From: Micromonospora terminaliae
GTDB lineage: Bacteria; Actinomycetota; Actinomycetes; Mycobacteriales; Micromonosporaceae
Assembly (NCBI RefSeq): GCF_009671205.1
Contig: NZ_CP045309.1
Span: 2,728,001 to 2,792,000 of the forward strand
Direction of reading: 5' to 3'
Length of the DNA: 64,000 bases
Shown here: piece by piece, positions 1 through 64,000 of the stretch
Numbering within the stretch: the first letter of the stretch is position 1
Layout: the number at the start of each line of letters is the position of its first letter
Position numbers and translations under genes: made by a program
The notes under the pieces: generated by a model
What the model was told of the DNA's origin: nothing
The model's input: only the letters and a program-made list of their open reading frames with translations
Databases searched by the model: none

Positions 1-360
1 ACGACGCTCGGCAACCCGGCGTACGCGGTCAGCAAGCACGGCTGCGTCGCGTTCGCCGAGTGGCTGTCGGCGACCTACCGGCACCGGGGCGTCGTGGTGC
101 AGGCCATCTGCCCCCAGGGCGTACGGACCCGGATGCTCGCCGGGACCGGGCCGCTGCGGGACCTGATCAGCCGCGACGGGGCGCTCACCCCGGAGGACGT
201 GGCCGACGCGACGTGGCAGGCCCTGCACGACGACCGGTTCCTGGTCCTGCCGCACCCGCGGGTGGCCGACTACTACCGGCACCGGGCCACCGACACCGAC
301 CGCTGGCTGGACGGCATGAACCGGTTCCAGCGCCAGCTCGAGGACCAGGAGGCCCGGTGA
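1..360 (+). CDS. SDR-family oxidoreductase, C-terminal part (5' end outside window)
   Basis: The reading frame is open from base 1 to a TGA at 358-360, so 119 residues of the C-terminal part are visible and the start lies upstream of the window. The YxxxK catalytic pair of short-chain dehydrogenases is seen as NPAYAVSK (visible residues 5-12), followed by the usual substrate-side region with CPQGVRTRM. The nucleotide-binding N-terminus is not visible, so NAD versus NADP cannot be told. The stop overlaps the GTG start of the next gene (GTGA), which indicates translational coupling and membership of the acyl-CoA operon that follows. The substrate is unknown; a hydroxyacyl or alcohol oxidation step is likely from context. 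Confidence 0.85.
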   Translation, partial: TTLGNPAYAVSKHGCVAFAEWLSATYRHRGVVVQAICPQGVRTRMLAGTGPLRDLISRDGALTPEDVADATWQALHDDRFLVLPHPRVADYYRHRATDTDRWLDGMNRFQRQLEDQEAR

Positions 361-1340
361 AGGCATGGCAGGTTGCCGCGCTCGGTGAGCCCGTCGACGT
401 GTTGCGGCTCGTCGACGTGGCCGACCCGGAGCCCGGCGCCGGGCAGCTCGTGGTGCGGGTGCTGGCCAGTCCGGCCAACTTCCCCGACGTCCTCATGTGC
501 CGGGGGGAATACCAGGTCCGGCCGGAGCTTCCCTTCACCCCCGGGGTCGAGCTGTGCGGCGAGGTCGTCGCGCTCGGCGCCGGTGTGGACGGGTTCGCCG
601 TCGGCGACCGGGTGCTCGGCGGCGCGGCGCTGCCGCACGGCGGGTTCGCCGAGTTCGCGGTGCTGGACGCGGCGACCACGTTCCCCGCGCCGGCGGCGCT
701 CGACGACGCCGAGGCGGCCGCCCTCTACATCGGCTACCAGACCGGCTGGTTCGGCCTGCACCGGCGGGCCGGGCTGCGGGCCGGCGAGACGCTGCTGGTG
801 CACGCCGCCGCCGGCGGGGTCGGCAGCGCGGCGGTCCAGCTCGGCCGGGCCGCCGGCGCCCGGGTGATCGGCGTGGTGGGCGGCCCGGAGAAGGCGGCGG
901 TGGCGCGCACCCTCGGCGCCGACGTGGTGGTGGACCGGCGCGCCGAGGACTTCGTCGAGGTGGTGAAGACCGAGACCGGTGGCCGGGGCGCCGACGTCGT
1001 CTACGACCCGGTGGGCGGGGAGACCTACCAGCGGTCGACGAAGTGTGTCGCCTTCGAGGGCCGGATCCTCGTGGTCGGCTTCGCCGGTGGCCGGATCCAG
1101 TCCGCCGCGCTCAACCACGCCCTGGTGAAGAACTACTCGATCGTCGGCCTGCACTGGGGCCTCTACCACCGCCACGACCCGGCCGCCGTCGCCGAGTGCC
1201 ACCGCGCCCTCACGGCGCTGGCCACCGAGGGCGCCGTACGGCCTCTGGTCAGCGAGCGCCTGCCACTCGGCGAGGTGGCCGACGGGGTGCAGCGGCTCGC
1301 CGACGGCTCCACCGTCGGCCGGGTGGTGTACGTCCCGTGA
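357..1340 (+). CDS. NADPH:quinone oxidoreductase-like MDR-family protein
   Basis: This 327-residue protein belongs to the zinc-free medium-chain dehydrogenase/reductase superfamily. The N-terminal catalytic fold has GVELCGEVVALG and VGDRVLG, and the Rossmann half carries HAAAGGVGSAAVQLG (near residue 148), the AGGVG form of the NADPH motif found in QOR/CAA43-type reductases. The zinc-ligand cysteines of alcohol dehydrogenases are absent. The GTG at 357 is chosen because it overlaps the preceding stop; longer upstream starts would run far into that gene. It probably reduces an enoyl or quinone-type double bond. In this operon a role as 2-enoyl-CoA or 2-enoate reductase is inference. Confidence 0.85.
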   Translation: MKAWQVAALGEPVDVLRLVDVADPEPGAGQLVVRVLASPANFPDVLMCRGEYQVRPELPFTPGVELCGEVVALGAGVDGFAVGDRVLGGAALPHGGFAEFAVLDAATTFPAPAALDDAEAAALYIGYQTGWFGLHRRAGLRAGETLLVHAAAGGVGSAAVQLGRAAGARVIGVVGGPEKAAVARTLGADVVVDRRAEDFVEVVKTETGGRGADVVYDPVGGETYQRSTKCVAFEGRILVVGFAGGRIQSAALNHALVKNYSIVGLHWGLYHRHDPAAVAECHRALTALATEGAVRPLVSERLPLGEVADGVQRLADGSTVGRVVYVP

Positions 1341-1384
1341 CCGTCCACCTGCCCCATCCGTACCCAGCGAGGAGTTGACCTGCC

Positions 1385-2140
1385 ATGACCACCACCCGCA
1401 CGGCCGTCGTCACCGGAGCGGCCCGCGGCATCGGGGCCGGCGTCGCGAAGCGGCTGGCCCGCGACGGCTTCGCCGTCGCCGTCGTCGACCTGGACGAGGG
1501 CGCCGGTGAGCCGGTCGCCGACGAGATCCGGGCCGCCGGGGGCCGGGCCCTGGCCGTGGGCGCCGACGTGGCCGACGAGCCGGCGGTGCGGGCGGCCGTC
1601 GACCGGATCGCCGGGGAGCTGGGCGAGCCCACGGTGCTGGTCAACAACGCCGGCATCACCCGGGACAACCTGCTGTTCAAGATGACCGCCGACGACTGGG
1701 ACGCGGTCGTCAACGTGCACCTGCGGGGCTCGTTCCTCATGACGCGGGCCGTGCAGGGCTTCATGACGGGGGCCGGTTGGGGGCGGATCGTCAACCTGTC
1801 CAGCACCTCCGCCCTGGGCAACCGGGGCCAGGCCAACTACGCCGCCGCGAAGGCGGGGCTGCAGGGCTTCACCAAGACCCTCGCCCTCGAACTCGGCAAG
1901 TTCGGGGTCACGGCGAACGCGATCGCCCCGGGGTTCATCGAGACCGAGATGACCGCCGCCACCGCGGCCCGGCTCGCCGTGCCGTTCGAGGAGTTCAAGC
2001 GGGCCGCCGCGGCGCAGATCCCGGTCGCCCGTACCGGCACGCCGGAGGACATCGCGCACGCCGTGTCGTTCCTGGTCAGCGAGGGCGCCGGCTTCGTGTC
2101 GGGCCAGGTGCTGTACGTGGCCGGCGGGCCGAAGGACTGA
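1385..2140 (+). CDS. SDR-family 3-oxoacyl reductase (FabG-like)
   Basis: The 251-residue protein is a classical SDR. TGAARGIG at residues 10-17 is the dinucleotide-binding motif, LVNNAGI near residue 86 is the structural NAG motif, and NYAAAKAG (Tyr152, Lys156) holds the catalytic pair. The C-terminus ends in VSGQVLYVAGGPKD, typical of FabG/PhaB-type 3-oxoacyl-ACP or acetoacetyl-CoA reductases. The ATG follows AGGAG about ten bases upstream. It lies 44 bases after the MDR gene and 15 bases before the MaoC start, so it is part of the same operon. It most likely interconverts 3-hydroxyacyl- and 3-oxoacyl-CoA; the direction in vivo cannot be told. Confidence 0.9.
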   Translation: MTTTRTAVVTGAARGIGAGVAKRLARDGFAVAVVDLDEGAGEPVADEIRAAGGRALAVGADVADEPAVRAAVDRIAGELGEPTVLVNNAGITRDNLLFKMTADDWDAVVNVHLRGSFLMTRAVQGFMTGAGWGRIVNLSSTSALGNRGQANYAAAKAGLQGFTKTLALELGKFGVTANAIAPGFIETEMTAATAARLAVPFEEFKRAAAAQIPVARTGTPEDIAHAVSFLVSEGAGFVSGQVLYVAGGPKD

Positions 2141-2155
2141 GTGGAGGGTACGACG

Positions 2156-2608
2156 ATGAAGGTCTTCCAGGGCATCGCGGAGCTGGAGCGGGCGGTCGGC
2201 ACCCACCTCGGGTACTCGGGCTGGCACCGGATCACCCAGCAGCAGATCGACGCCTTCGCCGACGCCACCGGTGACCACCAGTGGATCCACGTCGACCCGG
2301 CGCGGGCGGCGCGGAGCCCGTTCGGCGGCACCATCGCCCACGGCTACCTCACGCTGTCGCTGGTGCCCATGCTGGTCTGGCAGGTCTACCGGGTCGACGG
2401 GGTGCGCATGGGGGTGAACTACGGCGCCAACAAGCTGCGTTTCCCCGTCCCGGTCCCCGTCGACTCGGAGGTGCGGGCGGGCGTGGAGCTGCTGTCGCTG
2501 GCGCCCGGCGGCGGTGGCCACCAGCTGACCGCGAAGGTGACCGTCGAGGTGGCCGGCGCCGCGAAGCCGGCCTGCGTCGTCGAGACCGTCAGCGTCCTGG
2601 TCCCGTGA
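2156..2608 (+). CDS. MaoC-family (R)-specific enoyl-CoA hydratase
   Basis: The 150-residue protein has the hotdog fold signature of single-domain MaoC hydratases. [14 protein letters not shown] contains the hydratase-2 motif, with Asp40 and His45 in the catalytic positions, followed by [13 protein letters not shown]. Such enzymes hydrate 2-enoyl-CoA to (R)-3-hydroxyacyl-CoA or the reverse; mycobacterial HtdZ-like proteins have this length. The ATG at 2156 is preferred over the in-frame GTG at 2141 because GGAGGG lies eight bases upstream of it. The stop overlaps the GTG of the next gene. With the flanking SDR it forms a hydration/oxidation pair. Confidence 0.88.
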
Positions 2609-3633
2609 GCGCCCCCGCACCGGCCGACCCGCCGGGCCTCGACCTGGCCCGGCTCGGCGACTGGTTCGCCGCCAGGGTGCCCGGGGCGGCGCGGCTGACC
2701 ACCGCCCGCCTGGTCACCGGCGGGAAGTCCAACCTCACCTACGAGGTCGGCGACGGGCGGAGCACCTGGATCGTGCGGCGTCCCCCGCTGGGGCACGTGC
2801 TGTCGACGGCCCACGACATGGCCCGGGAGTACCGCGTCATGTCGGCGCTGCGCGCCACCGCCGTGCCGGTGCCGGTGACCTGGGCGCACTGCGCGGACGA
2901 CGCCGTGCTGGGCGCGCCGTTCTACGTGATGGAGCGGGTCCCCGGCACGGCGTACCGGCACGCGGCCGAGCTGGAACCGCTCGGCCCGGACCGCACCCGG
3001 GCCATCGCGACCCGGCTGGTCGACACCCTGGCCACGCTGCACGCGGTCGACCCGGCGGCCGTGGGCCTGGCCGACTTCGGCCGGCCCGCCGGCTTCCTGG
3101 GCCGGCAGGTGCGGCGGTGGCGCACGCAGCTCGACGCCTCGTACTGCCGGGAGCTGCCCGCCGCCGACGAGCTGCACGCCCGGCTCGCGGCCGCCGTGCC
3201 GGCGGATTCGGCGCCGGGCATCGTGCACGGCGACTACCGGCTGGACAACGTCCTGGTCGACGAGCACGACCGGCTCACCGCCGTGGTCGACTGGGAGATG
3301 GCCACCCTCGGCGACCCGCTCACCGATCTGGCGCTGCTGGTGCTCTACCAGCGTCTCGGCCGGCTGGTCGGCCCGGCGGTGGCCGAGGCGTCGTCGGCGC
3401 CCGGTTTCCTGACCGAGGACGAGATCCTCGACCGGTACGCGGCGGCGAGCGGCCGCGCCCTGCCGCCGCTGGGCTTCCACCTCGGACTGGCGGCCTTCAA
3501 GCTGGCCACCATCCTCGAGGGCATCCACGTCCGCCACCTGCGTGGGCAGACCGTCGGCGCCGGCTTCGACCAGCTCGGCGAGGTCACCGAGCTGCTCCTC
3601 GACGCCGGCCTGACCTACCTGAAGGAGCACTGA
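2605..3633 (+). CDS. APH/choline-kinase-like phosphotransferase of acyl-CoA operon
   Basis: The 342-residue protein has the aminoglycoside-phosphotransferase fold. The glycine-rich strand reads [12 protein letters not shown] near residue 47, the catalytic loop is [14 protein letters not shown] (HGDxxxxN, near residue 207), and the metal-binding segment is [17 protein letters not shown]. It is not placed with resistance genes: its GTG overlaps the MaoC stop and its TGA overlaps the ATG of an acyl-CoA dehydrogenase. The same kinase-dehydrogenase pairing occurs as one fused chain in mammalian ACAD10/ACAD11 and as separate genes in the Pseudomonas putida levulinate (lva) operon, where the kinase phosphorylates 4-hydroxyacyl-CoA. 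A comparable role here is inference. Confidence 0.85.
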
Positions 3634-4883
3634 TGGACTTCGCCCTGGACCCGCGGACCGAGGGGCTGCGCGACAACCTGCTGGACTTCATGGACCGGCA
3701 GATCCACCCGGCCGAGCCGGTCTTCCACGAGCAGCTCGGTCAGCTCGGCGACCGCTGGGCGTGGGACTCGGTGCCGGTGCTCGCGCGGCTGCGCACGGAG
3801 GCCCGGAAGCGGGGGCTGTGGAACCTCTTCCTGCCCGGCGAGCACGGCGCCGGGCTGACCAACCTGCAGTACGCCCCGCTCGCGGAGATCACCGGCCGCA
3901 GCCACCTGGCGCCGGCCGTGCTGAACTGCGCCGCCCCGGACACCGGCAACATGGAGGTGCTGGCGATGTTCGGCACCGCGCAGCAGCGCAAGCAGTGGCT
4001 GGAACCGCTGCTGGACGGCGAGATCCGGTCGTCGTTCGCCATGACCGAGCCGGACGTGGCCTCGTCGGACGCCACGAACATCGCCACCCGGATCGAGCGG
4101 GACGGCGACCACTACGTGATCAACGGCCGGAAGTGGTGGATCACCGGCGCCATGAACCCGAACGCCCGGATCCTCATCGTCATGGGCCGGACCGATCCGC
4201 ACGCCGAACGGCACCGCCAGCAGTCCATGGTGCTGGTCCCGCGGGACACCCCCGGCCTGGAGGTCGTCCGCGGCATGGCGGTGTTCGGATACGACGACCA
4301 CGACCACGGCGGGCACGCCGAGCTGGCGTTCCACGACGTCCGCGTGCCGGTGGAGAACCTCATCGGCGGCGAGGGCGACGGCTTCGCCATCGCGCAGGCC
4401 CGGCTCGGCCCGGGCCGCATCCACCACTGCATGCGCTCGATCGGCCTGGCCGAGCGGGCCGTCGAGCTGATGTGCGCCCGCGCCGAGCAGCGGGTCGCGT
4501 TCGGCCGCCCGCTGGCCGAGCAGGGCGTCATCCGGGAGTGGATCGCCGAGTCCCGGGTGCGGATCGAGCAGCTGCGCCTGCTCGTGCTCAAGACGGCCTG
4601 GCTCATGGACACGGTCGGCAACAAGGGCGCGCACACCGAGATCCAGGCCATCAAGATCGCCACCCCGGCGACCGTGCAGTGGATCCTCGACAAGGCCATC
4701 CAGGTGCACGGCGCCGCCGGGCTGTCCCAGGACTTCCCGCTGGCGGCCGCGTACGCCGGCATCCGCACGCTGCGGTTCGCCGACGGGCCCGACGAGGTGC
4801 ACCGCAACGCCCTGGCCCGGCACGAGCTGCGGCGGCAGGCCGCCGCGCGGCAGCGGGTCGGCGGCGAGCGCCCGACGATCTAG
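3633..4883 (+). CDS. Acyl-CoA dehydrogenase family protein, ACAD10/11-LvaC-like
   Basis: This 416-residue protein shows the ACAD fold: [17 protein letters not shown] is the FAD/substrate segment, [14 protein letters not shown] the central strand, and [15 protein letters not shown] the FAD-contact helix. At the position of the usual catalytic glutamate (EG in medium-chain dehydrogenases) it reads [10 protein letters not shown], so the base is Asp rather than Glu. The same ADGPDEVH signature is found in ACAD10/11. The ATG at 3633 overlaps the kinase stop (TGATG), so both are probably made together. It may remove phosphate from a 4-phosphoacyl-CoA rather than perform simple alpha,beta-dehydrogenation; this is inference from the family. 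Confidence 0.88.
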
Positions 4884-4893
4884 GGTGGTGGGC

Positions 4894-6126
4894 ATGGCAG
4901 GCCCCACCCCCTCCGCCGCCCGGAATCCGCTCACCGTGCTCACGCTGGACGAGCTGCGGCGGCGCAGCAGCGTGAAGTGGCGGATGCACCCGCCGGACGT
5001 GCTTCCCCTCTGGGTCGCCGAGCAGGACGTCCCGCTCGCTCCCCCGGTGGCCGACGTGCTGCGCCGCGCGGTCGACCTCGGCGACACCGGCTACCCGCAC
5101 GGGACGGCGTACGCCGAGGCGCTCGGCGAGTTCGCCGCCGACCGCTGGGACTGGCCCGGCTTCCGGGTCGACCACACCGCCGTCGTGCCCGACGTGATGA
5201 TGGGTATCGTCGAGGTGCTCCGGCTGGTGACCGGTCCCGGCGACGCCGTGGTCGTCTGCCCTCCCGTCTACCCGCCCTTCTACGCCTTCGTGAGCCACGC
5301 CGACCGGCGGGTGATCGAGGCGCCGCTCGGGCCGGACCTGCGGCTGGACCACGCCGCCCTGGACGAGGCGTTCCGCCGGGCCCGGGCGCTCGGCCGCCGG
5401 CCCGCGTTCCTGCTGTGCAACCCGCACAACCCGACCGGCGTGGTCCACCGCCGCGACGAACTCGAGGCCGTCGCCGGCCTGGCCGCCCGGCACGGCGTAC
5501 GGGTCGTCTCCGACGAGATCCACGCCCCGCTGGCCCTGCCCGGGGCGCGGTTCACCCCGTACCTCACGGTGGCCGGCGCCGAGGACGCGTTCGCCCTGAC
5601 CTCGGCCTCCAAGGCGTGGAACCTCGCCGGCCTCAAGGCCGCGCTCGCGGTCGCCGGGCCGCGGGCCGCCGCCGACCTGCGTCGCATGCCGGAGGAGGTC
5701 AGCCACGGTCCCAGCCACCTGGGCGTTCTCGCGCACACCGCCGCGTTCCGGGCCGGCGGGCCGTGGCTCGACCTCCTCCTCGACGGTCTCGACGCCAACC
5801 GCACCCTCCTGGAGAGCCTGCTGGCGAAGCACCTCCCGGCCGTCACCCACCGCCGTCCCGAGGGCACCTACCTGGCCTGGCTGGACTGCACGGCGCTGGG
5901 CATCCCCACCGAGGCGCCGGGCGGCGAGCCCGGAGTGGCCAGCGACCTCGCCGGGCCCGCGAGGTTCTTCCTCGACCGGGCGCGCGTCGCGCTCAGCTCG
6001 GGGCACGTCTTCGGCACCGGCGGAGCCGGCTTCGTACGCCTCAACTTCGCCACCTCCCCCGCGATCCTCACCGAGGCCGTCACCCGCCTGGGCCGGGCCG
6101 TCGACGCGCGCCGCCCGCAGGACTGA
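4894..6126 (+). CDS. PLP-dependent aminotransferase, MalY/PatB cystathionine beta-lyase type
   Basis: The 410-residue fold-type I enzyme begins with the MalY/PatB hallmark ([20 protein letters not shown]), contains [12 protein letters not shown] and [10 protein letters not shown], and has the PLP-binding lysine in [12 protein letters not shown]. MalY/PatB proteins cleave C-S bonds of cystathionine or cysteine conjugates and can transaminate. The start at 4894 (ATG) is preferred; a GTG at 4885 in the same frame is possible. It begins ten bases after the ACAD stop, so it may be read through from that operon, but its chemistry is unrelated to acyl-CoA turnover and it may simply follow it. Length matches the family. 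Confidence 0.88.
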
Positions 6127-6184
6127 ACCCCGTTCCGGTCCGGCGGCGAGCGCTGCCGGTGGCCGGGCTCACGGGTGTAGTGCC

Positions 6185-6210
6185 GTTTCGCGCCGATCCG
6201 GGTCGGGTAT
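6185..6210 (+). promoter_or_regulatory. Putative sigma-B/F-type promoter, reading antisense to the STAS gene
   Basis: GTTT (6185-6188) and GGGTAT (6205-6210) are separated by 16 bases, which fits the GTTT-N14-16-GGGTAT consensus of actinobacterial stress sigma factors (SigB/SigF group). No rightward gene begins within 300 bases; the transcript would run antisense through the STAS gene at 6284-6646. The match is seen in the sequence; activity is inference. Confidence 0.35.
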
Positions 6211-6283
6211 CTCGGCGCATGCCGGCGGGCCGGAGTCCGATGTGACCGGCGCCGTCCGTCGACAGGCATGAGGGAAAGGCAGG

Positions 6284-6646
6284 TCACTCGGTGGTGAATT
6301 CGTCCGTGAGGCCGACGATGTCGAGGACCGTGACGGTGATCCGGGAGGGCCTGCGCAGCACCAGGGCGCACCCGGCCGAGCCGGCTCGCCGGCGGACCGT
6401 CAGCAGCGCGTTGACGCCGGCGGCGCAGAAGAAGCTCACCCGGCTCAGGTCGAGCACCAGCACGGGCGGCGGCTGGCCGGACAGCAGCCGGTTCACGAGG
6501 GCCACGAGCGGGTCGACGGTCGACAGGTCGACCGCGCCCCCGACCTCCACCACGACCGCCGGGCCTTCCCGGGCGAGCGCGAGGGACAGTGCGGGTGGCC
6601 GGACGGTCTCCCGTGCCGACGGGTGCTGCGCCTGATCGACGGACAT
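6284..6646 (-). CDS. STAS-domain anti-sigma factor antagonist lacking phosphoacceptor serine
   Basis: The 120-residue protein is a single STAS domain: VVVEVGGAVDLSTVDPL is the first strand/helix and PVLVLDLSRVSFFCAAGVNAL the conserved core. In SpoIIAA/RsbV the core reads D-S-S-G with a phosphorylated serine; here the equivalent positions are C-A-A-G, so the usual kinase switch cannot work in that way. The protein may be a constitutive antagonist or bind another partner. The ATG is supported by GAGGAG seven bases upstream. It is divergent from the GAF-ANTAR gene and no anti-sigma kinase gene is adjacent, so the partner is unknown. Confidence 0.85.
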   Translation of the reverse strand: MSVDQAQHPSARETVRPPALSLALAREGPAVVVEVGGAVDLSTVDPLVALVNRLLSGQPPPVLVLDLSRVSFFCAAGVNALLTVRRRAGSAGCALVLRRPSRITVTVLDIVGLTDEFTTE

Positions 6647-6869
6647 GAGCTGCTCCTCGGGGCGAGGGGTTGCCGGACCGGGTCGATGCCCCGGGCTCGC
6701 CGTCGGCGGCCCGGCACTGGTCCTGGGCTCATGTCCGAACCCACCTCGACCCTAGCCCCGTTCCGCCCGATTGGCACCCTGCCGAGCGCGGGAAATGTGT
6801 GCTCCTTGACAAGGAAAGCCGGTCAGCGCTCCCCCGGGAGGGCCGGCGACTGGACTTCAGGAGGTAGCG

Positions 6870-7622
6870 GTGTCCGATGCTGCTGACCCCCATCTGGGCT
6901 CGGCCTCGGGCCGGCTGCTCACGCTGCTGGCCGACTCGCGTCACGTGGACGTGTTCCTGGACGACATCGTCCGGGTCGCGACCGAGGTGGTCACCCCCGC
7001 CGTGGCCTGCGGGCTGACGGTGCGCCGGGACGGCGGGGCCTTCACCGTCGCGAGCAGCGGCCACCTGGCCGCGCAGGGCGACGAGATCCAGTACGGGGCC
7101 GACGAGGGCCCCTGTCTCGAGGCGCTCCGCCAGGGGGAGGTCGTCGAGGTGCTGGACCTGCGCGACGACGGGCGGTGGAGCCGCTACCGGGAACACGCGC
7201 TCCGCCTGGGCATCATCAGCTCGCTGTCGCTCCCGATGACCGTGGACGGCGAGACCGTCGGGGCGTTGAACCTCTACGCCACGGAGCCGCGCGCGTTCAA
7301 CGGCCCGGTACGCCGGCAGGCCCTGGCGTTCTGCGACCACGGGTCGGCGGCGCTGGGCGTCATCCTCCGCCAGGCCGACCAGGCTCTCCTGCACGAGCAA
7401 CTCACCCACGCGATGGCGTCCCGCGGCATCATCGACCAGGCCCTCGGGGTGATCATGGGCCAGCAGCGGTGCACCGCCAGTGAGGCGTTCGCCCTGCTCC
7501 GGCGCGCGTCGCAGAACCGCAACCGCAAGCTGCGGGACGTGGCCGCCGAGATCATCACCCAGGTCACCGGCGAGTCACCGGAGCCGGGCTCCGGATTCGT
7601 GGCGCCCCGCCAGCAGCCCTGA
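6870..7622 (+). CDS. GAF-ANTAR domain transcription antitermination regulator
   Basis: The 250-residue protein has an N-terminal GAF domain (about residues 15-165, with EIQYGADEGPCLEAL and SLSLPMTVDGETVGALNLY) and a C-terminal ANTAR domain (about 175-235, with ASRGIIDQALGVIMGQQRC and ASQNRNRKLRDVAAEII). ANTAR domains bind paired RNA hairpins and prevent transcription termination; the GAF part senses a small ligand or redox state. The GTG start is fixed by AGGAGGT six bases upstream. Actinomycetes carry many such proteins and the RNA target is not predictable here. It stands alone, divergent from the STAS gene and ended by the hairpin at 7636-7671. Confidence 0.88.
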   Translation: MSDAADPHLGSASGRLLTLLADSRHVDVFLDDIVRVATEVVTPAVACGLTVRRDGGAFTVASSGHLAAQGDEIQYGADEGPCLEALRQGEVVEVLDLRDDGRWSRYREHALRLGIISSLSLPMTVDGETVGALNLYATEPRAFNGPVRRQALAFCDHGSAALGVILRQADQALLHEQLTHAMASRGIIDQALGVIMGQQRCTASEAFALLRRASQNRNRKLRDVAAEIITQVTGESPEPGSGFVAPRQQP

Positions 7623-7635
7623 GCTGGCCGGGACA

Positions 7636-7671
7636 CGGAGACGGCCGCGGAGGATGCCGCGGCCGTCTCCG
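7636..7671. terminator. Bidirectional hairpin terminator
   Basis: A perfect 15-bp stem (7636-7650 with 7657-7671) and a 6-base loop sit between the convergent GAF-ANTAR and FMN-reductase genes. There is no U-tract, as is common in high-GC actinomycetes. Confidence 0.75.
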
Positions 7672-7688
7672 ATGTCCCGGGAGGGTGT

Positions 7689-8249
7689 TCAGCGGTTGCG
7701 CAGCGGGGCGAGCGCCTCGCTCCAGGCCACCACCTGGTCCAGAGTGGCGTTGAGCGCGTCGGCCTGGAACTGGCCGGGCTTGAAGACGCTGAAGTTCTCG
7801 AAGTCGGTGAAGAGCGACAGCGCCACCTGCGACCGCACGTCGGCCATCTGCAGCTCGCCGGCGATCAGCCGCAGGTGCTCGACGGCGCGGGCGCCGCCCA
7901 CGGAACCGTAGCTGACGAACCCGACGGCCTTGTTGTTCCACTCCGCGTAGAGGTAGTCGATGGCGTTCTTCAGGGCACCCGAGGTGGAGTGGTTGTACTC
8001 CGGGGTGACCATCACGAAGCCGTCGAACGACGCGATGGTGCTGGCCCAGCGCAGCGTGTGCGGCTGGGTGTACTGGCCCATCGACGGCGGGTACGCCTCG
8101 TCCAGGTGCGGCAGCTGGTAGTCGAGGAGGTCGATGAGCTCGTACTGGGCGTCGCCGCGCTGCTTGGCGACGTCGTGCACCCAGCGGGCGACCGCCTCGC
8201 CGTTGCGGCCCGGGCGGGTGCTGCCGAGGATGATGCCGATCCTGGTCAT
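7689..8249 (-). CDS. NADPH-dependent FMN reductase
   Basis: The 186-residue flavodoxin-like protein starts MTRIGIILGSTRPGRNGEAV, the FMN phosphate loop, and contains VMVTPEYNHSTSGALKNAID, the PEYN-S-x-x-LKNAID motif of the chromate/azo/quinone reductase family (ChrR, YieF type). These enzymes reduce FMN or quinones with NAD(P)H and protect against electrophiles. The ATG at 8249 is chosen over an in-frame start at 8288 because the latter would place the coding region over the operator at 8273-8287. It is divergent from a MarR gene with three shared palindromes between them, so it is very likely its target. Confidence 0.9.
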   Translation of the reverse strand: MTRIGIILGSTRPGRNGEAVARWVHDVAKQRGDAQYELIDLLDYQLPHLDEAYPPSMGQYTQPHTLRWASTIASFDGFVMVTPEYNHSTSGALKNAIDYLYAEWNNKAVGFVSYGSVGGARAVEHLRLIAGELQMADVRSQVALSLFTDFENFSVFKPGQFQADALNATLDQVVAWSEALAPLRNR

Positions 8250-8272
8250 GTCGTGGTGCCCTTCCGAAGTAC

Positions 8273-8374
8273 TTGCTCGGTCAAGCACACGCTAGCCAGT
8301 TCTTGCTTCGTCAAGCAAACTCCTGCGCTGTGGCGACCACCACCGCGCCGAACCGTCGTTGCTCGGTCAAGCAA
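8273..8374. promoter_or_regulatory. Three MarR-type palindromic operators in the divergent promoter region
   Basis: Three near-identical inverted repeats lie between the FMN-reductase and MarR genes: TTGCTCGGTCAAGCA at 8273-8287, TTGCTTCGTCAAGCAA at 8303-8318 and TTGCTCGGTCAAGCAA at 8359-8374. Read on the other strand each contains TGCTTGAC. The third ends 14 bases before the MarR start codon, so autorepression is likely. The same half-site recurs at 10721-10762. Confidence 0.75.
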
Positions 8375-8387
8375 GTAGGATGGAGGC

Positions 8388-8849
8388 ATGTCCGCCGCAT
8401 CGAAACCGCTGCGCCCCCTCGACGCCGAGGAGGAGGCGCTGGTCCGCTCGCTGGGCCGGATCATGCACGTGCTGCCCCGGGCGATCGACGCCGACATGGT
8501 GGGCGACCACCAGCTGCCGCTCACCGAGTACACCGCGCTCATGCACCTCTCGGAGGCGCCGGAGCGGCGGATGCGGATGAGCGACCTCGCCTCGGCGTGC
8601 CAGCTCTCCCTCAGCGGGATGACGCGCACCATCGCCCGGCTGGAGACGCAGGGTCTCGCCGAGCGGGTCAAGTGCGCCGAGGACGCGCGCGGATGGAACG
8701 CCGTCCTCACCGACGCCGGCCTCACCCGGCTCCAGGAGTCCTGGCCGAGCCACCTGGCCAGCGTGCGGCGCCGGTTCCTCGACCACTTCGAGGGCATCGA
8801 CCTGGTCCAGCTGGCCCGCGCGTTCCAGCGCGTCGGCACGGCCGACTGA
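8388..8849 (+). CDS. MarR-family transcriptional regulator
   Basis: The 153-residue protein is of MarR length with the winged-helix centre MRMSDLASACQLSLSGMTRTIARLETQGLAERV (helix-turn-helix and wing start, residues about 65-98) and the family's wing acidic pair in CAEDARGW. MarR proteins bind as dimers to short palindromes and release DNA when a phenolic or oxidised ligand binds. The start is fixed by GGATGGAGG upstream of the ATG. Given five shared palindromes, it probably controls itself, the divergent FMN reductase and the F420-type operon at 8919-10702. Confidence 0.9.
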   Translation: MSAASKPLRPLDAEEEALVRSLGRIMHVLPRAIDADMVGDHQLPLTEYTALMHLSEAPERRMRMSDLASACQLSLSGMTRTIARLETQGLAERVKCAEDARGWNAVLTDAGLTRLQESWPSHLASVRRRFLDHFEGIDLVQLARAFQRVGTAD

Positions 8850-8854
8850 GCCGG

Positions 8855-8888
8855 GCGCGGCCGGAACGACGCGCCGGTCCGGCCGCGC
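8855..8888. terminator. Hairpin terminator between MarR and LLM oxidoreductase genes
   Basis: An 11-bp stem (8855-8865 with 8878-8888) with a 12-base loop lies between the two convergent genes. Confidence 0.55.
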
Positions 8889-8918
8889 GGGCGGGCGGCC
8901 GGCCGGACCGGGAGCGGG

Positions 8919-9989
8919 TCAGCTCAGCAGTTCCCGGACGCGCGGGATGACCTGCGTGCCGTACAGCTCGATGGCCGACATGAGGGCCCCGTGCGACAGG
9001 CCGCCCATCCCGTACTTCATCTCGAAGCGGTTCGCGCCGAGCAGCGGGAGGTTCGCGGCGATCTTCCGGGCGACGGTCTCGGGCGACCCGACGTAGAGCG
9101 CGCCGTGCGGCCCGACCTCCCGCAGGAAGGACTCCCGCGTGGGTACGGCGAAGCCGCGGGTGCGGGCCACCCGGCGGATGACCTCCTGGTATCGGGGGAA
9201 GAACTCCGCACGGGCCTGCTCGTCGGTGGCGGCGACGTGGCCGGGCGAGTGCACGCCGATGGGCAGGGGATCCCGGCCGAGCTGCGTGCGCGCCTGGTGG
9301 AACAGGCGGGAGAACGGGGCGAAGCGGGCCGGTGACCCGCCGATGATCGCGAGCATCAGGGCGTAGTCGTACCGGGCGGCGCGGATCACCGACTGCGGGT
9401 TGCCGCCGACGCCGATCCAGGCGGGGAACGGCCCCGACTCGGTGTGCGGCACGACGTCCTGCTCGTGCAGCGGCGCCCGCATCGTGCCCTTCCAGGTCAC
9501 CGGCCCGCCCTTGCGCAGCTCGGCGAAGAGCTGGGCCTTCTCCTCGAAGAGCTGCTCGTAGTCGGCCAGGTCGTAGCCGAACAGCGGGAAGGAGTCGACG
9601 CTGGACCCCCGGCCGAGGATCACCTCGGCCCGGCCGCCGGAGACCGCGTCCAGGGTGGAGTAGCGCTGGAAGACGCGTACCGGGTCGTCGGAGCTGAGGA
9701 CCGTGACGGCCGACCCGAGGCGGATCCGGCTGGTGCGGGCGGCGATCGCCCCCAGCACGACGTCGGCGGCGGAGAGCGGGAAGTCGTCGGTGTGGTGCTC
9801 ACCGATGCCGAAGAAGTCCACGCCGACCTGCTCCGCGAGGACGCCCTGCTCGACGATGTCGCGGATCGTGCGGGCGTGCGAGACCGGACGGTCGTCGGCG
9901 TCGTGGGTGACGTCGCCGAAGGTGTCCAGGCCGAGCACGAGGGGGAAGGCGGCCGGGCGTACCGGGTCCGCCGACGGTGCTGACGTCAT
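8919..9989 (-). CDS. LLM-class flavin-dependent oxidoreductase
   Basis: The 356-residue protein is a luciferase-like TIM barrel: LVLGLDTFGDV, VDFFGIGEHHTDDFPLSAADVVLGAIAARTSR (partly; GEHH is the flavin-side motif) and SSDDPVRVFQRYSTLDAVSGGRAEVILGRGS, all typical of group 1 LLM flavoproteins. Cofactor may be FMNH2 or F420. Its ATG overlaps the stop of the upstream F420-type reductase gene (ATGA), so the two are translationally coupled and likely a reductase/oxidoreductase pair. Expression is probably governed by the operators at 10721-10762. The substrate is unknown. Confidence 0.88.
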   Translation of the reverse strand: MTSAPSADPVRPAAFPLVLGLDTFGDVTHDADDRPVSHARTIRDIVEQGVLAEQVGVDFFGIGEHHTDDFPLSAADVVLGAIAARTSRIRLGSAVTVLSSDDPVRVFQRYSTLDAVSGGRAEVILGRGSSVDSFPLFGYDLADYEQLFEEKAQLFAELRKGGPVTWKGTMRAPLHEQDVVPHTESGPFPAWIGVGGNPQSVIRAARYDYALMLAIIGGSPARFAPFSRLFHQARTQLGRDPLPIGVHSPGHVAATDEQARAEFFPRYQEVIRRVARTRGFAVPTRESFLREVGPHGALYVGSPETVARKIAANLPLLGANRFEMKYGMGGLSHGALMSAIELYGTQVIPRVRELLS

Positions 9990-10702
9990 GATGAGCCTCT
10001 GTCCGTGTGGTGGGTGCGGGCCAGCGCCCGCGTGAACTCGGTCCGGCCCAGCGGCACGCCGAAGACCGGGCCGCCGGGTTGCAGGAGGCGGCCGGCCCGC
10101 AGGCTGTCCAGCCGCACCGCGTCGTAGCCGACGCGCTCGATCAGGTCCGCCACGGTGCCCACCGCGGCCGGGTCGTCGCCGGCGACGCCCAGCGCGCGGC
10201 GGTCCGGCGCGCCGGCCGGGCGGCGGTCGTCCTCCAGGTCGTGGTAGCCGATGTGGTTCAACGTCTTCACGACCGTCGACCGGGCGAGCCGGCGCTGGAC
10301 CATCTCGCTGCTGCCGTGGCGGGGGTCGTCGAACAGCTCCTGGACGCCGTCCACGGGCGGCCAGTAGTTCATGGTGTCCACCACGAGCTTGCCGGCGAGC
10401 AGGGCGGGATCGAGGTCCGGGAACCGGTGCAGCGGTATCGCCAGCACGACGATCCCGGCGTCCGCGACGGCGTCGGGCGCCCAGCGCGCCTGCGCACCGG
10501 GGGCCAGCACCTCGGTGATGAGGGCGATGTTCGCCGGGTCGCCGGAGGCCGCGATGCTCACCGGATACCCGGCGGCCAGCGCTACCCGGGCGATCACCGG
10601 CCCGGTGTGCCCGGCGCCCAGCACGGCCGTCCGCGGCCGGGGCGACAGGGTCCTCGTCGCGGCCGGGGCGTCGGCGCCTGCGGTGCCGTCGTCGTCACCC
10701 AT
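9986..10702 (-). CDS. NADPH-dependent F420 reductase-like / NAD(P)-binding oxidoreductase
   Basis: The 238-residue protein begins its fold with TAVLGAGHTGPVIARVALAAG, a GxGHxG dinucleotide-binding loop of the F420H2:NADP oxidoreductase (Npdg/NAD_binding_2) family, followed by VVLAIPLHRFPDL and DTMNYWPP, which match that family. It may reduce F420 or act as a stand-alone NADP-dependent dehydrogenase. The ATG at 10702 is used; a GTG three codons upstream (10711) has an equally good ribosome site, and a start at 10759 is rejected because it would cover both operators. It is the first gene of a two-gene operon with the LLM oxidoreductase. Confidence 0.8.
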   Translation of the reverse strand: MGDDDGTAGADAPAATRTLSPRPRTAVLGAGHTGPVIARVALAAGYPVSIAASGDPANIALITEVLAPGAQARWAPDAVADAGIVVLAIPLHRFPDLDPALLAGKLVVDTMNYWPPVDGVQELFDDPRHGSSEMVQRRLARSTVVKTLNHIGYHDLEDDRRPAGAPDRRALGVAGDDPAAVGTVADLIERVGYDAVRLDSLRAGRLLQPGGPVFGVPLGRTEFTRALARTHHTDRGSS

Positions 10703-10720
10703 TCCTGCCACCCCATTTCC

Positions 10721-10762
10721 TTGACCGGTCAAGCATATCCCGCCTGCTTGACTGATCAAGGA
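10721..10762. promoter_or_regulatory. Two MarR-type operators upstream of the F420-reductase/LLM operon
   Basis: TTGACCGGTCAAGCA (10721-10735) and TGCTTGACTGATCAAGGA (10745-10762) repeat the TGCTTGAC half-site of the three operators at 8273-8374. They lie 19-60 bases upstream of the start codon at 10702, where a repressor would block RNA polymerase. Confidence 0.7.
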
Positions 10763-10976
10763 TTGCGCCGGTCACACTCTCGGGATGTGATGGGGTGGAG
10801 CCGCGAGGGCCCGGGCGGGGCCGCCAAAAAGTTTTGTGAGTTTCCTACAACCGGCGCCGCTCAGGGTTCGGCGGTTACGACATGGCGCGGGTCGCCGGCA
10901 GCGGGAAAGGTGATCACTGCCGGGGGCTCTCGCCTCGCGGCGCGTACATCGTGGGTCCAACGGAGGGGTCGGTCGG

Positions 10977-13900
10977 GTGTTCAGCCGTATCGCCATCGTC
11001 AACCGTGGGGAGGCCGCGATGCGGCTCATCCACGCCGTCCGGGAGCTGGCCGCGGAGACCGGGACCCGGATCGAGACCGTCGCCCTGCACACCGACGTCG
11101 ACCGCGACGCCACCTTCGTGCGGGAGGCCGACGTCGCCTACGATCTCGGTCCCGCGTCCGCCCGCCCGTACCTGAACCTGGCGGTGCTCGAGCGCGCGCT
11201 GGTGGAGACCCGGGCCGACGCGGCCTGGGTCGGCTGGGGCTTCGTGGCCGAGGACCCGGCGTTCGCCGAGCTGTGCGAGAAGATCGCGGTCACCTTCGTC
11301 GGGCCGAGCCCCGACGCCATGCGCCAGCTCGGTGACAAGATCGGCGCGAAGCTGATCGCCGAGGAGGTCGGCGTGCCGGTCGCGCCGTGGAGCCGCGGCG
11401 CCGTCGAGACCCTGGAGGCCGCCCGGACGGCGGCGGCCCGGATCGGCTACCCGCTGATGTTGAAGGCCACGGCCGGCGGCGGCGGGCGCGGCATCCGCGT
11501 GATCACGAACGAGGCCGAGCTGGACGACGCGTACGAGCGCACCAGCCAGGAGGCCGCGCGGGCGTTCGGCAGCGGCATCGTGTTCCTGGAGCGCCTGGTC
11601 ACCGGCGCCCGGCATGTCGAGGTCCAGGTGATCGCCGACGGCCAGGGCACGGCGTGGGCCCTCGGGGTCCGGGACTGCTCGGTGCAGCGGCGCAACCAGA
11701 AGGTGATCGAGGAGTCGGCCTCGCCGGTGCTGAGCCCGGAGCAGGCCGCCGAGCTCAAGGCGTCGGCCGAGCGGCTGGCCGTCGCGGTCGGCTACCGCGG
11801 CGCCGCGACCGTCGAGTTCCTCTACCACCCCGGCGACCGGCTGTTCGCGTTCCTCGAGGTCAACACGCGCCTGCAGGTGGAGCACCCGATCACCGAGTCG
11901 ACCACCGGGTTCGACCTGGTGAAGGCGCAGCTGCACGTGGCCTCGGGTGGCCGCCTCGTCGGCGAGCCGCCGGTGGAGCGGGGGCACGCCATCGAGGCCC
12001 GGCTGAACGCCGAGGACCCGGACCGCGACTTCGCGCCCTCCCCCGGTCGCATCGCCCGGCTGGACCTGCCCGCCGGGCCGGGCATCCGGGTGGACACCGG
12101 CGTCAGCGAGGGCGACACCATCCCCGCCGACTTCGACTCGATGATCGCGAAGATCATCGCCTACGGCCGCGACCGCGACGAGGCCCTCGGCCGGCTGCGC
12201 CGGGCCATGGCCAACACCACGGTGATCATCGAGGGCGGCGCCACGAACAAGAGCTTCGTGCTCGACCTGCTCGACCAGCCCGAGGTGATCGACGCCAGCG
12301 CCGACACCGGCTGGATCGACCGGGTCCGCGGCGAGGGCCGCCTCGTCGCGCACCGGCACTCCGCCGTCGCGCTGGCGGCCGCGGCCATCGAGGCGTACGA
12401 GGAGGAGGAGCGCGTCGAGCGGCAGCGGCTGCTGTCGACGGCGTTCGGCGGGCGCCCGCAGGTGCAGCACTCCAGCGGCGGGCCGCTGGACCTCAAGCTG
12501 CGGGGCGTCGGCTACCGGATGCGCGTGGCGCGGATCGGCGCCGACCGGTTCCGGGTCGGCATCGAGACGGCCGGTGGTGTCCGCACCGCCGACGTCGAGC
12601 TGGACCGCTTCGACCGGCACACCGGGCAGATCGTCGTCAACGGCGTCCGGTACCGCCTGCTCACCGACACGTACGGGCCGATCCACCTGGTCGAGGTGGA
12701 CGGCGTGACCCACCGGGTCAGCCGGGACGAGGGCGGCGTGCTCCGCTCCCCCATGCCCGCCCTGGTCGTCGCCACGCCGCTCGCGGTCGGCGCCGAGGTC
12801 GAGGCGGGCGCGCCGGTGCTGGTGCTGGAGGCCATGAAGATGGAGACGGTGCTGCGGGCGCCGTTCCGGGCGCGGCTGAAGGAGTGTGCCGTCTCCGTGG
12901 GCAGCCAGGTGGAGGCCGGCGCCCCGCTGCTGCGGCTCGAGCCGGTCGCCGACGAGGGCGCCGAGGCAGCCGACGGCCCGCCCGCGGCCGCCGTCGAGCT
13001 GGACCTGCCCGCCGAGCCCGGCGAGGTCCCGGCGCGCACGCGGGTCCGGCGCGGCCAGGAGGACCTGCGCGGCCTGCTGCTGGGCTTCGACGTCGACCCG
13101 CACGACGACAGCCGGGTGCTCGACGACTACCTCGCCGCCCGCCGGGCGGCCACCGAGGAGGGGCACCGGCCGCTGGCCGAGGAGCTCGACCTCCTGAACG
13201 TCTTCGCCGATCTCGCCGAGCTGAGCCGCAACCGGCCGACGGGCGAGGACGGCGACGGCCACGTCCCGAGCGCCCGCGAGTACTTCCACACCTACCTGCA
13301 GAGCCTCGACATCGAGCGGGCCGGACTGCCGGCCGCGTTCCAGGCCAAGCTCGCCAAGGCGCTCGGCCACTACGGTGTCACCGACCTGGAGCGCTCCCCC
13401 GCGCTCGAAGCGGCCGTGTTCCGCATCTTCCTGGCCCAGCAGCGGGCCTCCGCCGACGCCGCGGTCGTCGCGACGCTGCTGCGCTCCTGGCTGCGGGAGC
13501 CGCCGCCGGACGAGACCCTGCGCGAGCCCGTGGGCCTCGGCCTGGAGCGGCTGGTCGCCGCGACCCAGGTCCGCTTCCCGGTGGTCGCCGACCTGGCCCG
13601 CGGCGTGGTGTTCGCGTGGTTCGCCCAGCCGCTGCTGCGCCGCAACCGCGCACGCGTCTACGCCGAGGTCCGCGGCCACCTGCGTCACCTCGACGCGCAC
13701 CCGGACGCACCGGACCGCGCCGAGCGCGTCGCGGCGATGGTGCGCAGCACCGAACCCCTCGTCCGGCTGCTCGGCCAGCGGCTGGTGCGCGACCACCTCG
13801 ACAACGCCGTGATGCTGGAGGTGCTGACCCGGCGGTACTACGGGAACAAGGGCCTCACCGGCGTCCACACCCGCGAGGTCGCGGGCTGCACGTTCGTGGT

Positions 13901-16436
13901 CGCCGAACGCGCGGAGTCGAGCGTGGTCTCCGCCGCGGTGCGCTTCGACGCGCTCGGCGGCGCGCTGGACGGGCTCGCCGAGCTGGCCGGCGGCGCGGAC
14001 GCCATCGACGCCGACATCTACCTCGCCTGGGAGGACCAGCCCGAGGACTTCGACGCGATGGCCGCCGCGCTGCACGAGGTCGTCCGGGCGCACCCGCTGC
14101 CTCCGCAGGTCCGCCGCGTCACCACCACGGTGGCGGGCCGGGCCGGCGCGGTGATGCACCACCACTTCACCTTCCGCCCGTCCGGTGCCGGCATGGCCGA
14201 GGAACGGCTGATCCGCGGCCTGCATCCGTACATCGCCCAGCGGATGCAGCTGGAGCGGCTGCACAAGTTCGACCTGACCCGGCTCCCGTCGGCGGACGAG
14301 GAGGTCTACCTCTTCCAGTGCGTGGCCCGGGAGAACCCGTCAGACCAGCGCCTGGTGGCGTTCGCGCAGGTGCGCGACCTCACCGAGCTGCGCGAGCACG
14401 ACGGGCGGCTGGTCGCGCTGCCGACGACCGAGGACACCGTGGCGGCCTGCCTCGACTCGATCCGCCGGGCGCAGTCGCGGCGGCCGGCGAAGACGCGGTT
14501 CCAGACCAACCGGATCGTGATCTACGTCTGGCCGCCGAGCGAGCTGACCCGCGAGGAGATGGAGATGATCGCCGGGCGGGTGCGCCCGACGACCGCGGGC
14601 GCCGGGCTGGAGGAGATCCTCTTCATCGCGCGCCAGCGCGACCGGCGGACCGGCGAGCTGACCAAGATCGCTGTACGGATCTCGTTCACCGCCACCGGAG
14701 TCGCCGAGCTGAGCGTCGGCGAGCCGCCGGTCGAGCCGATCGAACCGCTGGACGACTACCGGCTGAAGGTGCTGCGCGCGAGCAGCCGCAACACGGTCTA
14801 CCCGTACGAGCTGACCGGGCTGCTCGGCGACTTCGTCGAGCACGACCTCGACGACAAGCACGCGCTGGTGCCCGTCGACCGGCCCCGGGGACGCAACACC
14901 GCGGCGATCGTCGCGGGCGTGGTCACCACGCCGACCCCGCGGCACCCGCAGGGAGTCACCCGGGTCGTGCTCCTCGGCGACCCCACGAAGTCGCTCGGCG
15001 CGCTGTCGGAGCCGGAGTGCCGCCGCGTGATCGGCGCGCTGGACCTGGCCGAGCGGATGCGGGTGCCGCTGGAGTGGTACGCGCTGTCCGCCGGCGCCCG
15101 GATCTCCATGACGTCCGGCACCGAGAACATGGACTGGGTGGCGGCCGCGCTCAAGCGGATCGTGGAGTTCACCCAGGACGGCGGTGAGATCAACATCGTG
15201 GTGGCGGGCATCAACGTCGGGGCGCAGCCCTACTGGAACGCCGAGGCGACGATGCTCATGCACACGCGGGGCGTCCTGGTCATGACGCCGGAGTCGGCGA
15301 TGGTGCTCACCGGCAAGCAGTCGCTCGACTTCTCCGGCGGCGTGTCGGCCGAGGACAACTTCGGCATCGGCGGCTACGACCGGGTCATGGGGCCGAACGG
15401 GCAGGCGCAGTACTGGGCGCCGAACCTCCCGGCCGCCCGGGACGTGCTGATGGCGCACTACGAGCACACGTACGTGGCGCCCGGCGAGTCGGCGCCGCGA
15501 CGGGCCACGACGACCGACCCGGCCGACCGGGACATCTCGTCGTTCCCGCACACCGTGGCCGGCAGCGACTTCACCACCGTCGGCGAGATCTTCTCCGCCA
15601 CCGCCAACCCGGACCGGAAGAAGCCGTTCGACATCCGTACCGTCATGCGGGCGCTGGCCGACCAGGACCACCCGGTGCTGGAGCGCTGGGCGGGCATGGC
15701 CGACGCGGAGACCGCGGTGGTGCAGGACGTGCACCTCGGCGGCATCCCGGTGTGCCTGCTCGGCATCGAGTCCCGGTCGGTGCCGCGCCGCGGCTTCCCG
15801 CCCACCGACGGCCCGGACACCTACACGGCGGGCACGCTGTTCCCGCGCTCGTCGAAGAAGGCCGCGCGGGCGATCAACGCGGCCAGCGGCAACCGGCCGC
15901 TGGTGGTGCTGGCCAACCTGTCGGGCTTCGACGGCTCGCCCGAGTCGATGCGCAAGCTGCAACTGGAGTACGGCGCCGAGATCGGCCGGGCCATCGTGAA
16001 CTTCCGCGGGCCCATCGTGTTCTGCGTGATCTCGCGCTACCACGGCGGCGCGTTCGTGGTGTTCTCCAAGGCGCTGAACCCCGACATGACCGTGCTGGCG
16101 CTGGAGGGTTCCTTCGCGTCGGTGCTGGGCGGCGCCCCGGCCGCCGCGGTGGTCTTCTCCGGTGACGTCAACGCCCGCACGGCGGCCGACCCGCGGGTAC
16201 GCGACCTGGAGGCCCGCGTGGCGGCCGCCTCCGGCGCCGACCGGGCCGCGCTGACCGCCGAACTGGACGAGCTGCGCTCGTCGGTGCGCGCGGAGAAGCT
16301 GGGCGAGGTGGCCACGGAGTTCGACCGCGTGCACTCCATCCAGCGGGCCGTCGAGGTGGGCTCCGTCGACGCGGTCATCCGCGCGGCGGAACTCCGCCCG
16401 CGCGTCATCGAGGCGATCGAGTCCCACCTGCGGTGA
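10977..16436 (+). CDS. Single-chain biotin-dependent acyl-CoA carboxylase with eukaryotic-type architecture
   Basis: The 1819-residue protein holds all carboxylase activities in one chain. Biotin carboxylase comes first (residues 1-450, ATP-grasp KATAGGGGRGIRV near 163 and EVNTRLQVEHPITE near 300). The biotin carrier domain has VLEAMKMET with biotin on Lys621. Residues about 700-1290 resemble the central (AC) region of eukaryotic ACC, including HKFDLTRLP and YRLKVLRASSRNTVYPYEL. The carboxyltransferase halves follow (NIVVAGINVGAQPYWNAEAT near 1400; GGIPVCLLGIESRSVPRRGF near 1590 and LEGSFASVLGGAPAAAVVF near 1715). It makes malonyl-CoA or a longer carboxyacyl-CoA; the substrate is unknown. GTG is supported by GGAGGGG nine bases upstream. 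Most actinomycete ACCs are split A/B subunits, so this form is unusual. Confidence 0.92.
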   Translation: MFSRIAIVNRGEAAMRLIHAVRELAAETGTRIETVALHTDVDRDATFVREADVAYDLGPASARPYLNLAVLERALVETRADAAWVGWGFVAEDPAFAELCEKIAVTFVGPSPDAMRQLGDKIGAKLIAEEVGVPVAPWSRGAVETLEAARTAAARIGYPLMLKATAGGGGRGIRVITNEAELDDAYERTSQEAARAFGSGIVFLERLVTGARHVEVQVIADGQGTAWALGVRDCSVQRRNQKVIEESASPVLSPEQAAELKASAERLAVAVGYRGAATVEFLYHPGDRLFAFLEVNTRLQVEHPITESTTGFDLVKAQLHVASGGRLVGEPPVERGHAIEARLNAEDPDRDFAPSPGRIARLDLPAGPGIRVDTGVSEGDTIPADFDSMIAKIIAYGRDRDEALGRLRRAMANTTVIIEGGATNKSFVLDLLDQPEVIDASADTGWIDRVRGEGRLVAHRHSAVALAAAAIEAYEEEERVERQRLLSTAFGGRPQVQHSSGGPLDLKLRGVGYRMRVARIGADRFRVGIETAGGVRTADVELDRFDRHTGQIVVNGVRYRLLTDTYGPIHLVEVDGVTHRVSRDEGGVLRSPMPALVVATPLAVGAEVEAGAPVLVLEAMKMETVLRAPFRARLKECAVSVGSQVEAGAPLLRLEPVADEGAEAADGPPAAAVELDLPAEPGEVPARTRVRRGQEDLRGLLLGFDVDPHDDSRVLDDYLAARRAATEEGHRPLAEELDLLNVFADLAELSRNRPTGEDGDGHVPSAREYFHTYLQSLDIERAGLPAAFQAKLAKALGHYGVTDLERSPALEAAVFRIFLAQQRASADAAVVATLLRSWLREPPPDETLREPVGLGLERLVAATQVRFPVVADLARGVVFAWFAQPLLRRNRARVYAEVRGHLRHLDAHPDAPDRAERVAAMVRSTEPLVRLLGQRLVRDHLDNAVMLEVLTRRYYGNKGLTGVHTREVAGCTFVVAERAESSVVSAAVRFDALGGALDGLAELAGGADAIDADIYLAWEDQPEDFDAMAAALHEVVRAHPLPPQVRRVTTTVAGRAGAVMHHHFTFRPSGAGMAEERLIRGLHPYIAQRMQLERLHKFDLTRLPSADEEVYLFQCVARENPSDQRLVAFAQVRDLTELREHDGRLVALPTTEDTVAACLDSIRRAQSRRPAKTRFQTNRIVIYVWPPSELTREEMEMIAGRVRPTTAGAGLEEILFIARQRDRRTGELTKIAVRISFTATGVAELSVGEPPVEPIEPLDDYRLKVLRASSRNTVYPYELTGLLGDFVEHDLDDKHALVPVDRPRGRNTAAIVAGVVTTPTPRHPQGVTRVVLLGDPTKSLGALSEPECRRVIGALDLAERMRVPLEWYALSAGARISMTSGTENMDWVAAALKRIVEFTQDGGEINIVVAGINVGAQPYWNAEATMLMHTRGVLVMTPESAMVLTGKQSLDFSGGVSAEDNFGIGGYDRVMGPNGQAQYWAPNLPAARDVLMAHYEHTYVAPGESAPRRATTTDPADRDISSFPHTVAGSDFTTVGEIFSATANPDRKKPFDIRTVMRALADQDHPVLERWAGMADAETAVVQDVHLGGIPVCLLGIESRSVPRRGFPPTDGPDTYTAGTLFPRSSKKAARAINAASGNRPLVVLANLSGFDGSPESMRKLQLEYGAEIGRAIVNFRGPIVFCVISRYHGGAFVVFSKALNPDMTVLALEGSFASVLGGAPAAAVVFSGDVNARTAADPRVRDLEARVAAASGADRAALTAELDELRSSVRAEKLGEVATEFDRVHSIQRAVEVGSVDAVIRAAELRPRVIEAIESHLR

Positions 16437-16442
16437 CCGGCC

Positions 16443-16474
16443 GGCGCGGCCGGGACGCTCGTCCCGGCCGCGCC
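16443..16474 (+). terminator. Terminator of the carboxylase gene
   Basis: A perfect 14-bp GC stem (16443-16456 with 16461-16474) and a GCTC loop begin seven bases after the carboxylase stop. Confidence 0.75.
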
Positions 16475-16498
16475 GCGACCGATCCACCCGGCACATAG

Positions 16499-16532
16499 CG
16501 AAGGGCCCCGGAGCGAACTCCGGGGCCCTTCG
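16499..16532. terminator. Second hairpin, terminator of the sugar ABC operon
   Basis: A perfect 15-bp stem (16499-16513 with 16518-16532) with a CGAA tetraloop ends 13 bases before the stop of the binding-protein gene on the other strand. It can act in both directions. Confidence 0.8.
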
Positions 16533-16545
16533 TGGTGCGCGGGGA

Positions 16546-17655
16546 TTACTTGGTGAGCGGGGACAGCTTCGGGTCGTTGGCGTACGCCTCGGCCGCGTTG
16601 GCCTTGGTGACGGCCACCGGCGGGAGCAGGTAGGTGTCCACGACCTTGACGCCGTTGTTGTACGACTTGGTGTCGTTCACCTCGGGGGTGTCACCGGCCT
16701 GCAGGGACTTCACCATGGCGATGGTCTGCTTGACCAGGTTGCGGGTGTCCTTGTTGATCGTCATGTACTGCTCGCCAGCCATGATCGACTTGACCGACTC
16801 GACCTCGGAGTCCTGACCGGTGACGACCGGGACCTTCTTGCCGGCGCCCTTGATCGAGGTGATGATCGCGCGGGCCAGGGTGTCGTTCGGGGAGAGGACG
16901 CCGTCCAGCTCCTTGTTGCCGTAGGTCGAAGTCAGCAGCTGGTCCATGCGGGCCTGCGCACCCTCGGCCTTCCAGCCCTGGATGGCGGTCTGCTTCACGT
17001 CGGTCTGCTTCGAGGCGACGACGACGTTGCCCTTGTCGATCTCCGGCTTGAGCACGCTCATGGCGCCGTTGAAGAAGACACCGGCGTTGTTGTCGTCCGG
17101 CGAGCCGGAGAACAGCTCGATGTTGTACGGGCCGTTCGGCTTCTTGGCCTTCATGCCGTCCAGCAGGGCCTGGCCCTGGAGCTGGCCGACCTTGAAGTTG
17201 TCGAACGCGACGTAGTAGTCGAGGTCCGGCGTGTTGGTGATCAGGCGGTCGTACGCGATGACCTTCGCGCCGGCGGCGTGCGCCGCGGCGACCTGGGTCG
17301 ACAGCTGCGCGGCGTCGGTCGCGCCGATGACGATGACCTTGGCGCCCTTGGTCACCATGGCGGTGATCTGGGCCTGCTGGTCGGCCACGGTGGTCGACGC
17401 GCCGGCGTACTGCACGTCGCTCTTGAAGCCGGCCTCCTTGAGGCCGTTGGTGAACAGGTCGCCGGCGAGGACCCAGTTCTCCGAGGTCTTGGACGGCAGG
17501 GCGACGCCGATCAGGGAGTCGGCCGCGAAGCCCTTGGTGTCGCCGCCCTTGGCGCCGCCGGTGTCGCCGTCGCGGCCGGAGCCGCAGGCGGTGGCGGTCA
17601 GGGCCAGCGCGGCGATGGCGCCGATGGCCATCGACTTGCCGATCAGTTTACGCAT
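16546..17655 (-). CDS. Sugar ABC transporter substrate-binding lipoprotein (XylF/ChvE-like)
   Basis: The 369-residue protein has a lipoprotein signal with lipobox LTATAC (Cys24), then a periplasmic-binding-protein type I fold: VALPSKTSENWVLAGDLF, VIVIGATDAAQLSTQVAAAHAAGAKVIAYDRL and DGVLSPNDTLARAIITSI, with VVTGQDSE. This matches the ChvE/XylF multi-sugar binding group that works with a double-ATPase importer. It is the last gene of the leftward operon, 54 bases after the permease. High expression is expected, since it ends at a strong hairpin. The sugar cannot be told from sequence; xylose, glucose, galactose or mannose are possible. Confidence 0.92.
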   Translation of the reverse strand: MRKLIGKSMAIGAIAALALTATACGSGRDGDTGGAKGGDTKGFAADSLIGVALPSKTSENWVLAGDLFTNGLKEAGFKSDVQYAGASTTVADQQAQITAMVTKGAKVIVIGATDAAQLSTQVAAAHAAGAKVIAYDRLITNTPDLDYYVAFDNFKVGQLQGQALLDGMKAKKPNGPYNIELFSGSPDDNNAGVFFNGAMSVLKPEIDKGNVVVASKQTDVKQTAIQGWKAEGAQARMDQLLTSTYGNKELDGVLSPNDTLARAIITSIKGAGKKVPVVTGQDSEVESVKSIMAGEQYMTINKDTRNLVKQTIAMVKSLQAGDTPEVNDTKSYNNGVKVVDTYLLPPVAVTKANAAEAYANDPKLSPLTK

Positions 17656-17709
17656 GGCTGGTGGTGCCCTTCTGGAGAGGTGATACGGGGTGTGAGGCGG
17701 GGTGGAACG

Positions 17710-19008
17710 TCAGCTCGGCACGGCCGTGCGGGCGGTCTCCCGGTCCGCGTCGGGTGGTGCCGTGGGCGTAGTGGGCGTGTCGCGGCGGAACGAGCGGGTG
17801 AGGCTCCCGATGATCGAGAACTTGCCCTGCTTCTTGTTGTAGACGTCGAGCGCGACGGCCAGCAGCAGCACCAGGCCCTTGATGATCTGGACCCGGTCGG
17901 TGCCGACGCCGAGCAGCTGCAGGCCGTTGTTCAGCACGGCCATGACCAGACCGCCGACGATCGAGCCGCTGATGGTGCCGATGCCGCCGGAGACGGCCGC
18001 GCCACCGATGAAGACCGCCGCGATGGCGTCGAGCTCCCAGCCGTTGCCGTCCTGCGGCCCGGAGGCCGCCGAGCGGGCCACGAAGATCATGCCGGCCAGG
18101 GAGGCCAGGACGGCCATGTTCATCATGACGAAGAAGTTGACCCGCTTGAGCTTCACGCCGGAGAGCTCCGCGGCGCGGGAGTTGCCACCGACGGCGTAGA
18201 TGTGCCGGCCCGCGGCGGTGTTGCGGGTGTAGAAGGAGTACGCCAGCACCAGCGCCACCAGGATGATGCCGGAGACCGGGAAGCTGGTACCGACCCGGCC
18301 GCTGGCGAACCGCAGCGACGCGAAGACGATCACGCCGACCATGACGGCCATCCGCAGCACCGAGATCCACATCGGGGCCGGCTCGGCGTCCATCTCGCGG
18401 CGGGTCTTGCGGGCCTGGAGCTCGCGCCACACCACGGCCACACAGGCGGCCAGGCCGAGCAGGAGCGTCAGGTTGTTGTAGCCGGTGTTCGGGCCGACCT
18501 CGGGCAGGAAGCCCGAGCCGATCACCCGGAAGCCCTCCGGCACGGCGATCGTGTTCGCGTTGCCGATGAACTGGTTGCCGCCCCGGAAGAGCAGCATGCC
18601 GGCCAGGGTGACGATGAACGCCGGAACCCCGATGTAGGCGACCCAGAAGCCCTGCCAGGCGCCGATGATCGCGCCGATGGCCAGGCCGAACAGGATGGCG
18701 ACGGGCCAGGGCAGCGACCACTCCGCCATCGACTTGGCCACCAGGATGCCGGTGAAGGCGGCGATCGAGCCGACCGACAGGTCGATGTGCCCGGCGACGA
18801 TCACCATCAGCATGCCGATGGCCAGGATGAGGATGTAGGAGTTCTGGTTGAACAGCGCGATCAGGTTGTCCGACCGCAGGGTCAGGCCGTCCGTGAGGAT
18901 CTGGAACAGGACGACGATCGCCACCAGGGTGAAGATCATCCCGAACTGGCGGGCGTTGGACGTGGTCCCTCCGAAGAGGTTCTTCTGCAGGTCCTTGATT
19001 CGGCTCAT
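17710..19008 (-). CDS. Sugar ABC transporter permease (XylH/RbsC family)
   Basis: The 432-residue membrane protein has about ten hydrophobic segments and the permease signature [18 protein letters not shown] near residue 70 and [23 protein letters not shown] near residue 335, both hallmarks of the BPD_transp_2 sugar permeases. A longer in-frame reading up to 19284 is rejected, because the ATG at 19008 overlaps the stop of the ATPase gene (ATGA). As in XylH, one permease gene is present and probably forms a homodimer. The C-terminus is a short hydrophilic tail. Confidence 0.92.
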
Positions 19009-20552
19009 CGTGTCTGCATCTTCTTCGTCGAGGTCATCTGCTTCATGAGGGTTTCCGGGTCCGCGTCCTCCCGGGCGATCTCCCCGGTGATGGTGCCTTC
19101 GAACACGGTGTAGATGCGGTCGCAGAGCCCGATCAGCTCGGGCAGCTCCGAGGAGATGACGACGACGCCCTTCCCCTGGTCGGCGAGCCGCTGGATGATG
19201 CCGTAGATCTCGTACTTGGCGCCCACGTCGATGCCGCGGGTCGGCTCGTCGAGGATCAGGAGGTCCGGGTCCGTGAACATCCACTTCGCCAGGACGACCT
19301 TCTGCTGGTTGCCGCCCGAGAGCTTCGAGACGCCCTCGTCGACCGTCGGCGCCTTGGTGCGCAGCTCACGGCGGTAGGACTCGGCCGCCTTGTACTCCGC
19401 GACCTCGTCGAGGACCCCGTGGCGCGAGATCTTCGACAGCTTGGCGGCGACCGTCGAGGTCTTGATGTCGTCGAGCAGGTTCAGGCCGATCGCCTTGCGG
19501 TCCTCGCTGACGTAGGCGAGCCCGTGGGCGATCGCGTCCGCCACCGACTTCAGGACGATCTCCTTGCCGTCCTTGATGATCGTGCCGGACTCGTACACCC
19601 CGTAGGAGCGGCCGAAGACGCTCATGGCCAGCTCGGTGCGGCCGGCGCCCATGAGGCCGGCGAAGCCGACGATCTCGCCGCGCCGTACGGTGAAGCTCTC
19701 GTTCTTGCAGACCTGCCGCTCGGCGGAGATCGGGTGCCGGACGTTCCAGTTCCGGACCTCGAAGAAGACCTCGCCGATCTTCGGGGTGTGGTCCGGGAAC
19801 CGGCTGTGCAGCTCCCGGCCGACCATGCCGCGCACGATCCGGTCCTCGTCGACGCCGTCCGCCTTGACGTTCAGCGTCTCGACGGTGCGGCCGTCCCGGA
19901 TGATCGTGATCTGGTCGGCGATCGCCTCGATCTCGTTGAGCTTGTGCGAGATCATGATCGAGGTGATGCCCCGCGAGCGGAAACCGCGCAGCAGGTCCAG
20001 CAGGTGCTGGGAGTCGGCCTCGTTGAGGGCGGCCGTGGGCTCGTCCAGGATGAGCAGCTTGACGTCCTTGGCGAACGCCTTGGCGATCTCCACGAGCTGC
20101 TGCTTGCCGACGCCGATGTCCTTGACCAGGGTGTCCGGGTCCTCCCGCAGGCCGACCCGGGCCATCAGGTCCAGCGCCATCCGGTTCGCGGCCTTCCAGT
20201 CGATCGCCCCCCGCTTGCGCGGCTCGTTGCCGAGGAAGATGTTCTCGGCGATCGACATGCCCGGGATGAGCGCGAGCTCCTGGTGGATGATCACGATGCC
20301 GGCGTTCTCGCTCGCCCGGATGTCGGAGAAGCGGGTCTCGGCGCCCTGGTAGATGATCTGCCCGTCGTAGCTGCCGTACGGGTAGACCCCGCTGAGCACC
20401 TTCATGAGCGTCGACTTGCCGGCGCCGTTCTCGCCGACGATGGCGTGGATCTCACCGGCGCGGACCACCAGGTTGACGTCGGCCAGGGCCTTGACGCCGG
20501 GGAACTCCTTGGTGATGGAGCGCATCTCCAGGAGGACGGGCAGATCGCTCAT
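19005..20552 (-). CDS. Sugar ABC transporter double ATPase (XylG/MglA family)
   Basis: The 515-residue protein carries two nucleotide-binding domains. The first has a canonical Walker A (GENGAGKST near residue 40) and Walker B ([11 protein letters not shown]); the second has the degenerate Walker A ([10 protein letters not shown]), yet keeps [14 protein letters not shown] and [12 protein letters not shown]. This is the usual layout of carbohydrate-importer ATPases. The ATG at 20552 is chosen over a GTG nine bases upstream, as GGTGGGAG precedes it. It is the first gene of the leftward operon and is divergent from the LacI regulator. Confidence 0.93.
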
Positions 20553-20772
20553 CGCTCCCACCTTGCCAACGTCATGGCCGCCTCCGCGGGTTATGACCTT
20601 CGCTCACTTTTCGTTGTCGTGGGCAAGGAAATCTCGTCGGAGGCGCTTCCGCAAGTGCCCAGGTCGCTCTTTTGCGTAACAAGTCGGTAATATCGACCGC
20701 CACGCTCAGTGACCTTCGCGACGCCCCCACGGCTTGCCGGGAAGCATGGCGAGGGTGCTAGCGACCAACCCA

Positions 20773-20786
20773 TGACAACGTTGACG
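20773..20786. promoter_or_regulatory. LacI-type operator
   Basis: TGACAACGTTGACG fits the LacI-family pattern TGnnAnCGnTnnCA at all but the last base. It shares the half-site TGACAACG with the site in front of the GH92 gene at 22091-22104. Confidence 0.55.
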
Positions 20787-20894
20787 CCGCATCCTATACC
20801 GCTGTTCGCGAACCGCCCTCGTGACTCGGGCGGGACCGGCGCCGCGGCGCCGCGACCACCGGCCCGAGCCTGCGATCTTCCGGCCTCCGGGTGT

Positions 20895-20900
20895 CATAAT
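20895..20900 (+). promoter_or_regulatory. -10 box of a likely leaderless transcript (LacI gene)
   Basis: CATAAT lies seven bases before the A of the ATG at 20908, with no ribosome-binding site in between. This spacing places the transcription start at or next to the start codon. Confidence 0.5.
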
Positions 20901-20907
20901 TCCCGCC

Positions 20908-21945
20908 ATGACCGCTGACCGGAAGGCTGGTCGACCGAGCCTGGCCCAGGTCGCGGCGCTCTCCGGCGTGTCGGTCAAGACGGCCTCGCGGGCCCTCGGG
21001 GGCGAGCCCCGGGTGGCGCCGGAGACCCGGTCGCGGGTGCGTGACGCCGCCGACCAGCTCGGCTACCGGCTGAACGGAGTGGCCCGGGAGCTGCGCCGCG
21101 GCGCGAGCACCTCCACGCTGGTCGGCCTGCTCATCGGGGATCTGGCGAACCCGTTCTACTCCCGGCTGGCCGGGGGCCTGGAGCGGGACCTGCGCATGCG
21201 GGGCCTCCAGCTGATCACCGCGAGCACCGACGAGGACCCGGAGTGGGAGCGGCGGCTCGCCGACGCCCTGCTGGAACGGCGGGTGCGAGGGCTGGTGATC
21301 GCCTCGACCGCGACCGCGCACGCCCACTTCGCGGCCGAACACCGCCACGGCATCCCGTTCGTCTTCGTGGACCGGCCGCCCGTCGAGCTCGCCGCGGACA
21401 CCGTCCTGCTGGACAACCACCACGGCGCCCGGCAGGCCGGCGCCCACCTGACCGCGGCCGGCCACCGGCGCATCGGGGTGGTGGGCGACCTCTCCCGCCT
21501 GAGCACGCACCGTGACCGGCTGGACGGCTTCGCCGCGGCCATGCGCGCGGCCGGCGTGGCGAACTGGGCGGACTACCTGGTCGAGAACGCCCACGACGTC
21601 GCGGCCGCCGAACGGGCCGTGCTCGGCCTGCTGGGCCGCACGGCACCGCCGACCGCCCTGTTCACCATGAACAACCGGATCACCCTGGGCGCCCTGCGGG
21701 CCCTGCGGGGGCACCCCGCGCCGCCCGCGCTGGTCGGCTTCGACGAGGTGGACCTCGGCGACGTCCTGGGCGTGAGCGTCGTGGCGCACGACCCGGAGGA
21801 CATGGGCCGGCGGGCCGCCGAACTGCTGCTCGACCGGATCGACGGCCACCGCGGACCGGCCCGGCAGGTGGTCATCCCCACCCGGCTGCTGGCCCGGGGC
21901 TCCGGCGAACGGCCGCCACCCCCCGCCGCTACGGCCGGCTCCTAG
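20908..21945 (+). CDS. LacI-family transcriptional regulator
   Basis: The 345-residue protein has the LacI helix-turn-helix (LAQVAALSGVSVKTASRAL, residues about 11-30), the hinge region, and a PBP-I effector domain with LVGLLIGDLANPFYSRLAGG and LFTMNNRITLGALRAL. It binds palindromes as a dimer and releases them when a sugar binds. The ATG at 20908 begins the conserved N-terminus; an in-frame ATG-like start further up gives an unrelated extension. Two candidate operators (20773-20786 and 22091-22104) suggest that it controls itself, the divergent sugar importer and the downstream alpha-mannosidase. Confidence 0.92.
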   Translation: MTADRKAGRPSLAQVAALSGVSVKTASRALGGEPRVAPETRSRVRDAADQLGYRLNGVARELRRGASTSTLVGLLIGDLANPFYSRLAGGLERDLRMRGLQLITASTDEDPEWERRLADALLERRVRGLVIASTATAHAHFAAEHRHGIPFVFVDRPPVELAADTVLLDNHHGARQAGAHLTAAGHRRIGVVGDLSRLSTHRDRLDGFAAAMRAAGVANWADYLVENAHDVAAAERAVLGLLGRTAPPTALFTMNNRITLGALRALRGHPAPPALVGFDEVDLGDVLGVSVVAHDPEDMGRRAAELLLDRIDGHRGPARQVVIPTRLLARGSGERPPPPAATAGS

Positions 21946-22090
21946 CGCGGGGCGTCGAGCCGCGTCACGAGCGAGAGGACCGCGCCGGGGCCGTCCTCGG
22001 CACCGACCCGCCGCCGTGCACGGTATGCCGGACGCGGTCCCATTGACACGCACCGCCGCGGCCTCTACACAGGACGGTGACACTCGTCGA

Positions 22091-22104
22091 TGACAACGAT
22101 GTCA
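22091..22104. promoter_or_regulatory. Perfect-consensus LacI-type operator upstream of GH92 gene
   Basis: TGACAACGATGTCA matches TGnnAnCGnTnnCA at every fixed position. It lies 35 bases before the GH92 start codon and shares TGACAACG with the site at 20773-20786. Confidence 0.65.
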
Positions 22105-22138
22105 CGAAGTGTCGTCCGCGCCTAAGGAGGATCGCCTC

Positions 22139-25100
22139 ATGCTCCGATCAGGCCCGTCCCGTCTGCTCGCCCTGGTGGCCACCGTCGTCACCGGAGCGTC
22201 CACGCTCGTCGCGGTCGCCTCGCCCGCCGTGGCGGCACCGCTCACCCTCACCCCGTACGTGAACCCGTTCATCGGCACCGACGACAGCAACGCGCCGAAC
22301 CCCGTCGGCGGGGGCGCCGGCGGCAGCACCGTCCCCGGCCCGGTGCAGCCCTTCGGCATGGTGCAGCTGAGCCCGGACACCCCCACCGCCTCACCGTCCG
22401 GCTACCGCTTCAGCGACACCCAGATCGAGGAGTTCAGCCTCACCCACTTCAACGGCGCCGGCTGCCCCAACAACGAGGACCTCGGGATCCTGCCGGTCAC
22501 CGGCGCGCTCGGCGCCTCACCGGGAACCTCGTGGACCACCTACCGGGCCACCCAGGACAAGGCCCAGGAACAGGCCCGGCCGGGTTTCTACCGGGCGGTG
22601 CTCAGCAACTACGGCAACACCCGCGTCGAGGCGTCGGCCACCCGGCGCAGCGCCATCCTGCGGCTGACCTACCCCGCCACCAGCACGGCGCGGGTGCTCG
22701 TCAACACCAGTCGCAGCGCCACCGGCAGCCGCGCCGGCTCGATCCAGATCAGCGGCTCGACCGTGACCGGCAGCGTCACGGGCGGTGGTTTCTGCGGCAA
22801 CAGCCGGACCTACCAGATCTTCTACCGGATGGAGTTCGACCGCGCCCCGAGCGGCGTCGGCACCTGGCTCGGCGGCACCGTCACGGCCGGCTCCACGAGC
22901 GCCGGCGGCACCAACTCCGGCGGCTACCTGACCTTCGACACCTCCACCAACCCCGTGGTGCAGGTCAAGGTGGGCATCTCCTTCGTGAGCGCGGCCGGCG
23001 CGCAGGCCAACCTCGCCGCCGAGCAGTCGGGCTTCGCCTTCGACACCGTACGCGCCGACGCCGACGCGCAGTGGAACGCGATCCTCAACCGCGTGCAGGT
23101 CACCGGCGGCTCGGCCGCCGACCTCCAGAAGTTCTACACCGCGCTGTACCGCGTGTTCATCAACCCCAACCTGGCCAACGACGTCGACGGGCAGTACCGC
23201 GGCTTCGACAACGCCGTCCACACCGCGTCCCACCCGGTCTACCAGAACTACTCCGGCTGGGACATCTACCGGTCCTGGGCCGCGCTGATCGCCTTCCTGG
23301 CGCCCGCCGAGGCCACCGACATCGCCCGGTCCATGGTGCTCGACGGCCAGCAGGGCGGCCTGCTGCCGAAGTGGTCGCACAACACCAACGAGGCCTTCGT
23401 CATGACCGGCGACCCCGGCCCCATCGTCGTCGACAGCCTGTACCAGTTCGGCGCCCGCGGCTTCGACACGGCGGCGGCGCTGGCCCTCATGAAGAAGAGC
23501 TCCGCCGGAGGCACCACCCAGGGCAGCCCGATCCGCGGGCGGCAGAGCGGCTACGTCCAACGTCACTACATCGACGGCGACCCGTCCGACTCGCTGGAGT
23601 ACTCCGCCAGCGACTTCGCCGTGGCCCAGTTCGCCCGGGCCCTGGGCGACACCGCCACGTACGACACGCACATGGCGCGGGCGCAGTGGTGGCGCAACAC
23701 GTTCAACCCCGAGTCGGGCTACGTCCACCCGCGCAACGCCGACGGCACCTGGCCGTGGCCGCTGGACCCGGCCAGCCAGTCGAACTACGTGGAGGGCAAC
23801 GCCTCGCAGTACACCTGGATGGTCCCCTACAACCTCGGCGCCCTCATCGACCTCATGGGCGGGCGGCAGACCGCCGTCCAGCGGCTCGACCACCACTTCA
23901 CCCAGACCAACGGCGGGCAGTCGCAGCCGTACTTCTACATCGGCAACGAGCCGGAGCACGGCGTCCCGTGGGCGTACCACTTCGCGGCGGCCCCGGCCGG
24001 CACGAGCGCGGCGGTGCGGCGGATCATGAACGAGTCCTTCACCACCGGCCCCGGCGGCCTGCCCGGCAACGACGACCTGGGCGCCACCTCCGCCTGGTAC
24101 GTCTGGTCGGCCCTCGGCATGTACCCGCCCACCCCGGGCGCGGACACCCTCGCCCTGCACGGCCCGATCTTCCCGTCGATCCTCGTGGACCGGCCGGCCG
24201 GTGACGTCCAGATCACCGCCGCCAACGCCGGCCAGGGCAACCAGTACGTGCAGAGCCTCGCCGTGAACGGGACGGCCAGCCGGCGCACCTGGCTGCGCTA
24301 CGGCGACCTCGCGGGCGGCGCCACCCTGTCGTACACGATGGGTGGCACGCCGTCAGCGTGGGGCACCGATCCGGCCGACGTGCCGCCGTCGTTCACCGAC
24401 GGGGCGAGCCCGCCGGCCGCCGCACCGGACCTCGGCGCCAACCTGGCGGCCGGCAGGCCGGCCACCGGATCCGCCGCGTGCAACGCCGCGGAGGGGCCGG
24501 AGAAGGCGTTCGACGGACGCCTCGGCAGCGCCAGCAAGTGGTGCTCGCTCGCCTCCGGCACGACGTTCCTCCAGGTCGACCTCGGGGCGAACCGGACCGT
24601 CGGTTCCGTCGTCGTCAAGCACGCCGGGCTCGGTGGGGAGAACACCGGCTGGAACACCGGCGCCTTCACCGTCCAGACCAGCACCGACGGCAGCACCTGG
24701 ACGACCCGCGCCACCGTCTCGGGCAACCGCGCGAGCCGCACCTACCACCCCGTCCCGGCCACCACGGCCCGGTACGTCCGGCTCAGCATCACCACGCCCA
24801 CCAACAACGGCAACACCGCCGCCCGGATCGACGAGTTCGAGGTGTACGGGACCGCCGGCCCGACGAACCTGGCGCTGAACCGGCCCGCCACCGCCGACTC
24901 GCAGTGCGCGAGCACGGAGGGGCCCGAGAAGGCCGTCAACGGCAGCACCTCCGGGGGCAACTCCGACAAGTGGTGCGCGACCGGCGGCACGAGGTCGCTC
25001 CGCATCGACCTGGGCGCCACCCACCACCTCCAGTCGATCACCGTGCACCACGCCGCCGCCGGCGGCGAGGATCCGGCCTGGAACACGCGGGACTTCGACC

Positions 25101-25282
25101 TGCAGGTCTCCGCCGACGGGTCGGCGTGGACGACGGTCGCCCAGGTGCGCGGCAACACGGCGGGAGTGACCAGCCATCCGGTGTCCGCCGACGGCCGGTA
25201 CGTGCTGGTGAAGGTGCTCACCCCCACCCAGACCACCGATCCGGCCGCCCGGCTCTACGAGGTGGAGGTGTTCGGCACCTGA
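22139..25282 (+). CDS. Secreted GH92 alpha-mannosidase with two F5/8-type (CBM32-like) domains
   Basis: The 1047-residue protein has a Sec signal peptide (ending near AVAAP, residue 31-33) and a GH92 catalytic part (about 38-755). GH92 marks are YVNPFIGTDD at the N-terminus, SGWDIYRSWAALIAFLAP, EGNASQYTWMVPYN and GNDDLGATSAWYVWSALGMYP. GH92 enzymes are calcium-dependent exo-alpha-mannosidases acting on N-glycans or yeast mannan. Two tandem discoidin-type domains follow (about 763-905 and 910-1047), each with an N-terminal NLA-x(n)-RPAT and conserved cysteines; these probably bind sugars. The ATG at 22139 follows AAGGAGG. The operator upstream links it to the LacI regulator and sugar importer. 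Confidence 0.93.
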   Translation: MLRSGPSRLLALVATVVTGASTLVAVASPAVAAPLTLTPYVNPFIGTDDSNAPNPVGGGAGGSTVPGPVQPFGMVQLSPDTPTASPSGYRFSDTQIEEFSLTHFNGAGCPNNEDLGILPVTGALGASPGTSWTTYRATQDKAQEQARPGFYRAVLSNYGNTRVEASATRRSAILRLTYPATSTARVLVNTSRSATGSRAGSIQISGSTVTGSVTGGGFCGNSRTYQIFYRMEFDRAPSGVGTWLGGTVTAGSTSAGGTNSGGYLTFDTSTNPVVQVKVGISFVSAAGAQANLAAEQSGFAFDTVRADADAQWNAILNRVQVTGGSAADLQKFYTALYRVFINPNLANDVDGQYRGFDNAVHTASHPVYQNYSGWDIYRSWAALIAFLAPAEATDIARSMVLDGQQGGLLPKWSHNTNEAFVMTGDPGPIVVDSLYQFGARGFDTAAALALMKKSSAGGTTQGSPIRGRQSGYVQRHYIDGDPSDSLEYSASDFAVAQFARALGDTATYDTHMARAQWWRNTFNPESGYVHPRNADGTWPWPLDPASQSNYVEGNASQYTWMVPYNLGALIDLMGGRQTAVQRLDHHFTQTNGGQSQPYFYIGNEPEHGVPWAYHFAAAPAGTSAAVRRIMNESFTTGPGGLPGNDDLGATSAWYVWSALGMYPPTPGADTLALHGPIFPSILVDRPAGDVQITAANAGQGNQYVQSLAVNGTASRRTWLRYGDLAGGATLSYTMGGTPSAWGTDPADVPPSFTDGASPPAAAPDLGANLAAGRPATGSAACNAAEGPEKAFDGRLGSASKWCSLASGTTFLQVDLGANRTVGSVVVKHAGLGGENTGWNTGAFTVQTSTDGSTWTTRATVSGNRASRTYHPVPATTARYVRLSITTPTNNGNTAARIDEFEVYGTAGPTNLALNRPATADSQCASTEGPEKAVNGSTSGGNSDKWCATGGTRSLRIDLGATHHLQSITVHHAAAGGEDPAWNTRDFDLQVSADGSAWTTVAQVRGNTAGVTSHPVSADGRYVLVKVLTPTQTTDPAARLYEVEVFGT

Positions 25283-25291
25283 CCGCGGCGT

Positions 25292-25335
25292 CTCCGGCGT
25301 CGGCCGCTGCCCGCGGGCAGCGGCCGACGCCGGAG
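25292..25335 (+). terminator. Long palindromic terminator of the GH92 gene
   Basis: A perfect 44-base palindrome (22-bp potential stem, centre between 25313 and 25314) starts nine bases after the GH92 stop. Confidence 0.75.
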
Positions 25336-25383
25336 CGGAAAAGAACATGCGCGCCGGGTGGTGACCGCTCTACCGTGCCCGGC

Positions 25384-26127
25384 GTGAACCTGGACATCGT
25401 GAGCCTGGCCGAGCGCCCCGACCTGGCGCCGCTGCTCGACACCGACTTCGACGGCGCCTGGCCGCAGTTCATGCTGTGGGACCCGATGGGCTCGGTCTAC
25501 TACAGCGTGGCCCACGACCTCTACCCCGAGTTCGTCTTCGCCGCCGTCGACCCGGCCGAGCCGGGCCGCGCCGTCGCCCGGGCGTACGCCGTGCCGCTGC
25601 GCTGGACGGAGGACGAGCTGCCGGACGGCGGCTGGGACCGGATGATCCAGCGGGCCGCGGTCAACCGGCTCACCGGCGCCACCCCGAACCTGGTCTCCGC
25701 CCTGGAGATCTGCGTGCGGCCGGACCGGCGCGGGGGCGGGGTGTCCGGGCTGATGCTCGCGGCGATGCGCAGGGCCGTCGCCCAGCACGGCTTCGACACC
25801 CTGGTGGCGCCCGTGCGCCCGAACGGCAAGGCCGCCCTCCCCGACCTGCCGATGACCGAGTACGCGGCCCGGGTGCGCCCCGACGGTCTGCCGGTCGACC
25901 CGTGGCTGCGGGTGCACGTGCGGGCCGGCGGCGTGATCGAGCGGGTCGCGCCCCGGTCGATGGCGGTCACCGGCACCCTGGCCGACTGGCGGCGGTGGAC
26001 CGGGCTGCCGTTCGACACCAGCGGGCCGGTGCACGTTCCGGGCGCGCTGGCGCCGGTGCTGGTCGACACGGCCCACGACCACGCCGCCTACGTCGAACCG
26101 AACGTCTGGGTGCGGCACCGGCTGTAG
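25384..26127 (+). CDS. GNAT-like N-acetyltransferase
   Basis: The 247-residue protein carries a GNAT acetyl-CoA loop in LEICVRPDRRGGGVSGLMLAAMR (R-x-x-G-G/A type, near residue 110-125) and otherwise resembles uncharacterised actinomycete acetyltransferases of this length. The acceptor is unknown. The GTG at 25384 is chosen as the last start before the conserved region; there is no ribosome-binding site, but TACCGT ends eight bases upstream and could be the -10 box of a leaderless transcript. It is isolated by the GH92 terminator on the left and converges with the DUF1330 gene on the right. Confidence 0.75.
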   Translation: MNLDIVSLAERPDLAPLLDTDFDGAWPQFMLWDPMGSVYYSVAHDLYPEFVFAAVDPAEPGRAVARAYAVPLRWTEDELPDGGWDRMIQRAAVNRLTGATPNLVSALEICVRPDRRGGGVSGLMLAAMRRAVAQHGFDTLVAPVRPNGKAALPDLPMTEYAARVRPDGLPVDPWLRVHVRAGGVIERVAPRSMAVTGTLADWRRWTGLPFDTSGPVHVPGALAPVLVDTAHDHAAYVEPNVWVRHRL

Positions 26128-26130
26128 CGG

Positions 26131-26436
26131 TCAGGCCGGCCAGGCGTGACCGATCCCGTCGAGCAGGATGACGACCCCCTCGGTGGCCGCCTCCCGGTCC
26201 CGGGAGATCTCCCGGTATTCCGGCGAGGTGGACCACCGCTCGAAGTCCTCCCGGTTGTCGAAGGACATGAGCACGGCCTTCTCGTGCGGCCAGCTCCCCT
26301 CGATCACGCGCGGGGACGCGTCGGCGGCGAGCAGCCGCCCGCCGTGCCGGGCCAGGACGGGCAGGAAGGCGGCGACGTACCGGTCGTAGCGCTGCCGGTC
26401 GTGGACGGTGATCTGCGCGAGGGCGTAGACGGTCAC
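26131..26436 (-). CDS. DUF1330 family protein
   Basis: The 101-residue protein matches the DUF1330 dimeric alpha/beta-barrel family: VYALAQITVHDRQRYDRYVAAF at the N-terminus, HGGRLLAADASPRVIEGSWP, and FDNREDFERWSTSPEYREI. The function of the family is unknown. The coding region spans the full family length with the ATG at 26436. It stands alone and converges on the GNAT gene with three bases between stops. Confidence 0.85.
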   Translation of the reverse strand: MTVYALAQITVHDRQRYDRYVAAFLPVLARHGGRLLAADASPRVIEGSWPHEKAVLMSFDNREDFERWSTSPEYREISRDREAATEGVVILLDGIGHAWPA

Positions 26437-26498
26437 CGGCCAAGGCTACGCACCGGTACGCGCCGCCGGTGTCCCCCGGCCCGGCAGTGGCGGGCGGC

Positions 26499-27575
26499 CT
26501 ACCGGCCGACCGTGCGGACGGTGAAGTTGCGGAACGAGCCGACTGCACCCTGGCCGAAGGCCCGTTCCGCGGGCGGGATGGAGACGCTGTAGGGCGCGTA
26601 CCGCGGGTCGCAGGCGCCCGGGCCGGTGGCGTCCGGCGGGGTGCAGCCGTACTGGAACGGGAAGGCGTCGAGCAGGCTGAACAGGCCGTGCGCCATCGAG
26701 AACGACCGGATCTTCCCGGCGAGCGGTTCGCCGGGGCCCAGGGACGGGTACGTGCCGGTCCAGGCGACACCCTGCCGGTCCAGCGGCACGCCCACCTGGC
26801 CGACCCGGGCGACCACGACGCCATCCAGCAGGTACGTCACGCTCGCGTGCCCGCCCGCCTCGCGGTAGCGGATCGCGGCCCGGTGCGGCACTCCGGGAGT
26901 GATCGGCACCTCGCGGACGATCTGCGTGTACGCCCGGTCCAGGCCGACCTCGGTGGCGCCCGGGCAGTCCGGGTTGGTGGTGTTGCCGGTGACCGTGCTC
27001 GGCAGCCGCTCGATCAGCGGGAAGGCGCGGGTGCCGGAGACGAACCAGTCGAACAGCTGCCCGGTGCAGAAGTCGATCATGTTGAGCACGACGGCCGCCT
27101 GCTGTCCCTCCAGGACCGGGCCGGCGTAGGGGCGGGCGGCCGGGCCGGCGACGGCCGCCGAGCCGGGCGGGCCGTACCGCCCGTGCACCACGTGCCCGCC
27201 GGTCGCGCCGGGGGTGCGGGCGGTGATGTCCACGGCGAACTCGACCGACCCCTGCCGGGGCACCGGGAAGGTGCGGGTGCTGACCGCCATGTACTTGAGG
27301 TGGTCGTAGACGCTGTAGTCCACGCCGGTCTTGAACGGCACGTCGGTCACGGTGAGCACCCCGTCGTCGACGGCGCGGGTCGCGTTGTCCAGCGGGCCGT
27401 AGATGTTCGACCACTTCCGCTCGTACTCGGCCAGGTCCGCCGAGTCGTAGTGCACCACCTCGGGCCGCGACCCCGGCGCCGCCGCGGCGGCCGGCGACGC
27501 CACTCCCGGACACCCGACCACGACCACCGCCGTCGCCGCGCCCATCACCCGGCGGAACCTGTTCCGTCTGCGCAC
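26499..27575 (-). CDS. Secreted protein of unknown function
   Basis: The 358-residue protein starts with a twin-basic signal peptide (RRRNRFRRVMGAATAVVVVG, then ending near ASPAAAA). The mature part has no domain I recognise with confidence; repeated beta-rich stretches such as GVLTVTDVPFKTGVDYSVYDHLKYM and VEFAVDITARTPG suggest a concanavalin-like beta-sandwich, and it has four or five cysteines that could pair outside the cell. I prefer the GTG at 27575, five bases after GGAGG, over the ATG at 27587. The gene is not in an obvious operon. Confidence 0.65.
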   Translation of the reverse strand: MRRRNRFRRVMGAATAVVVVGCPGVASPAAAAAPGSRPEVVHYDSADLAEYERKWSNIYGPLDNATRAVDDGVLTVTDVPFKTGVDYSVYDHLKYMAVSTRTFPVPRQGSVEFAVDITARTPGATGGHVVHGRYGPPGSAAVAGPAARPYAGPVLEGQQAAVVLNMIDFCTGQLFDWFVSGTRAFPLIERLPSTVTGNTTNPDCPGATEVGLDRAYTQIVREVPITPGVPHRAAIRYREAGGHASVTYLLDGVVVARVGQVGVPLDRQGVAWTGTYPSLGPGEPLAGKIRSFSMAHGLFSLLDAFPFQYGCTPPDATGPGACDPRYAPYSVSIPPAERAFGQGAVGSFRNFTVRTVGR

Positions 27576-27885
27576 ATCGTCCTCCATGCCTGGTGCCGGG
27601 AGCCGCGCGGGCGGTGGCGGCTCCGCCTCGAACCATCGTCGGAGGTGGATGCCGCCGGGACATCCGCCGCACGGCGCGGCCAGCCGACCTGGACGGCGGG
27701 CCGCCCTGCCGGTGCGGCCCGGGCCGGGCGACGGCAGGATCCACCATCGTGGACCGTCGGGTCGCGATGCGGCCCGGCGCGGGAGCTGTCAACTACCCGA
27801 ACCGCCCTGGCCTTCTTGCTCCTGACCTGCGGATACTGGATCCCATGGGCCAGCGGCCGGCTGGGCCGGTTGGGGGGCAGCCAGC
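27576..27885. other. Divergent intergenic region without a recognisable gene
   Basis: These 310 bases separate the secreted protein from a rightward membrane protein. Short open frames exist but none has a ribosome site or family-like sequence. The promoters of both neighbours should lie here; I see no clear motif. Confidence 0.5.
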
Positions 27886-28863
27886 ATGATCGACGAGCAG
27901 ACCCAACCCGGGAGCACACCGCAGACCCCGCCTCCGGCACCACCCGCCGGGAGCGGCGGGAGCGGCGGGTCCACGGTGCCCACCGCCGTGTGGCAGGTGC
28001 GGGTGCGCACCAAGCTCGACGACCTGCACCAGCAGCTCCGCGGCCTGGCGGCGCGCGACGCCGCGACCGCCGCCCGCGTCCCAGCGCTGCACGCCCAGCT
28101 GTCCGGCGTGGAGGCCGTGCTCGGCCGCAGCGGCGTGGTCGAATGGCTGCGCGGCGGCCGGCTGGAGTACGCCTGGCAGACCATCCACGCGGTGGAACGG
28201 GCCATGGTGGAGCTGCGGACGCCGGAGGAACTGCTCGGCCTGCTGCCGGCGTACCAGAGCGCGGCCGCGCAGTTCCTGAAGGCCGACGACAAGGTGCTCA
28301 CCGACTTCGACGCGACGGCCGATGCCAACGCGCCGGCGCGGTTCCGGGCCAAGGCGCAGGCGCTGCTGCTGCGCTACCACTCGGCGTCGGACGAGTTCCA
28401 CGAGTCGGTGCGCCGGCTGCGCAACCGGATGCTGGGCCTGTCGGTCTTCGCGCTGGTCGCCGAGGCGCTGATGGTGCTCGTGCAGTGGCGCAGCCGGGAC
28501 GTGCAGCTGCTCAAGCCGCCGACCGACGCGGGCGGCGTGCCGGCCTGGCGGCTGCTCTTCTTCGTGCTCATCGCCGGGGCGCTCGGGGCGTTCATCAGCG
28601 CCCTGCCCTCGATGATCACCTCGCGCTCCGGCGGCCTGCCCTACAAGCTGCCCTTCCAGCAGGGCCTGCTGAAGCTGGCGATCGGTCCGCTCGTCGCGGT
28701 CGTCGGGATCATGCTGGTGATCGGCGGCCTGGTGGAGACCACGGTGAACAGCACGGCCGCCCTGCTGGGCGTCGCCATCGTCTTCGGCGCCGGCCAGCAG
28801 GCGGTCACCGCGTTCGCCGACCGCCGCGCGTCGGAGCTGCTCACCCCGGTCACCAAGGACTGA
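27886..28863 (+). CDS. Membrane protein of unknown function
   Basis: The 325-residue protein has a Pro/Gly-rich N-terminal tail (residues 1-30), an alpha-helical soluble part (about 35-175) and then four hydrophobic segments (about 185-205, 223-245, 268-292 and 297-315). No enzyme motif is visible. The layout of a cytoplasmic helical bundle followed by a membrane anchor is common in uncharacterised actinomycete proteins. The ATG at 27886 is the first in frame and lies close behind GGGGGGCAG. The next gene starts 46 bases after its stop and may have its own promoter. Confidence 0.65.
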   Translation: MIDEQTQPGSTPQTPPPAPPAGSGGSGGSTVPTAVWQVRVRTKLDDLHQQLRGLAARDAATAARVPALHAQLSGVEAVLGRSGVVEWLRGGRLEYAWQTIHAVERAMVELRTPEELLGLLPAYQSAAAQFLKADDKVLTDFDATADANAPARFRAKAQALLLRYHSASDEFHESVRRLRNRMLGLSVFALVAEALMVLVQWRSRDVQLLKPPTDAGGVPAWRLLFFVLIAGALGAFISALPSMITSRSGGLPYKLPFQQGLLKLAIGPLVAVVGIMLVIGGLVETTVNSTAALLGVAIVFGAGQQAVTAFADRRASELLTPVTKD

Positions 28864-28908
28864 GCGGCGACGGCCGCACGGCGCCGGAACGTGGGTAGCC
28901 TGAAGCGC

Positions 28909-29241
28909 ATGATCTTCATTACCGCGAAGTTCCGGGTCCGGCCCGAGGACGCCGACCGCTGGCCGCAGATCGCCGCCGAGTTCACCGAGGCCACCCGGGC
29001 CGAGCCCGGCTGCCTCTGGTTCGACTGGTCCCGCAGCCTGGACGACCCGACCGAGTACGTGCTGGTCGAGGCGTTCCGCGACGACGAGGCCGGCGCGGCG
29101 CACGTGCAGTCCGCGCACTTCCGCGAGGCGCAGCGCACCCTCCCGCCGCACCTGGCCGAGACGCCCCGGATCGTCAACGCGACCGTGCCGCAGCAGGACT
29201 GGTCGCGGCTCGGCGAGATGGCCGTCCCCGAGGGCGACTGA
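28909..29241 (+). CDS. ABM-domain protein, putative quinol monooxygenase
   Basis: The 110-residue protein is a single antibiotic-biosynthesis-monooxygenase (ABM) domain: MIFITAKFRVRPEDADRW, EPGCLWFDWSRSLDDP and YVLVEAFRDDEAGAAHVQS are the strand-helix units of YgiN-like proteins. YgiN acts on quinols without a cofactor. The ATG at 28909 is chosen over the GTG at 28891 because TAGCCT (28896-28901) can serve as a -10 box of a leaderless transcript. It converges with a transporter whose own C-terminus carries a related fold, with seven bases between. Confidence 0.85.
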   Translation: MIFITAKFRVRPEDADRWPQIAAEFTEATRAEPGCLWFDWSRSLDDPTEYVLVEAFRDDEAGAAHVQSAHFREAQRTLPPHLAETPRIVNATVPQQDWSRLGEMAVPEGD

Positions 29242-29248
29242 CGCCCCC

Positions 29249-30883
29249 TCAGCACACCTGCTCGCCGGCCGCCTCGGCCCGGCCGACGTCCGCCGGCAGC
29301 AGGTGGCGCACCGCCGGCGTGCCGTCGGACAGTTCCCGCACCCGGTCCTCCGCCTGCCGGTCGGCCTCGGTGAGCCGGCCACCGTGCTGGCGCAGGTGCT
29401 CGTCCCAGGACGGCACGAGGTAGACCTCGCTGAACTGGTCCGGCGTCTCGCCGGCGCGGAACAGCCCCCACCGCATCGCCCCGGTTCGCTGCCGCGACCC
29501 GCGGACGTTGTTCATGGCGGCCAGGAACTCCGCCTGCCGGTCGGGCCGGACCGTGTAGGTGACCGTCACCAGCACCGGCCCCACCCGGGGATCCGGCTGC
29601 AGCGCGAGGGCCAGGGGCGGCCGGTAGGCGGTCGGGTCCCGGGTCAGCCCGCGGAGGTCGGGCAGCGGCCAGATCTGCGAGGTCACCGCGCCGACCAGCA
29701 TGAGGACGGCCGCGACCCAGAAGGCGGCGACCAGGCCGGCGAGGTCGGCCACCACGCCCCAGAGCAGCGCGCCGACGGCCTGCCCGCCGCCCTGGACCAC
29801 CTGGTAGACGGCCAGGCCGCGGGCGCGTACCCAGCCGGGGAGGAAGAGCTGGATCTCGGCGTTGACGTTGGAGAGCACGGTCACCCAGGCCACCCCGGCC
29901 GGCAGCAGGGCGACCAGGACCACGGGGACGCTCCGGACCGTGCCCACGAGGATCAGCGTCACCCCGTACACCGCGCCGGCCAGCAGCAGGAACTGGTTGG
30001 GCTTCATCGCGTTGCGGGTCCACGACAGCAGCAGCCCGCCCAGGATGGCGCCCACCCCCAGGGCGGCCAGCAGCAGGCCGTACCCGCCGGAGCCCAGGCC
30101 CAGCCGGCGGTTGGCCACCAGCGGCAGCAGGGCCCACAGGGCGCTGGCGGGGATGATGAACACCAGCGCCCGGCGCAGCAGCCGGCGCACCGTCGGTGAG
30201 TGCCGCACGTACCGGCCGCCGGCCCGCAGCGCGGCGGTGAACCGCTCGGGCACCTCGACGGCCCGGGCGCCGCCGGGACGCCAGCGGAATAGCGCCAACG
30301 CGAAGATCAGGTACGCCACCGCGTTGAGTCCGAAGACCGGGGCCACGCCCGCCCGGGCGATCAGCACACCGGCCGCGGCCGGCCCGACGGCACGGGCCGC
30401 GTTGACGCTGATCGCCCCGAGCGCGGAGGCCGCCCGGAGCTGCTCGCGGGGCACCAGCTCGGGAATGATCGAGGCCCAGGCCGGCAGGGTCAGCGCCTGC
30501 CCGACGCCGAAGGCGAAGGTGAGGGTGAGCAGCAGCGCCGGCGGCATGTGCCCGGCCGCCGTGAGCAGCGTCAGCGCCACGGCCACCGCCACCAGGAACA
30601 GCTGCACGGAGATCAGCAGGTGCCGGCGGTCGAACGTGTCCGCGAGCGCACCCGACGGCAGCGCGAGCAGCAGCATCGGCAGCAGGCTGGCGGTCTGCAC
30701 CAGGGCGACCAGGGTGGAGGCGTTGGACTGGTGCACCAGCAGCCACTGCGCGCCGACCGTCTGCATCCACGTGCCGATGTTCGCCGCCAGCAGGGCGAGC
30801 CAGAGGTTGCGGTAGACCGCCGTGCGCAGCGGCGACCAGGCCGAGAACGACTGCTCGGCCGTGGCGTCCGTGGTGGCGGTCAC
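29249..30883 (-). CDS. MFS transporter (MFS_3/EntS type) with C-terminal ABM-like domain
   Basis: The 544-residue protein has twelve predicted membrane segments (residues about 20-410), with SGALADTFDRRHLL being the loop 2-3 signature of MFS drug/siderophore exporters of the EntS group. Residues about 430-535 are soluble and read VLVTVTYTVRPDRQAEFLAA, then MRWGLFRAGETPDQFSEVYLV and SWDEHLRQHGGR, which is the strand-helix pattern of an ABM-like barrel. The GTG at 30883 (TVTATT) is used; longer in-frame starts reach into the divergent gene. Substrate is unknown. The tail may bind or modify a phenolic or quinone compound. Confidence 0.82.
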   Translation of the reverse strand: MTATTDATAEQSFSAWSPLRTAVYRNLWLALLAANIGTWMQTVGAQWLLVHQSNASTLVALVQTASLLPMLLLALPSGALADTFDRRHLLISVQLFLVAVAVALTLLTAAGHMPPALLLTLTFAFGVGQALTLPAWASIIPELVPREQLRAASALGAISVNAARAVGPAAAGVLIARAGVAPVFGLNAVAYLIFALALFRWRPGGARAVEVPERFTAALRAGGRYVRHSPTVRRLLRRALVFIIPASALWALLPLVANRRLGLGSGGYGLLLAALGVGAILGGLLLSWTRNAMKPNQFLLLAGAVYGVTLILVGTVRSVPVVLVALLPAGVAWVTVLSNVNAEIQLFLPGWVRARGLAVYQVVQGGGQAVGALLWGVVADLAGLVAAFWVAAVLMLVGAVTSQIWPLPDLRGLTRDPTAYRPPLALALQPDPRVGPVLVTVTYTVRPDRQAEFLAAMNNVRGSRQRTGAMRWGLFRAGETPDQFSEVYLVPSWDEHLRQHGGRLTEADRQAEDRVRELSDGTPAVRHLLPADVGRAEAAGEQVC

Positions 30884-31064
30884 CGTCCCATGCCTCTCCC
30901 CCGTGTCGCCGCGGGGTTCCCACCGGCGCCGGTTCCACACTCCGGCGGACTGCCCGCGTGTGCGGCCGGGATTAGCGGGAAAGGCATGCCGGCCTGTCGG
31001 TACCCGACCTCCCACTCGAGCGGGGACGGTCACCGACACCTTCTCGAACACGGGGTGACGACGT

Positions 31065-32045
31065 ATGACACGAGAGACGACCATGGGGGTCCGCTCGGTG
31101 ACCGACAATCTCGGGATCCAGCGGGCGACCAAGGACCAGAGGTCGGAGGGTCTGGCCCGCTTCCTGGGCTGGTTCAGCCTCGGCCTCGGCGTGACCGCGC
31201 TCGCGGCGGGGTCCCGGGTGGCCCGGGCAGCCGGCGTGGACGACTCGCGCACGGCCCGCACGGTGTTGCGCGCCGCCGGGGTCCGGGAGATCGGCCACGC
31301 CGGGGTGCTGCTGGTGCCGCGGCGGGCGGGGCTGGGGACCTGGACCCGGGTGGCGGGCGACGTGCTGGACCTGGTCGCCACCGGCCGCGCGTACCGCAAC
31401 CGGCGCGGCGAGCGGCGCCGGCGGGCCGGTCTCACCCTCGCCGCCCTCGGTGGGATCACCGCCGTCGACCTCTACGCCTCGGTGCGCGCCACGCGGAACC
31501 GGCGGGGCAACCCGGAGGGCTTCGCGCACGGCTCCGTGACGGTCAACCGCACGCGCGAGGAGGTCTACCGCTTCTGGCACGACTTCGAGAACCTGCCGCG
31601 GTTCATGTACCACCTGCAGTCGGTGATCACCACCGGCCCCCGGCGATCCCGCTGGTCGGCGAAGGCGCCGGCCGGCCGGACCGTCGAGTGGGAGGCGGAG
31701 ATCGTGGACGAGCGCCCCAACGAGCTCATCCGCTGGCGCTCCGTCGACGGTTCCCGGGTGCCCAACTCGGGCACCGTCCGGTTCACGCCGGCGGCCGGCG
31801 GCAACGGCACCGAGGTGCGGGTGGAACTGGAGTACGCGGTGCCGGGCCGCCGGGTGGGCTCGCTGGTCGCGAAGGCGTTCGGCGAGAACCCGCAGCAGCA
31901 GATCTGCGATGACCTGCGGCGGTTCAAGCAGGTCATCGAGACCGGCGAGATCACACGGTCGGACGGGACACCCGACGGCACGAGCATCCAGACCCAGGCG
32001 AAGCAGCGTCCGGCCCGCCCGCTGGCGGCCCACCGGACCGCGTGA
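31065..32045 (+). CDS. SRPBCC-domain membrane-associated protein
   Basis: The 326-residue protein has an N-terminal half with two or three hydrophobic stretches (LARFLGWFSLGLGVTALAAG, then RAGLTLAALGGITAVDLYAS) and a C-terminal SRPBCC (polyketide cyclase/START-like) domain from about residue 145: VTVNRTREEVYRFWHDFENLPRFM and WEAEIVDERPNELIRWRS. SRPBCC domains bind hydrophobic ligands. The ATG at 31065 follows GGGGTGA; ATG 31083 is an alternative. Nine bases separate its stop from the next gene, so the two form an operon. Confidence 0.82.
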   Translation: MTRETTMGVRSVTDNLGIQRATKDQRSEGLARFLGWFSLGLGVTALAAGSRVARAAGVDDSRTARTVLRAAGVREIGHAGVLLVPRRAGLGTWTRVAGDVLDLVATGRAYRNRRGERRRRAGLTLAALGGITAVDLYASVRATRNRRGNPEGFAHGSVTVNRTREEVYRFWHDFENLPRFMYHLQSVITTGPRRSRWSAKAPAGRTVEWEAEIVDERPNELIRWRSVDGSRVPNSGTVRFTPAAGGNGTEVRVELEYAVPGRRVGSLVAKAFGENPQQQICDDLRRFKQVIETGEITRSDGTPDGTSIQTQAKQRPARPLAAHRTA

Positions 32046-32054
32046 GGAGGCACC

Positions 32055-33230
32055 GTGAAGGCCAACTGCTGGATGGCACCGAACCGGGTGGCCGTGGAGG
32101 AGGTACCGGACCCGACGGTCCTCAACCCCCGCGACGCGGTCGTCAAGGTCAGCTCGGCGGCGATCTGCGGATCCGACCTGCACCTGCTCGACGGGTTCAT
32201 CCCGGCCATGAAGCGCGGCGACGTGCTGGGCCACGAGTTCATGGGCGAGATCGTCGAGCTGGGCTCCGGGGCGCGGGACGGGCTGCGCGTCGGCGACCGG
32301 GTGGTCGTCGGCTTCCCCATCGCCTGCGGGGACTGCGCCTCGTGCCAACGCGGCCTCTACTCGGTCTGCGAGAACTCCAACCCGAACGCGGCGATCGCGG
32401 AGACCGCCATGGGACACGCGCCCGCCGGCATCTTCGGCTACTCGCATCTCCTGGGCGGGTATGCGGGCGGGCAGGCCGAGTACGTCCGGGTTCCGTACGC
32501 CGACGTCGGCGCCCTCAAGATCGAAGACGACCTGCCGGACGAGCAGGTGCTGTTCCTGTCCGACGTGCTGCCCACCGGTTACATGGCCGCCGAGATGGGC
32601 GACATCAAGCCCGGCGACGTCGTGGCGATCTGGGGCGCGGGCCCGGTCGGCCAGTTCGCCACGGTGAGCGCCTTCCTGCTCGGAGCCGAGCAGGTGGTGG
32701 TCATCGACCGGTTCCCGTACCGGCTGCGGATCGCGCGGGACCGGGCCGGCGCGGACACCATCAACTACGAGGAGACCGACGTCCTGGACACGCTGCGCGA
32801 GATGACCGCCGGTCGCGGGCCGGACGTCTGCATCGACGCCGTCGGCATGGAGGGGCACCACGCCTCGGCGGCGCTGCACGCGTACGACCGGGCGAAGCAG
32901 GCCGTGAAGGCGGAGACCGACCGGCCGCACGCGCTGCGCGAGGCGATCCTGGCCTGCCGCAACGGCGGCACCGTCTCGGCGATCGGGGCGTACGGCGGGT
33001 TCATCGACAAGTTCCCGATGGGCTCGTTCATGAACCGGTCGCTGACCCTGCGCTCCGGGCAGGCCCACGTGCAGCGCTACATGCGCCCGCTGCTGGAACG
33101 CATCCGCAAGGGCGAGATCGACCCGAGCTTCATCATCACCCACACCATGCGGCTCGACGACACGCCGCACGGCTACGACATCTTCAAGAACAAGCAGGAC
33201 GACTGCCTGAAGGTGGTGCTCAAGCCCTGA
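32055..33230 (+). CDS. Zinc-dependent alcohol dehydrogenase, glutathione-independent formaldehyde dehydrogenase type
   Basis: The 391-residue MDR enzyme has the catalytic zinc site (Cys in SAAICGSDLHLL, GHEFMGEIVELG) and the structural zinc cluster (CGDCASCQRGLYSVCENSN), then the NAD motif WGAGPVGQF. The long insert after the cysteines and the C-terminal sequence YDIFKNKQDDCLKVVLKP are typical of the FDH/threonine-dehydrogenase-like group that includes dismutating formaldehyde dehydrogenase. The GTG at 32055 follows GGAGG. The partnering with an SRPBCC protein recurs in actinomycetes; the true substrate is not known. Confidence 0.88.
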   Translation: MKANCWMAPNRVAVEEVPDPTVLNPRDAVVKVSSAAICGSDLHLLDGFIPAMKRGDVLGHEFMGEIVELGSGARDGLRVGDRVVVGFPIACGDCASCQRGLYSVCENSNPNAAIAETAMGHAPAGIFGYSHLLGGYAGGQAEYVRVPYADVGALKIEDDLPDEQVLFLSDVLPTGYMAAEMGDIKPGDVVAIWGAGPVGQFATVSAFLLGAEQVVVIDRFPYRLRIARDRAGADTINYEETDVLDTLREMTAGRGPDVCIDAVGMEGHHASAALHAYDRAKQAVKAETDRPHALREAILACRNGGTVSAIGAYGGFIDKFPMGSFMNRSLTLRSGQAHVQRYMRPLLERIRKGEIDPSFIITHTMRLDDTPHGYDIFKNKQDDCLKVVLKP

Positions 33231-35108
<1,878 letters not shown>

Positions 35109-35117
35109 CCGGCGCAG

Positions 35118-35147
35118 GGCCCGGCGCGGCTGCGGCCGCGCCGGGCC
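35118..35147 (+). terminator. Terminator of the xylanase gene
   Basis: A 13-bp GC stem (35118-35130 with 35135-35147) and a TGCG loop start ten bases after the stop, between the convergent xylanase and antiporter genes. Confidence 0.7.
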
Positions 35148-35170
35148 ACCGCCGCTTCGGCGGCCGGTGT

Positions 35171-36745
35171 TCAGTCCTCCGGCTCCGGGCCGAGCAGCCG
35201 GATCTCCTCGATGTCGATGGCCGCCTGGAGCTGTCGCAGCACCGCGTCGTCGATCTGGTTGCTGTTGCGCAGCCGGGTGATTTCCCGCCGCTTGCGGTCC
35301 AGCACGCCGAGCCGCAGCCGCCGGGTCATGTCGCGCTCCTCGTCGGCCTGGTCGGTGCGCGGGGAGCGGACGTCGGCCAGGTGGTCCTGGTAGTCGGCGC
35401 GGAGCCGTTCGACGGTGTCCGTGTCGGCGCCCAGTTCGGCGGCGACCTCGGGCAGCGCGTCCAGGGCGGCCTCGGTGGCCCGGATGCGGGCCCAGCGCAC
35501 CTCGTCCTCCCGCTCCCGATCCCCGGTGAGGCGGGCCCAGCTGACCACGGCCGGCAGGGTGGTGCCCTGCACCAGCATGATCAGCACGATCACCACCACG
35601 GTGACGAAGATGATCAGGTCGCGTTCGTGCACCGGGGATCCGTCGTGCGCGGTGACCGGCACGGCCAGCGCGGCGGCGAGCGAGACCGCGCCCCGGAACC
35701 CGGCCCAGCCGGCGGCGGTGCGGACCCGGGCGTCGAAGCGGCGGGCGCGGCGGGACTCCCGACGGTCCAGGGCCTGCAACCCGCCCACCGACAGGTGCAC
35801 CCAGATCATGCGGGTGGCGGCCACGACCAGGACGATCAGCACCGCGATGCCGAACGACTCCAGCGGCGAGTGGCTGGTGATGCTGCGCAGCGACCGGGGC
35901 ACCTGCGTGCCCAGCAGCACGAAGAGGCTGCCGTTGATCATGAAGGTGGAGAGGTCCCAGAACGCGTACGCGGTGACCCGGGAACGGGCCCGGATCACCC
36001 GGGGCCCCGCGTAGGAGAGCACCAGGCCGGCGACCACGACCCCGAGCACCCCGCTCGCGTGCACCGCGTCGGCGAGCAGGAAGGCGACGAACGGGGTGAG
36101 AATGCTCAGCCCGCCCTCGCGCATCGGGTCGTCGACGTGCTTGCGGATCAGGACGACCACGACACCGACGAGCAGGCCCGCCAGGACCCCGCCGAGCGCC
36201 TTGCCGACGAACTGGCCGCTCAGCTCGAGCGCGTTGGGCACCGCCCCGCCGGCGATCACCCCGACGGCCACCGCGAAGAGGACCAGCGCCGTGCCGTCGT
36301 TGACTAGGCTCTCCGTGCGCAGCGTGGTGAGGATGCCGCGGGGCATCCGCTTGGCCAGGCCGGCCACGGCGGCCGCGTCGGTGGGCGCGAGCACCGCGCC
36401 GAGCACCCAGGCGGCGGCCGGCTCGACGCCGAGCGCCTGCGCCGTGTACGCGACGGCGACCATCGTGATGATCACCAGTGCGACGGCGAGCAGGGAGATC
36501 GCGAGGAGGTTGGCCCGGATCTCGCGGAGGCTGACGACCAGGCTCTCCCGGTAGAGGATCGCCGGGAGGAAGAGCAGCAGCACCACCTCGGGTTCGAGGA
36601 TCAGGTGGTCGAACATCGGCAGGAGGCCGAGCCCCGCGCCCATGGCGATGAGCAGCACGGGCGGGGCGACGCTGTACCGGCCGCCGATGGTGGTGCCGAC
36701 GAGCACGGTGGCGCCGAGCACCGTGATCAGCACGAGTGCGCTCAC
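35171..36745 (-). CDS. Na+/H+ antiporter, CPA1 family
   Basis: The 524-residue protein has about twelve membrane segments. LLFLPAILYRESL is the amiloride-site region, and GAVLAPTDAAAVAGLAKRMP followed by TESLVNDGTALVLFAV are the ion-binding helices with Asp pair and ND motif of NhaP/SLC9-like antiporters. Residues about 400-524 form a charged cytoplasmic tail with coiled-coil character. It exports Na+ in exchange for protons. The GTG at 36745 is used. It lies 76 bases downstream of yciO on the same strand and may be co-transcribed. Confidence 0.9.
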   Translation of the reverse strand: MSALVLITVLGATVLVGTTIGGRYSVAPPVLLIAMGAGLGLLPMFDHLILEPEVVLLLFLPAILYRESLVVSLREIRANLLAISLLAVALVIITMVAVAYTAQALGVEPAAAWVLGAVLAPTDAAAVAGLAKRMPRGILTTLRTESLVNDGTALVLFAVAVGVIAGGAVPNALELSGQFVGKALGGVLAGLLVGVVVVLIRKHVDDPMREGGLSILTPFVAFLLADAVHASGVLGVVVAGLVLSYAGPRVIRARSRVTAYAFWDLSTFMINGSLFVLLGTQVPRSLRSITSHSPLESFGIAVLIVLVVAATRMIWVHLSVGGLQALDRRESRRARRFDARVRTAAGWAGFRGAVSLAAALAVPVTAHDGSPVHERDLIIFVTVVVIVLIMLVQGTTLPAVVSWARLTGDREREDEVRWARIRATEAALDALPEVAAELGADTDTVERLRADYQDHLADVRSPRTDQADEERDMTRRLRLGVLDRKRREITRLRNSNQIDDAVLRQLQAAIDIEEIRLLGPEPED

Positions 36746-36821
36746 GCCGTACCCCCGTCACCGTTCGCCGGATCCCACGGTGCCGCACGGCCGGGCCGTG
36801 GCGGGGTGGAACGGCCGATCG

Positions 36822-37442
36822 CTACTCGAAGCGGGACAGGTCGCCGGCGCCGCGGCGCAGGATCTCCGGTTCCGGCCCGGACAGGTCGACCACGGTGGTC
36901 GGCTCCAGGCCGCAGTCCCCGGCGTCGACCACGGCGTCGACGAGGTGGTCGAGCCGCTCCTTGATCTCCCAGCCCTGGGTCAGCGGCTCCTCCTCCCCGG
37001 GGAGAAGCAGGGTGCTGGAGAGCAGCGGCTCGCCGAGTTCGGCCAGCAGCGCCTGGGTCACCGTGTGCTTCGGTACGCGGACCCCGACGGCCCGCCGCCG
37101 CGGGTCCTGCAGGCGCCGGGGCACCTCGGGGGTGGCCGGCAGGATGAACGTGTAACTGCCCGGGATGGCGGCCTTCACCTGCCGGAAGACCGCGTTGCTG
37201 AGCTTGACGAACTGGCCGAGCTGGGCGAAGTCGCGGCACACCAGGGTGAACGGGTGCCGATCGTCGAGCCGGCGGAGCTCCCGGATCCGCTCGACCCCGG
37301 CGCGGTTGCCGAGCTGGCAGCCGAGGGCGTAGCAGGAGTCCGTCGGGTAGGCGATGAGGCCGTCGGCGCGCAGCAGGTCCACGACCTGCCGGAGCACCCG
37401 GGGCTGCGGATTGTCGGGGTGCAGGTCGTAGTACCTCGCCAC
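36822..37442 (-). CDS. yciO: YciO-type Sua5/YrdC-family protein
   Basis: The 206-residue protein starts VARYYDLHPDNPQPRV and contains LIAYPTDSCYALGC, HPFTLVCRDFAQL and YTFILPATPEVPRRL, which align along their length with E. coli YciO (HPDNPQ, YPTDSGYALGC, NFTLMCRDLSEL, YTFILKGTKEVPRRL, from memory). The fold binds threonylcarbamoyl-AMP and double-stranded RNA. YciO is a paralogue of the tRNA t6A enzyme TsaC/Sua5 and does not readily replace it, so tRNA modification should not be assumed. The GTG at 37442 is chosen because it starts the family-conserved N-terminus. A longer frame upstream is not conserved. Confidence 0.85.
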   Translation of the reverse strand: MARYYDLHPDNPQPRVLRQVVDLLRADGLIAYPTDSCYALGCQLGNRAGVERIRELRRLDDRHPFTLVCRDFAQLGQFVKLSNAVFRQVKAAIPGSYTFILPATPEVPRRLQDPRRRAVGVRVPKHTVTQALLAELGEPLLSSTLLLPGEEEPLTQGWEIKERLDHLVDAVVDAGDCGLEPTTVVDLSGPEPEILRRGAGDLSRFE

Positions 37443-37559
37443 GCCGGTCAGCCTATGCCGCCGGCCGGGCCGGAGGGAATGAGAAAGATCCCCGTGACCA
37501 GGTTTGGCGTACGGGCGTTCTGGAAACAGTGGGGCGGCTCGAAGAGGGGGGACCTGATC

Positions 37560-37904
37560 ATGTCCGAAACCAGCACAGACCGCGCCGACCGTCCGGCCGA
37601 GGTGACCGATCCGCTGTTGTGGGGGCTGTCCGCGGCGGTCGCCGACGCCCACCAGCCCGACGAGGACCAGATCTGCGTGAGCCCGAGTTGTGTCGGAGCG
37701 GCCTGGCCGTGCGCCGCGTGGAACAACGCCCAGGAGGGGCTGCGCGCCGCCCAGGGGGGCCGCACGGCTCCGTCGGCCGGCTCGGCGACCCCGGAGCCGG
37801 CCGGGACGACCGCGGAGTCAGGGCGGGACGACCCGTTGACCGGGTGGTCGACGGCCCTGGTGCCCGCCGACCGCGCGGAGCGGCTCGCCGTCACCGCCGC
37901 CTGA
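37560..37904 (+). CDS. Small cysteine-motif protein of unknown function
   Basis: The 114-residue protein is hydrophilic with an ordered-looking middle: DPLLWGLSAAVADAHQP, then CVSPSCVGAAWPCAAW, giving C-x4-C-x6-C-x2-W, followed by a Pro/Thr/Ser-rich tail. The three cysteines with a nearby His could bind a metal, but this is inference. Similar short proteins seem frequent in Micromonosporaceae; I know of no function. The ATG is preceded by GAGGGGGG at a workable distance. It is divergent from yciO. Confidence 0.65.
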   Translation: MSETSTDRADRPAEVTDPLLWGLSAAVADAHQPDEDQICVSPSCVGAAWPCAAWNNAQEGLRAAQGGRTAPSAGSATPEPAGTTAESGRDDPLTGWSTALVPADRAERLAVTAA

Positions 37905-38091
37905 CGGGCCTCCCGGGCCGCGGCTCACCCGGCGGCGGCCAGGAAAAACTGCCACCGGCCGCCCGGACGGGCCGTACCGTCGAAGGGAGGCGGCAGGCGC
38001 ACCCCGCGGTGCGCCGGTGCCCGTCCTGCCCGAGCGGTACGCCGTGACGCGTCCACCGCGTCGCGTGCCCGCCGCACCCGGAGGTGAGCCC

Positions 38092-39201
38092 GTGGCGCCC
38101 GTCCCGGCGGTCTGCACGCTCGGCGTGGAGGAGGAGTACCTGCTCCTGGACCCCATCACCGGGCAGAGCCTGCCCGTGGCCGACCGGGTGCTCGCCGCGC
38201 TGTCCGGCCCCAGCCGGGAACAGAGCCGGCAGGAGTTCCGGCACAGCATGGTCGAGATGGTGACGCCGATCTGCGCCGACCTGGCGGAGCTGCGCGAGCA
38301 CCTCGTGGTGCTCCGCCGGGCCGCGGCCGAGGCGGCCGGGGCGGCGGGGGCACGGCTCGTGGCGGTCGCGGCGACGCCGGTGTGCGAACCGCACCGCTCC
38401 GTGCCGGACAAGGACCGCTACCGCGCCATGTCGCACCGGTTCGGCCCGGTGGCGCACGACCCGGCGGTCTGCGGCTGTCACGTCCACGTCGGGGTGCCGG
38501 ACCGGGAACTCGCCGTGCAGGTCTGCAACCACCTGCGGCCGTGGCTGCCGGTGGTGCAGGCGCTCACCGCCAACTCTCCCCTGCACGACGGGCGGGACAC
38601 CGGGCACGCGAGCTGGCGCGCCATCCAGTTCGACCGGTGGCCGAGCGTCGGTCCGACCCCGCACTTCGAGTCCGCCGACGACTACGACCGGACGGTCCGG
38701 GACCTCGTCGACGCCGGCATCATGCTGGACCCGCAGATGGTCTACTGGTACGCCCGCCCGTCCGTCGCCTACCCGACCGTGGAAATCCGCGTGGGCGACG
38801 TCTGCCCGACGGTGGACGACACCGTGCTGGTCGCCGGCCTGCTGCGGGCGCTGGTCGCCACGGCCGCCGAGGACGTGCGGGCCGGCCGGTCCGCGCCGCG
38901 GATCCGGGACTGCCTGGTGGCGGCGGCGCACTGGCGCGCCGCGCACGACGGGGTGGACGGGGACCTGGTCGACCTGCGCGCGGGCGGGTCCCGGCCCGCC
39001 TGGGAGCTGATCGACGAGCTGGTCGCCACCGTGGCCCCCGCGCTGGCCGGCTACGGCGACCTGGATCTGGTGACCCACCAGCTCGACCGGCTGCGCCGCG
39101 ACGGTAACGGGGCGACCCGGCAGCGGCGGATCCTCACCGACACCGACGGGGACGTCCGGGCGGTCCTGGACGAACTGGCCGCCCGGACCCTCGACGCCTG
39201 A
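38092..39201 (+). CDS. Carboxylate-amine ligase, YbdK/GCS2-type glutamate-cysteine ligase family
   Basis: The 369-residue protein shows TLGVEEEYLLLDP at the N-terminus, FRHSMVEMVTPIC, CGCHVHVGVPDRE and TVEIRVGDVCPT, which are the ATP/metal and substrate motifs of the YbdK (GCS2) group. YbdK has weak gamma-glutamylcysteine ligase activity; actinomycetes use mycothiol, so the real product is unclear. The GTG at 38092 is chosen because GGAGGTG lies five bases upstream; longer in-frame GTG starts (38017, 38044) are poorer. It is a monocistronic-looking gene. Confidence 0.88.
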   Translation: MAPVPAVCTLGVEEEYLLLDPITGQSLPVADRVLAALSGPSREQSRQEFRHSMVEMVTPICADLAELREHLVVLRRAAAEAAGAAGARLVAVAATPVCEPHRSVPDKDRYRAMSHRFGPVAHDPAVCGCHVHVGVPDRELAVQVCNHLRPWLPVVQALTANSPLHDGRDTGHASWRAIQFDRWPSVGPTPHFESADDYDRTVRDLVDAGIMLDPQMVYWYARPSVAYPTVEIRVGDVCPTVDDTVLVAGLLRALVATAAEDVRAGRSAPRIRDCLVAAAHWRAAHDGVDGDLVDLRAGGSRPAWELIDELVATVAPALAGYGDLDLVTHQLDRLRRDGNGATRQRRILTDTDGDVRAVLDELAARTLDA

Positions 39202-39214
39202 GCGACCCGGGCGG

Positions 39215-39499
39215 TCAGACGGGCGGGATGCCCGACCGCCCGATCCGGGCCAGGTCGGGTTCCCCGCGGACCGTCCGGCTGGGCGGCGTCCCGCCCTGCC
39301 CGGTCGGCGCAGCCGGTTCGGCCGGCTCGGCGCGCTCCTCGATCTCGGCGCTGCCGATCTCCCGCATCATGTCCGCGACGACGGCGAGCGCGGCGGCCTT
39401 GTCGGGGTACTGCCGGCCGGTGGCGATGACCTGGCCCTCGTCGTCCAGCAGGGTGAACCCGTAGGTGCCGGTGTCGGCGGCGGCGATGAGGAACTTCAT
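39215..39499 (-). CDS. Small YegP/DUF1508-like protein
   Basis: The 94-residue protein has one motif unit, MKFLIAAADTGTYGFTLLDDEGQVIATGRQYPDKAAALAVV (read in parts: a GTYGFTLLDDEGQ strand pair and an YPDKAAAL helix), which follows the DUF1508 pattern of YegP proteins. The last 40 residues are Pro/Glu-rich and probably disordered. YegP-type proteins have no fixed function. The ATG at 39499 has no strong ribosome site. It converges with the ligase gene with 13 bases between. Confidence 0.65.
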   Translation of the reverse strand: MKFLIAAADTGTYGFTLLDDEGQVIATGRQYPDKAAALAVVADMMREIGSAEIEERAEPAEPAAPTGQGGTPPSRTVRGEPDLARIGRSGIPPV

Positions 39500-39542
39500 C
39501 CCGGGCGCTTACCCGGAGGACGGGCGGCGACACCGGGCCGGG

Positions 39543-39923
39543 TCAGTCCCAGCGGGTCGCCGTCGCGGCGAACAGCTCCGGATCGCTGGCCACCGGGATC
39601 ACGCAGAGCAGGTGACCGCCCGGCGCCCGCAGCACGTGGCAGTCGAGCCAGCGGGAGACCGGGGTGGCGCCGAGGCCGACCAGCCGCGCCACCTCGGCGG
39701 CCACGTCGTCGGTCTCGATGTCCAGGTGGTGGCGGGGCGCGTCGTCCACCGACTGCACCGCGGTGACCAGCCCCGGCACCACGTCGACCAGGTCGGTGAA
39801 CTGGGGCTCGGCCGGGTCGGTGCGGGTCGGCACGCCGAGCGCCGCGGACCAGAACCCGGTCGCCGAGGCGGCGGCGTCGCGGGGCGCGTCGAGGATGAGG
39901 GCGTAGAGCCGGGAGCGGTGCAT
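39543..39923 (-). CDS. VOC-family protein (glyoxalase/dioxygenase-like)
   Basis: The 126-residue protein has the two beta-alpha-beta-beta-beta units of the vicinal-oxygen-chelate fold: ALILDAPRDAAASATGFWSAAL at the start, RHHLDIETDDVAAEVARLVGLGA in the middle and VLRAPGGHLLCVIPV at the end. His in HLDIE and the GHLLCV segment are usual metal-side positions. Such proteins range from isomerases to resistance proteins; this short actinomycete type has no assigned reaction. Start ATG at 39923. Confidence 0.82.
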   Translation of the reverse strand: MHRSRLYALILDAPRDAAASATGFWSAALGVPTRTDPAEPQFTDLVDVVPGLVTAVQSVDDAPRHHLDIETDDVAAEVARLVGLGATPVSRWLDCHVLRAPGGHLLCVIPVASDPELFAATATRWD

Positions 39924-39960
39924 CCGCCGAGCTTAGCCACGACGGGCGTCGATGGCAGGG

Positions 39961-40587
39961 TCAGGCCGAGGGGCGGACCGCGCGCAGCCAGGCCTGGGCG
40001 ATCAGGGCGTGGCCGAACGGGGTCGGGTGCACGCCGTCGCGGGTCCACACCCGGCCGTCCACACCGGCGGCCTGGAACAGCTCGTCGACCGCCACCAGGG
40101 TCGCCCCGAACTCGGCGGCGAGTTCGCGGACCACCGCGACCTTCGGGCCGAGGTCCTCCCGCCACGCGTGCTGCGCGTCGTCCAGCGGGACGACGAAGGG
40201 CTCGACGAGGACCAGCCGGGCGTCCAGCGGCCGGGTGGCCTCGAGCACGTGCCGGTAGTCGCGGGCGAAGTCGGCGGCGCTGGTCGGGTCGTCGCGGGTG
40301 TAGCGCCGCCAGGTGTCGTTGATGCCGATCAGCACCGACACCACCTGCGGGGCGAGGGCCAGGCAGTCCGGCTCCCAGCGGGCCCGCAGGTCGCGTACCC
40401 GGTCGCCGCTGATCCCGCGGTTGAGGAAGGTCGCCCCGTGGCGGGGGTGGCGGGCCGTGAACCAGGCGGAGGCCATCATGGCGTACCCGGTGCCGAGGTC
40501 GTCGCCGCAGGACCGGTCCCGGCCGGCGTCGGTGATGCTGTCGCCGATGAAGAGCACCCGGCCGCCGCGCGGCACCTCCACGGTCAT
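39961..40587 (-). CDS. SGNH/GDSL-family hydrolase
   Basis: The 208-residue protein has all four SGNH blocks: FIGDSITDAGRD (nucleophile Ser), NRGISGDRVRDL (Gly), VSVLIGINDTWRRY (Asn) and WTRDGVHPTPFGHALIA (Asp-x-x-His). It is an esterase or acyl/acetyl-hydrolase, cytoplasmic since no signal peptide is present. The ATG at 40587 (MTVEVPRGG) follows a G-rich ribosome site; upstream in-frame starts lie in the shared regulatory gap. Substrate unknown. It is divergent from the conservon. Confidence 0.88.
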   Translation of the reverse strand: MTVEVPRGGRVLFIGDSITDAGRDRSCGDDLGTGYAMMASAWFTARHPRHGATFLNRGISGDRVRDLRARWEPDCLALAPQVVSVLIGINDTWRRYTRDDPTSAADFARDYRHVLEATRPLDARLVLVEPFVVPLDDAQHAWREDLGPKVAVVRELAAEFGATLVAVDELFQAAGVDGRVWTRDGVHPTPFGHALIAQAWLRAVRPSA

Positions 40588-40770
40588 CCGCCCGTCCCCC
40601 TCCCCCGTGCCGGATCCTCCGTGATCATGCCGCACGCCGGTCGCGGCCCGAACGGCGGCCGACCCGCCGGGAAGAATCCGCCGTCCGGCTGTTGCGTTTC
40701 GCGGCCCGGAACCGATCACACATCCGTGGCAACGCGGCGACCGAGGTGTGACAACCTCACCAAGTTGGCC

Positions 40771-40782
40771 TGCAACGTTGCA
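40771..40782. promoter_or_regulatory. Perfect palindrome in the divergent SGNH/conservon gap
   Basis: TGCAACGTTGCA is a perfect 12-base inverted repeat 71 bases before the conservon start (40854) in the 266-base gap. It may be an operator for the conservon; no regulator gene is adjacent. The rest of the gap shows no gene. Confidence 0.4.
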
Positions 40783-40853
40783 ATCGGCGCACAAGCGGTG
40801 GTTGACTGCTGCACCATGCCAGAGCCGAAGATCACGGACAGGCCGGTTTTTTC

Positions 40854-41993
40854 GTGAGAAGCACGGACATCACGCGGCGGACCACCTGGCGGCAGCGGGC
40901 GGCCCGCTGGCTGGATCCCACCGTCGCCCGCTGGGACGTCGCGCCGCCGGAGACGCCCGAACCGCCACCGCGGGAGGAGCCCGGGCCGGGCCCGTGGCCC
41001 GCTATCTGCGACCAGTTCGCCCTGCGGATCCTGGCCGCGGCGTACCAGATGGGCAGTCACCTGGAGGCCGTCGAGGCCGACGAGCAGGACCCGGAACGCC
41101 TGGAGCGGCTCTACCGCATCGACCACGCGAACACCCGGATCCGGCGGCACGCCGAGAACCTCCAGGTGCTGCTGGGCCGCCGGGTCGAGGACGCCGACCC
41201 GCAGACCGTCCCCCTGGTCGACGTCGTCCGGGCCGCCGCCTCCGCCGTCGAGCACTACCCGCGCATCCGGGTGGGCCACGTCGTCGAGCTGGCGGTGGTC
41301 GAATTCGCGGCCGACGACGTGATCCGGGTGCTCACCGAACTGCTCGACAACGCCACCCGGTTCTCCCCACCCACGGCGGCCGTGACCGTGTCGGCGTTCG
41401 TCACCGAGGACGGTGGCGTCCTGCTGCGGGTCGAGGACGCCGGGGTGGGCCTGCACCCCGACCACCTCACCCAGCTCAACGCGCTGCTCAGCGGCCGGCC
41501 GGCCACCCCCGTCACCCTCGACCCCGCGGCCCACCTCGGGCTCGCCGTGGTGGCCCACCTGGCCGGCGCCCACCAGCTGCGCGTCGCGCTCACCACCCGG
41601 CCCTCCGGTGGGACCACCGCGACCGTCGCCGTACCCGCCGGGCTGCTGTGCGAGATCCCCGCCGCGGCCGCGCCCGCACCGCCGCCGCCGGCCTGGCCAC
41701 CCGCCCGGACCGGGACCGACCCCTGGAGTACGCCGTTGGCCGCACCCCATGGCGCGGACGGGCCCACCGTCCGGCTCACCACCATCGACGGGCCGGCCGG
41801 CGACCCGCCGCCGCCCACCACCGGCCTGCCCCGACGGGTGCCCGGGAGCGTCCGCGACCAGGCCCCGGCGCCCCGGCCCCCGGCCGACCCCGGCGCGGGC
41901 TCCCCGCCCGAGGCGTGGCCGGACGAGACGGCGGCCTTCGCGGCCGGCGTCAGCGACGCCCGCACCCCCACCGAGCACGAAGGACGGCAGTGA
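40854..41993 (+). CDS. cvnA: Conservon kinase-like ATPase CvnA, sensor-less form
   Basis: The 379-residue protein has the conservon dimerisation/His segment LYRIDHANTRIRRHAENLQVLLG (near residues 83-105, His in RIDHAN) and a GHKL ATPase domain (about 120-270) with ELLDNATRFSPP as N-box and VEDAGVGLHP as G1 box. The last 110 residues are Pro-rich and disordered. Typical Streptomyces CvnA proteins are much longer, with an extracellular nitrate-sensor-type region and membrane segments; none is present here. It starts at GTG 40854 with a weak ribosome site and its TGA overlaps the next ATG. Confidence 0.85.
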   Translation: MRSTDITRRTTWRQRAARWLDPTVARWDVAPPETPEPPPREEPGPGPWPAICDQFALRILAAAYQMGSHLEAVEADEQDPERLERLYRIDHANTRIRRHAENLQVLLGRRVEDADPQTVPLVDVVRAAASAVEHYPRIRVGHVVELAVVEFAADDVIRVLTELLDNATRFSPPTAAVTVSAFVTEDGGVLLRVEDAGVGLHPDHLTQLNALLSGRPATPVTLDPAAHLGLAVVAHLAGAHQLRVALTTRPSGGTTATVAVPAGLLCEIPAAAAPAPPPPAWPPARTGTDPWSTPLAAPHGADGPTVRLTTIDGPAGDPPPPTTGLPRRVPGSVRDQAPAPRPPADPGAGSPPEAWPDETAAFAAGVSDARTPTEHEGRQ

Positions 41994-42442
41994 TGACCCA
42001 CGCGTACCCGGGAAGCGGCACGAGCAACGGGCTGCCCGACTGCGCCTGGCTGATCCGGCAGTTCGTCGAGGACGTGCCCGGGGTCAACCACGCGATGCTG
42101 GTGTCGCTGGACGGCCTCCAGCTGGCCGCCTCGCGCGGCGTCGGCCGCGACCTGGGCGACCAGCTCGCCGCGCTGACCGCCGGCCTGCTCAGCATGGCCG
42201 ACCGCAGCGCCGCCCTGCTGGAGCTGGGCTCCGCCGAGTACCTGACCGTCCGGCTGCCCCGCGGGCACCTGCTGTTCATGCGGGTGGGCGACTCGGCCGG
42301 CCTGGCCGTGGCCGCCGCGCCCGGCTGCGACCTGCGGGTCGTGTCCTACCGGATGACGCAGTTCGTGGGAGCCGTGTGGCACGCCCTCACGCCGGCCGTG
42401 CGGCACGAGCTGCACCGCATGACGGCCGCCCAGGCCCGCTGA
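41993..42442 (+). CDS. cvnB: Roadblock/LC7-domain protein CvnB
   Basis: The 149-residue protein is a roadblock/LC7 domain: CAWLIRQFVEDVPGVNHAMLVSLDGLQLAASRG is its first half (read as the helix plus VNHAMLVSLDGL strand) and RGHLLFMRVGDSAGLAVAAA the second. In conservons it is thought to act as the GTPase regulator (MglB-like) between CvnA and CvnD at the membrane. The ATG overlaps the CvnA stop (TGATG), so the two are coupled. Confidence 0.92.
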   Translation: MTHAYPGSGTSNGLPDCAWLIRQFVEDVPGVNHAMLVSLDGLQLAASRGVGRDLGDQLAALTAGLLSMADRSAALLELGSAEYLTVRLPRGHLLFMRVGDSAGLAVAAAPGCDLRVVSYRMTQFVGAVWHALTPAVRHELHRMTAAQAR

Positions 42443-42462
42443 CCGGCCGGAGGACGACGATC

Positions 42463-42804
42463 ATGCCGCTGAGGTACTGGAAGGTCCGGCCGTACGTGCT
42501 GACCGCCGGCCGCACCCGCACCCGGCAACCGCTGCTGGTGCACACCCTGGTGTCGGTGCCCTACTACGACGCCGTGTTCGCCGCCGGGCTGCTGCCCGAG
42601 GCCCGTTCCCTGTACGAGAACGCCCGCCGGGCGGCGCGCTCGGTGGCCGAACTCTCCGCGGTGTGCGGGATCTCGCTGGGGGTCACCCGGGTCGTCGTCG
42701 ACGACCTGGCCGCCACCGACCGGCTGCTGGTCCACGGCGACCACGACAACGTCGACTTCCGCCTCCTGGAGAGACTGCGCGATGGCCTCCGCAAACTTGC
42801 CTGA
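42463..42804 (+). CDS. cvnC: DUF742 protein CvnC
   Basis: The 113-residue protein matches DUF742: RPYVLTAGRTRTRQPLLVHTLV at the N-terminus, then ARRAARSVAELSAVCGISLGVTRVVVDDLAATDRLLVH, a winged-helix-like half (read in parts). The normal family N-terminus also has RPY-x(n)-GRT. Its exact role in the conservon is not known. It starts 20 bases after cvnB behind CGGAGGACGA and overlaps cvnD by 23 bases in another frame. Confidence 0.9.
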   Translation: MPLRYWKVRPYVLTAGRTRTRQPLLVHTLVSVPYYDAVFAAGLLPEARSLYENARRAARSVAELSAVCGISLGVTRVVVDDLAATDRLLVHGDHDNVDFRLLERLRDGLRKLA

Positions 42805-43387
42805 CAGCCCGCTGCTGACCTCGGCGAAGATCGTCATCGCGGGCGGTTTCGGGGTCGGCAAGACCACCTGCGTCGGGGCGATCTCGGAGATCCCGCCGGT
42901 CAACACCGAGGCGTGGATGACGGCGGCCAGCGAGACCGTCGACCGGCTCGACCCTGGCATCGACAAGACGACCACGACGGTGGCCATGGACTTCGGCCGG
43001 CTCACCATCGGCCCCGACCTGGTGCTCTACCTGTTCGGCACGCCGGGCCAGCCCCGGTTCTGGCCGATGTGGGACGACCTGTGCCGGGGCGCCGTCGGCG
43101 CGCTGGTGCTCGCCGACACCCGCGACCTGGCGGCCTCGTTCCCGGCGGTCAACTACTTCGAGCAGGACAGCGACGTGCCGTTCGTCGTCTGCGTGAACCT
43201 CTTCGACGGGGTGCTGCACCACCCGCTCGACGACGTCCGCGCCGCGCTCGCGCTGCCGGCCCGCGTACCCCTGACCGCCTGCGACGCCCGCGACCCGTCG
43301 TCGGTGGCGCGGGCGTTGCTCACGGTCGTCGAACACGCCATGTCCCGCACCCCCCGGCCCACCGCGGGCGCGCTCGCGGCGCGGTAG
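42782..43387 (+). CDS. cvnD: Conservon small GTPase CvnD
   Basis: The 201-residue protein is a Ras-like GTPase of the MglA/Cvn type: P-loop GGFGVGKTT near residue 21, the switch region with KTTTTVAMDFGRL, LYLFGTPGQPRFWPMW for the G3 box and VVCVNLFDG in place of the NKxD box (here N-L-F-D). The altered G4 is usual for conservon GTPases. The ATG at 42782 is inside the end of cvnC, which suggests translational coupling. It completes the cvnABCD set. Confidence 0.93.
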   Translation: MASANLPDSPLLTSAKIVIAGGFGVGKTTCVGAISEIPPVNTEAWMTAASETVDRLDPGIDKTTTTVAMDFGRLTIGPDLVLYLFGTPGQPRFWPMWDDLCRGAVGALVLADTRDLAASFPAVNYFEQDSDVPFVVCVNLFDGVLHHPLDDVRAALALPARVPLTACDARDPSSVARALLTVVEHAMSRTPRPTAGALAAR

Positions 43388-43405
43388 CTCAACCCTGGAG
43401 GAACC

Positions 43406-44644
43406 ATGCGCAGAATCCTGATCGTCGGGGCCGGACAGTCCGGGCTCCAGCTCGCCCTGAGCCTGCAGGCCGAAGGGTACGACGTCACGGTGATGTCGGC
43501 CCGCACGCCCGACGAGATCCGCCGGGGCTGGGTGATGAGCACCCAGGCCATGTTCGGCCCCGCGCTGGCCACCGAGCGCCGGTACGGCCTGGACCGGTGG
43601 CAGGACCGGGCGCCCCGGATCGAGGGGCTGCACGTCTCGCTGTCCGCGCCGCCCGGCGAGCGGGCGCTGCGCATCCCCTGCCCCCTGGACGAGCCGGCGC
43701 AGAGCACCGACCAGCGGATCAAGATGGCCGACTGGCTGGAACTGTTCGAGCAGCGCGGCGGGACGGTGCTCTACCAGACCGTGACGACCAGCGACCTCGA
43801 CGGCCTGGCCCGGCTCGGCCGCTACGACCTGACCGTGGTGGCCGCCGGCAAGGGCGATCTGGTCGGCGTCTTCGACCGCGACCCGGCCCGCTCGGTGTAC
43901 GACGCGCCGCAGCGCGGCCTGGCCGTGGCGTACGTGCACGGGATGACCCCGGACCCGCTGCTGCCCGTGCCGCACGTCAGCTTCAACGCGGTGCCCGGGC
44001 TGGGCGAGCTGTTCGTCATCCCCGCCCTGACCCACTCCGGTCCCTGCGAGATCCTGTTCTGGGAGGCGGTGCCCGGTGGGCCCCTGGACCTGTGGACCGA
44101 GCGGCGCGACCCGGCCGAGCACCTGAAGCTCACCCTGGACCTGGTCCGCCGCTACACGCCGTGGATCTACGAGCGGTGCGCCGAGGTGGAGCTGACCGAC
44201 GGGCGCGCCACCCTGTCCGGGCGGTACACCCCGACGGTGCGCCACGCGGTCGCCGAACTGCCCTCGGGCGGGCTGGTGCTGGGCATGGCCGACGTGGTGG
44301 TGGCCAACGACCCGATCACCGGCCAGGGCAGCAACACGGCCGCCAAGTGCGCGTACGCGTACCTCGGCGCGATCCTGGAGCACGGCGACGGGCCCTTCGA
44401 CCGGGACTGGATGACGCGGACCTTCGAGCGCTTCTGGGCCGGGACCGGGGAGGCCGTGACCGGCTGGACGAACGCCATGCTGCAACCGCTGCCGCCGCAC
44501 GTGCAGCAGGTGCTCGGAGCGGCCGCCGGCAACCCGGCGGTGGCCCGCCGGTTCGCCAACGGGTTCGGCGACCCGAACGACTTCCGGGACTGGTTCCTCA
44601 CCCCGGAGGCGGCCGAGCGCTACCTGGCCTCGGTCGCCGGCTGA
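43406..44644 (+). CDS. FAD-dependent monooxygenase, styrene monooxygenase (StyA)-like
   Basis: The 412-residue flavoprotein begins RRILIVGAGQSGLQLALSL, the FAD dinucleotide motif, and has GWVMSTQAMFGPAL, the StyA-type loop, with LGMADVVVANDPITGQGSNTAAK as the second FAD motif (GMAD-x(4)-NDPITGQG). Two-component StyA enzymes take FADH2 from a separate reductase; no StyB-like reductase is adjacent. The ATG follows CTGGAGG, 18 bases after cvnD, so the gene belongs to the conservon transcript. Some Streptomyces conservons end with a P450; here the redox enzyme is a flavoprotein. Confidence 0.88.
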   Translation: MRRILIVGAGQSGLQLALSLQAEGYDVTVMSARTPDEIRRGWVMSTQAMFGPALATERRYGLDRWQDRAPRIEGLHVSLSAPPGERALRIPCPLDEPAQSTDQRIKMADWLELFEQRGGTVLYQTVTTSDLDGLARLGRYDLTVVAAGKGDLVGVFDRDPARSVYDAPQRGLAVAYVHGMTPDPLLPVPHVSFNAVPGLGELFVIPALTHSGPCEILFWEAVPGGPLDLWTERRDPAEHLKLTLDLVRRYTPWIYERCAEVELTDGRATLSGRYTPTVRHAVAELPSGGLVLGMADVVVANDPITGQGSNTAAKCAYAYLGAILEHGDGPFDRDWMTRTFERFWAGTGEAVTGWTNAMLQPLPPHVQQVLGAAAGNPAVARRFANGFGDPNDFRDWFLTPEAAERYLASVAG

Positions 44645-44653
44645 CCACATCGT

Positions 44654-44690
44654 GGCCGGGAGCCGCCGCCCTCGGGGGTGGCTTCCGGCC
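44654..44690 (+). terminator. Terminator of the conservon operon
   Basis: A 14-bp stem (44654-44667 with 44677-44690) with two G-U pairs and a 9-base loop starts ten bases after the monooxygenase stop. Confidence 0.6.
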
Positions 44691-44724
44691 GCCGCAGCCT
44701 CGCCGGACGGGCGTCGAGGGCCGG

Positions 44725-45591
44725 TCAGGCGGTCACGTGGGCGCTGTCGCCCGCCGTGGCGGCGAACGAGGTCCCGCTGACCATCCGGGCGCCGTCCGAC
44801 GCGAGGAACACCACGAGCGGCGCGACGTCCTCCGGCTGCACCCACGGCACGCCCAACGGGGTCTTCGCCCGCTGCGCCTCGACCGCGCTCCGCTCGTCGG
44901 CGGCCGGATCCCCGGACGGCGTCTTCCCGGCCTCGACGAGGGCCTGCGCGTAGCGGTCCTGGTGCCGGGTCAGGGCGGTGTCGACCAGGCCGGGGATGAC
45001 CGCGTTCACGGTGATCCCGTGCGCACCCAGTTCCAGCGCCGCCGACTTGACCAGCCCGATGAGGCCCCACTTCGACGCCGAGTAGGCGGCACCGTTCGTC
45101 GTGCCGTGCTGTCCCTGCGTGGACGAGGTCACCACGATCCGGCCGCCGCCGCGGCGGACCAGCAACGGGGCGAAGACCCGCAGCACGTTCGCGGTGCCGG
45201 TCAGGTTGACGTCGATCTGGTCGTGCCAGTCCGCGTCGGCCATCTCCAGCAGGGGCTTGAACGCCTGGATGCCGGCGTTGGCGAACAGCACGTCGACGCC
45301 GCCGTGCTCGCGCTCGACCGCCGCCGCCACCGCGCGCACCGCGGTGATGTCCCGCTGGTCGGCCTGGTGCGCGGACCAGCGCGCCCCGGCCGCGGTGACC
45401 CGCCGGCCGGTCTCGGCCAGGTCGTCGGGGCTCGCCGGCGGGAAGTCGAGGATCGGGCTCACCGGCCCGGCCACGTCCATGCCGGCCACGTCCGCGCCGG
45501 CCTCGGCGAGCGCCACAGCGGCGGCCCGGCCGATCCCGCGCGCCGCGCCGGTGACCACGGCGACCCGCCCGGACAGCGGCGCTGTGGTCAT
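44725..45591 (-). CDS. SDR-family oxidoreductase of the mycofactocin-coupled type
   Basis: The 288-residue SDR has TGAARGIG near residue 16, FANAGIQAF and the catalytic AYSASKWG. Between the first helix and the second strand it carries an insert, PPASPDDLAETGRRVTAAG, of the kind found in mycofactocin-dependent SDRs that hold NAD without exchange. The C-terminal GTSFAATAGDSAHVTA also fits. If so, it oxidises an alcohol and passes electrons to mycofactocin. No mycofactocin genes are in this window. ATG 45591 is chosen as the start of the family N-terminus. Confidence 0.8.
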   Translation of the reverse strand: MTTAPLSGRVAVVTGAARGIGRAAAVALAEAGADVAGMDVAGPVSPILDFPPASPDDLAETGRRVTAAGARWSAHQADQRDITAVRAVAAAVEREHGGVDVLFANAGIQAFKPLLEMADADWHDQIDVNLTGTANVLRVFAPLLVRRGGGRIVVTSSTQGQHGTTNGAAYSASKWGLIGLVKSAALELGAHGITVNAVIPGLVDTALTRHQDRYAQALVEAGKTPSGDPAADERSAVEAQRAKTPLGVPWVQPEDVAPLVVFLASDGARMVSGTSFAATAGDSAHVTA

Positions 45592-45728
45592 CGCGCCCAC
45601 CCCCTGCTCTGCCGGCTCCTCCACTCGCACCGTAGACGGGTCCCACCCCGCCCCGCCGGGGATCGCCGCCTCGGCCGCCTCCCGACCCCGCGAGCTGGGC
45701 ACACGGCGAGACTGACGCCGGCTCGGCG

Positions 45729-45765
45729 AGGTGGCGGTTTCCGCGGGGCCCGGACACCGCCACCT
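45729..45765 (-). terminator. Hairpin downstream of the nitronate monooxygenase gene
   Basis: A 10-bp stem (45729-45738 with 45756-45765) with a 17-base loop lies 44 bases past the end of the leftward gene. The 217-base gap holds nothing else I can name. Confidence 0.45.
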
Positions 45766-45808
45766 CCCGCGAGCTGGTGTTGATCTCGGTCGCGCGACGG
45801 TGGCGTGG

Positions 45809-46840
45809 TCAGAGGGTGCGGGTCAGGTCGGTGAGGATGTCGGCGACCGGCGCGTCCCGGGCGCCGCGCCAGCCGGTGCCCGCCCACAGGTGCAGCCGGT
45901 CGGCGTCGCCCGCCTGGGCGGCGGCGACGCGCAGCGGCCGGGTCAGGTGGTGCAGCGCCGGGTAGCCGAGCGGGGCGGCCGCCTCGTGCCGGTCGACGAA
46001 GTCGTTGTGCAGCCCGCGTGCCGGTCGGCCGGTGAAGGCGCGGGTGACGACGGTCCGGTCCCGGCCCGGGTCGGCCAGCGCGTCGCGGTGGGTGCGGCCG
46101 GTGCCGGCTTCGTCGGCGCGCAGCAGCAGCGTGCCGACCAGGACGCCGGTGGCGCCGGCGGCCAGCGCCGCCCGGACGTCCTGGGGACCGCCGATCCCGC
46201 CCGCACCGAGCAGGGGCAGCCCGGTGCGGCCGGCCAGCGACGCGAGCAGGTCGGGCAGCGGGCGCAGCGGCGGCGGGGCGTCCGGGGTGAAGGTGCCCAG
46301 GTGCCCGCCGGCGGTGCCGCTCTGCGCCACCAGCCCGTCGACCCCGAGGTCGGCCGCGGCCGCCGCCTCGGCCGGGTCCGTCACCGTGACCAGGACCCGG
46401 CTGCCGGCCCGCCGCAGGTCCCGGACCACCGGCGCCGGCGGCAGGCCGAACGTGAAGCTGACGACCGGCACGGGGTCGCCGCGCAGCAGGTCGAGCTTCG
46501 CCGCCCAGTGGTCGTCGTCCTCGGTGCGCGCGGCGGCGGCCAGGTCGAGCCCGTAGGCCGTGCCCTCGGGCGCGATCCGGCTCGCGTAGCGGCGGAAGTC
46601 CGCCTCCGTCACCGGCACCGGGGTGGGTACGAAGACGTTCACCCCGAACGGCCGCCCGGCGGCGCGCAGCTCGGCGATCTCCCCCGCGACCGCCTCCGGC
46701 GTCTTGTAGCCGGCGGCCAGGAACGCGAACGCCCCGGCCGCGCCCACCGCCGTCGCCAGCCCCGTGGTGGTCGGCCCGCCGGCCATCGGCGCCGCGACCA
46801 CCGGCACGTCCACCCCGAGCAGTTCCCGCAACCCGTCCAC
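45809..46840 (-). CDS. Nitronate monooxygenase / NPD-like FMN enzyme
   Basis: The 343-residue TIM-barrel enzyme has VVAAPMAGGPTTTGLATAVG at the start, DGLVAQSGTAGGHLGTF (the GxEAGGH-like flavin loop, here SGTAGGH), and LLGAGGIGGPQDVRAALAAGATGVLVGT for the phosphate site. Nitronate monooxygenases protect against propionate-3-nitronate; many relatives have other roles. The GTG at 46840 is used, behind GGGGAC; an extended frame upstream runs into the next gene. It follows the glutaredoxin-like gene by 32 bases on the same strand. Confidence 0.87.
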   Translation of the reverse strand: MDGLRELLGVDVPVVAAPMAGGPTTTGLATAVGAAGAFAFLAAGYKTPEAVAGEIAELRAAGRPFGVNVFVPTPVPVTEADFRRYASRIAPEGTAYGLDLAAAARTEDDDHWAAKLDLLRGDPVPVVSFTFGLPPAPVVRDLRRAGSRVLVTVTDPAEAAAAADLGVDGLVAQSGTAGGHLGTFTPDAPPPLRPLPDLLASLAGRTGLPLLGAGGIGGPQDVRAALAAGATGVLVGTLLLRADEAGTGRTHRDALADPGRDRTVVTRAFTGRPARGLHNDFVDRHEAAAPLGYPALHHLTRPLRVAAAQAGDADRLHLWAGTGWRGARDAPVADILTDLTRTL

Positions 46841-46872
46841 GTCCCCAGTCTGCCCGGCCGCAGCCGGCTCCG

Positions 46873-47295
46873 TCAGGACCGCAGGCGCTCGCGCAGCCAG
46901 GCCGGCTCCGGGTTCACCACGGCCTCGTCGCCCAGCACCACGGTCGGGACCGTCTCGTCGCCGTCGGTGACCGCTCGGACCGCCGCCGCCCCGTCCGGGT
47001 CGCGCCAAATGTTCACCCAGTGCGCCCGCCCGGCACGGCGACCCAGCCGCAGGCGCAGGCGCAGGCAGTAGCGGCAGCCGGGCCGCCAGTAGACCACCGG
47101 CCGCCCGTCGCGCGCGCTGCGCTCGCGCGCCTCGGCGGCGGTCAGCGACCGCGGGAACACCAGCGGCGAGAAGAGCGCCGCCAGGACCGCGAAGACCAGG
47201 AGCTCGACGGCAGCCACCACCGGGTGGTACGCCCGGACCGCGGCGACCACCCCGACCACCAGCATGAGGCCGGCCATCCACCAACTACGCAGCAC
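46873..47295 (-). CDS. Membrane-anchored glutaredoxin/mycoredoxin-like protein
   Basis: The 140-residue protein has two N-terminal membrane segments (about 5-20 and 25-45) and then a thioredoxin-fold domain: PVVYWRPGCRYCLRLRLRLG holds a CxxC active site (C-R-Y-C), and ETVPTVVLGDEAVVNP holds the cis-proline TVP motif. Mycoredoxins reduce mycothiol mixed disulfides; a membrane-tethered form would act at the inner face of the membrane. It lies upstream of the nitronate monooxygenase and may be co-transcribed. Confidence 0.83.
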   Translation of the reverse strand: MLRSWWMAGLMLVVGVVAAVRAYHPVVAAVELLVFAVLAALFSPLVFPRSLTAAEARERSARDGRPVVYWRPGCRYCLRLRLRLGRRAGRAHWVNIWRDPDGAAAVRAVTDGDETVPTVVLGDEAVVNPEPAWLRERLRS

Positions 47296-47319
47296 GTCGC
47301 GGGATGCTACCCGTCCCGC

Positions 47320-50112
47320 TCAGGCGGTCGCGTCGGCCAGCAGTTCGAGCAGGTGCCGGTACGGCTGCCCGGTGGCCCGGGCCATGCCGATCTCGCAGGT
47401 GCGGTTCACCGAGGCGTACCCGTCGAAGGAACGTCCCGCGACGGCGGCGGCCTCGGCGCGGGTGGCCGACGCGGTCAGCTCCGGATGCAGCAGGCCCCGG
47501 TCACCGGCGAACCCGCAGCACTGCCAGCCCTCGGGCACCACCACCTCGTCGGCGACGGCGCGGGCCACGGCGAGCAGCGCGTCGTCCAGGCCGAGCCGGG
47601 TCGACGAGCAGGTGGGGTGCAGCGCGAGGGAGCCGAGCCGGCGGCGCACGGTGAGCCGGGGCAGCAGCTCGGTGGCCGCGTACGCGACGGCGTCGACCAC
47701 CCGCACGTCGCCGGCCTCGGCGAGCAGCTTCGCGAAGCCCTCGGTGCAGGAGGCGGCGTCGCTGACCACGGGCAGGACGCCGTCGCGGCTGGCCGCCCGC
47801 AGCGCCGGCGGCACCCGGTCGCGCACCGCCCGGTAGCCGTCGGTGAGGCCCTTGGAGGACCAGGGCGTGCCACAGCACATGCTGCCGATCCCCTCGGGCA
47901 CGAGCAGGCGTACGCCGGCCCGGTCGGCGAGGGTGAGCAGGGCGGCGGCCACGCCGGAGCCGCCCTGCGCCGGGGCGAAGAGCGTGCCGAGGCAGGACGG
48001 GACGAAGACGGCGTCGGGCTCGCCGACCGGGCGGGGCCGGCGCGGGTGGCCGCCCCGGGGCAGGTCCCGCTGCCACTGCGGGACCCGTTCGGCGCCGAGG
48101 ACGGCGCGGGCGGCCCGGGTGGCCGCCTCGGGCAGCGCGGGCGGCAGGGCGCCGGCCAGGTCCAGCCCACGGGACATGCCCCGGGTGGTGGCGCCCCAGC
48201 GGCGCGCGGCGCCCCGCCAGCCGGCCTGCGCGACCCCGCCGTTGCGGCCGGCCCGCAGCCGCTTCACCAGGTCGCCCGTGTTGATGAGGACCGGGCAGGC
48301 GGTGGCGCACATGCCGTCCACGGCGCAGGTGTCCACCGCGTCGTAGTCGTAGGCGCGCTCCAGTTCCCCGGCGAGGGCCGGGTCCCCGGCGGCGCGGGCG
48401 GCGGCGATCTCCCGGCGCAGCACGATCCGCTGCCGGGGGGTGGTGGTGAGGTCGCGGCTCGGGCAGACCGGCTCGCAGTAGCCGCACTCGACGCAGCGGT
48501 CGACCTCCTCCTCCACGGTCGGCACGGTCTTCAGGTGCCGCATGTGGATCTCGGGGTCGTCGCTGAGCAGCACACCCGGGTTGAGCACGCCGTCCGGGTC
48601 GCAAAGCGTCTTGACCTCGCGCATCACGGCGTACAGCTCGTCGCCGAACTGGCGGCGCACGTAGGGGGCCATGACCCGGCCGGTGCCGTGCTCCGCCTTC
48701 AGCGTGCCGCCGTGGCCGAGCACCAGGTCGACCATCTCCTCGGTGAAGTCCGCGTAGCGGGCCGGGGCGGCGCCGCCGGCGAACCGCTCGTTGAGCATGA
48801 AGTGCAGGTTGCCGTCCTTGGCGTGGCCGAAGATGACGCTCTCCTCGTACCGGTGCCGGTCGAAGAGGTCGGCGAGGGCCGCGCAGGTGGCGGCGAGGGC
48901 GTCGACCGGGACGGCGACGTCCTCCAGCAGCGCGGTGGTGCCGGACGGGCGGGCGCCGGCCACGGCGGCGTACAGGCCCTTGCGGATGTGCCACAGCGCG
49001 GCGCGGGCGGCGGCCTCGCCGCTGAGCCGGGCCGGGGTGGTCAGCGGCAGGTCGGCCAGCACCGGCCGGGCGGCCGCGACGCGCTCGGCCAGCGCCTCCG
49101 GGTCGGACTCCTGCCACTCGACCAGCAGCGCCGCGTGGTCGCGGACGGCCAGGCCGCGCAGCGCGGCGTCCGCCCGCGGGTCCCGCTGGGCGACCCGCAG
49201 GGCGGCGGCGTCGAGCAGCTCGACCGCCGCCGGCCCGGCGGCCACCAGCGCCGGCATGGCGGCCATCGCCGCGCCCAGGGTGTCGAAGACCAGCAGGCCG
49301 GTCGCGGCGTGCCGGTGCACGGGTACGGTGCGGAACGTCGCCGCCGCGACGAAGGCGAGGGTGCCCTCGCTGCCCACCACCAGCCGGGTCAGCAGGTCGG
49401 CGGGCTCGTCGTGGTCGAGGAACGCGTTCACGCCGTACCCCATGGTGTTCTTCATGGCGTACTGGGCGCGGATGCGGCGCACCGAGTCGGGGTTGCCCCG
49501 GACCCGGTCGCGCAGCCGCAGCAGGCCGGCGTGCAGGTCCGGCTCGGCGGCGCGCAGCCGGGCGTCGGCGTCCGGGGCGCCGGTGTCGAGCACGATGCCG
49601 CTGGGCAGTACCAGCAGCAGCGACTCCAGCGTGCGGTAGGTGTTGAACTCGGTGCCGCAGGTCATCCCGCTCGAGTTGTTGGCGACCACCCCGCCGACGG
49701 TGCAGGCGGACTCGCTGGCCGGGTCCGGGCCCAGCTTGCGGCCGTAGGGGGCGAGCCGGGCGTTGACCTGCCGCAGCACCACCCCGGGCTGGACCCGCAC
49801 CCGCCGGCCCTCGTCGAGGACGTCGAGGTCGCGGAAGTGCCGCCGGGTGTCCACGAGCAGCCGGTCGGTGACCGCCTGGCCGCTGAGGCTCGTCCCGCCG
49901 GAGCGGAAGGTCAGCGGGGTGCCGGAGCGGCGGCTGTACCGCAGCAGGGCGGCGACCTGGTCGGCGTCGCCCGGGGTGACCACGGCGCTCGGGTGCAGCA
50001 GGTAGTGCGACGCGTCGTGAGCCAGCCGGAGCCGGTCCGCCGCCCGGGTGGCCACCCCGCCGGGCACCACCGCCTCCAGTCCCGCCTGCGCGTCGCCGCT
50101 CAGCTCCACCAT
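47320..50112 (-). CDS. FAD/Fe-S oxidase, D-lactate dehydrogenase or glycolate oxidase (GlcD-GlcF fusion) type
   Basis: The 930-residue protein joins an FAD-binding PCMH domain (about 35-270, with LTFRSGGTSLSGQA and ACTVGGVVANNSSGM), the FAD-oxidase C-terminal cap (about 270-530, with GHAKDGNLHFML and HGGTLKAEHGTGR), two 4Fe-4S motifs (CVECGYCEPVCP near 537 and CAVDGMCATACP near 598), and a CCG-type electron-transfer region with GSMCCGTPWSSKG and WQCCGFAGDRG. It is a single-chain form of GlcD plus GlcF, as in quinone-linked D-lactate dehydrogenases. It oxidises a 2-hydroxyacid and feeds the respiratory chain. ATG at 50112. Confidence 0.9.
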   Translation of the reverse strand: MVELSGDAQAGLEAVVPGGVATRAADRLRLAHDASHYLLHPSAVVTPGDADQVAALLRYSRRSGTPLTFRSGGTSLSGQAVTDRLLVDTRRHFRDLDVLDEGRRVRVQPGVVLRQVNARLAPYGRKLGPDPASESACTVGGVVANNSSGMTCGTEFNTYRTLESLLLVLPSGIVLDTGAPDADARLRAAEPDLHAGLLRLRDRVRGNPDSVRRIRAQYAMKNTMGYGVNAFLDHDEPADLLTRLVVGSEGTLAFVAAATFRTVPVHRHAATGLLVFDTLGAAMAAMPALVAAGPAAVELLDAAALRVAQRDPRADAALRGLAVRDHAALLVEWQESDPEALAERVAAARPVLADLPLTTPARLSGEAAARAALWHIRKGLYAAVAGARPSGTTALLEDVAVPVDALAATCAALADLFDRHRYEESVIFGHAKDGNLHFMLNERFAGGAAPARYADFTEEMVDLVLGHGGTLKAEHGTGRVMAPYVRRQFGDELYAVMREVKTLCDPDGVLNPGVLLSDDPEIHMRHLKTVPTVEEEVDRCVECGYCEPVCPSRDLTTTPRQRIVLRREIAAARAAGDPALAGELERAYDYDAVDTCAVDGMCATACPVLINTGDLVKRLRAGRNGGVAQAGWRGAARRWGATTRGMSRGLDLAGALPPALPEAATRAARAVLGAERVPQWQRDLPRGGHPRRPRPVGEPDAVFVPSCLGTLFAPAQGGSGVAAALLTLADRAGVRLLVPEGIGSMCCGTPWSSKGLTDGYRAVRDRVPPALRAASRDGVLPVVSDAASCTEGFAKLLAEAGDVRVVDAVAYAATELLPRLTVRRRLGSLALHPTCSSTRLGLDDALLAVARAVADEVVVPEGWQCCGFAGDRGLLHPELTASATRAEAAAVAGRSFDGYASVNRTCEIGMARATGQPYRHLLELLADATA

Positions 50113-50171
50113 GGTCGCCGCACCTCCCCGAGCCCACCCTAGTCAGAACCGGGCGACGCGCCGCCGGCCCC

Positions 50172-50200
50172 TTGTCTCCGCATCGATCCGGGTGGATACT
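50172..50200 (+). promoter_or_regulatory. Promoter of the S1 protease gene
   Basis: TTGTCT (50172-50177) and GATACT (50195-50200) are 17 bases apart, a good match to a housekeeping -35/-10 pair, about 100 bases upstream of the start codon. Confidence 0.55.
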
Positions 50201-50301
50201 CGCCGCTACAGCGTTCGCCGAGGTCACACCCCGAGTCGACCCCGGCGACCCGGCATGGACGCCGACGCAACCGGCGGCCTTCACCGTCCGAGGAGAAGAC
50301 C

Positions 50302-51159
50302 GTGAGAATCCGCCGAAGCCGACTCACCCCCCTGCTCGCCGCGACCGTCGGCCTCGTGGCCGCCGGCGCCTTCGCCGTTCCCGGCGCCGCCTCCGCCGCG
50401 CCGGGCTTCACCGCCGACCAACTGGCCCGCGCCGACGCCGCCGTCGCGGCCTCCGGCGTGCAGGGCATCGCCTGGCGTGTGGACGCTGGTTCCGGCCGCG
50501 TCGTGGTGACCGCGGACGACAGCGTCTCCGCCGCCGAGGTGGCCGCGGTCAAGAAGAGCGCCGGCACCGCGGCGGGCGCCATCCGGATCGACCGGGCCCG
50601 GGGCACCTTCCGTCCGCTGCTGTCGGCCGGCAACGCCATCTACGGCGGCGGCTACCGCTGCTCGCTCGGGTTCAACGTGGTGAAGTCCGGGGTCTACTAC
50701 TTCCTCACTGCCGGGCACTGCGGCAACGTCGCCAAGACCTGGTACACCGACTCGGGGCTCAAGACCCTGATCGGCCCGACCATCAGCTCCAGCTTCCCGG
50801 GCAACGACTACGCCCTGGTCCGCTACGACAACGCCGCGCTCAGCCACCCGGGCGGCTACACCGCCGCGAACGCCGTGGTGGGTGAGTCGGTGAAGCGGAC
50901 CGGGTCGACCACCGGCACCCACAGCGGCACGGTGACCGCGTTGAACGTGACCGTCCGCTACCAGGGCGGCGGCACGGTCCGAGGCATGATCCAGACCACC
51001 GTCTGCGCCGAGCCGGGCGACTCGGGCGGCCCGCTCTACGACGGCACCAAGGCGCTGGGCATCACCTCCGGCGGCAGCGGTGACTGCCGCTCCGGCGGCA
51101 CCACCTTCTACCAGCCGGTCACCGAGGCGGCGAGCGCGTACGGCGTGACTGTCTACTGA
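50302..51159 (+). CDS. Secreted S1-family serine protease (streptogrisin-like)
   Basis: The 285-residue precursor has a signal peptide ending near ASAAPG (residue 34), a propeptide of about 65 residues with [11 protein letters not shown], and a chymotrypsin-fold domain with the triad His in FLTAGHCG (near 139), Asp in NDYALV (near 173) and Ser in GDSGGPLY (near 240). It resembles streptogrisin and alpha-lytic-type proteases that fold with their propeptide. The GTG follows GAGGAGAAG. It is flanked by a clear promoter and two terminator hairpins, so it is transcribed alone. It lies directly upstream of the lanthipeptide cluster; a role in leader removal is possible but unproven. Confidence 0.92.
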
Positions 51160-51166
51160 GAACGAC

Positions 51167-51236
51167 GCGGCCGGCAGTCGCCGGCCGCACCGGCGACACC
51201 AGAGGACCCGCACCGGCTCGGCCGGTGCGGGTCCTC
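51167..51236 (+). terminator. Tandem terminator hairpins after the S1 protease gene
   Basis: A 9-bp stem (51167-51175 with 51180-51188) is followed by a 15-bp stem (51202-51216 with 51222-51236). Together they separate the protease from the ram-type operon. Confidence 0.8.
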
Positions 51237-51288
51237 GCTCGTTCCGGCAGGCACCGGCGGCACACACCCGCACTGCTGGCGCGGCATT

Positions 51289-51338
51289 CGTGATTTCAAA
51301 CTCCGCCGTTGTCACGATTTCGGGGTGCGAAAATCACG
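51289..51338. promoter_or_regulatory. Repeated CGTGATTT elements upstream of the lanthipeptide synthetase
   Basis: CGTGATTTC (51289-51297), CACGATTTCG (51313-51322) and, inverted, CGAAAATCACG (51328-51338) lie 87-136 bases before the synthetase start. The outer two make an inverted repeat of CGTGATTT. The AT content is higher here than around. They are candidates for binding one of the NarL-type regulators at 57824-59238. Confidence 0.45.
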
Positions 51339-51424
51339 CGCCGGTCATGACTCATCACACTTTGCCCACCCCTCCGCCGTCCGCAGGATTGACCTCACCC
51401 GATCAGCCGGTGGAGGCAGACGAC

Positions 51425-54007
51425 ATGGACGAACGGTACGACTCGTACTGCGCGGTCGATCCGCTGTTCTACGACTCGCTCGCCAGCTCGGACGTCGAGG
51501 CCCCCGGCTACGCGGCGGACCGCCCGCCGGCGCCCGGCTGGGAGCGCGAGGTCAAGGACGACTGGCTGGTCCACGGTCCGGTCGCCGGTTCGCTCCCCTC
51601 GCAGGGCTGGAAGATCCACGTCTCGGCCCGGCTGGACAACGCCGAGCGGGTGCTGACCCGGGTGATGGACTACTGCGAGCCCCGCGGCATCCCGTTCAAG
51701 CACCTGCGCGGCCCGCGGATGCTGCTCATGCGCAACAGCAAGTACGCCCGCCGGGCCGCCAGCGGCAAGTTCGTCACCGTCTACCCCCGCGACGACGCGG
51801 AGCTGGAGCTGACCGCCAAGGAACTGGCCGCGCTGCTCGACGGCGAGACCGGGCCGTACATCCTGAGCGACCTGCGGTACGGCGACGGCCCGGTGTACCT
51901 GCGCTACGGCGGATTCGCCGCCCGGTACTGCCTCTCGCCGGAGGGCCAGGTGGTGCCGGCCATCGAGGACCCCACCGGCACGCTGGTGCCCGACCGGCGC
52001 GACCCGGTCTTCCACGTGCCCGACTGGGTCACCCTGCCCGACTTCCTCGCCCCGCACCTGGCCGCCCGGAACGCCGCGACCACCACCGACCTGCCCTACC
52101 GGATCGAGAAGGTCATCCACTTCTCCAACGGCGGCGGTCTCTACGAGGCGCGGGACACCCGCACCGGGGACCGGGTGGTGCTGAAGGAGGCCCGCCCGCA
52201 CGCCGGGCTGGACGCCACCGGCGCGGACGCGGTGACCCGGCTGCGCCGGGAGGCCGAGACGCTGCGCCGGCTCGCCGGGGTGCCGCACCTGGTACGCGTG
52301 CACGACGAGTTCAGCTTCGGCGGCCACGAGTTCCTGGCGCTGCCGTTCGTCGACGGCCGCCCCCTGAACAAGCTGGTGGTGGAGCGCTACCCGCTGGTCC
52401 ACCTCGACGCCGACCGGGAGGCGTACACCCGGTGGGCACTGGACCTGCACCGGCAGGTCGCCGAGGCGGTGGACGCCATCCACGCCCACGGCGTGGTCTA
52501 CGGCGACCTGCACATGTTCAACATCATGGTGGGCGACGACGGGACCGTCACGCTCGTCGACTTCGAGGTCGCGACCCCCGCCGCGGCGGCCGCCCGGCCG
52601 GCACTGCGCAACCAGGCCTTCGCCGCGCCCCGCGACCGGACCGGCTTCGACGTGGACCGGTACGCCCTGGCCTGCCTGCGCCTGGCCCTCTTCCTGCCGC
52701 TGACCGCGATGCTCCGGCTGGCGCCCGAGAAGGCCGCCCACCTGGCCGAGGTGGTGGCGGAGCACTTCCCCGTCCCCCGCGAGCTGCTCGACGAGTCGGT
52801 CGCCGTGATCCTCGGCGAGGCCGCGACCGGGACCGGCCACACGCCCGGCCACCCGGTCGGGCCGCGGACCGACCCGGAGGACTGGCCGGCACTGCGGGAC
52901 CGGCTCGCCGCCGCGATCGGCGCGAGCGCCACCCCGCACCGCGACGACCGGCTCTTCCCCGGCGACATCCGGCAGTTCGCCGGCGCCGACGGCGGGCTGA
53001 ACCTGGCCCACGGCGCGGCCGGGGTGCTCTGGGCGCTGCACACCAGCGGCGCCGGCACCGACCCCGGGCACGAGCGATGGCTGATCGACCGGGTGCGGGA
53101 ACCCGCGTCGGGCAGCCGGCTCGGCTTCTACGACGGGCTGCACGGCGTCGCGTACGTGCTGGACCTGCTCGGGCACCGCGCCGAGGCGCTGCGGCTGCTG
53201 GACCGCTGCCTCGACGAGCCGTGGACCGAGCTGGGCGACGACCTGATGAGCGGCCTGTCCGGTGTCGCGCTCAACCTGGCTTACTTCGCCGGGCGCACCG
53301 GCGACCGGCGGTACGCCGACGCCGCCCGGCGAGCGGCCGCCGTGGTCGTCGGTCGGCTCGGCGACGTGGAATCGGTCGCCGAGGTCAGCGGCGGCCGCCA
53401 CCCGTACGCGGGACTGCTCCGGGGTGGCGCCGGCACCGCGCTGATGCTGCTGCGGATGTACGAACTGGACCACGACGAGAGCCTCCTCGACCACGCCGCG
53501 ACGGCGCTGCGGCAGGACCTGCGCCGGTGCGTCCGGCGCGAGGCCGGCCACCTGGAGGTCAACGAGGGCTGGCGGACCATGCCCTACCTCGCCGAGGGCA
53601 GCGTGGGCATCGGCCTGGTGCTCGACCAGTACCTGCGCCACCGCGGCGACGAGGATTTCCGCGGCGCGGCCGAGGACATCCGCCGCTGCGCCGACTTTCC
53701 GTTCTACGCCCAGTCCGGGCTGTTCGCCGGCCGCGCCGGGATCGTGACGTACCTGGCCGGACGAGGTGAGCGGGAACCGGCTCGCCGGCAGGCCCGGCTG
53801 CTGAGCTGGCACGCCCTGCCCTACCGGGACGGGATCGCCTTCCCCGGCGAGCAGCTGCTGCGGCTGTCCATGGACCTTGCCACCGGCACCGCCGGAGTGC
53901 TGAGCGCCCTCGCGGCGACCCGGCCGGCGAGCCCGGGCCGGCTGCCGTTCCTCACGCCACTGCCCGGCGCGGCACCCGCCCGGCCCACCCCACCGGCCGG
54001 CGACTGA
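51425..54007 (+). CDS. ramC: Class III lanthipeptide synthetase (RamC/AmfT-like LanKC)
   Basis: The 860-residue protein has the three-part LanKC layout. The N-terminus (MDERYDSYCAVDPLFYDS) matches RamC/AmfT and leads into the phosphoamino-acid lyase domain (about 1-210). A Ser/Thr-kinase-like domain follows (about 225-480) with HAHGVVYGDLHMFNIMV as catalytic loop and TLVDFEVA as metal loop. A LanC-like cyclase domain forms the rest (about 515-850, with NLAHGAAGVLWAL and LFAGRAGIVTYL) and shows no CHG zinc-ligand cluster, as expected for class III. It phosphorylates, dehydrates and cyclises the peptides encoded at 54081-54382. The ATG at 51425 follows GTGGAGG; the longer frame from 51290 would cover the regulatory repeats. 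Confidence 0.95.
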   Translation: MDERYDSYCAVDPLFYDSLASSDVEAPGYAADRPPAPGWEREVKDDWLVHGPVAGSLPSQGWKIHVSARLDNAERVLTRVMDYCEPRGIPFKHLRGPRMLLMRNSKYARRAASGKFVTVYPRDDAELELTAKELAALLDGETGPYILSDLRYGDGPVYLRYGGFAARYCLSPEGQVVPAIEDPTGTLVPDRRDPVFHVPDWVTLPDFLAPHLAARNAATTTDLPYRIEKVIHFSNGGGLYEARDTRTGDRVVLKEARPHAGLDATGADAVTRLRREAETLRRLAGVPHLVRVHDEFSFGGHEFLALPFVDGRPLNKLVVERYPLVHLDADREAYTRWALDLHRQVAEAVDAIHAHGVVYGDLHMFNIMVGDDGTVTLVDFEVATPAAAAARPALRNQAFAAPRDRTGFDVDRYALACLRLALFLPLTAMLRLAPEKAAHLAEVVAEHFPVPRELLDESVAVILGEAATGTGHTPGHPVGPRTDPEDWPALRDRLAAAIGASATPHRDDRLFPGDIRQFAGADGGLNLAHGAAGVLWALHTSGAGTDPGHERWLIDRVREPASGSRLGFYDGLHGVAYVLDLLGHRAEALRLLDRCLDEPWTELGDDLMSGLSGVALNLAYFAGRTGDRRYADAARRAAAVVVGRLGDVESVAEVSGGRHPYAGLLRGGAGTALMLLRMYELDHDESLLDHAATALRQDLRRCVRREAGHLEVNEGWRTMPYLAEGSVGIGLVLDQYLRHRGDEDFRGAAEDIRRCADFPFYAQSGLFAGRAGIVTYLAGRGEREPARRQARLLSWHALPYRDGIAFPGEQLLRLSMDLATGTAGVLSALAATRPASPGRLPFLTPLPGAAPARPTPPAGD

Positions 54008-54022
54008 CCGGCCCCACCAGCT

Positions 54023-54042
54023 CCCCGGGGGCAACCCCGGGG
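54023..54042 (+). promoter_or_regulatory. RNA hairpin between ramC and the first precursor gene
   Basis: CCCCGGGG, a GCAA tetraloop and CCCCGGGG form an 8-bp stem 15 bases after the ramC stop. It can act as a partial terminator or as a 5' stabiliser of a processed peptide mRNA. Confidence 0.55.
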
Positions 54043-54080
54043 TGGTCCGACCCGACGCGCACCGAAGGAGGTGACACGAC

Positions 54081-54200
54081 ATGGCCCTGCTCGACCTCCA
54101 GGGGATGGAGCTGCCGGCCGCCGAGCGTACCGGCGGGGGCAGCCAGGCGAGCCTGCTGCTCTGCGGCGACAGCTCGCTGAGCATCACCACCTGCAAGTGA
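54081..54200 (+). CDS. ramS: Class III lanthipeptide precursor, SapB-like (copy 1)
   Basis: The gene encodes 39 residues. The leader MALLDLQGMELPAAERT has the LxDLQ box that class III synthetases bind (RamS leader: LFDLQSMET). The core contains SQASLLLCGDSSLSITTC, i.e. two SxxSxxxC units that give lanthionine or labionin rings. From memory the mature SapB sequence differs from the last 21 residues here at only three positions (T1G, R4Q, N21K). It is therefore a SapB-type surfactant morphogen. AAGGAGGTGA lies seven bases before the ATG, a near-perfect ribosome site that fits high peptide output. Confidence 0.95.
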   Translation: MALLDLQGMELPAAERTGGGSQASLLLCGDSSLSITTCK

Positions 54201-54378
54201 CCCGGCCGTCCACCCACGACGGCCACCACCGACACATCCGTCACGACAGAAGGAGAAGGATCATGGCTCTGCTCGACCTCCAGGCGATGGAACTGCCGAC
54301 GACCGAGAACCACGGCGGGGGCAGCCAGGCGAGCCTGCTGCTCTGCGGCGACAGCTCGCTGAGCGTCACCACCTGCAA
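54131..54378 (+). repeat. Direct repeat covering the core regions of the two precursor genes
   Basis: Bases 54131-54196 and 54313-54378 are 66-base copies with one mismatch (A54183 against G54365). The leaders and spacers differ much more. This indicates gene duplication with the core kept constant by selection or gene conversion. Confidence 0.85.
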
Positions 54379-54382
54379 CTGA
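54263..54382 (+). CDS. ramS: Class III lanthipeptide precursor, SapB-like (copy 2)
   Basis: This second 39-residue precursor has the leader MALLDLQAMELPTTENH, with the same LxDLQ box, and a core SQASLLLCGDSSLSVTTC with two SxxSxxxC units. It differs from copy 1 by Val for Ile in the second ring and Asn for Lys at the last residue; its last residue equals that of SapB. The ATG at 54263 follows AAGGAGAAGG. A longer open frame from 54071 reads across copy 1 out of frame and is not used. Both peptides should be processed by the same synthetase and exported by the same transporter. Confidence 0.95.
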   Translation: MALLDLQAMELPTTENHGGGSQASLLLCGDSSLSVTTCN

Positions 54383-54396
54383 CGGACAGTTCGCCT

Positions 54397-54428
54397 GGCC
54401 CCGGGCCGGCTCACGCCGGTCCGGGGCC
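54397..54428 (+). promoter_or_regulatory. RNA hairpin between the precursor genes and the exporter genes
   Basis: A 14-bp stem (54397-54410 with 54415-54428) with one G-U pair and a TCAC loop lies 15 bases after the second precursor. It can act as attenuator, so that the peptide genes are expressed above the exporter genes, or as a 3' stabiliser. Confidence 0.6.
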
Positions 54429-54445
54429 GCGCCCGTGGAGGTGCC

Positions 54446-56113
54446 ATGACCCCGGCCGACCGGCTCCTGTGGCGCGCCGTCGGGTCCGCCGGCTGGTGGA
54501 CCCCGGTGCTGCTCGGGGCCACCGTGGCCGGGGCGGCGGCCGAGCTGGCGCTGCCCGCGGCGCTGGGCCGCGCGGTCGACGCCGCCGTAGGCGCCACCGC
54601 CGGGGAGTCCGCCGGTCGCTGGCTCGCCGCGGTTGGCGCACTGGTCGTCCTCCTGGTCGGCGCGGGCGTGGTGCGGGACTACGGCACCGGCGCGGCGAGC
54701 GCCCGTTCCGTCGCCGGCCTGCGCCACACGCTGATCCGCCACATCCTCGCGCTCGATCCCCGCACGGCGGCCCGCCACCCGGTGGGTGACCTGGTCGGTC
54801 GCCTGGTGGGCCAGGTGGCCGACGCCGGGCAGGCCGCACCGACCCTCGTGCTGGCCGGCACCGTCCTGCTGCCGCCGGTGGGCAGCCTGGTGGCCCTCAC
54901 CATGATCGATCCATGGCTCGGCGCGACGTTCGTCGTCGGGCTGGTGCTGCTGGGCGTGCTGTTGCGCGGGTTCGTCGCCGACGCGTCCGCCGCGGTCGCC
55001 GGCTACCAGCGGGCCCAGGGGCACCTCGCCGGGCTGATGGTGGAGGCGCTGGCCGGCGCGCGGACCATCGCCGCCGCCGGCACCGCCGGGCGGGAGGTCG
55101 ACCGCGTCCTGACCCCGGTCCCGGAGCTGCGGCGGCACGGCACGCGGACGTGGACGGTGCTGGCCGGGGCCGCGACCCGGGGCGCCGTGCTCAGTCCGAT
55201 GCTGCAACTGGCCGTGGTGACCGTGGGCGGGCTCTCCCTGGCCGCCGGGCGGCTGACTCCGGGAGACCTGCTGGCCGCCCTCCAGTACGCCGCGCTCGGC
55301 GCCGGCCTCGGCACCGTGGTCAGCGCCCTCAACAAGGCCGTGCGGGTACGCGCCGGCTGCCGTCGCGCGGCCGAGGTGCTCACCGAACCGGTCCGCCGGT
55401 ACGGCGACCGGACCCTGCCGCCCGGCCCCGGCTGCCTGGAGCTGCGCGGGGTCAGTGTCCGGGCCGACGACGGCCGGCCGCTGCTCGACGGGGTGGACCT
55501 GCGGGTGCCGGGGGGCGCCCTGCTCGCCGTCGTCGGCCCGTCCGGCGCCGGCAAGTCCCTGCTCGCCGCCGTCGCCGGCCGGCTGCGCGACCCGGACGCC
55601 GGGGAGGTGCGGCTGGACGGGACGCCGCTGCCGGATCTGTCCGCGGCGGCGCTGCACGCGGCGGTCGGCTACGGGTTCGAACGGCCCGTACTGGTCGGCG
55701 AGACGGTGGGCGCCGCCGTCGGGTGCGGCGCCGACCCGGTGCCGGTGGCCCGGGCCGCGGCCATCCACGACTTCGTCGAGCGGCTGCCCGACCGGTACGG
55801 CACGCCGCTGGCCGAGGTCGCCATGTCGGGCGGGGAACGCCAGCGGCTCGGCCTGGCCCGCGCGCTGCGGGCCGAGCGGCTGCTCGTCCTCGACGACGCC
55901 ACGTCCAGCCTGGACACGGTGACCGAGTACCGGGTGAACCGCGCGCTGACCGACCGGGCGGACCGGCGTACCCGGGTGGTGGTGAGCCACCGGGTCGGCA
56001 CGGCCGCCCGGGCCGACCTGGTGGCCTGGGTGGCGGCCGGACGGATCCGCGCGGTCGGCCCGCACGCCGTGCTCTGGGACGACCCCGCCTACCGGGCGGT
56101 GTTCCGCTCGTGA
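54446..56113 (+). CDS. ramA: ABC exporter, permease-ATPase (RamA-like), degenerate ATPase site
   Basis: The 555-residue protein has six membrane helices (about 20-300) and an ATPase domain (about 330-550) with Walker A GPSGAGKS, signature MSGGERQRLGLARAL and H-loop VVSHRV. Two key residues are changed: the Q-loop reads VGYGFERPVL with no Gln, and Walker B ends LLVLDDATSSLD with Asp instead of the catalytic Glu. It should therefore pair with the normal ATPase encoded next to it. It exports the lanthipeptides. The ATG follows GTGGAGG and the stop overlaps the next GTG. Confidence 0.9.
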   Translation: MTPADRLLWRAVGSAGWWTPVLLGATVAGAAAELALPAALGRAVDAAVGATAGESAGRWLAAVGALVVLLVGAGVVRDYGTGAASARSVAGLRHTLIRHILALDPRTAARHPVGDLVGRLVGQVADAGQAAPTLVLAGTVLLPPVGSLVALTMIDPWLGATFVVGLVLLGVLLRGFVADASAAVAGYQRAQGHLAGLMVEALAGARTIAAAGTAGREVDRVLTPVPELRRHGTRTWTVLAGAATRGAVLSPMLQLAVVTVGGLSLAAGRLTPGDLLAALQYAALGAGLGTVVSALNKAVRVRAGCRRAAEVLTEPVRRYGDRTLPPGPGCLELRGVSVRADDGRPLLDGVDLRVPGGALLAVVGPSGAGKSLLAAVAGRLRDPDAGEVRLDGTPLPDLSAAALHAAVGYGFERPVLVGETVGAAVGCGADPVPVARAAAIHDFVERLPDRYGTPLAEVAMSGGERQRLGLARALRAERLLVLDDATSSLDTVTEYRVNRALTDRADRRTRVVVSHRVGTAARADLVAWVAAGRIRAVGPHAVLWDDPAYRAVFRS

Positions 56114-57894
56114 CCACGGTCGGTGCGGTGACCCGGGCCGCGCTGCGGGTACGGCGGGCCGCGCTGGTGCGGCTGGCCGCGTGGTCGGCGGCCGAGGCGC
56201 TGCCGGCGGCGCTCACCGGGCTGTTGACCGCGCGGGCCGTGGACGCCGGCTTCCTGGCCGGGCGCCCGGATGTCGGGCTGCTCTGGCTGGGGCTGCTGGC
56301 CGCCGCCGTGCTGGTCGGCGCCGTGGGCACCAACCGGGCGTACGCGTGCCTCGGCGACGTGGTCGAGCCGTTCCGCGACGACCTGCTACGCCGGGTGGTG
56401 GCCGGCGCGCTGGCGGGCGCGACGGACGGCCGGGTCGACGACGCGGCGGTGGGCCGCCTGACCCACCAGGTGGAGATCGTCCGGGACACCTGGGCCGGCC
56501 TCCTGACGGTGGTCCGCGGCTTCCTGTTCGCCGCGTGCGCCGCGATCGTCGGGCTGTTCTCCCTCGCCGCCCCGGTCGCCCTGCTGGTCACCGTGCCGGT
56601 GCTGGCCGGTCTCGGCCTGTTCGCGGCCGCCGTACCTGCGATGATCGCCCGCCAGCGGGAGTACGTGCTCGCCGACGAACGCCTCAGCCGGGTCGCGGTC
56701 ACCGCGATCGCCGGCCACCGCGACGTGTCGGTGAGCGGCGCGCGCGAGCAGGTCACGCGCTGGGTGGGCCGGCACGTCGACGCGCAGGCGCGGGTGGAAC
56801 GGCGGCTCGCCGCCATGGCGGTCACCCGTGGCCTGAGCCTGGCCGTCGGTGGCTGGCTGCCGGTGCCGGTGGTCGTGCTCGCCACCCCGTGGCTGGTCCG
56901 GCAGGGCCTCGGACCGGGCGCGGTGCTGGGCGCCCTGGTCTACGTCGTCCGGGGGGTGCAACCCGCCCTGCACACCCTCGTCCAGGGCGTGGCCGCCGGG
57001 GGGCTGCGGTTCACCGTCACCCTGGACCGGCTCCTGCGGACGGCCGTCCCGGCGCCCGGCGAGGCCGCGCCGGCCGGCGGGGCGCGGCCCGCGCCGCCGG
57101 GCCCGCCGGCGCTGTCCCTGCGGGGCGTGACGTTCCGGTACGGGCCGCACGCCGACCCGGTGCTCGACGGCCTCGACCTCGACGTGCCCGACGGCGACCA
57201 CCTCGTGGTGGTGGGAGCCAGCGGGATCGGCAAGTCCACCCTGGCCGCGGTGATCGCCGGGGTGCTGCCTCCGCAGGCCGGCACGGTCGAGGTGGGCGGG
57301 ACCCCGGTGGCCGGCGCGACGGCCGCCGAGCTGGCGCGGCGGCGGGTGCTGATCCCGCAGGAGGCGTACGTCTTCACCGGCAGCGTCCGGGACAACCTCC
57401 GCTACCTGCGGCCCGACCTGGCGGACCTGGAGATCGCCCGGGCGGCGGCCCGGCTGGGCCTGTCCGAGCTGGTGGACCGGCTCGGCGGGCTGGACGCGAC
57501 GCTGCGCCCGGCCGGCCTGTCCGCCGGGGAGCGCCAGCAGGTGGCCCTGCTGCGCGCCTGGCTCTCCCCCGCGCCCCTGGTGATCCTGGACGAGGCCACC
57601 TGCCACCTCGACCCGGCCACCGAGGCGCGGCTGGAGACCGCGTTCGCCGAGCGGCCCGGCACGCTCGTGGTGATCGCGCACCGGGTCAGTTCGGCGCTGC
57701 GCGCCCGCCGGGTGCTGCTGCTCGACGGCGGGCGCGCGCTGCTCGACAGCCACCCGGGGCTGCTGGCCCGGTCGGCCGCGTACCGGGAGCTGGTGGGTTA
57801 CTGGGAGGCCGGCGCGGAGCCGCTCAGATCCAGCCCGACTCCCGGGCGATCCGCACCGCTTCCAACCGGGTCCGTGCGCCGGTCTTCGCCATGA
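56110..57894 (+). CDS. ramB: ABC exporter, permease-ATPase (RamB-like), canonical ATPase site
   Basis: The 594-residue protein has six membrane helices (about 15-310) and an ATPase domain (about 335-575) with Walker A GASGIGKST, Q-loop LIPQEAYVF, signature LSAGERQQVALLRAW and Walker B LVILDEATCHLD, all intact. With the upstream RamA-like chain it forms a heterodimer with one active site, as in many bacterial exporters. The GTG overlaps the RamA stop (GTGA). Its last 24 codons overlap the end of a convergent regulator gene (57824-57894). Confidence 0.9.
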   Translation: MTTVGAVTRAALRVRRAALVRLAAWSAAEALPAALTGLLTARAVDAGFLAGRPDVGLLWLGLLAAAVLVGAVGTNRAYACLGDVVEPFRDDLLRRVVAGALAGATDGRVDDAAVGRLTHQVEIVRDTWAGLLTVVRGFLFAACAAIVGLFSLAAPVALLVTVPVLAGLGLFAAAVPAMIARQREYVLADERLSRVAVTAIAGHRDVSVSGAREQVTRWVGRHVDAQARVERRLAAMAVTRGLSLAVGGWLPVPVVVLATPWLVRQGLGPGAVLGALVYVVRGVQPALHTLVQGVAAGGLRFTVTLDRLLRTAVPAPGEAAPAGGARPAPPGPPALSLRGVTFRYGPHADPVLDGLDLDVPDGDHLVVVGASGIGKSTLAAVIAGVLPPQAGTVEVGGTPVAGATAAELARRRVLIPQEAYVFTGSVRDNLRYLRPDLADLEIARAAARLGLSELVDRLGGLDATLRPAGLSAGERQQVALLRAWLSPAPLVILDEATCHLDPATEARLETAFAERPGTLVVIAHRVSSALRARRVLLLDGGRALLDSHPGLLARSAAYRELVGYWEAGAEPLRSSPTPGRSAPLPTGSVRRSSP

Positions 57895-58435
57895 TCCGGG
57901 AGAGGTGGTTGCGTACCGTCCCGGCCGACACCGCCAGCTTCTCGGCGATGTCCCGGACCGGATGCCCCTCAGCCGCCACGTCGAGCACCTCCCGCTCGCG
58001 GGGCGTCAGCGGGCTGTCGGCCACCTCCAGCGCCGCGACCACCAGCTCGGGATCGAGCACCACCTGACCACGGGCGAGCAGCCGCACGCCCTCGGCGATC
58101 CGCTGCGGGGGCACCTCCCGGCTGAGGAAGCCGACCCGTCGCCCGTGCTCGGCGAGCACTGGACGGACCCGGGCGGCGCGGCGCCGTTCCACCAGGACCA
58201 GCAGCCGCCCGCCGCCGTCGGGGTCGCCCCCGGCGGCGATCCGGGCGAGCTGGTGCAGGGGTACGAGGTCGGCGTCGACGACGGCGACGTCCGGACGGTC
58301 GTCCCGCAACGCCTCACGCAGGGCGTGCGCCGTGGCCGCCTCGCCGACGACATCGATGTCGCCCTCGGCGTCGAGCAGATGGGCGAGGGCCCCCCGAACC
58401 AGTCGACCCTTGAGCGCGAGCAGCGTGCGGACCAT
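57824..58435 (-). CDS. NarL/LuxR-type response regulator (RamR-like), atypical receiver
   Basis: The 203-residue protein has a receiver-like domain (about 1-115) and a LuxR helix-turn-helix (about 138-200: SPLTPREREVLDVAAEGHPV, then KLAVSAGTVRNHLSRIMAKTGA). The start reads RTLLALKGRLVRGAL, so the acidic pair of true receivers (LLADDE) is missing, and the conserved Lys after FLS is Arg; an Asp remains in VVDADLV. RamR of Streptomyces, the activator of the ram operon, is of this type. No histidine kinase is nearby. It converges on ramB. It probably controls the peptide operon. Confidence 0.85.
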   Translation of the reverse strand: MVRTLLALKGRLVRGALAHLLDAEGDIDVVGEAATAHALREALRDDRPDVAVVDADLVPLHQLARIAAGGDPDGGGRLLVLVERRRAARVRPVLAEHGRRVGFLSREVPPQRIAEGVRLLARGQVVLDPELVVAALEVADSPLTPREREVLDVAAEGHPVRDIAEKLAVSAGTVRNHLSRIMAKTGARTRLEAVRIARESGWI

Positions 58436-58501
58436 GGCGACTCCCGGACATGACCCCCCGATCCTGACTTGGCGTGTGCGGCTGATGACGCACCGTCAGG
58501 G

Positions 58502-58529
58502 AATTTAATCGAAGATGACCGTTACGCAA
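58502..58529 (-). promoter_or_regulatory. Promoter candidate for the first NarL-type regulator
   Basis: On the minus strand TTGCGT (58529-58524) and TAAATT (58507-58502) are 16 bases apart, about 65-90 bases before the start codon at 58435, within an AT-richer stretch. Confidence 0.4.
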
Positions 58530-58551
58530 CACCCCTGTGATCCGCGTGTCG

Positions 58552-59238
58552 TCAGATCCAGCACGCGTCCCTGGCCCGCTCGACCGCCTCCCAGCGGTTC
58601 CGCGCGCCGGTCTTGCGCAACAGGCTGGACACGTGGTTGCGCACGGTGCCCGGCGCGAGGTGGAGCCGCTTCGCGATCTCCGCGGTCCGGAGCCCCTCCG
58701 CCGCCGCCGCGGCCACCTCGCGCTCCCGTTCGCTGAGCGGGTTCACCGCGGCGTCGAGGGCGGCGAGCGCCGTCAACGGGTCGATCATGCGCTGCCCGCG
58801 GGCCACCGCCCGCAGCATCTCGACCAGCTCCTCCGGCGGCACGTCCGTGGCGACCACCCCGCGGACCCGGGCGCCGAGGGCCCGGCGCAGCGCCCGGGCG
58901 GTGCGGCGGGCGGTCAGCACGACGACGGCGCACCCGTCGGCGTCCGGTCCGGTGACCACAGCGGGGTCGTCCACCGCGTCGAGATCCACCAGCAGCAGGT
59001 CGGGACGGCAGGCGGCGAGCAGCGCCGGCACGCTCCCGGCCGGCTCCGTGTCGCCGACCACCGCGAAGCCCGGCGTGGCGGCGAGGACCGCGACCACGGC
59101 GGTCCGCAGCAGGCCCGGCTCCGCGACCACCGCCACCCGCACCGGCGCGGAGACCGTCCCGTCCCGTACGTCGCCCACCTGGACCACTGTGCCGGAAGGA
59201 CCCGCGGATAGTCGAGTTCGCTCGAGGTTGTCCAACAT
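58552..59238 (-). CDS. Second NarL/LuxR-type response regulator, atypical receiver
   Basis: The 228-residue protein has an N-terminal extension of about 30 residues, a receiver-like domain (VRVAVVAEPGLLRTAVVAVL; LLLVDLDAVDD) and a LuxR helix-turn-helix (NPLSEREREVAAAAAEGLRT; LAPGTVRNHVSSLLRKTGA). The acidic pocket reads A-E instead of D-D, and the Lys position is Thr (VATDVPP), so classical phosphorylation is doubtful. Its end, ARNRWEAVERARDACWI, is close to that of the first regulator (ARTRLEAVRIARESGWI). Start uncertain: ATG 59238 has no strong ribosome site. It lies between the first regulator and the GH18 gene, all on the same strand. Confidence 0.82.
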   Translation of the reverse strand: MLDNLERTRLSAGPSGTVVQVGDVRDGTVSAPVRVAVVAEPGLLRTAVVAVLAATPGFAVVGDTEPAGSVPALLAACRPDLLLVDLDAVDDPAVVTGPDADGCAVVVLTARRTARALRRALGARVRGVVATDVPPEELVEMLRAVARGQRMIDPLTALAALDAAVNPLSEREREVAAAAAEGLRTAEIAKRLHLAPGTVRNHVSSLLRKTGARNRWEAVERARDACWI

Positions 59239-59280
59239 AGGGCGGTCCCGGCGGCACCTGCGGACGTCGGGTTCCGCCGG

Positions 59281-60372
59281 TCAGCCCTGCCGCAGCGCCG
59301 GCATCGGGACCGGCACGGCGAGCGCGGTGGCCCCGGCGCCCGCGCCCTTCTCACACGTGTTCGGCGGCACGGTGCCGATGCCCCGCGTGGCGGGGCGTTC
59401 CGCCGCCCAGAACATGAAGCCCAGCATGCCGGCCGTGCTGCCCGCGCCGTGCGGCGCGACGCTCTGCACGTACGGGGCGGCCGCCTTCTGCACGGAGGTG
59501 GCGTAGTCGACGCACTCGGGGAGCGGCTTGCCGCCGTAGGCCAGGTAGACCGCGCCGGTGAACTTGGCCGGGGCGAGCGGGGGCACCGGCGGGTTGTACT
59601 GCGCCTTGCCGTCGACGTGCTCCTGCCAGTTCGCCTGCGCGGTGCCGGCGGCGACCGGCCGGGCCGTGACCATGGCGTTGGCGTAGTCGAGCACCGGGGC
59701 GTCGGTGCGCAGCCAATCCGCGGTGGCCTTGCGGTTGAGGTCGATCAGCCAGCGGTCGCCGGCGGCCACGTCGATGGTGAGCCGGGCCGGCGCGCGGGCG
59801 CCCGTGGCGTCGTACGGGTGGACGGCCCGGTAGGCGTCGATGAAGGACTGGAGGCCGGCCAGGTTCGGGCCGGTGTTCTGCTCGTAGTCGATCTCGATGC
59901 CGACGCCGAGCCGGGTGGCCACCGCGGCGGCCCGCTGCCCGAGCAGGGTGGGATTCTCCGCGAGCGCCGCGTCCCAGTCGTCGGTGTAGGTGATGCCGCC
60001 GATCGAGAGCATCACCCGGACGCCGCGGCTCGTGAAGTACTGCACGATCTCGCTGGTCATGCCGCGCGGCACCCCGTCGAGGGTGGTGGCGTCGGTGGTC
60101 TGGCGCAGCAGGTCGAGCGGGTTGACGAAGCTCAGCACCACGAGGTTGACCGAGGGCCGGCCGTCGCCGCGGTCGACCAGCCAGTGGTTCTGACTGTCGA
60201 ACTGGGTGACGGTGCGGGCCGTGCCCCAGGTGCAGAAGTCGTCGCCGCAGTGCCAGGCGCCGTAGACCTGGACGGGGGCGGCCGCCAGCGGCACGGGCGC
60301 GGGCGCGGCGACGGCCGGGCCGGTGGTGGCGAGGACGAGCAGCAGAGCGGCAAGAAGTACCGAGCGTCGCAT
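59281..60372 (-). CDS. Secreted GH18-family protein (chitinase-like)
   Basis: The 363-residue protein has a signal peptide (cleavage near AVAAPAP, residue 23) and a GH18 TIM barrel: VRVMLSIGGITYTDDW is the SxGG strand and VGIEIDYEQN the catalytic DxxDxDxE strand, here reduced to E-x-D-x-E with the acid Glu kept. The C-terminal FMFWAAERP strand is also GH18-like. It may hydrolyse chitin or a related beta-1,4-GlcNAc polymer, or act like an endo-beta-N-acetylglucosaminidase. The ATG follows GGGGAGG. The second NarL-type regulator starts 42 bases downstream on the same strand. Confidence 0.85.
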   Translation of the reverse strand: MRRSVLLAALLLVLATTGPAVAAPAPVPLAAAPVQVYGAWHCGDDFCTWGTARTVTQFDSQNHWLVDRGDGRPSVNLVVLSFVNPLDLLRQTTDATTLDGVPRGMTSEIVQYFTSRGVRVMLSIGGITYTDDWDAALAENPTLLGQRAAAVATRLGVGIEIDYEQNTGPNLAGLQSFIDAYRAVHPYDATGARAPARLTIDVAAGDRWLIDLNRKATADWLRTDAPVLDYANAMVTARPVAAGTAQANWQEHVDGKAQYNPPVPPLAPAKFTGAVYLAYGGKPLPECVDYATSVQKAAAPYVQSVAPHGAGSTAGMLGFMFWAAERPATRGIGTVPPNTCEKGAGAGATALAVPVPMPALRQG

Positions 60373-60427
60373 GGGGACCTCCCCGACTGTTCAGTACGCC
60401 TTGTTTACAGTAGGGCGACGACCTGCG

Positions 60428-61201
60428 TCAATGCGTCGCGGCGATCCGGTCCAGCACGCGTCGCTGGAAGGCGCGGGCCTCCGGGCCGGCCGGCGGGAGG
60501 CCGCCCCGGCGGGCCGCGATCGACCGGCGGATCAGCTCGCCGTCCGGGTCGTCGGCCTCGATCCGCCGTCCGGCGTCCACCTTCCCCAGCCAGACGCCGT
60601 CGCGGCAGCGGACCAGCGCGCGGCAGGCGCCGAGCACCGCGTCCTCCGCGCCGGGAGCGGGGGCGTCGCCGGCCGGGGTGGGCAGCGCCAGCCACCAGCG
60701 CAGCGCCTCGACCAGCAGCCGCCGCAGCTCCGCGGGCCCCGGGTCGGCGAAGACGTCGGCGGCGGGCGGGCCGAGCAGGACCAGCCCGGACTGGCGCAGG
60801 ATGCTGCGGTCCAGCGCGTACCAGAACCGCCCGTCGGCGGCGGGCCGGTCGGCCGGGTCGTAGGTGGCCCGGAACGGCATGGTGGCGCCCGTGTTCAGCT
60901 CGACCTCGAAGCCCGGCTCGGGGGTGCCGGAGGCGGCCACGTCCCGCCGGTAGACCACGAGTTCGAGGCCGCGCGCGGGGCAGGGCAGCGCCTCGTGCCG
61001 CAGCCGGTCCACCAGCGCCCGCTTCGCCGGCCCGTCGACCGGCCGGGCGACCACGAGCGCCACGTCCACGTCGCTGCGCCCCGGCTGGTAGACGCCCAGC
61101 CCGACCGAGCCCGCCGCGTACGCGCCGACCAGGTCGTCGCCGAGCACGGCCCGGGCCCGCCCGACCAGCTCGTCGAGGTAGCGCCGCACGTCGTCGTCCA
61201 T
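60428..61201 (-). CDS. Nucleotidyltransferase (aminoglycoside adenylyltransferase-like)
   Basis: The 257-residue protein has the polymerase-beta nucleotidyltransferase motif YAAGSVGLGVYQPGRSDVDVALV (GS-x(n)-DVD, near residue 30-50) and a C-terminal helical domain of the kind following NTP_transf_2 in AadA-like proteins. It could adenylylate a drug or a cell metabolite; resistance is not shown by the sequence alone. The ATG at 61201 starts the conserved region. It is 43 bases downstream of the lipid-kinase gene on the same strand and may share its transcript. Confidence 0.78.
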   Translation of the reverse strand: MDDDVRRYLDELVGRARAVLGDDLVGAYAAGSVGLGVYQPGRSDVDVALVVARPVDGPAKRALVDRLRHEALPCPARGLELVVYRRDVAASGTPEPGFEVELNTGATMPFRATYDPADRPAADGRFWYALDRSILRQSGLVLLGPPAADVFADPGPAELRRLLVEALRWWLALPTPAGDAPAPGAEDAVLGACRALVRCRDGVWLGKVDAGRRIEADDPDGELIRRSIAARRGGLPPAGPEARAFQRRVLDRIAATH

Positions 61202-61244
61202 GCCGGCATCCTGCCGGTCGGCGCCGCGGCGGTGCGGGGCGGGG

Positions 61245-62180
61245 TCAGTCCGGCGGGTCGGGGCAGCAGACGGTGAGCGCGCCGGGAACCGTCTTCACCT
61301 TCAGCTTCTTCGCCGTGCCCCGCGCACCGCCGTCCAGCTCGTACGTCTTCGGCTCGGCGAAGCGGACGGTGACCCTGCGTCCCCGGGTGATCCGCACGAA
61401 CGGCGACTCGTCGGAGCGGCCGGCGGCCATCCGGCCCAGCGTGCGGGCCCAGTCCACGGCACCACTGGCGGTGGAGACGCCGATCTCCAGCGCGCCGTCG
61501 TCGGGGCGGGCGTCGTCGAAGGCGGGGATGCCGCCGGTGATGGTGCCGACGTTGCCGAAGAGCACGCAGCTCGCCTCGCCGTCGAACCAGTCCGCGCCGT
61601 CGACCCGGATCCGGGTCCGTACGCACTCGCCGCGGACGTGCCGCAGCCCGGTCCAGACGTACGCGATCCGGCCGAGCCGGCCCTTCAGCTTGCGGTCGGC
61701 GTCGCGGATCAGGTCGCCGTCGAAGCCGGCGCCGGCCATCACCGCGAAGTGCTCCCCGTTGAGCCGGCCCAGGTCCAGCTCCCGCCGCCGGCCGTGCAGG
61801 GCGATCCGGAGCGCCTCGGGCAGGTCGGCGGGGATGCCGAGGTTGGTGGCGAAGAGGCTGGCGGTGCCGGCGGGCAGGATGCCCATGGGCACGTCCGATC
61901 CGGCCAGGGTGTCGGCACAGCGCTGCACCATGCCGTCGCCGCCCCAGACCAGGACCAGCTCGGCGCCCTTGCCGAGCGCCTTGCGGACCTTCTTCGGCGC
62001 CTTGCGGCTCTTCGGCACCTCGTACCAGAGGAGCCGCCCGACCCCGGCGGCGACGAGGCCGGCGCGCAGCTCGTCGAGACCGCCGCCGAAGGTCTTCTTC
62101 CGGTGGGCGACGACCGCCACCACGCCGGCCGGCGGTACGCCGGTGTCGGTCGCGGGACGGTCGGCCGTGCTCGTGCTCAT
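61245..62180 (-). CDS. Diacylglycerol-kinase-family lipid kinase
   Basis: The 311-residue protein has the DAGK catalytic pattern: LVLVWGGDGMVQRCAD (GGDGT-like, here GGDGM), MGILPAGTASLFATNLGIP (LPxGTxNxxAR-like, with S for N) and VMAGAGFDGDLIRDAD. DgkB/YegS-type kinases phosphorylate diacylglycerol or other lipids at the membrane. The usual GGDGT-N loop is slightly altered, so the lipid substrate may differ. The ATG at 62180 follows GGGAG. It is divergent from the Pro/Arg-rich protein. Confidence 0.87.
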   Translation of the reverse strand: MSTSTADRPATDTGVPPAGVVAVVAHRKKTFGGGLDELRAGLVAAGVGRLLWYEVPKSRKAPKKVRKALGKGAELVLVWGGDGMVQRCADTLAGSDVPMGILPAGTASLFATNLGIPADLPEALRIALHGRRRELDLGRLNGEHFAVMAGAGFDGDLIRDADRKLKGRLGRIAYVWTGLRHVRGECVRTRIRVDGADWFDGEASCVLFGNVGTITGGIPAFDDARPDDGALEIGVSTASGAVDWARTLGRMAAGRSDESPFVRITRGRRVTVRFAEPKTYELDGGARGTAKKLKVKTVPGALTVCCPDPPD

Positions 62181-62333
62181 GACTCCCGTGGGTACCCCGC
62201 CGCCAGTTCTCCCACGCCTGCCGGGCGGGCGACGCGCCCGATTCGGATCAGCCGCATACTGTGATCGACCGACCTCGTTCGGTAGAGTACGGGCGATCGT
62301 CGGCGCGGTCCGGCGATCGGAGGGGTGCCCGGG

Positions 62334-63530
62334 ATGACTCGACGCGGCGGACGGCTGACGCGAGCCGCGCTGCGTCTCGGCCTGCTGCTCGGCGGGGTCG
62401 CCGTGGCGTGGGGCGCCCACGAGATCGCCAACGCGGCCGCCGCCCACGCCGCCGAGCGCCCGCCCGCCGTCGACCGGCTCACCGACGTGTTGAACCCGGT
62501 CCTCGACAGGGTGAAACCGCTCCTCTCGCCCGGTCGGGCCGTCGCCGACCCGCACAGGGCCGGCAGTGCGCCCGCGCCGACCGGACGCGCCGACCGGCCG
62601 CGCGAGCGCTCCCGCCCCGACCACCGGGCCGACACCCGACGGGCCGACCGGCGCGCCGCCACACCGCGCGAGCGGTCCCGCCCCCGACCCGGCCACCGGG
62701 CCGACCCCCGTAAGGGCGGCCACCGCGCCGCCCCGGCCGCCCGGCCCGGATCGGGCCGGGACGACGGGCGACGGGCCGGGCCGGAGCGCGATCGCGGCGC
62801 GCCGCCGGGCGTGGTGGTCACGCCGGTGCGCGCCCGGGTGCTCGAGCCGGTGACGGGCGCCCTCCGACCCGTCATCGGCCGGCTGCGGCACGGGGAGCCC
62901 GCCCCCGCCGCCGGCGATGCCCGCCCGGTCGGTCCCGGCGTGCTCACCCCGGTCGGCAGGGTGCTCGCCCCGATCAGCAAGCGGCTTCCCCCGGGGCTCG
63001 ACCCGGTGTGGCAGGCCCTGAAGCGATTGGGCGAGCCGCTGGGCCACGCGCTGGAGGCGATCAAGCCGGCCAAACCGTCCAAACCGGTGACCGGTGTGCC
63101 CGACCCGCCCGCCGGACCGGTGACGGCACCGCCGGCCGCGACGCCTTCGCCGCCCGCCGCCGAGCGGACCACCCCGGACGAGCCGACCGGCCCCGTCGAC
63201 GAACCTGGACGCACCTGGGCAGGCGCGGTCGGGGCAGACGCGCACGGGTCGGCGGTCCGCCGCCCGGCGGACGCCACCGCCGTGGCGTCGCCCGAGCCGG
63301 CCGGCGCCGAGCGACCGCGCCTGCCGCGGCCGGACCGGGACCGCGCGCCGGCCACACCGGTCCCGGCGGGCAACGGCGGGGTCGGGTCGTCCGGTGCCGC
63401 CCACGGCGATACCGCCGCCACAAGCGCCACCGTCTGGGTCCCGCCGATCCTGACGGGCCGGCGCTGCCACGCGGCCGACGGTCCGGCGCGGGCCTCCCAC
63501 TCGCCCCGCCCGGGCACCCGGCCCGCCTGA
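62334..63530 (+). CDS. Pro/Arg-rich exported or membrane-anchored protein of unknown function
   Basis: The 398-residue protein starts with a basic head and one hydrophobic helix (LRLGLLLGGVAVAWGAHEIA, residues about 13-33), so it is probably exported or anchored. The remainder is low-complexity and rich in Pro, Arg and Ala, with repeated units such as VLNPVLDRVKPLL, VLEPVTGALRPVIGRL and VLTPVGRVLAPISKRLPPG, which look like a degenerate 13-15-residue helical repeat. No family is recognised. The ATG at 62334 follows GGAGGGG; GTG 62325 would lie too close to it. Confidence 0.6.
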   Translation: MTRRGGRLTRAALRLGLLLGGVAVAWGAHEIANAAAAHAAERPPAVDRLTDVLNPVLDRVKPLLSPGRAVADPHRAGSAPAPTGRADRPRERSRPDHRADTRRADRRAATPRERSRPRPGHRADPRKGGHRAAPAARPGSGRDDGRRAGPERDRGAPPGVVVTPVRARVLEPVTGALRPVIGRLRHGEPAPAAGDARPVGPGVLTPVGRVLAPISKRLPPGLDPVWQALKRLGEPLGHALEAIKPAKPSKPVTGVPDPPAGPVTAPPAATPSPPAAERTTPDEPTGPVDEPGRTWAGAVGADAHGSAVRRPADATAVASPEPAGAERPRLPRPDRDRAPATPVPAGNGGVGSSGAAHGDTAATSATVWVPPILTGRRCHAADGPARASHSPRPGTRPA

Positions 63531-63678
63531 CCGCCCGCGGTAGCGGCGACCGCCCGCACCGCGCCCCGGCTCCCTCCCTCGCCCGACAGTTGCGCGGCCA
63601 CTCACGGCCGGCGCCGGCCAAGGACCATCCCGGCGCCCTGCGACTTCCGCGATCACTCTGGTGACCAGGAGTTCCCTC

Positions 63679-64000
63679 ATGAGCACAGCCACACCCGTCG
63701 TCCGGGCCCGGTGGTGCGACATCGGCCGGATCGCCGATCTCGTCGCCGACGCACTCTCCCCCACCGCCCTCGCGGCGTGGCTCGTCCCCGACACGCAACG
63801 CCGCACCGCCGTGCTGGCGGCCGTGGCCCGGATCTGGACCGAACACGCGATGTTGTTCGGCGACGCGTTCCTGCTCCACGACGGCACGGCGGCGACCGTC
63901 TGGTTCCATCGCTACCGGCCCATCCCGTCGCCGAGCCGGTACGCCGACCGCCTGGCCGCGGCCGCCGGCCCCGACGAGGAGCGCTTCCTGCGGCTCGACG
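63679..64000 (+). CDS. GNAT-like acetyltransferase, N-terminal part (cut by window end)
   Basis: The frame is open from the ATG at 63679 to the end of the window (107 residues). The ATG follows CCAGGAG. The sequence begins STATPVVRARWCDIGRIADL, as in N-acetyltransferase N-termini, and contains MLFGDAFLLHDGTAATVWFH, the beta-strand pair before the acetyl-CoA motif, which itself would lie outside. The call is therefore tentative. Confidence 0.55.
   Translation, partial: MSTATPVVRARWCDIGRIADLVADALSPTALAAWLVPDTQRRTAVLAAVARIWTEHAMLFGDAFLLHDGTAATVWFHRYRPIPSPSRYADRLAAAAGPDEERFLRLD

Follow-up and report, generated by a model that had tools for sequence, protein, structure and literature searches.

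A SapB-type class III lanthipeptide operon with two RamR-like regulators in Micromonospora terminaliae, a host without a chaplin match

The window, a 64,000-nucleotide stretch of the 6.74 Mb genome of Micromonospora terminaliae, carries a complete operon of the SapB type. SapB is a small soap-like peptide that aids the aerial growth of Streptomyces. The first-pass annotation of this DNA had proposed a RamC-like synthetase, two SapB-like precursors and paired ABC exporter genes with RamR-like regulators next to them, and the family models NF038151 and NF033212 together with Pfam profiles confirmed every part in its place, in an order that recurs in relatives. The operon opens on the plus strand with a ramC-like gene (51425–54007) encoding an 860-aa class III lanthipeptide synthetase of the LanKC (lyase-kinase-cyclase) type. 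Its product scored 1090 bits with NF038151 (cut-off 575) and contains the RamC N-terminal lyase (PF25816, RamC_N, E 3e-81), kinase (PF00069) and LanC-like (PF05147) domains, the RamC_N match being the only one in the whole genome. Structures have been solved for relatives of the synthetase, among them LanKC chains such as 8sao and SalKC 9ugq. The closest RamC among the matches listed, from which records of the host's own genome may have been omitted, was that of Micromonospora chaiyaphumensis (97%), in line with the Micromonospora-like host that had been suggested.

Two ramS genes follow on the same strand, each encoding a SapB-type precursor of 39 aa: copy 1 (54081–54200; ribosome-binding site GGAGG) with the core SQASLLLCGDSSLSITTCK, and copy 2 (54263–54382; ribosome-binding site GGAG) with the core SQASLLLCGDSSLSVTTCN. 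Against a cut-off of 25 bits, they scored 67.7 and 69.6 bits, respectively, with the SapB/AmfS model NF033212, and both matched the Pfam RamS family PF19402 (E 3e-17 and 2e-17). Both leaders carry MALLDLQ, which includes the LxDLQ motif, and both cores consist of SQASLLLC and SSLS(I/V)TTC, that is, of two S-x-x-S-x-x-x-C motifs. We take the two cores to be nearly identical to SapB itself.

Directly downstream of the precursors lie two ABC half-exporter genes, at 54446–56113 and 56110–57894 on the plus strand, which overlap by 4 bases and occupy the same positions in relatives. The Pfam scan found PF00005 in both products and PF00664 in the first only, and it detected no peptidase domain in either, so that leader removal is probably performed by a protease from elsewhere. 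In class III systems, the leader protease is usually encoded outside the operon. An S1-type secreted protease gene upstream of the operon (50302–51159) was considered as a candidate leader peptidase and rejected as a part of the system; a copy adjoining the operon and oriented as here was seen in just four loci (L032, L040, L042 and L123), and the S1 matches found elsewhere are 42–55% identical and differently placed.

Two LuxR/NarL-type regulator genes with PF00196 matches follow on the minus strand, which bears out the proposal of adjoining RamR-like regulators. R1 (57824–58435) is the convergent RamR/AmfR-like regulator of the locus, and R2 (58552–59238), the next gene, also reads toward the operon. 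The receiver domains of both appear degenerate when aligned to a generic receiver consensus: R1 has Leu/Lys in place of the Asp/Asp pocket and Arg in place of the conserved Lys, and R2 has Ala/Glu and Thr at these sites. The gene of the second half-exporter and that of R1 overlap tail to tail by 71 bases (57824–57894), and a similar arrangement was seen in close relatives, for example L032 and L042.

An alignment with MAFFT of 21 loci whose RamC is at least 75% identical revealed a nearly invariant block upstream of ramC, at about 51290–51371 on the plus strand, with the pattern CAAACTCCGC..TTGTCAC...TCA...TGAC...C.CACT; beyond it, farther from ramC, most of these loci differ in sequence. The 21-base center of the block, CAAACTCCGCNNTTGTCACGA, was found once in the genome when up to three mismatches were allowed (51297–51317), and the control returned 0 matches. 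The block likely contains the promoter and the predicted binding region of the RamR-like regulators. If its center is a binding site, its uniqueness in the genome implies that the regulon probably consists of the ramC operon alone.

As judged from the sequence, all operon genes are present, open and conserved, and the locus almost certainly represents an intact SapB-type class III lanthipeptide system. Going by what is known of the family, the RamR-like regulators would switch on ramC through the conserved upstream block, and RamC would phosphorylate and dehydrate four core serines per precursor and close two Ser-Cys (lanthionine) rings in each. The peptides would then be exported by the two half-transporters and relieved of their leaders by a protease that the operon itself lacks. 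The predicted products are two amphiphilic peptides of about 1.8–2.0 kDa, nearly identical to SapB. With four water losses each, the calculated neutral monoisotopic masses are 1967.9 (copy 1) and 1939.9 (copy 2) for peptides starting at GGS, 1910.9 and 1882.9 for a start at GS, and 1853.9 and 1825.8 for a start at S.

To place the operon among its relatives, we searched genomes of the genus and of the family with NF033212. A precursor match was present in 79 of the 151 genus genomes and in 103 of 250 family genomes (25 of 44 genera), and in 0 of the 14 standing control genomes. Since 72 of the 151 genus genomes had no precursor match, the genus appears able to live without the system. The DNA used for comparison comprised 40 regions from family genomes and 80 further loci (the best 80 of 125), covering all 35 precursor-positive genus genomes of the 250-genome sample (27 regions, the window itself and seven further loci); a second precursor of genome G183, on another contig, fell outside it. 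So did 46 of the 79 genus positives, some of which may belong to species already covered and a few of which score lower. Other genera contributed 13 regions, mostly strong matches, which biases the observed conservation toward SapB-like cores.

Across Micromonosporaceae, Streptomyces and Actinomadura, the recurring order was a synthetase, one to three precursors, two exporters and one or more convergent regulators. Micromonospora loci fell into a group near the window (RamC about 78–97% identical, mostly with two or three precursors) and a second group (RamC about 62–68%, mostly with one precursor). In two loci, L141 (genome G010) and L086 (Streptomyces humicola), the regulator or regulators come straight after the synthetase and precursor, with no exporter match between them or adjacent. 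The operon lies in different neighborhoods in different species. Among 17 loci compared, more than 600 bases of flanking DNA were common with the window only in L032, L040 and L042 on the left and in L040 and L042 on the right, although some right flanks were short and those of L036 and L049 were too short to enter; L123 has both neighboring genes in common with the window. Flanks that differ between species groups of the genus (L032–L050) indicate that the operon changed place or was exchanged.

One might read this patchy occurrence as the decay of a relic inherited from an ancestor that bore aerial hyphae. Close to half of the genomes sampled from the genus have no precursor match, and a loss of sporulation on aerial hyphae has been suggested for micromonosporae (PMC5765111). 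The RamC match of Micromonospora sp. NBS 11-29 (L087, 9001–11482) is moreover broken in two near 10245, probably by a frameshift and not far from the end of a contig. The substitution pattern points the other way. Pairwise omega ranged from 0.06 to 0.35 in 30 of 30 comparisons of RamC, both exporters and both regulators with six relatives (rough values, obtained by a simple counting method on GC-rich genes), and these proteins are under purifying selection. The upstream block is likewise retained in the 21 close loci. The core SQASLLLCGDSSLS(I/V)TTC is almost invariant, as the first-pass annotation had supposed, and the ring or dehydrated positions S1, S4, C8, S11, S14 and C18 are unchanged in all 88 cores examined (from 59 loci including the window, or 58 without L140, a repeat of L044; a 60th locus, L151, was dropped as its precursor has no such core). 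On the omega values and the retained ring residues, we rejected a relic as the main reading and consider it very improbable.

Variation in the core is confined largely to positions 2, 15 and 19; two cores deviate at position 10, two at position 12 and a single one at position 16. The SapB pattern of hydrophobic residues is retained. The commonest core, SRASLLLCGDSSLSVTTCN, accounts for 40 of the 88 and occurs identically in a precursor from a Streptomyces MAG (L088), and more diverse cores are found outside the Micromonosporaceae group. Stronger protein-level selection on the core than on the leader was not supported as a simple statement: in pairs of 72 precursors, pN/pS was 0.45 for the core vs. 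0.24 for the leader, a difference explained by the three variable core positions and by unusually low synonymous change in the core.

An unusual codon pattern was noted in the two core coding segments (54141–54197 and 54323–54379, plus strand). With one precursor taken per locus, codons 5–12 (CTG CTG CTC TGC GGC GAC AGC TCG) are all but frozen in 58 loci, with a mean entropy of 0.127 bits. A null matched by residue, drawn from near-invariant positions of RamC and the exporters in these loci, gave 0.760 (SD 0.111; only 18 sites for serine), and none of the 5000 draws reached a value that low. Codons 13–18 behaved normally (0.758 vs. 0.703 for the null). Among 1905 eight-codon stretches of RamC and the exporters, a single one was lower than core codons 5–12 (0.047; DLHLFNIM of RamC), and it consists partly of residues with few codons and includes one column that is only 59% conserved; among stretches in which each residue is more than 90% conserved, the minimum was 0.434.

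Part of this freeze may come from trapping in one serine codon island, because going from AGC/AGT to TCN requires an intermediate codon for a different residue. AGC encoded ring serines 1 and 4 in 41 of 41 motif-bearing precursors outside the family group (within L054–L111), possibly as a result of such trapping; at the serine of core position 2 in the precursors of the same loci, AGC, TCC and TCG were all used. Trapping leaves leucines 5 and 6, glycine 9 and the TCG at position 12 unaccounted for. An mRNA hairpin was also considered, and it made a weak candidate for the cause: relative to synonymous recoding, the mean z was −0.85 over 52 distinct cores, with a median of 20% of recodings folding as low, and for the whole gene z was +0.71 (first 30 of the 52).

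The pair of regulators is a further feature of the family's loci. Two or more regulators lie downstream of ramC in 45 of 59 Micromonosporaceae loci (repeat removed), one in nine and none in five, several loci with fewer than two being cut by a contig or region end. Among those with one, L116 and L124 do have an R2 match that the extraction missed, L130 is cut at the region edge, and L047, L050, L145, L149, L150 and L151 carry a single regulator outside the R1 and R2 groups, with a further regulator match upstream of ramC in L047 and L050. The other 61 loci (L051–L111, including one Micromonospora, L087, which is cut after ramC) had one regulator in 49 cases, none in 12 and two in 0; as the queries were R1 and R2 of the window, a strongly diverged second regulator could escape this search. 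A tree built from 149 regulator sequences placed first and second regulators of Micromonosporaceae in two large groups with similar branching, and the window's R1 and R2 fell one into each; the tree is a quick one with SH-aLRT support only, in which many branches are open and some are long. In three loci (L036, L049 and L112), the match of the first regulator was longer than elsewhere, about 730–820 bases, and insertion-like.

Receiver pockets were scored across these groups in the same way as for the window. In 49 R1 receivers from 48 loci, the first acidic pocket residue is lost in 48 (with one gap) and the conserved lysine in all 49, and the aspartate is retained in 45. The 45 R2 receivers are mixed, with the lysine retained in 34 and the aspartate in 33. 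We infer that R1 and R2 may be unphosphorylated or controlled in an unusual way.

In Streptomyces, SapB works alongside chaplins, and we assessed the chaplin content of the host with the Pfam model PF03777. No chaplin match was found in the M. terminaliae genome, where all 53 of 53 candidates were scored, or in any of the 35 genus genomes with a precursor match in the 250-genome family sample. That sample contained 136 chaplin-positive genomes, none of them in the window's genus, with at most 24 candidates scored per genome. The absence is defined by one Pfam model; the 14 standing control genomes gave 0 matches with it, so the positive control is a separate set of 23 genomes. Of these, 14 were positive: 6/6 Streptomyces, 2/2 Actinomadura, 1/1 Actinoallomurus, 2/2 Glycomyces and 3/12 Micromonosporaceae (M. 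pattaloongensis, Jidongwangia and Nucisporomicrobium), M. pattaloongensis bearing another genus code (g8) than the host. The nine negative controls were seven Micromonospora and two Plantactinospora. Across the family, chaplins and the operon followed no clean rule: outside the genus, 48 of 68 precursor-positive genomes had a chaplin match and 20 had none, and 88 genomes of the family sample had a chaplin match without a precursor.

The lack of a chaplin match in the genus sample speaks against an ordinary SapB role, in which the strain would raise short aerial hyphae under some conditions and the peptide would aid surface crossing as in Streptomyces. Carro et al. (2018) predicted a sapB cluster in almost half of their Micromonospora strains, none of which had aerial hyphae (PMC5765111), and WhiG and WhiI were reported absent from Micromonospora (PMC4255298). 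The literature also holds observations in favor of such a role: sterile aerial hyphae in some Micromonospora strains and spore-bearing aerial mycelium in others (PMC5765111), aerial hyphae reported in the genus (PMC11960110), and the inclusion of Micromonospora among aerial-hypha-forming bacteria (PMC9011353). The core, almost identical to that of SapB, fits it as well. We consider this role unlikely on balance. The first-pass annotation had argued that the peptide must serve another, non-aerial task. Such a task is plausible; the "must" goes too far in view of the aerial hyphae reported in PMC5765111 and PMC9011353.

A non-aerial task could in turn be that of a signal or weak antimicrobial rather than a surfactant. 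The patchy presence (79/151), the tandem precursor copies, which often differ at the last residue, and the dedicated regulators resemble specialized-metabolite loci, and a near-fixed sequence could suit a receptor. The SapB-like hydrophobic residues argue against this, as does the inactivity of a related morphogen after a hydrophobic Leu change (PMC13380574), and we consider it improbable that the peptide acts mainly in this way. Our order of the alternatives is short aerial hyphae, then signaling, then a relic.

The best reading, which we hold to be probable from the sequence evidence and by analogy, is an active SapB-type surfactant system that works without chaplins. In Micromonospora, the peptides might be the principal surfactant that the colony secretes, or the principal coat of the colony and of the surface that bears its spores, and not helpers of tall aerial hyphae; we give this role, carried over from Streptomyces, an even chance. 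More tentatively, and with rather less expectation of being right, we propose that the SapB-type peptide could be the sole amphiphilic coat in a chaplin-free genus, governed by a new two-regulator switch (R1 and R2 with co-inherited degenerate receivers) and subject to an extra nucleotide-level constraint on its core. If a sole coat without chaplins proves true, SapB would be a general surfactant of actinomycete colonies at the air-water interface and not an aerial-hypha factor as such. In this genus, a SapB system is found where no chaplins are detected and aerial hyphae are usually missing, so that two things joined in Streptomyces come apart. The two tiny ramS genes offer a route to the effect of the surfactant by itself, which makes a non-aerial SapB role directly testable, and with the system present in about half of 151 genus genomes, carriers can readily be compared with strains that lack it.

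Clusters of this kind are already known. Chandra and Chater (2013) described similar clusters as sporadic in complex genera (PMC4255298), PMC9011353 names SapB-like precursors of Micromonospora, and PMC9967187 and PMC11960110 report SapB clusters of the genus. The clusters of Carro et al. (2018) represent the same system in the same genus, with 79 of 151 genomes here vs. "almost half" there, and the non-aerial puzzle is already in print in that paper (PMC5765111). The accessible text of PMC5765111, PMC9011353, PMC9967187 and PMC11960110, all from the open-licence literature, makes no mention of a second regulator, chaplin absence or frozen codons for Micromonospora sapB.

Compared with the ramCSAB-ramR locus of S. 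coelicolor (SapB) and the amf locus of S. griseus (AmfS), the window shares the order of synthetase, precursor, two ABC half-exporters and convergent regulator; a convergent ramR is also described for the Streptomyces ram locus in PMC10090380. Its own features are two precursors and two RamR-like regulators with degenerate receivers. All seven operon and regulator genes lack a TTA codon, whereas most Streptomyces clusters have one (PMC4255298), and the host, unlike Streptomyces, has no chaplin match. Durhapeptin and rochsin, class III lanthipeptides of the SapB/AmfS family, are made by the same enzyme class from different cores; they carry labionin rings, whereas SapB and AmfS carry lanthionine, and a durhapeptin variant was shown to induce aerial hyphae, as rochsin A is also reported to do (PMC13380574). 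Overall, the operon is a known system with small lineage-specific features, to which the present analysis adds the absence of chaplin matches in the genus sample, the second regulator, the invariant ring residues, purifying selection and the frozen core codons.
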